Positions 1-13,384 of a stretch of DNA of 13,384 nucleotides are shown here, in pieces. Source of the DNA: Deltaproteobacteria bacterium. Lineage in GTDB: Bacteria > Desulfobacterota > JADFXK01. The first letter of the stretch is position 1, and each line of letters starts with the position of its first letter. Both the position numbers and the translations under genes were made by a program. Where the stretch lies: contig JADFYA010000056.1 of the NCBI GenBank assembly GCA_015233285.1, forward strand, positions 1 through 13,384, in the 5' to 3' direction. The notes under the pieces were generated by a model. The model saw nothing but the letters and a program-made list of their open reading frames with translations, was not told the origin of the DNA and did not search any database.

Positions 1-459
1 GAAAGAAACGTCCAAGGGTTGCAGGGCGTCAACTCCAAGTTGGAAGATGACCTGGTCCAGCACCAGGCCCGAGCCACCCGAGAGGCGGAGGCATTCAAGC
101 GAGACGTCAACAACCTCAATAACGAACTGCGCAAAGTGGTTTCAACGGCTGAAGACGCCGCCAAAGAAAAAGCCGAGGCGGTGCAACGGGCTGAGACGGC
201 CATAAGAGAGAAAAGCGCGGTCGAAAATCGACTGGCCGCAGTGCAGGGTGAGCTGGAAGCTGGGGAAAAAAGAGCCGCGGCTCTAGCCGAAAAAGCCAAA
301 ACCAATGCGGATACCTTAACCGCCCAGGTAGCCTTGTTGAAAAGCGAGTTGGAAAAGGCCATCACCATGGCGGAAACGGCCTTCAAAGAAAAAGTCGCGG
401 CTGAGGAAAAACTGACCACCATCCAGAAGAGGTGGGAACAATACATGGCGAGTAAATAA
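1..459 (+). CDS. Coiled-coil protein, 5'-truncated by window edge
   Basis: The reading frame is open from base 1 to a TAA at 457-459, so the true start lies to the left; the TTG at 19 has no ribosome binding site and is unlikely to be the start. The visible 152 residues are rich in Ala, Glu and Lys and form nearly uninterrupted heptad-like helix, without Pro, Cys or any catalytic motif. Two similar segments occur (AEDAAKEKAEAVQRAETAIREK and later AETAFKEKVAAEEK), suggesting internal repetition. The stop lies one base before the next start, so the two genes are almost certainly co-translated. No family can be named. A structural role (scaffold, linker or filament-binding rod) is inferred only from shape and from the neighbouring coiled-coil and actin-like genes. 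Confidence 0.8.
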   Translation, partial: ERNVQGLQGVNSKLEDDLVQHQARATREAEAFKRDVNNLNNELRKVVSTAEDAAKEKAEAVQRAETAIREKSAVENRLAAVQGELEAGEKRAAALAEKAKTNADTLTAQVALLKSELEKAITMAETAFKEKVAAEEKLTTIQKRWEQYMASK

Positions 460-460
460 T

Positions 461-1489
461 ATGGACTTTGATCGAGATGGAAATATCGCCGAGCTGACCA
501 GGCGCCGAAACCATCTGGCCGCGCTTTCGGATGAATTATCGGCTGAACTTGGATCCACCAAGTCGGAGGAGGAGGCCGATGCGGTCTATTTGCAGTCACT
601 CACCCGTGACTTTGCCCTGACTACCAGAAAAATTAAGGACCTTACCGCTGAGATTTTTTATTTTGAGAAAAAACGGACCGACGTGGACGAAGGTTCACAT
701 CTTCTGCTCCAGGAATTTGAACGCAGCCAATCAGAACTCGACCTGCTGAAAGAGCAAAAGCAGGCAATTGACCGGGATACGCCGCGGTTGGCCGAGGAGA
801 AGCTCCAAACCGAGGCGGCCTTGGACTCCTTTGACCATGAGCTCAGTCAACTCCGGCCTCGGGTGGAAGAGTTGGAATTGGAGTCCGATCAATTAGCCTC
901 TCAAGTAAATAACAATTTAACCAATGAATATACTAGATGGAATGAAGTCGAACTCGGTTTGACCCAAATGATGGAAAAGCTGCTTGGTTTGATACGAGAT
1001 AGAGACACGCTTAGTAACCAGATTCAAGCCCAAGAGGAAAAGTCTCTGCGGTTAGGACAAGAGGTCGATTCTCTTAACCAAGAAATACAGGACATGGAAG
1101 AGATCAGATTGCTCCTGGATAAGAAAGCCGTTTTAGTATCCGATCTGGACAAGTTAAACCGGGAGGTTGAGCCGGCGGAAAGAGAATTGGATATTCGACA
1201 ATCCGGGTTGGCGGCCAAGCGGGAGCAACTTGAGGTTATGTCTCGGCAAAATCAAGAGCGGATGGCGGCCGTCGCTTCTTTAGAACACGAACTGGGGCCA
1301 TATCTGGCGTCTATGCAGGCCCATGGAGCTGCGAAAGAAAAACGCGACGCGTTGATGTCGGCCACCCAAGGCGGTCTGACGGATCTGAGCAATTTATTTA
1401 ATGAGAACATGTCGTTAGGGAAAGACATAGATTTGACGTTGAATAAGATTGATGCCGCCCTTTCGTTTATTAAATCGACTTCAGAATAA
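461..1489 (+). CDS. Coiled-coil protein, 342 aa
   Basis: This ATG starts one base after the previous stop with only a weak GGCGAG at 447-452, so translation is probably coupled to the upstream gene. The 342 residues are almost entirely charged, heptad-patterned helix, with no Cys, no signal peptide and no membrane segment. A break falls around residues 148-165 (a run of Asn and an aromatic stretch) and the C-terminal 45 residues are less regular and Gly/Ser-containing, so the protein may be two rods with a small tail domain. There is no Walker A motif or hinge, which argues against a true SMC or Rad50 ATPase although such proteins will be its best generic matches. Function unknown; scaffold or adaptor role inferred from context. 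Confidence 0.85.
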   Translation: MDFDRDGNIAELTRRRNHLAALSDELSAELGSTKSEEEADAVYLQSLTRDFALTTRKIKDLTAEIFYFEKKRTDVDEGSHLLLQEFERSQSELDLLKEQKQAIDRDTPRLAEEKLQTEAALDSFDHELSQLRPRVEELELESDQLASQVNNNLTNEYTRWNEVELGLTQMMEKLLGLIRDRDTLSNQIQAQEEKSLRLGQEVDSLNQEIQDMEEIRLLLDKKAVLVSDLDKLNREVEPAERELDIRQSGLAAKREQLEVMSRQNQERMAAVASLEHELGPYLASMQAHGAAKEKRDALMSATQGGLTDLSNLFNENMSLGKDIDLTLNKIDAALSFIKSTSE

Positions 1490-1532
1490 AGTCTAAGACC
1501 CAACCTCAAGTCCTGAATTATGGAGATCCGCC

Positions 1533-2732
1533 ATGTTGAATCAAGACGCCGCACTCCCTCGGATGGACCAAAGATTGCAAGAAATCGCCGACAAAGTGGC
1601 GTCTCAACTTCAAGCCAGAAAGGTCAGAGACACCCTTAGGACGGAGATCAAACGGGCCGGCCTGGAGATCGAGTACATCAAAGATAAGCTGGATTTGATC
1701 CGGATGCGGCGGACTGAAACCCAGCAGGCCATTGCCGATCTTAAACCGCGGCTGTCCCTTATCCAACAGGATATCTCCACGCTAGAAGAAAAGAAGCAAT
1801 GGGCTGAAAAGGAGTATCTCAGGTTACAGTATCTGGAAAAAGACCTGGAAACCAAATTGGAGGTTTTGCCCCAGGTCAGGTCGGAGGTGATTAAACGGCG
1901 GCAGGAAGTCCGGAAAGCCACGGCCGAATTTGCGTCCCGGAAGACTGACCTGCAGGATATGCTCGTTCGGAAATCTGGTTTGGAAGAAGAGATTTCGTCG
2001 CTCAAGGACAGACACCGGCATCTTTCAGACAAGATAAATATGATGCGAACTGTTCGGGATATGGTCTCGGGCCGTAAACCCGATAACATGAGCGAGTCCG
2101 AATTTGAACACATAAAACCCCTGCTGAACACGTCCGTTGGTGAATATTCTCATGATGTTACAGCCCAAGTGACGCATCTAGAGCAAAGTATCGGTCACTT
2201 AAAATCGAAACTGGACCACAGTCTGACGGAGACAGAGCATCTTTTGGGTGATAAGGAGCAACGGGTCAAAACCGTGGCTGAATTGAAATCCGGGGTGGCG
2301 CCTGGAATTACGCCGCCGATCATCCTATCCGAAATGAAGGAGCTGGAGAGCCAAAAAAAGGCCGCAGCCGATAAGCTGAAGACCATTAGTGGCCAAATAG
2401 CCCAGCTGGACAACCAGACCAAAGCCGTGGATACGGAATTGGGTCAAGCCCGGGAAACTGAGACCGGCTCTAGGGGTGAATTAACCCGTCTTACGGCCAT
2501 CAAGCACGACCTGGGCCAGGCCGCGAATATGGAGCAGGAGATAATCAGATTGAATCGGGAAATCCGCCGGTTGGAGATAGAGGCTGAAGCCGGTCAGGCC
2601 GTGTGTGGGCTTATTCGGCAGGTGGAGCAAGAGATGAAGACGGTTGATCAAGAATTACTGTCGGCCGTTGAGCAGGAAAAAGAGATGTATGAGCAACTTT
2701 TGGGGGAGTTAGAAAAACCTTTGACCGCTTGA
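1533..2732 (+). CDS. Long coiled-coil protein, 399 aa
   Basis: The start is supported by GGAG at 1522-1525, seven bases upstream, and follows the previous gene by 43 bases. The protein has three helical coiled-coil blocks (about residues 10-178, 206-250 and 264-395) separated by two breaks: a polar, aromatic segment at 179-205 and a Gly/Pro segment at 251-264 (GVAPGITPPIILSE). A single Cys lies near residue 356. Neither end carries a nucleotide-binding head, so it is not an SMC-type ATPase; a filamentous or tethering protein is the likeliest form. It stands in the middle of the run of helical genes that ends in an actin-like gene. Family not recognised; cytoplasmic because no signal peptide or membrane helix is seen. 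Confidence 0.85.
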   Translation: MLNQDAALPRMDQRLQEIADKVASQLQARKVRDTLRTEIKRAGLEIEYIKDKLDLIRMRRTETQQAIADLKPRLSLIQQDISTLEEKKQWAEKEYLRLQYLEKDLETKLEVLPQVRSEVIKRRQEVRKATAEFASRKTDLQDMLVRKSGLEEEISSLKDRHRHLSDKINMMRTVRDMVSGRKPDNMSESEFEHIKPLLNTSVGEYSHDVTAQVTHLEQSIGHLKSKLDHSLTETEHLLGDKEQRVKTVAELKSGVAPGITPPIILSEMKELESQKKAAADKLKTISGQIAQLDNQTKAVDTELGQARETETGSRGELTRLTAIKHDLGQAANMEQEIIRLNREIRRLEIEAEAGQAVCGLIRQVEQEMKTVDQELLSAVEQEKEMYEQLLGELEKPLTA

Positions 2733-2748
2733 TGACCCCTCGAAGTAA

Positions 2749-2754
2749 TATAAT
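2749..2754 (+). promoter_or_regulatory. Possible -10 box (TATAAT) before the HEAT-repeat gene
   Basis: A perfect TATAAT lies in the 124-base gap between the 399-aa coiled-coil gene and the HEAT-repeat gene. No good -35 sits at 16-18 bases; TTGACC at 2721-2726 is 22 bases away. If used, it would give a leader of roughly 95 bases before the ATG at 2857. Chance occurrence in an AT-rich patch is quite possible. Confidence 0.25.
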
Positions 2755-2856
2755 GTTAAGGAGTTTTGTTTTTACCCCGTTTTGCCGGGACACCAACACA
2801 CTAAACCTGACCCGTGCTCCCAGATATAAACACGCAACACGATGGAGGATCATCTC

Positions 2857-4530
2857 ATGGTAAATGAATATACTGACAGAACAGGGTTTTGGGGTGGAGT
2901 GGCCAAGGTGTTGAACGCCGGAGGCAGCGCCACGGTATACACCTATGATGCCACAGCCACCGCCTTGGGGAAATTTTTTTCGGTGATCAAGAAGGCCCCG
3001 AGCCTGCCTGGAAAAGCCAAGGGGATATTCACCGTAGGGCTGGGCGGAATCAGACCGGGAGAAATCAAGATACTCGAAGCAAAGATTAAAGATTATGAAA
3101 ATAAGATCAAGGTGTTGTATTATGAGATCGGCAAAGAAGGGGCCAAGTCCGAAGCCGCAGACGCCGCTATGGCCCATGAGTCTGTTACCCAACTAATTTC
3201 TGATGTTAGAGAATATGAAAAGGAAATCCAAAGACTCCAAAAAAGAATTGAAGAGGTAAAGGAACAACGAGAGGCGGCGGCTTCGGTCAAGAAGAAACAT
3301 CAGGAAGACGTCGCGTCGGCCAAAGAAAGTGAACGGATGTCCGAAGAGCAGATATTAACCGGCGTGGCTTCGGCGATTAAGAGATCAATCAAAGAAGGAC
3401 TCTTTGAGTCTGTTTCTGATCGGGCCGTGTTTGAAAGAGTGGCCAATGATCTTCTAGATAGCGAGACGGAGATCAAGATCTTGGCGGCGGCGGAATTAGG
3501 CAAGATGGGTAATCAGGCGGCCGTGCCAATTTTTATGGAGGCGGTGAAGTTTGACAACCCAGCCCTGGTCTCCGAGATAATTAATTCGCTCATCGGTATC
3601 GGCGATGCACGGGCCATTTCATTATTTAAGAAAATGATTTACCACCCCAGCTACCAGGTCCGGATCGGCTGTCTCAGGGGACTTTATAAACTGGCCGGGT
3701 CCGACGATGCGGGGCCGCTGCTGATAGAAAGTCTGCGGGATAAACATCCGGAAGTAAGAAGAACGGCCATTACCTTCATCGGGTGGAAGGATTATGCCGA
3801 CGCCACTCCGGGTTTGATCCAATGCCTTAAAGACGGAGAGCCCCGTGTCCGAAAGGCGGCCGTTTCAGCCCTGGCCAATCTCAAAGACAAGGCGGCGGTA
3901 TTGCCCTTGATCAAGCTGTTATCCGAAAAAGAGATAGAGATTCGGGAGAAAGCTTTAGACGCCATCAGGTTGATTACCGGCGAGGAGATCGTCTGTGACG
4001 TTCACGCGTCCGGCAAGGCTTTGGCCGAATCCATCGACAATCTCCGCGACTGGTGGCAGGAAAAGCGGATGGGTGACCAGGAGCCGGCGGCTATGGAATC
4101 GAGCCTGGTTGAGCCTGATCTTCTTCAACCTTCCGAGGAGGTTGAGCCTGGTGTCGGCGAAGTTGCGGAACCTCTGGAGACTGCTTCGGCGGCTGCAATC
4201 GAGACCACGGAAGAAATCGAGGCGGCAGAAGTGACCGAACCGGAATCCCAACCTGAAGCTTTGGCTGATGCCGAGACTGAATACGAGTCAGAGGCTGAAC
4301 CGGAAGAGAGCGTCTCTCCGGCGGCTGAGGAGTTATCAGATTCAGAGCCGTCTACCGTGGCGTCGGATGATCTGGAGGAAGAAGCAGTTTCATCCCAGCC
4401 GGCAGAGGAGCTTGAGTCTCCCTCTGAATCGCCGGAATTGACCCCAGCCGAGATCACTGAGACTAAGCCAGAAAAGGTCCAGGCAGAAACAGAAGAAGCA
4501 GAGGAAGATGATGGCTACATCACCAGATGA
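2857..4530 (+). CDS. HEAT-repeat protein with coiled coil and acidic tail, 557 aa
   Basis: I chose ATG 2857 over the in-frame ATG 2842 because a strong GGAGG (2845-2849) lies seven bases before it and would be inside the longer form. Residues 10-65 are Gly/Ala-rich and partly hydrophobic (possible surface or membrane contact). Residues 68-160 are a coiled coil. About 185-375 form HEAT-like helical repeats, seen as recurring patterns such as DPEVR/AAVSALA, for example KHPEVRRTAITFIG and GEPRVRKAAVSALANL. From about 405 to 557 the chain is low-complexity Glu/Ser/Pro/Ala, very acidic and surely disordered, ending DDGYITR. HEAT repeats usually bind other proteins, so an adaptor or docking role is likely. 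The last 20 bases overlap the next gene in another frame. No family name is assigned. Confidence 0.85.
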   Translation: MVNEYTDRTGFWGGVAKVLNAGGSATVYTYDATATALGKFFSVIKKAPSLPGKAKGIFTVGLGGIRPGEIKILEAKIKDYENKIKVLYYEIGKEGAKSEAADAAMAHESVTQLISDVREYEKEIQRLQKRIEEVKEQREAAASVKKKHQEDVASAKESERMSEEQILTGVASAIKRSIKEGLFESVSDRAVFERVANDLLDSETEIKILAAAELGKMGNQAAVPIFMEAVKFDNPALVSEIINSLIGIGDARAISLFKKMIYHPSYQVRIGCLRGLYKLAGSDDAGPLLIESLRDKHPEVRRTAITFIGWKDYADATPGLIQCLKDGEPRVRKAAVSALANLKDKAAVLPLIKLLSEKEIEIREKALDAIRLITGEEIVCDVHASGKALAESIDNLRDWWQEKRMGDQEPAAMESSLVEPDLLQPSEEVEPGVGEVAEPLETASAAAIETTEEIEAAEVTEPESQPEALADAETEYESEAEPEESVSPAAEELSDSEPSTVASDDLEEEAVSSQPAEELESPSESPELTPAEITETKPEKVQAETEEAEEDDGYITR

Positions 4531-5164
4531 CGCCCGGGGCTCGGATGATAGGAAGGAAAATTCCTGGCTGGAAAAGAGGCGGAGTGTGCTTGAGCGGTTG
4601 CGCCGGGAAAAAACCCAAGCCCGGCATAATCTGGCTGAGATCAATGCGGCCCGACAACGGCTGCGCACCGAAGTGGATCAGCTCGAGGCGGAGAATCACT
4701 CTTTGTCCCGTCAGGTGAAGGAGCTCGATGGTCGGCTTTTCGAACTCAAGCAGCAAACCCGGCAATCCTATGCCCAGTCGGATAAACTTAAGGCCAATTT
4801 GGTCGAGATAGTGGCCGCGGAAAGAAACCTGGCTGAGGAGATAGCCTTTTTCGAGTCGGAGAAGGCTCGTCTATCCCAGGAACATTTGGCTGTTTCCCAT
4901 CAGGTCGGGGCCAATATGATGGTTCTTGACCAGACAGCCAAAGATATTGATTTCTTGAATGGGGAAGTAGAGGCGACCATCGCCAAGATGAACATGGCGG
5001 AGGGCGAAGTGGCCGTAGTTTACAATGGGGTGAGCCATCTAGATGACAAGATCACCGGGATGGTCACCTCCTTGCAAGACTTGTCTCTCCGCATGAAACG
5101 GATGGAGACGCATATAAAGACGGTTTATTACCAGATGAAAAAAAATGCTCAGGAGAGCTTATGA
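4511..5164 (+). CDS. Coiled-coil protein, 217 aa
   Basis: The start lies inside the end of the HEAT-repeat gene (20-base overlap), with AGGA at 4502-4505. ATG 4511 has a spacing of five bases and is preferred to the adjacent ATG 4508, which has two. The first 15 residues are polar and disordered; residues 18-130 are a highly charged coiled coil; the C-terminal 85 residues are helical but less charged and richer in Met and Val, a possible small interaction domain. No Cys, signal peptide or catalytic motif is present. The end overlaps the next start by four bases (ATGA). Its size and pattern resemble the other helical proteins in this run, particularly the 194-aa one, but I cannot show homology by eye. 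Function unknown; structural partner inferred. Confidence 0.85.
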   Translation: MATSPDDARGSDDRKENSWLEKRRSVLERLRREKTQARHNLAEINAARQRLRTEVDQLEAENHSLSRQVKELDGRLFELKQQTRQSYAQSDKLKANLVEIVAAERNLAEEIAFFESEKARLSQEHLAVSHQVGANMMVLDQTAKDIDFLNGEVEATIAKMNMAEGEVAVVYNGVSHLDDKITGMVTSLQDLSLRMKRMETHIKTVYYQMKKNAQESL

Positions 5165-6009
5165 TCACAGCCGATACGGTTAAAGAAAGACAAAACGCCC
5201 AGGTGTGGACGGAAGGCCCGGGAGCAAAGGCCGATCTTGATCTTGATGAGCGAATCAACGAGGCTTTGAAAGATGACGATGTTTCGGCGGCTTCCCGCCA
5301 CTTAAAAGAAGTCTCGGTCCCCAAAATCGCCGGCCTTGACCTCCTGAAGGGGGGAGGGTATGATGTTGATTTAGAAAAAACCATCAGCGACATGCTCTCC
5401 ATCATCAGGAACATGGAATCCCAACTGGAGAACGTTCTCAGCATCAATTCCCTTTTAGAAAAAGATCTCCGCGAATCGAAGATGATCGGGGGTCGACTAA
5501 AGGCCGATAAGGTTCGACTTGAGGGCGAAGTCGCCAAATTAAAGGAGGAAATTCCCTCTAAACGGGACCTCCAGATTGAACTAGATCACTTGATTGATGA
5601 CAGAAACATCGCTCAGAAGAGCATCCGCGATCTTAAGACAAAGCATCAGAACATCCAGCAAGAATTGGTCCAATACCAAAATCGGATCGGTAACTTAGAA
5701 GAAGAAAAGAAAGACTTCATCACCGAGATCAACTTCCTGGAGTCCAAATTGCATGCCTCGGCCGAAAAAATGAACCGGTGCGAAGCCGAGCTGACCTTGT
5801 TGCGGGGTGAGAAAATATCCCAGCGGGACAAGACCAAGGCGCTCGAAGAGGAGCTGCAGGAAATTTTGGCGGAAAAGTATCGTCTCCAAAAGGAGATCAA
5901 GGAGACCAAAGAAGCCATGGCCGAGCTCCATGCGGCCCTGACCGATTCCAGGCGCCTGGCCAAGAAGTCATTTTACAAAGGCCCGGAGGAAACGAAGGAA
6001 GATATCTAA
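5161..6009 (+). CDS. Coiled-coil protein, 282 aa
   Basis: ATG overlaps the preceding TGA by four bases (ATGA), with AGGAG at 5151-5155 giving a five-base spacing, a typical translational-coupling layout. Residues 1-70 are not coiled coil: an acidic, mixed region ending in a Gly-rich turn (LLKGGGYDVD, 61-70). Residues 72-265 are a long charged coiled coil broken once near EIPSKRDLQ (about 130-138). The C-terminus is Lys-rich (SRRLAKKSFYKG), then acidic. One Cys is present. The distinct N-terminal region could be a binding head and the helix a spacer; this is inference. No family recognised and no enzyme motif seen. Confidence 0.85.
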   Translation: MITADTVKERQNAQVWTEGPGAKADLDLDERINEALKDDDVSAASRHLKEVSVPKIAGLDLLKGGGYDVDLEKTISDMLSIIRNMESQLENVLSINSLLEKDLRESKMIGGRLKADKVRLEGEVAKLKEEIPSKRDLQIELDHLIDDRNIAQKSIRDLKTKHQNIQQELVQYQNRIGNLEEEKKDFITEINFLESKLHASAEKMNRCEAELTLLRGEKISQRDKTKALEEELQEILAEKYRLQKEIKETKEAMAELHAALTDSRRLAKKSFYKGPEETKEDI

Positions 6010-6011
6010 TC

Positions 6012-6095
6012 ATGCCGTCGGTCATTGGTGATTTGCAAAGATTAACCAGCCAGGGGCAGGGTGTGATTAACCGGCGGAGAGTAATGGGAGGCTGA
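6012..6095 (+). CDS. Possible 27-aa microprotein in the intergenic gap
   Basis: Between the 282-aa and 194-aa coiled-coil genes, an ATG at 6012 opens a 27-codon frame whose TGA ends one base before the next ATG (6097). AAGGAAG at 5995-6001 lies about ten bases upstream of the start. The peptide is basic (pattern NRRRV near the end). The stop placed right before the next start would fit a leader peptide or translational coupling. It is short enough to arise by chance, and the next gene has its own GGGAGG inside this frame. Confidence 0.25.
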   Translation: MPSVIGDLQRLTSQGQGVINRRRVMGG

Positions 6096-6096
6096 T

Positions 6097-6681
6097 ATGG
6101 AAGACACCCTTGATGTCCAATTTATCTCGGAAGAAGAGGCGGTCGAGGAGGCTGATTATCAAGAACTAGCCGAGGGGCTTAGGGAGTTAGACGAATTAGA
6201 GAAGATGAGGCGGTTTTTATCTGCTGAGAATACCAGGTTACGCCGTCAAGTTGATATCTTGGCGGGGGAGCTGGAGGGTTTAAGCATCGCCTTAAGTTCT
6301 ACCCACTCCTATATCTCCGCCTACCTGGAACGGCGGCAAAAGAGCCTGGACAATCTAGGCCAACAGAAAGACCGGCGAGAAAAATTAATCTTGGAAATAG
6401 ACCAATTGCACTTAAAAGTAAAGGCGGCGGAAGAGGACGAAAGGTCCCTGGTCAATTTATCCGATTCATTGCAAGAAGAGCTCGATGAAATCAAGGAAGA
6501 AAGGATGCTGGTCCGGCAAAAGTTTGATGATATCAAATCAGGGATTGATCATATGGCCAAGAATAAAGAGATGAAGATACCCAGTCTAAAATCTTGCGAC
6601 GAGGTGCTGCGACAAATTTATCGAGTATTTAGAGAGACACAGCATAGAATGGATGTTTCGTTAATTATGAATAAAAGATGA
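6097..6681 (+). CDS. Coiled-coil protein, 194 aa
   Basis: GGGAGG at 6086-6091 sits five bases before the ATG. The first 20 residues are very acidic (FISEEEAVEEADYQE); residues 25-150 form a charged coiled coil; the last 40 residues form a basic helical segment with one Cys (KSCDEVLRQIYRVFRETQ) and a basic end. No signal peptide, membrane helix or catalytic motif is visible. It overlaps the following 128-aa gene by four bases (ATGA), so the two are probably made in matched amounts and may form a complex. Family unknown; another helical component of the scaffold-like set is the most cautious description. Confidence 0.85.
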   Translation: MEDTLDVQFISEEEAVEEADYQELAEGLRELDELEKMRRFLSAENTRLRRQVDILAGELEGLSIALSSTHSYISAYLERRQKSLDNLGQQKDRREKLILEIDQLHLKVKAAEEDERSLVNLSDSLQEELDEIKEERMLVRQKFDDIKSGIDHMAKNKEMKIPSLKSCDEVLRQIYRVFRETQHRMDVSLIMNKR

Positions 6682-7064
6682 GCCTAACGGACGCAAACAG
6701 GCTGCTGGATCGCTTAGATCGGGGCCTTGACTATCTGAACCGCCGCTTTGAGCTGATGACTGTGTCCCGGCGGGTTAGCCTCTCTCGAGATATAAGATAC
6801 TTACTCCTCGATAACATTGCTAGATGCGTCAGACTCACCTTCTATGATCCCGACGACCGGGCCACCATCTTGTTCCAATTTGTTTACGCCTTGGAAGATA
6901 ATATTCAGACGCCAGAGTCCATCGACATCAGCCTCAACGAGTCGCCGGGGTATATCGCCTTTGATGTATTTATCGAGTTCACCGAAACTTTCCTAAGCCT
7001 TAACCGGGAAGATCAAGAATTGCTTATAAACAATACGGAAATTACTTGGCAAACGTACTATTGA
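6678..7064 (+). CDS. Hypothetical 128-aa protein, last gene of the coiled-coil run
   Basis: The start overlaps the previous stop by four bases. Unlike its neighbours this is not a coiled coil: it shows a helical N-terminal half with many Arg and Leu (residues 1-55), a YDPDDRATILFQFVYAL segment (56-72) and an aromatic-rich C-terminus ending in WQTYY. The balanced mix of hydrophobic and charged residues suggests a small compact globular domain. I do not recognise the family. Position at the end of the run, with tight coupling to the 194-aa coiled-coil gene, suggests it is a partner of that protein; this is inference. A 176-base gap follows before the next gene. Confidence 0.8.
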   Translation: MSLTDANRLLDRLDRGLDYLNRRFELMTVSRRVSLSRDIRYLLLDNIARCVRLTFYDPDDRATILFQFVYALEDNIQTPESIDISLNESPGYIAFDVFIEFTETFLSLNREDQELLINNTEITWQTYY

Positions 7065-7087
7065 TCAAAAAAAATGTAAAACCGTTA

Positions 7088-7116
7088 TTGCTTTGTTTCG
7101 TTAACAGTGTTAATTT
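7088..7116 (+). promoter_or_regulatory. Possible sigma-70-like promoter before the STAS gene
   Basis: In the 176-base gap before the STAS gene, TTGCTT (7088-7093) and TAATTT (7111-7116) are separated by exactly 17 bases, each matching four or five of six consensus positions. This would give a leader of about 120 bases. Similar matches arise by chance in AT-rich spacers, so this is a candidate only. Confidence 0.3.
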
Positions 7117-7240
7117 GCCGAAAATCGGTATGATCCGAATTTATATCCCCACTTAGAACTCTATTAGCCTCGCCGCTTACTGCTGTTCGGAGGCCATGAG
7201 AACTTACTATCGGGAATGAAGATTTAGGGAGGCTTGGTAT

Positions 7241-7546
7241 ATGGCGATTAAAACACAGTTATCTGATGATGGGAAGATATTGACCATTGCTGTAACGGGA
7301 AGACTTGATATTATGTCCCATGGCGACTTTACCCAGGCCTACGCCACTGGGATAGACAGCGTGGCCAAATGGATTGTTGATATGTCCGCCACAGAATACA
7401 TAGACAGTTCCGCTTTGGGGATGCTCTTGATACTTCGAGAGAAAGCCGGGGGAGATAAGGCGGATATCACCCTGCTCAATCCCAACCCCGACGTTAGAAA
7501 GACGTTGCGCACGGTAACTTTTGATAAATTTTTCAAGATTGAATGA
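7241..7546 (+). CDS. STAS-domain protein, anti-sigma factor antagonist type (101 aa)
   Basis: AGGGAGG at 7226-7232 lies eight bases before the ATG. The whole 101-aa protein is a single STAS domain of SpoIIAA/RsbV type: beta strand ILTIAVTGRLDI near the start, then the signature YIDSSALGMLLILRE (53-67) in which the Ser after Asp (about Ser56) is the usual phosphorylation site, then a strand DITLLNP and a C-terminal helix. In this family the unphosphorylated protein binds and occupies a serine-kinase/anti-sigma factor and releases that kinase's other partner. The next gene downstream encodes just such an ATPase, making a partner-switching pair. The target need not be a sigma factor; in this context it may be one of the structural proteins. 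Function of the domain is clear, the output is not. Confidence 0.9.
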   Translation: MAIKTQLSDDGKILTIAVTGRLDIMSHGDFTQAYATGIDSVAKWIVDMSATEYIDSSALGMLLILREKAGGDKADITLLNPNPDVRKTLRTVTFDKFFKIE

Positions 7547-7609
7547 CCGCAGCCGGCCGACTGATGACCATATCCCGTTTCATTTGGGCAAACAGACGCC
7601 CTGGGTCGG

Positions 7610-7623
7610 CAATGTCAACATTG
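7610..7623 (+). promoter_or_regulatory. Small dyad before the HATPase gene
   Basis: CAATGT and its exact inverse ACATTG are separated by two bases in the 93-base gap, ending four bases before the GCGGGGAT ribosome-binding region of the next gene. It could be an operator half-site pair or weak hairpin affecting translation. Short enough to be chance. Confidence 0.2.
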
Positions 7624-7639
7624 TCGGCGGGGATTGACC

Positions 7640-8269
7640 ATGTCGGCGTTTTTGTTCATTAATGGAACATCAAAGGTTATATCTAATCGTGTTCTTGTCT
7701 TGCTCATGAAACTATCAATAGATGTCAAAAAAAGCCGATCCAATTGGCGATTGTCGGTCAATCTTTATCCACCTCGGATTTATGGCGGCCGGTTTATCGA
7801 CGCCCTGGTCGGTTTGCTGATTCATATCCAAAAAGAAATAGTTGTTCATAAGTGGGATATCTATTCTATCCTATCGGAACTCTATGCTAACGCCGTGGAA
7901 CACGGGTTGCTGGGATTGAGTTCCGCCCAAAAGAAGACGGCCGCGGGATTCGCCGACTACTGCTTGAAGCTGCAAGAGAGATTGGCCGCCCTGGAGCATG
8001 GTGGGGTCAATATAGATATCCGGCATTTCTCAGAAGGGCAGGGAGGGAGATTGGTCTTCTCGATAAAGGACGATGGCCCCGGTTTTGATTACGTCCGATT
8101 TTCGGCCTGCCCGGCGGATGAGTCAACCTATTGCGGCCGAGGAATTTCACTTGTCCGCTCTTTGTGCCGGGAATTAACTTACCAAAGCTGCGGAAATATC
8201 GTCGAGGCGGTTTATGTCTACGCGGCTGACTCAGCCTGGTCCTCCACTAATAAATGTGAGGGGGAATAG
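7640..8269 (+). CDS. GHKL/HATPase_c protein, anti-sigma (RsbW/SpoIIAB-like) serine kinase type, 209 aa
   Basis: GGGGA (7629-7633) lies six bases before ATG 7640, preferred over the in-frame TTG 7634. The ATP-binding fold is clear: N box ELYANAVEHG (80-89) with the key Asn and following His-Gly, G1 box DDGPGFD (144-150), and G2 box GRGISLVRSL (166-175). No phospho-acceptor His domain is present, so this is not a sensor histidine kinase. The segment after the N box (GLLGLSSA, then AAGFADYCLKLQERLAALEHG) resembles the C-terminal ATPase region found fused behind response-regulator/SpoIIE-phosphatase proteins, as I recall that family; here it stands alone. It likely phosphorylates the STAS protein encoded upstream and sequesters another partner. 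The first 35 residues are hydrophobic and basic without recognisable function. Confidence 0.85.
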   Translation: MSAFLFINGTSKVISNRVLVLLMKLSIDVKKSRSNWRLSVNLYPPRIYGGRFIDALVGLLIHIQKEIVVHKWDIYSILSELYANAVEHGLLGLSSAQKKTAAGFADYCLKLQERLAALEHGGVNIDIRHFSEGQGGRLVFSIKDDGPGFDYVRFSACPADESTYCGRGISLVRSLCRELTYQSCGNIVEAVYVYAADSAWSSTNKCEGE

Positions 8270-8283
8270 ATCTAGCCCCTTTT
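8259..8283 (+). terminator. Weak candidate terminator after the HATPase gene
   Basis: AGGGG (8259-8263) can pair with CCCCT (8276-8280) around a 12-base loop, followed by TTTTCT. The stem is short and begins inside the last codons of the HATPase gene. Together with the sigma-54 promoter 60 bases downstream it suggests a transcript boundary, but the hairpin alone is marginal. Confidence 0.3.
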
Positions 8284-8343
8284 CTACCCGAGAATCTCTC
8301 ATCAATTGCAAAAGAAATTATTAGGCCATCCGCGCCTGAAGCC

Positions 8344-8359
8344 TAGCACGATTTTTGCT
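8344..8359 (+). promoter_or_regulatory. Sigma-54 promoter (-24/-12) of the actin-like gene
   Basis: TAGCACG, four bases (ATTT), then TTGCT matches the sigma-54 consensus TGGCACG-N4-TTGCW with one deviation (A for the first G of the -24 GG). The GC of the -12 element is at 8357-8358, predicting transcription start near 8370. This lies after the ATG at 8365, so that codon would not be in the message, and leaves a leader of about 34 bases before the well-spaced start at 8404. Sigma-54 promoters need an activator ATPase; none is visible in the window. Confidence 0.6.
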
Positions 8360-8403
8360 TCCCTATGGGCCACATCATAAAGAGAATAAAGGAGACGAAA
8401 GAT

Positions 8404-9576
8404 ATGGAGCTTGACGGCATTCATAAACGGATCGAAGCGATGAAGGTTCATCTTGGTGATGACACATCTCTCTCAGACGATAAGGGGGAAGCTAGAATCG
8501 ATCGGCAGGTTGAGAAGGCGGTAGAGACCTCACATAAGACGGTCGTGGCCACCGAAAAAGAGATTGGTGAGGACGCAGAAAAGCCAAAAGGACCTGTGGG
8601 TTTGGATATCGGCACCAGCTTCATCGTGGCGGCCCAAAATAAGCTTAACTATATTCATTCCGTCAAACAAGCCAATGCCTTTTTCACCGTGCCCAAATCA
8701 AAGTTCGCTAAGTCAATTTTGAACAAAAACGAAGTGTTGTATTATGAACAAGGCGAACAATACTACATTGTCGGCTTTTCCGCCGAAAGCTTCGCCAACA
8801 TGTTCAATACCGACACCCGACGTCCTATCAAAGATGGGCTGCTGAGCGCAACGGAAAAAGACGCCATAACCGTTATCCAGGCCCTGGTCGGCACCTTGAT
8901 CCAGCGGCCGAAGTTTTTTGGGGAGACGCTTTGCTTCGCCATCCCTGGTGAACCGCTTAACGGCGCGGGATCGGCGGTCGTCTACCATGAGGCCATGATC
9001 AAGAGATCCCTTAGCCTGATGGGTTATACCCCCATATCTCTTAACGAAGGCATGGCGGTGGTGATTTCGGAGCTGGCCGATGATAATTTTACCGGCATCG
9101 GGATCAGCATGGGCGGCGGGATGTGCAACATTTGTTTGTCATACCTGTCATTTCCGGTCATTACTTATAGCCTCCAGATGGCCGGGGATTATATCGATTC
9201 CAAGGTGGGCTCATCTCTGGGTGAGCCGGCGACTAAGATCAAGACCATCAAAGAAGAAGGTCTGGATCTGTCAAAGGAGCCTAAAGATCGAGTTATGACG
9301 GCCCTACATATATTCTATGACGACCTGATCGCCAACCTGATCGCCAGCTTGCAGCGAGCTCTTACGTCCTCGGACCAAATCCCCAAAATCGCCAAACCCA
9401 TCCCCATCGTATTAAGCGGCGGCTCAGCCAGGCCGAAGGGCTGTGTAGATAAATTCGCCGAGGCGCTCAAGCAAGTTAGTCTGCCTGTAGAAATCTCCAG
9501 CGTCCGTCTGGCCGAAGACCCGTTCAATACCACGGCCAAAGGGGCGTTGATCATGGCCATGACCGAAGCAGCCTAA
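8404..9576 (+). CDS. Actin-like ATPase of the MreB/MamK superfamily, 390 aa
   Basis: ATG 8404 is chosen over ATG 8365 because AAAGGAG (8388-8394) lies nine bases upstream and the sigma-54 start point falls between the two. Residues 1-62 are a charged, helical extension. The actin fold follows: phosphate-1 loop VGLDIGTS (65-72); the MreB/MamK-like RRPIKDGLLS (139-148); LCFAIPGEP (176-184); SLNEGMAVV (212-220) with the usual Glu; phosphate-2 loop GISMGGGM (233-240); and adenosine motif VLSGGSARPKG (336-346). The phosphate-2 Asp found in MreB, MamK and Hsp70 (DIGGGT-type) is replaced by Ser, so nucleotide hydrolysis may be altered. It is expected to form cytoplasmic filaments, with the upstream coiled-coil and HEAT proteins as candidate partners. 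Closest subfamily (MamK, Mad28, MreB or a separate Alp) cannot be decided by eye. Confidence 0.9.
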   Translation: MELDGIHKRIEAMKVHLGDDTSLSDDKGEARIDRQVEKAVETSHKTVVATEKEIGEDAEKPKGPVGLDIGTSFIVAAQNKLNYIHSVKQANAFFTVPKSKFAKSILNKNEVLYYEQGEQYYIVGFSAESFANMFNTDTRRPIKDGLLSATEKDAITVIQALVGTLIQRPKFFGETLCFAIPGEPLNGAGSAVVYHEAMIKRSLSLMGYTPISLNEGMAVVISELADDNFTGIGISMGGGMCNICLSYLSFPVITYSLQMAGDYIDSKVGSSLGEPATKIKTIKEEGLDLSKEPKDRVMTALHIFYDDLIANLIASLQRALTSSDQIPKIAKPIPIVLSGGSARPKGCVDKFAEALKQVSLPVEISSVRLAEDPFNTTAKGALIMAMTEAA

Positions 9577-9593
9577 GCAACCACCAAACATGG

Positions 9594-9632
9594 GCGGGCT
9601 GGACATCAGAATATTAATGGCGTCCAACCCGC
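9594..9632 (+). terminator. Hairpin just after the actin-like gene
   Basis: GCGGGCTGGAC (9594-9604) pairs with GTCCAACCCGC (9622-9632) over 11 positions with one mismatch and a 17-base loop, starting 17 bases after the stop codon. The position fits a transcription terminator or a 3'-end stabilising stem, but no clear U tract follows. Confidence 0.45.
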
Positions 9633-9634
9633 GG

Positions 9635-10008
9635 CATGTTATTAAATGTCATTGACTTAAGGGGCCGAGCGGATTGGGGCCGGGTCCCCCGGGTGGCGCT
9701 TGGCTGCTAGATTGGGTAACCCCTAGGGAATATTAGTATGGCGCCCGGCCCAGGTTGAGCCTAACCTCGGCGATGGATTATCATGGCCAATCAGCTCGTC
9801 TCGGTTGAAATAAAAACGGTCGCGTTATTTGTTTTAAATAGACAATTCCGCTTCAGCCCCAAAGGGGCGCTCCAGGTTAGACCAGGGCCACGCCCTGGGC
9901 CATTTGGCGCACCAGGCAGGATGGGGCCATCCTGGGTCATAGGATGGGGCGGGTCATGCGAGAACCAAGCCTGGAAGCTTAAGTCAACGACATTGACATG
10001 TTATTAAA
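9635..10008. repeat. Hairpin-rich element with terminal inverted repeats and 12-nt direct repeats
   Basis: The left arm TAAATGTCATTGACTTAAG (9643-9661) matches the reverse complement of 9978-9996 at 17 of 19 positions. Outside or overlapping these arms, CATGTTATTAAA occurs twice in direct orientation (9635-9646 and 9997-10008). The interior has no credible gene but several exact stems: 9677-9684 with 9744-9751 (GGGCCGGG), 9856-9860 with 9864-9868 (GCCCC), 9882-9888 with 9892-9898 (CCAGGGC) and 9917-9924 with 9927-9934 (CAGGATGG). The layout resembles a non-autonomous miniature transposable element or a structured RNA; it also separates two convergent operons and may stop transcription from both sides. 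The right direct repeat ends eight bases from the stop of the - strand AAA+ gene. Confidence 0.5.
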
Positions 10009-10016
10009 ATTAGACG

Positions 10017-11573
10017 TCACCTATCTCGCCATCGGTTTATTTCCTCCAAAATCTCTTTCGGGGTGACCCTGGTTCGTCCCCGCATCAGGCTATAAGCCGC
10101 AGCTCCGTCGACCAAGGAGATGGCTTTGCTGGGTAAGTACTCGTCACGGATATAGATTCGGCTCAGTTCAATGGCCGAGACCAGCGCCTCGTCGTCAATA
10201 CTTAGGCCATGATGTTTTTCCAAGCTCGGCAAGACGCCTCTCAAAATTTCCAACGTCTCATGGGCGGACGGCTCATGGACCATAACTTTCTTGAATCGCC
10301 TGGCCAGGGCCGGGTCTTTTAATAAGCGATCTGCGCCGGTTATGGTCGTGGCCCCAATGCAAGGGAATTCTCCTCTGGCCAGGACCGGCTTCAAGATGTC
10401 TCCCACCCCGATGCCTCCTTCAGCCGCCCCGGCGTCAACCAAGGTATGTATCTCATCAAAAAAAATGATCAAGCCGCGCTTGTTCTCTATTACTTCAGAC
10501 ATTAGCCCTTCTACCCTGGCCTCGAGATCTCCTCGATATCTGGTTCCAGCAATCAGACCGGCCAGCGAGATTGAATAGACCATCCGATTTTTCAGATGGG
10601 GCGGGACGCGTCCCTGATAGATAGCTCTGGCCAGGCCGTCGACCATCGCCGTTTTCCCGACCCCGGGACGCCCGATGAGTAAGGGGTTGTTGGCTTCCAT
10701 CTGAGCCAGAATCTGGATGACCCGGTCGATCACCTCGGTGGCCCCGATAACGGGTTTAATCCTTCGGAGATAGTCCTGGTCGGTTAGCTTCTGGCCATAT
10801 CGGTCAAGATACTCCATGACTTTTGCATCGGAGGAAATCCGGCTAGATTCAAAAAAAGGCTCCAGTTCTGAAGGCGGCTTATACGAATAAGGCACAAAAA
10901 AGTAAACCAAGACGCCATGTTTGTCGGCCTGGGCGTATAATTCTTTGGTTAGCGCTCGAAGCTCGCCCACCACGGGGTTGATGGTCTCTTCGGCGCCCAA
11001 GTAGTGATGAAAATCTTCAAAGATGTAAGCGATGCGTTTTTGTGGCCGGCTAATCACAAACTTGATGGCCTCTTTCGGATCGCTTAGTCGCTGGACATTA
11101 ATATTGTCAAACAATGGATAATGAACCGATAGCTGTTCGATTTTGAACCCACCGGCCTTAGACCAGGTGACGGGAATCCTACCCTGGGCCCTGATCGTCT
11201 CAGCCAGGTTTGTTAAATCCTCCAGGTGGTTATGATAGGCCAGCAGATGGAAAGGCCGCCGAATTTCAATTGATTTCTTCGGCTCTAAAGTCCATCTCGG
11301 AGTCGCCGAGTCATCCGCATAATGCCCGGTTATGGACGCCAGTCCTTCCCCATCAAGCAGCATATCTCTGGCGATGGAAAAAAGCTCGGGCGTCCCGGAG
11401 TCGATCAAGAAGCCTTTATCCCCGGCCTTTTTTTTTATTTGATGCACAATCATGGGGGAAACTGGATAGTCGCCGGCTTGTTGTCTCATTCTTAGAATAT
11501 CTTCATCGGAAAATAAAACACGTTCTTTCCGGAAAGCGCTTTCACAGGCCAGCTCTATAATGAAATTTCCCAT
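10017..11573 (-). CDS. AAA+ ATPase: Ycf46-like N-terminal region plus ClpA/ClpB D1-type module, 518 aa
   Basis: The C-terminal half is a Clp/Hsp100 first AAA module: Walker A GRPGVGKT (301-308), AGTRYRGDLEARVE (342-355), Walker B LIIFFDEIHTL (368-378), LKPVLARGEF then sensor-1 region CIGATT (405-410), arginine pair in DPALARRFKKV (420-430), and the lid segment YLPSKAISLVDGAAA (479-493). There is no second AAA module, no Clp N-domain and no ClpP loop visible. The N-terminal ~270 residues contain VTWSKAGGFK (135-144), IAYIFEDFHHYL (181-192) and a VYFFVP...PPSELEPFF stretch (223-241), which resemble the degenerate RecA-like domain of Ycf46-type ATPases. A remodelling ATPase acting on an unknown substrate is likely. 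It is the second gene after the TauE-like transporter (42-base gap), with only a poor GGGAAA as binding site. Confidence 0.85.
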   Translation of the reverse strand: MGNFIIELACESAFRKERVLFSDEDILRMRQQAGDYPVSPMIVHQIKKKAGDKGFLIDSGTPELFSIARDMLLDGEGLASITGHYADDSATPRWTLEPKKSIEIRRPFHLLAYHNHLEDLTNLAETIRAQGRIPVTWSKAGGFKIEQLSVHYPLFDNINVQRLSDPKEAIKFVISRPQKRIAYIFEDFHHYLGAEETINPVVGELRALTKELYAQADKHGVLVYFFVPYSYKPPSELEPFFESSRISSDAKVMEYLDRYGQKLTDQDYLRRIKPVIGATEVIDRVIQILAQMEANNPLLIGRPGVGKTAMVDGLARAIYQGRVPPHLKNRMVYSISLAGLIAGTRYRGDLEARVEGLMSEVIENKRGLIIFFDEIHTLVDAGAAEGGIGVGDILKPVLARGEFPCIGATTITGADRLLKDPALARRFKKVMVHEPSAHETLEILRGVLPSLEKHHGLSIDDEALVSAIELSRIYIRDEYLPSKAISLVDGAAAYSLMRGRTRVTPKEILEEINRWRDR

Positions 11574-11615
11574 TTCGGGTTTCCCAAGGGAATATGGTTT
11601 TGCTGAGGTGAGATA

Positions 11616-12536
11616 TTAGAAAAAAAGCAGCCTCACACCCATAAACATGAACACGGGGATGAGCAATTTGAGCAGGATATTGCCTGGAATGTCGTTGGAT
11701 AATTTCGCTCCTACCTGGGCTCCGATTATCGCCCCGATGGACAGCGTTATGGCCGGGCGATACAGTATGTCGCCATTGACCATGAACGGGATCAGAGTGA
11801 AACAAGTGTTGATGGCCGTTACATAATGGGAAGTAGCGCTGGCTATATGGACTGGGAAGGCAAGAAGATAGACGAGAACCGGGACCAGTATCAGCCCTCC
11901 CCCGATACCAAGAAATGTTGAAAAAATGCTGATTAGAATAGTGATGGCAATGCCCAACCCTTCATTGAACTGGTATCTATAGGTATTGCCCAGCTCATCG
12001 GTGATGATTCGTTTAACATAGCCAGGCTCCGGTGATAGATTGCGCGGCCGGAGATTGGGTCTGCCCGAATTGAGGACGAGATGATAACGTGAGCCTCGGA
12101 CTCGTTGTTGATAGACACTGGGCGCCGAAACGCCGTTGCCGGCCCAAATCCGTTGTTGCAGAACCGCCTCCGAGGTAATCGGCTTTAGATAAATGTAGAA
12201 AGCTAAGGCCAGAAGAAATGAACCAAACAAGAAGGTAAAGATGTTAAGATGAACATAATATACGGCGAAGGTGCTAATCAGCGAGCCCGGAATGGTGGCC
12301 AACCCAAATTTAGTGCCGCTGACTATGTCCACCCTCTTGTCTCGTAAATAGGCCAGGCTGCCGGACAGGGTATTAAAAAAAATAACAAATAGTGAAATGG
12401 CGATAACGTTCGGCGTGGGGTAATGGTAGACTATCGCAATCACCGGCACTAGTAAAGGACCACCGCCAATGCCGACCAGGGTTCCATAACCTCCGACTAA
12501 GAATCCCCAAATTAGGAGACCTAATATCTCTTCCAT
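11616..12536 (-). CDS. TauE/SafE-family membrane transporter, 306 aa
   Basis: GGAAG lies six bases before the ATG on the - strand. The protein has two homologous membrane halves, each with the family hallmark: GIGGGPLLVPV near residues 22-32 and GIGGGLILVPVL at 210-221. Hydrophobic helices fall at about 5-37, 43-62, 74-95, 97-117, and then 193-226, 232-252, 260-278 and 287-306. Between the halves lies a polar loop of about 75 residues (119-192), longer than in many family members. The family exports sulfite, sulfoacetate or other small organosulfur anions; the substrate here cannot be told. It is the first gene of a two-gene - strand operon with the AAA+ ATPase. TauE-like proteins also occur in magnetosome clusters of some Desulfobacterota, which is of interest here but not diagnostic. 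Confidence 0.9.
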   Translation of the reverse strand: MEEILGLLIWGFLVGGYGTLVGIGGGPLLVPVIAIVYHYPTPNVIAISLFVIFFNTLSGSLAYLRDKRVDIVSGTKFGLATIPGSLISTFAVYYVHLNIFTFLFGSFLLALAFYIYLKPITSEAVLQQRIWAGNGVSAPSVYQQRVRGSRYHLVLNSGRPNLRPRNLSPEPGYVKRIITDELGNTYRYQFNEGLGIAITILISIFSTFLGIGGGLILVPVLVYLLAFPVHIASATSHYVTAINTCFTLIPFMVNGDILYRPAITLSIGAIIGAQVGAKLSNDIPGNILLKLLIPVFMFMGVRLLFF

Positions 12537-13069
12537 CTATTCTTCCACCTCTTCGCTGTTCGGCAAGACCGAAACCTTCCGTCTATATTTTTGAATAATG
12601 CCATCTTAGCCGTAATCAGTCAACTAGATTCTTCGACCGCAGCACCTGGTTTCATAGATTAGTGGTAGCTCCGTCCGGACTTCCTCTGCCAGCCCTCATC
12701 GCTCACTCTAAGGTCAGAAAACATGGCTTCCGCGATCGCGGATCAAAATTTAATACGGCCAATCTATCTGGCCCCGAGGGTGATCAAATAACGTGACCAG
12801 CGAGAATTGCATAAAAAAATAGATTGACTTTTCTTATTTTTTAACATAACGAACTACAGATTACGGATGCGCCCTTTAACCAAATCACGCCATCAAAAAA
12901 ATGGGTTCAGATTGTAAGGTTACGCTCTGAAGAATTGACGAAACAGTATCTGGCTGTGGGGAAAATAATGGAATGTTCGCATCAATGGCGGCGGCTTGAT
13001 AGTTGAGCCTCATTCTTGTCCCTATCTCGCACGAATGATGTAGTAACCCCAAGACAAGGTATGATCACA
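12537..13069. other. Divergent intergenic region, no gene seen
   Basis: This 533-base stretch lies between the leftward TauE/AAA+ operon and the rightward response regulator, so it should contain both promoters. I see no convincing reading frame or RNA gene. It holds a 14-bp perfect palindrome (listed separately) and a TTGACT at 12824-12829 inside an AT-rich patch that looks like a -35 box but lacks a good -10 at 16-18 bases. A 12982-13350 frame on the - strand is the antisense shadow of the response regulator. Confidence 0.5.
12729..12742. promoter_or_regulatory. 14-bp perfect palindrome, possible operator
   Basis: TCCGCGATCGCGGA reads identically on both strands and sits about 195 bases upstream of the TauE start and 330 upstream of the response-regulator start, inside the divergent gap. 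It could bind a dimeric regulator. It contains GCGATCGC, a palindromic octamer abundant in some genomes for other reasons, so the role is uncertain. Confidence 0.3.
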
Positions 13070-13384
13070 ATGGAGAGTAAAAAACATCTAGAATCTTCTG
13101 GCAGACTTAAAATCCTACTGATTGAAGATGAATTGTCTACCCAACAGATCATCACCAAGTTTTTAGAACGCCTTATGTGCGATGTAATGATCGCCGGTGA
13201 TGGAATTGAAGCCATTGATAACATGATGGAGAATGATTTCGATTTGATCTTAATGGATATCCGGCTGCCCAATTTGGATGGTTTTGAACTCATCAGGCAC
13301 TTCAGAGAGCAACAAGTTGCATCAAAAAAACGTATTCCTATTGTAGCCATGAGTGGCTCGGGATTGCCCGAGGATTATAACCGA
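13070..13384 (+). CDS. Response regulator receiver domain, 3'-truncated by window edge
   Basis: ATG 13070 is preferred to the in-frame ATG 13061 because AAGGT (13056-13060) lies nine bases before it and directly abuts the earlier one. The visible 105 residues form most of a CheY-like receiver: strand KILLIEDE (14-21) with the acidic pocket, the phospho-acceptor Asp63 in LILMDIRLPNLDGFEL, and the switch Ser95 in VAMSGSG. The conserved Lys and last helix lie beyond the window, as would any output domain. Because a stand-alone STAS and kinase-like ATPase lie nearby, a SpoIIE-type phosphatase output is possible, but a single-domain regulator or a sigma-54 activator cannot be excluded. Its partner kinase is not in the window. 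Confidence 0.85.
   Translation, partial: MESKKHLESSGRLKILLIEDELSTQQIITKFLERLMCDVMIAGDGIEAIDNMMENDFDLILMDIRLPNLDGFELIRHFREQQVASKKRIPIVAMSGSGLPEDYNR

Follow-up and report, generated by a model that had tools for sequence, protein, structure and literature searches.

A probable magnetosome chain-assembly region with a STAS and HATPase gene pair beside mad28 in a Deltaproteobacteria bacterium

The window, a 13,384-nucleotide stretch of DNA, most probably (about 94%) holds the chain-assembly part of the magnetosome gene cluster of a Desulfobacterota-type magnetotactic bacterium. Its left edge is cut, probably just downstream of mamK and mad10, and its contents would be three coiled-coil genes, mad23, mad24, mad25, mad26, and mad28, with mad27 a probable addition. 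We observed homology, gene order, genome co-occurrence, and an actin fold. Because a Mad23 homologue is present, the actin-like protein groups with relatives from such loci, the sister species keep the gene order, and Mad23 co-occurs with magnetochrome domains and MamK, we assign the module to the known magnetosome chain-organising kind. The first-pass annotation had proposed a cytoskeleton or organelle-positioning apparatus with unknown cargo; the apparatus stands, and the cargo becomes a named organelle, the magnetosome. The region provides a well-conserved copy of a system whose dissection has only recently begun.

Gene content and coiled-coil proteins

Genes A–K all lie on the + strand. 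The run of eight consecutive genes described in the first-pass annotation, with six for coiled-coil proteins and one for a HEAT-repeat protein, was recovered, the eighth being that of a small helical protein. So were its tight junctions: a 1-base gap at A/B, 4-base overlaps at E/F and G/H, and, at D/E, an overlap that is 23 bases long if E starts at the ATG at 4508 and 20 if it starts at the following one, 4511. The switch pair and the actin-family protein that it had placed next on the same strand were identified as a STAS protein (I), a HATPase_c_2 protein (J), and a member of the Volactin family (K). In the following list, L-numbers denote loci of related genomes, L001 and L082 being from sister species.

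1..459, + strand: A, C-terminal 152 aa of a coiled-coil protein, 5' end cut off; 68% identical to L082, 64% to L001
461..1489, + strand: B, coiled-coil protein, 342 aa; 46% to L082 and L001; family in 6 loci
1533..2732, + strand: C, fast-evolving coiled-coil protein, 399 aa; 58% over 185 aa to L082, 46% to L001
2842..4530, + strand: D, Mad23, 562 aa, coiled coil, HEAT repeats, and acidic tail; from a named Mad23 homologue and a HEAT match
4508..5164 (alternative start 4511), + strand: E, Mad24 by position, coiled coil, 218 aa; from gene order
5161..6009, + strand: F, Mad25 by position, coiled coil, 282 aa; 35–72% in module loci; family in 10 loci; from order
6097..6681, + strand: G, Mad26 by position, coiled coil, 194 aa; family in 12 loci; from order
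6678..7064, + strand: H, helical protein without family name, 128 aa; 65% to L001, 38–40% to L013/L018/L020
7241..7546, + strand: I, STAS-domain protein; STAS 1.1e-12
7634..8269, + strand: J, anti-sigma-type HATPase (GHKL), 211 aa; HATPase_c_2 4.7e-8; start codon TTG, uncertain
8365..9576, + strand: K, Mad28, actin-like, 403 aa; 60% to BW-1 locus L014; from the tree, Ser in the phosphate-2 loop, and a MamK filament match
10017..11573, − strand: L, AAA ATPase, 518 aa, probably Mad27; AAA domain and lid

A receiver-domain gene, N, runs into the window end and is incomplete. A scan of positions 6900–10100 gave five promoter-like sites against 4.3 expected and no terminator-like site against 3.2 expected, counts that carry no conclusion. 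The arrangement goes beyond chance, since the same gene order recurs in other species.

Coiled coils were scored as the power at a period of 3.5 residues against 300 shuffles. The six coiled-coil proteins of the first-pass annotation gave z values of 6.8 (A), 3.4 (B), 2.2 (C), 3.4 (E), 3.3 (F), and 3.8 (G), with a Pro plus Gly content of 2.6–6.3%; C was the weakest, and as the receiver domain of N scored 2.3, the period test alone is not decisive for it. The signal of D was weak along its whole length (z 1.9), and H (3.9% Pro plus Gly) and K scored 0.0 and 0.8.

By place, A, B, and C correspond, in this order, to the three genes without a name that Fundidesulfovibrio magnetotacticus FSS-1 has between Mad10 and Mad23. 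The sister copy of A (L082, 513 aa) carries an N-terminal receiver domain (Response_reg, 31.5 bits; cut-off 30.2), and A is possibly among mad20–22, a guess from the numbering. The family of C occurred in eight loci, including that of Desulfamplus magnetovallimortis BW-1, at an alignment identity of 15–46%. Because a profile search with C retrieved three proteins, the window's own among them, and none with a Mad name, A–C are left without one.

The families of E, F, and G occurred in 9, 10, and 12 of 80 loci (the best 80 of 166), in the same order. That of E followed the Mad23 family in nine loci; in L018 the contig starts before E. The names Mad24, Mad25, and Mad26 are putative, taken from position and from the BW-1 and FSS-1 orders. 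E matched SMC_prok_B (9.3e-9) far under the cut-off (33.6 vs 567 bits), and B scored equally high, so that the match is not specific. H lies between G and the STAS gene in L001, L013, L018, and L020; domain-family searches placed it in no family above cut-off, its bacHORMA match was weak (E 0.065; 13.5 bits, cut-off 35.6), and its AlphaFold model had a mean pLDDT of 46.

Magnetosome linkage and the wider actin-like family

D aligned with 'Magnetosome protein Mad23' of Ca. Magnetananas rongchengensis at 53% identity over 75% (E 8.4e-132). The HEAT-like repeats and acidic tail that the first-pass annotation had noted in one protein are both present in D (HEAT_2, 2.4e-27). On the opposite strand, L is probably Mad27, judging from its AAA fold, the place of its BW-1 homologue immediately behind the gene at the Mad26 position, and the description of Mad27 as an ATPase with a gene of about 1.5 kb.

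The actin-like protein of a sister species is 93% identical to K. The sister contig L082 presents in this order, with small ORFs between, a MamB/M-like CDF gene, FeoB, MamK (481 bits), a Mad10-like gene, A, B, and C, in agreement with the FSS-1 locus tags. Both sister MAGs encode MamK (482 and 481 bits) and a magnetochrome domain over its cut-off; their CDF and MamE-like proteins score under the MamB and MamE cut-offs. In the sister nDJH13bin5, whose contig ends inside C, no Mad23 was detected, and L004, likewise from a sister species, begins inside K. The link of the window genes to mam genes runs through these sister species.

K belongs to the Pfam Volactin family (267 bits; cut-off 35) and has an actin-family fold. 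Its best PDB match in Foldseek was the MamK filament 5ljv (E 3.4e-8), and MamK, MreB, FtsA, and actins were the top structures among the matches listed; the AlphaFold model is poor in the N-terminal half (mean pLDDT 54). Against the NCBIfam MamK family, K scored 28.6 bits, under the cut-off of 400. Identity was 60% to the BW-1 protein (L014), which we took as Mad28 from the published statement of one copy in BW-1, 57–60% to three Ca. Magnetobacterium casense loci, and 59% to Ca. Magnetominusculus. The phosphate-2 loop of K has Ser in place of Asp, a change stated for Mad28 (PMC10653835); the Ser was found in 80/80 aligned proteins (best 80 of 166) and thus marks the whole family, not its magnetotactic members alone. 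In a quick tree with SH-aLRT support only, drawn with midpoint rooting, K grouped with the BW-1 protein in a clan of 18 (SH-aLRT 95), comprising 12 module members and six others without a module seen nearby; the module locus L051 fell in another clan, and 37 relatives formed a separate one (SH-aLRT 97).

We then compared the loci around K, taking the best 80 of 166 confirmed and running Pfam on one representative per neighbour family. The first-pass annotation had staked its proposal on the actin-like and coiled-coil genes keeping company in related genomes, and they do so: at least one of D–G lay near the actin-like gene in 12/80 loci (best 80 of 166), and the order recurs in other species. 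No D–G gene was seen in the fetched stretch of the other 68. Upstream of K, these stretches reach 1 kb or more in 59 loci and 5 kb in 40, and in 33 loci they cover 5 kb on either side; some end close to K, and some of the genomes concerned carry Mad23 elsewhere. The actin-like family is wider than the chain module.

Genome tallies covered 65 genomes, those of 66 of the 80 loci less L024; the other 14 loci, all from Nitrospirota records (five of them from genomes already included), stayed outside the tallies. These used thresholds of E ≤ 1e-30 for Mad23, >400 bits for MamK, and its own cut-off for the magnetochrome domain. Mad23 was present in 22/25 genomes with a magnetochrome domain vs 3/40 without (p = 3.5e-11), these being draft genomes in which absence may reflect incompleteness. 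MamK exceeded its cut-off in all 25 Mad23 genomes; looser matches (E ≤ 0.001) occurred in 65/65 genomes and in 10/14 controls, no control being over the cut-off. Since 19 of the 65 genomes, each of the 65 having a Mad28-family gene, had neither MamK over cut-off, Mad23, nor a magnetochrome domain, K alone is no proof of a magnetosome role.

This breadth is what a different reading draws on, namely that the region encodes a cytoskeleton of the wider Volactin/Mad28 family serving cell shape or envelope growth, the magnetosome genes of its relatives lying elsewhere and being unrelated. Besides the 68 loci without a module gene, K has an HrpA-type helicase gene as its neighbour in 30 of the 37 loci of the other clan, a class A penicillin-binding protein family occurs near K in 25 loci (best 80 of 166), and another such family lies directly downstream of K in five Nitrospirota loci. 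However, the K of the window falls outside the 37-locus clan, MamK accompanies Mad23 in every genome that has it, in the sister species A–B–C come after mamK and a Mad10-like gene, and PMC12713370 already reports RS-1 Mad28 on magnetosomes, which together make this reading very improbable. The placement of Mad28 among the Volactins, with such penicillin-binding protein genes beside its relatives outside the module, raises the question of whether the curvature-following magnetosome actin was recruited from a cell-envelope actin; our literature search returned no match for Mad28 as a Volactin-family member with relatives near class A penicillin-binding proteins. A DNA or plasmid segregation machinery, with a ParM-like actin and SMC-like coiled-coil proteins, can be set aside almost entirely: several window proteins match SMC weakly and a MinD/ParA-type ATPase (probable Mad29) occurs in 25 other K loci (best 80 of 166), but the SMC matches lie far under their cut-offs (for E, 33.6 vs 567 bits), as expected of coiled coils, the window family matches include neither an SMC head nor a centromere-binding protein, and the structural matches and magnetosome linkage of K point elsewhere, none of the 50 matches listed being titled ParM (which concerns titles and does not exclude the family itself).

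The STAS and HATPase genes

The adjacent I and J form a STAS partner and GHKL kinase pair of the SpoIIAA/AB type, I carrying the motif DSSALG, which we take to be of the phospho-acceptor type of STAS proteins. Neither a phosphatase nor a sigma factor was among the family matches of the window. A STAS gene lay near mad28 in 8/12 module loci vs 0/68 others (p = 1.7e-8, relatedness ignored; best 80 of 166) and, where 5 kb was available on both sides, in 5/8 vs 0/33 (p = 7.5e-5, relatedness ignored). It stands between the mad26-position gene and mad28, as here, in L001, L013, L018, L020, and L047. J is 32–38% identical to proteins in L003, L014, and L036; that of L014 is a receiver-SpoIIE-HATPase protein, and those of L003 and L036 belong to the same sequence cluster.

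We consider it about an even bet that I and J are a sigma-factor switch of the general stress type, placed here by chance and without any action on the chain proteins. They resemble SpoIIAA/SpoIIAB-type partners, J has shrunk to a 59-bp remnant in the sister L001, the STAS gene is 4.6–4.9 kb away on the opposite strand in L003 and L036, and 4/12 module loci have no STAS gene within the fetched stretch. The enrichment beside mad28, the kept mad26–STAS–mad28 placement, and the lack of a sigma factor among the window family matches argue against such chance placement. A more tentative reading, to which we give distinctly lower odds, is a phosphorylation switch, made up of the STAS protein and its kinase and in some species also a receiver-phosphatase, that acts on the mad23–28 scaffold or on Mad28 polymerisation; through it the pair might regulate chain assembly or the expression of the cluster. 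A control layer on magnetosome chain assembly is possible, as the recurrence of the STAS gene suggests, and if the switch is real, chain building would be under direct signal control. Our literature search matched neither a recurrent STAS gene near mad28 nor signal input of such a kind to the deep-branching chain system.

Likeness to known systems

The first-pass annotation had regarded so many helical proteins beside an actin as unusual, yet the arrangement is not new. In Desulfovibrio/Solidesulfovibrio magneticus RS-1, Mad10, 20, 23, 25, 26, and 28 and MamK have been deleted and tested for interaction by two-hybrid (PMC12748827). The RS-1 network likewise combines a Mad23 of HEAT repeats and coiled coil with further coiled-coil proteins and the actin-like Mad28, and the magnetosome cluster that encodes them also contains mamK and mad10 (PMC12748827). 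If the window proteins work as their RS-1 homologues do, magnetosomes would be joined into subchains by the coiled-coil and HEAT proteins, among which Mad25 would be the hub touching the other linkers and Mad28. Mad28 itself would polymerise and keep the chain on the curved cell side, and MamK, encoded outside the window, would space the subchains. These roles in linking, positioning, and polymerisation are suggested by analogy with work on other species; polymerisation and localisation to magnetosomes and curvature are reported for the BW-1 and RS-1 Mad28 proteins (PMC10653835, PMC12713370). What would set the window apart is that H, a STAS gene, and a HATPase gene separate mad26 from mad28 and that no mad29-type gene comes after mad28.

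BW-1 (L014) shares homologues of C-D-E-F-G-L in order, a Mad28 60% identical to K, and a STAS gene adjoining mad28; in BW-1 that gene comes after mad28, and the HATPase forms part of a receiver-SpoIIE phosphatase-HATPase protein. FSS-1 has the order Mad17, Mad30, Mad11, MamK, Mad10, three locus numbers, Mad23, one number, Mad25, Mad26, and Mad28; its cluster was reported to have no mad20–22, 24, or 27 homologues, with a putative mad27 outside and mad29 after mad28 (PMC7951924).

Among actins, MamK (5ljv) resembles K in its fold and in magnetosome positioning, whereas its phosphate-2 Asp is Ser in K, and K scores under the MamK cut-off. An actin-like protein, Bbp, is described for giant cable bacteria (PMC10580974). 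Volactin of Haloferax volcanii, which forms dynamic filaments (PMC10869688), is in the same Pfam family as K (PF25216), but its role is in archaeal cell shape, and a common family does not show a common function.

Gene content and gene order

Bases 1–9576 carry eleven genes on the + strand (A–K), which are followed by L, M, and N.

Genes of the window. z, coiled-coil score: hydrophobic power at the 3.5-residue period versus 300 shuffles.
A, + strand, 5′ end cut: coiled-coil protein, z = 6.8
B, + strand: coiled-coil protein, z = 3.4
C, + strand: coiled-coil protein, z = 2.2, weakest of the six
D, + strand: helical start, HEAT repeats (2.4e-27), and acidic tail
E, + strand: coiled-coil protein, z = 3.4
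F, + strand: coiled-coil protein, z = 3.3
G, + strand: coiled-coil protein, z = 3.8
H, 6678–7064, + strand: small protein of 128 aa, predicted helical
I, + strand, 7241–8269 together with J: STAS protein
J, + strand, 7241–8269 together with I: anti-sigma-type HATPase
K, + strand: actin-like protein
L, − strand, 10017–12536 together with M: AAA ATPase, 518 aa
M, − strand, 10017–12536 together with L: TauE/SafE permease
N, start only, cut by the window end: response regulator

The first-pass annotation had described an eight-gene coiled-coil/HEAT run with a switch pair and an actin-like gene, and this observation was sound. Its gene junctions were confirmed, with a D/E overlap of 20 or 23 bases because two ATGs are possible as the start of E. 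The receiver gene N scored z = 2.3 in the periodicity test, above C. The L–M block was inverted relative to the sister species (L001 11396–14202), and a permease of the M kind (57%) was also found near mad28 in L036.

A K-profile scan of one genome per species confirmed 166 K loci; the 80 best (47–93% identity to K) were retained. One or more of D, E, F, and G lay near K in 12 of these best 80 of 166 (module loci); none was seen within the fetched stretch of the other 68, 33 of which are covered for 5 kb to either side. L001, L013, and L020 repeat the order B-C-D-E-F-G-(H-I)-K; L002, L003, and L005 do so minus H-I, L005 with one additional small ORF before D and another before K. Among the best 80 of 166 loci, the closest relatives were two 'Deltaproteobacteria bacterium' MAGs, nDJH8bin5 (L001; K identity 90%) and nDJH13bin5 (L004; 93%, contig beginning inside K).

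A second nDJH13bin5 contig (L082) begins with genes for a MamB/MamM-like CDF transporter and FeoB, followed by one for a protein of 159 aa, then mamK (product 481 bits; cut-off 400) and a Mad10-like gene, and after these A, B, and C (68%, 46%, and, over 185 aa of a C cut by the contig end, 58% to those of the window), in this order and with small ORFs interspersed. An nDJH8bin5 contig (L081) encoded MamK (482 bits), FeoB, a CDF transporter, and an HtrA-type protease. The sisters' CDF transporters matched MamB best (237 bits, below the cut-off of 350); the protease matched the general Do-protease model best and MamE second (179 bits, below the cut-off of 800). In the available part of PMC7951924, the FSS-1 locus numbers run Mad17, Mad30, Mad11, MamK, Mad10, three numbers, Mad23, one number, Mad25, Mad26, Mad28, two numbers, and Mad29. 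The sister-contig and FSS-1 gene orders therefore fit a window composed of three pre-mad23 genes, mad23-mad24-mad25-mad26, and mad28. For L, Mad27 is the probable identity, a protein described as an ATPase with a gene of about 1.5 kb; an L homologue immediately follows the mad26-position gene in BW-1. The names Mad10-like, Mad24–26, and Mad27 we infer from position.

The longer A copy of L082 (7413–8954) had a receiver domain at its N terminus (31.5 bits; cut-off 30.2), which may tie the chain module to signalling in one more way.

Mad23, Mad28, and magnetosome genes

Among the matches listed (120 of 240), D shared 53% identity across 75% of its length with 'Magnetosome protein Mad23' of Ca. 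Magnetananas rongchengensis (E 8.4e-132). The best 80 of 166 loci include some from named magnetotactic bacteria: K was 60% identical to Desulfamplus magnetovallimortis BW-1, 57–60% to Ca. Magnetobacterium casense, and 59% to Ca. Magnetominusculus xianensis. The available part of PMC10653835 reports a single mad28 in BW-1 and a Ser in Mad28 replacing the phosphate-2 Asp of MamK; K and every one of the 80 tree rows carry this Ser. In a quick maximum-likelihood tree of these rows, K paired with L001 within an 18-row clan that includes BW-1 and comprises 12 module and 6 other rows (SH-aLRT 95). A separate 37-row clan (SH-aLRT 97) had informatively titled members mostly from Desulfobulbaceae or Desulfurivibrio, and module locus L051 (Nitrospirota) was placed elsewhere.

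We then tallied MamK (over cut-off), Mad23 (E <= 1e-30), and the magnetochrome domain (over cut-off) in the 65 genomes reached from the best 80 of 166 loci, and found them in 46, 25, and 25 genomes, respectively. Mad23 and magnetochrome occurred together in 22 genomes, Mad23 only in 3, magnetochrome only in 3, and neither in 37 (Fisher p = 3.5e-11, related genomes treated as independent); MamK was present in 25/25 Mad23 genomes. In 14 control genomes, neither magnetochrome nor MamK over cut-off was found, with weaker MamK-model matches in 10. Draft MAGs miss genes: no Mad23 was seen in the nDJH13bin5 draft, whose contig L082 stops inside C. The Mad23 module thus goes together with magnetosome genes. 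The Mad28 family does not, as 18/65 genomes (one a Desulfamplus draft) have MamK-type genes but lack Mad23 and magnetochrome, and 19/65 have none of the three.

Tandem MamK-type genes (37–44% to the sister species' MamK) were present at L083 7794–10602 and L084 8236–11045, in genomes without Mad23 or magnetochrome.

The Volactin family outside the module

K belongs to Pfam Volactin. Outside the module, Pfam annotation of one representative per neighbour family identified HrpA-type helicases at 30, pentapeptide-repeat proteins at 26 (one doubtful), and class A penicillin-binding proteins at 25 of the best 80 of 166 K loci. The helicase gene adjoined the Mad28/Volactin-family actin in L007, L008, L012, L019, L033, and others; many helicase-type loci also had the other two families, and a few such genomes (e.g., L012 and L038) carried Mad23 and magnetochrome elsewhere. 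In L066, L071, L072, L074, and L079 (Nitrospirota), a class A penicillin-binding protein gene began 16–64 bases after the K homologue, and its product had an extra N-terminal region resembling, by eye, the small protein beside other Mad28 genes. Volactin membership and these penicillin-binding protein neighbours suggest, short of proof, that an actin linked to the envelope may have been recruited as Mad28.

In the available portions of the literature, volactin and magnetosome appeared together only in one paper, on eukaryotic actin networks; by term counts, volactin was absent from those of PMC12748827 and PMC12713370, and Mad28 from that of the volactin paper PMC10869688. K as a Pfam Volactin member, with penicillin-binding protein neighbours among its relatives outside the module, may be new.

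Switch-type genes beside mad28

The flanks fetched around mad28 held a STAS gene in 8/12 module loci versus 0/68 others (1.05 Mb; p = 1.7e-8, relatedness of loci ignored), and in 5/8 versus 0/33 loci with 5 kb on both sides (p = 7.5e-5, relatedness ignored). As in the window, this gene separates the mad26 side from mad28 in L001, L013, L018, L020, and L047; it lies 182 bases 3′ of mad28 in BW-1 and 4.6–4.9 kb off on the opposite strand in L003 and L036. None was seen in the fetched stretches of L002, L005, L037, and L051. H matched no family above cut-off; with its highly conserved DI(K/R)YLLLDNIA core it occurred in 4 of the best 80 of 166 loci, always between the mad26-type and STAS genes (4/4).

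I contains DSSALG, a motif characteristic of phospho-accepting STAS proteins, and J carries the N-box and G-box motifs of GHKL kinases. J itself is not conserved, since sister L001 retains only a 59-bp remnant. The BW-1 locus had a receiver-SpoIIE phosphatase-HATPase protein nearby, sharing a sequence cluster with proteins of L003 and L036.

Literature searches gave no match joining magnetosome with STAS domain or magnetosome gene cluster with anti-sigma; among the matches listed in a broader search, the word magnetosome occurred once, in a Leptospira paper. The STAS gene near mad28 may be new. A STAS/HATPase switch could target either the scaffold or a sigma factor, and the inserted switch-type genes are worth testing. 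The organelle-positioning cytoskeleton proposed from the sequence was a good guess, although the system is already known: the locus is a mad module of the kind that organises the magnetosome chain, with inserted switch-type genes besides.
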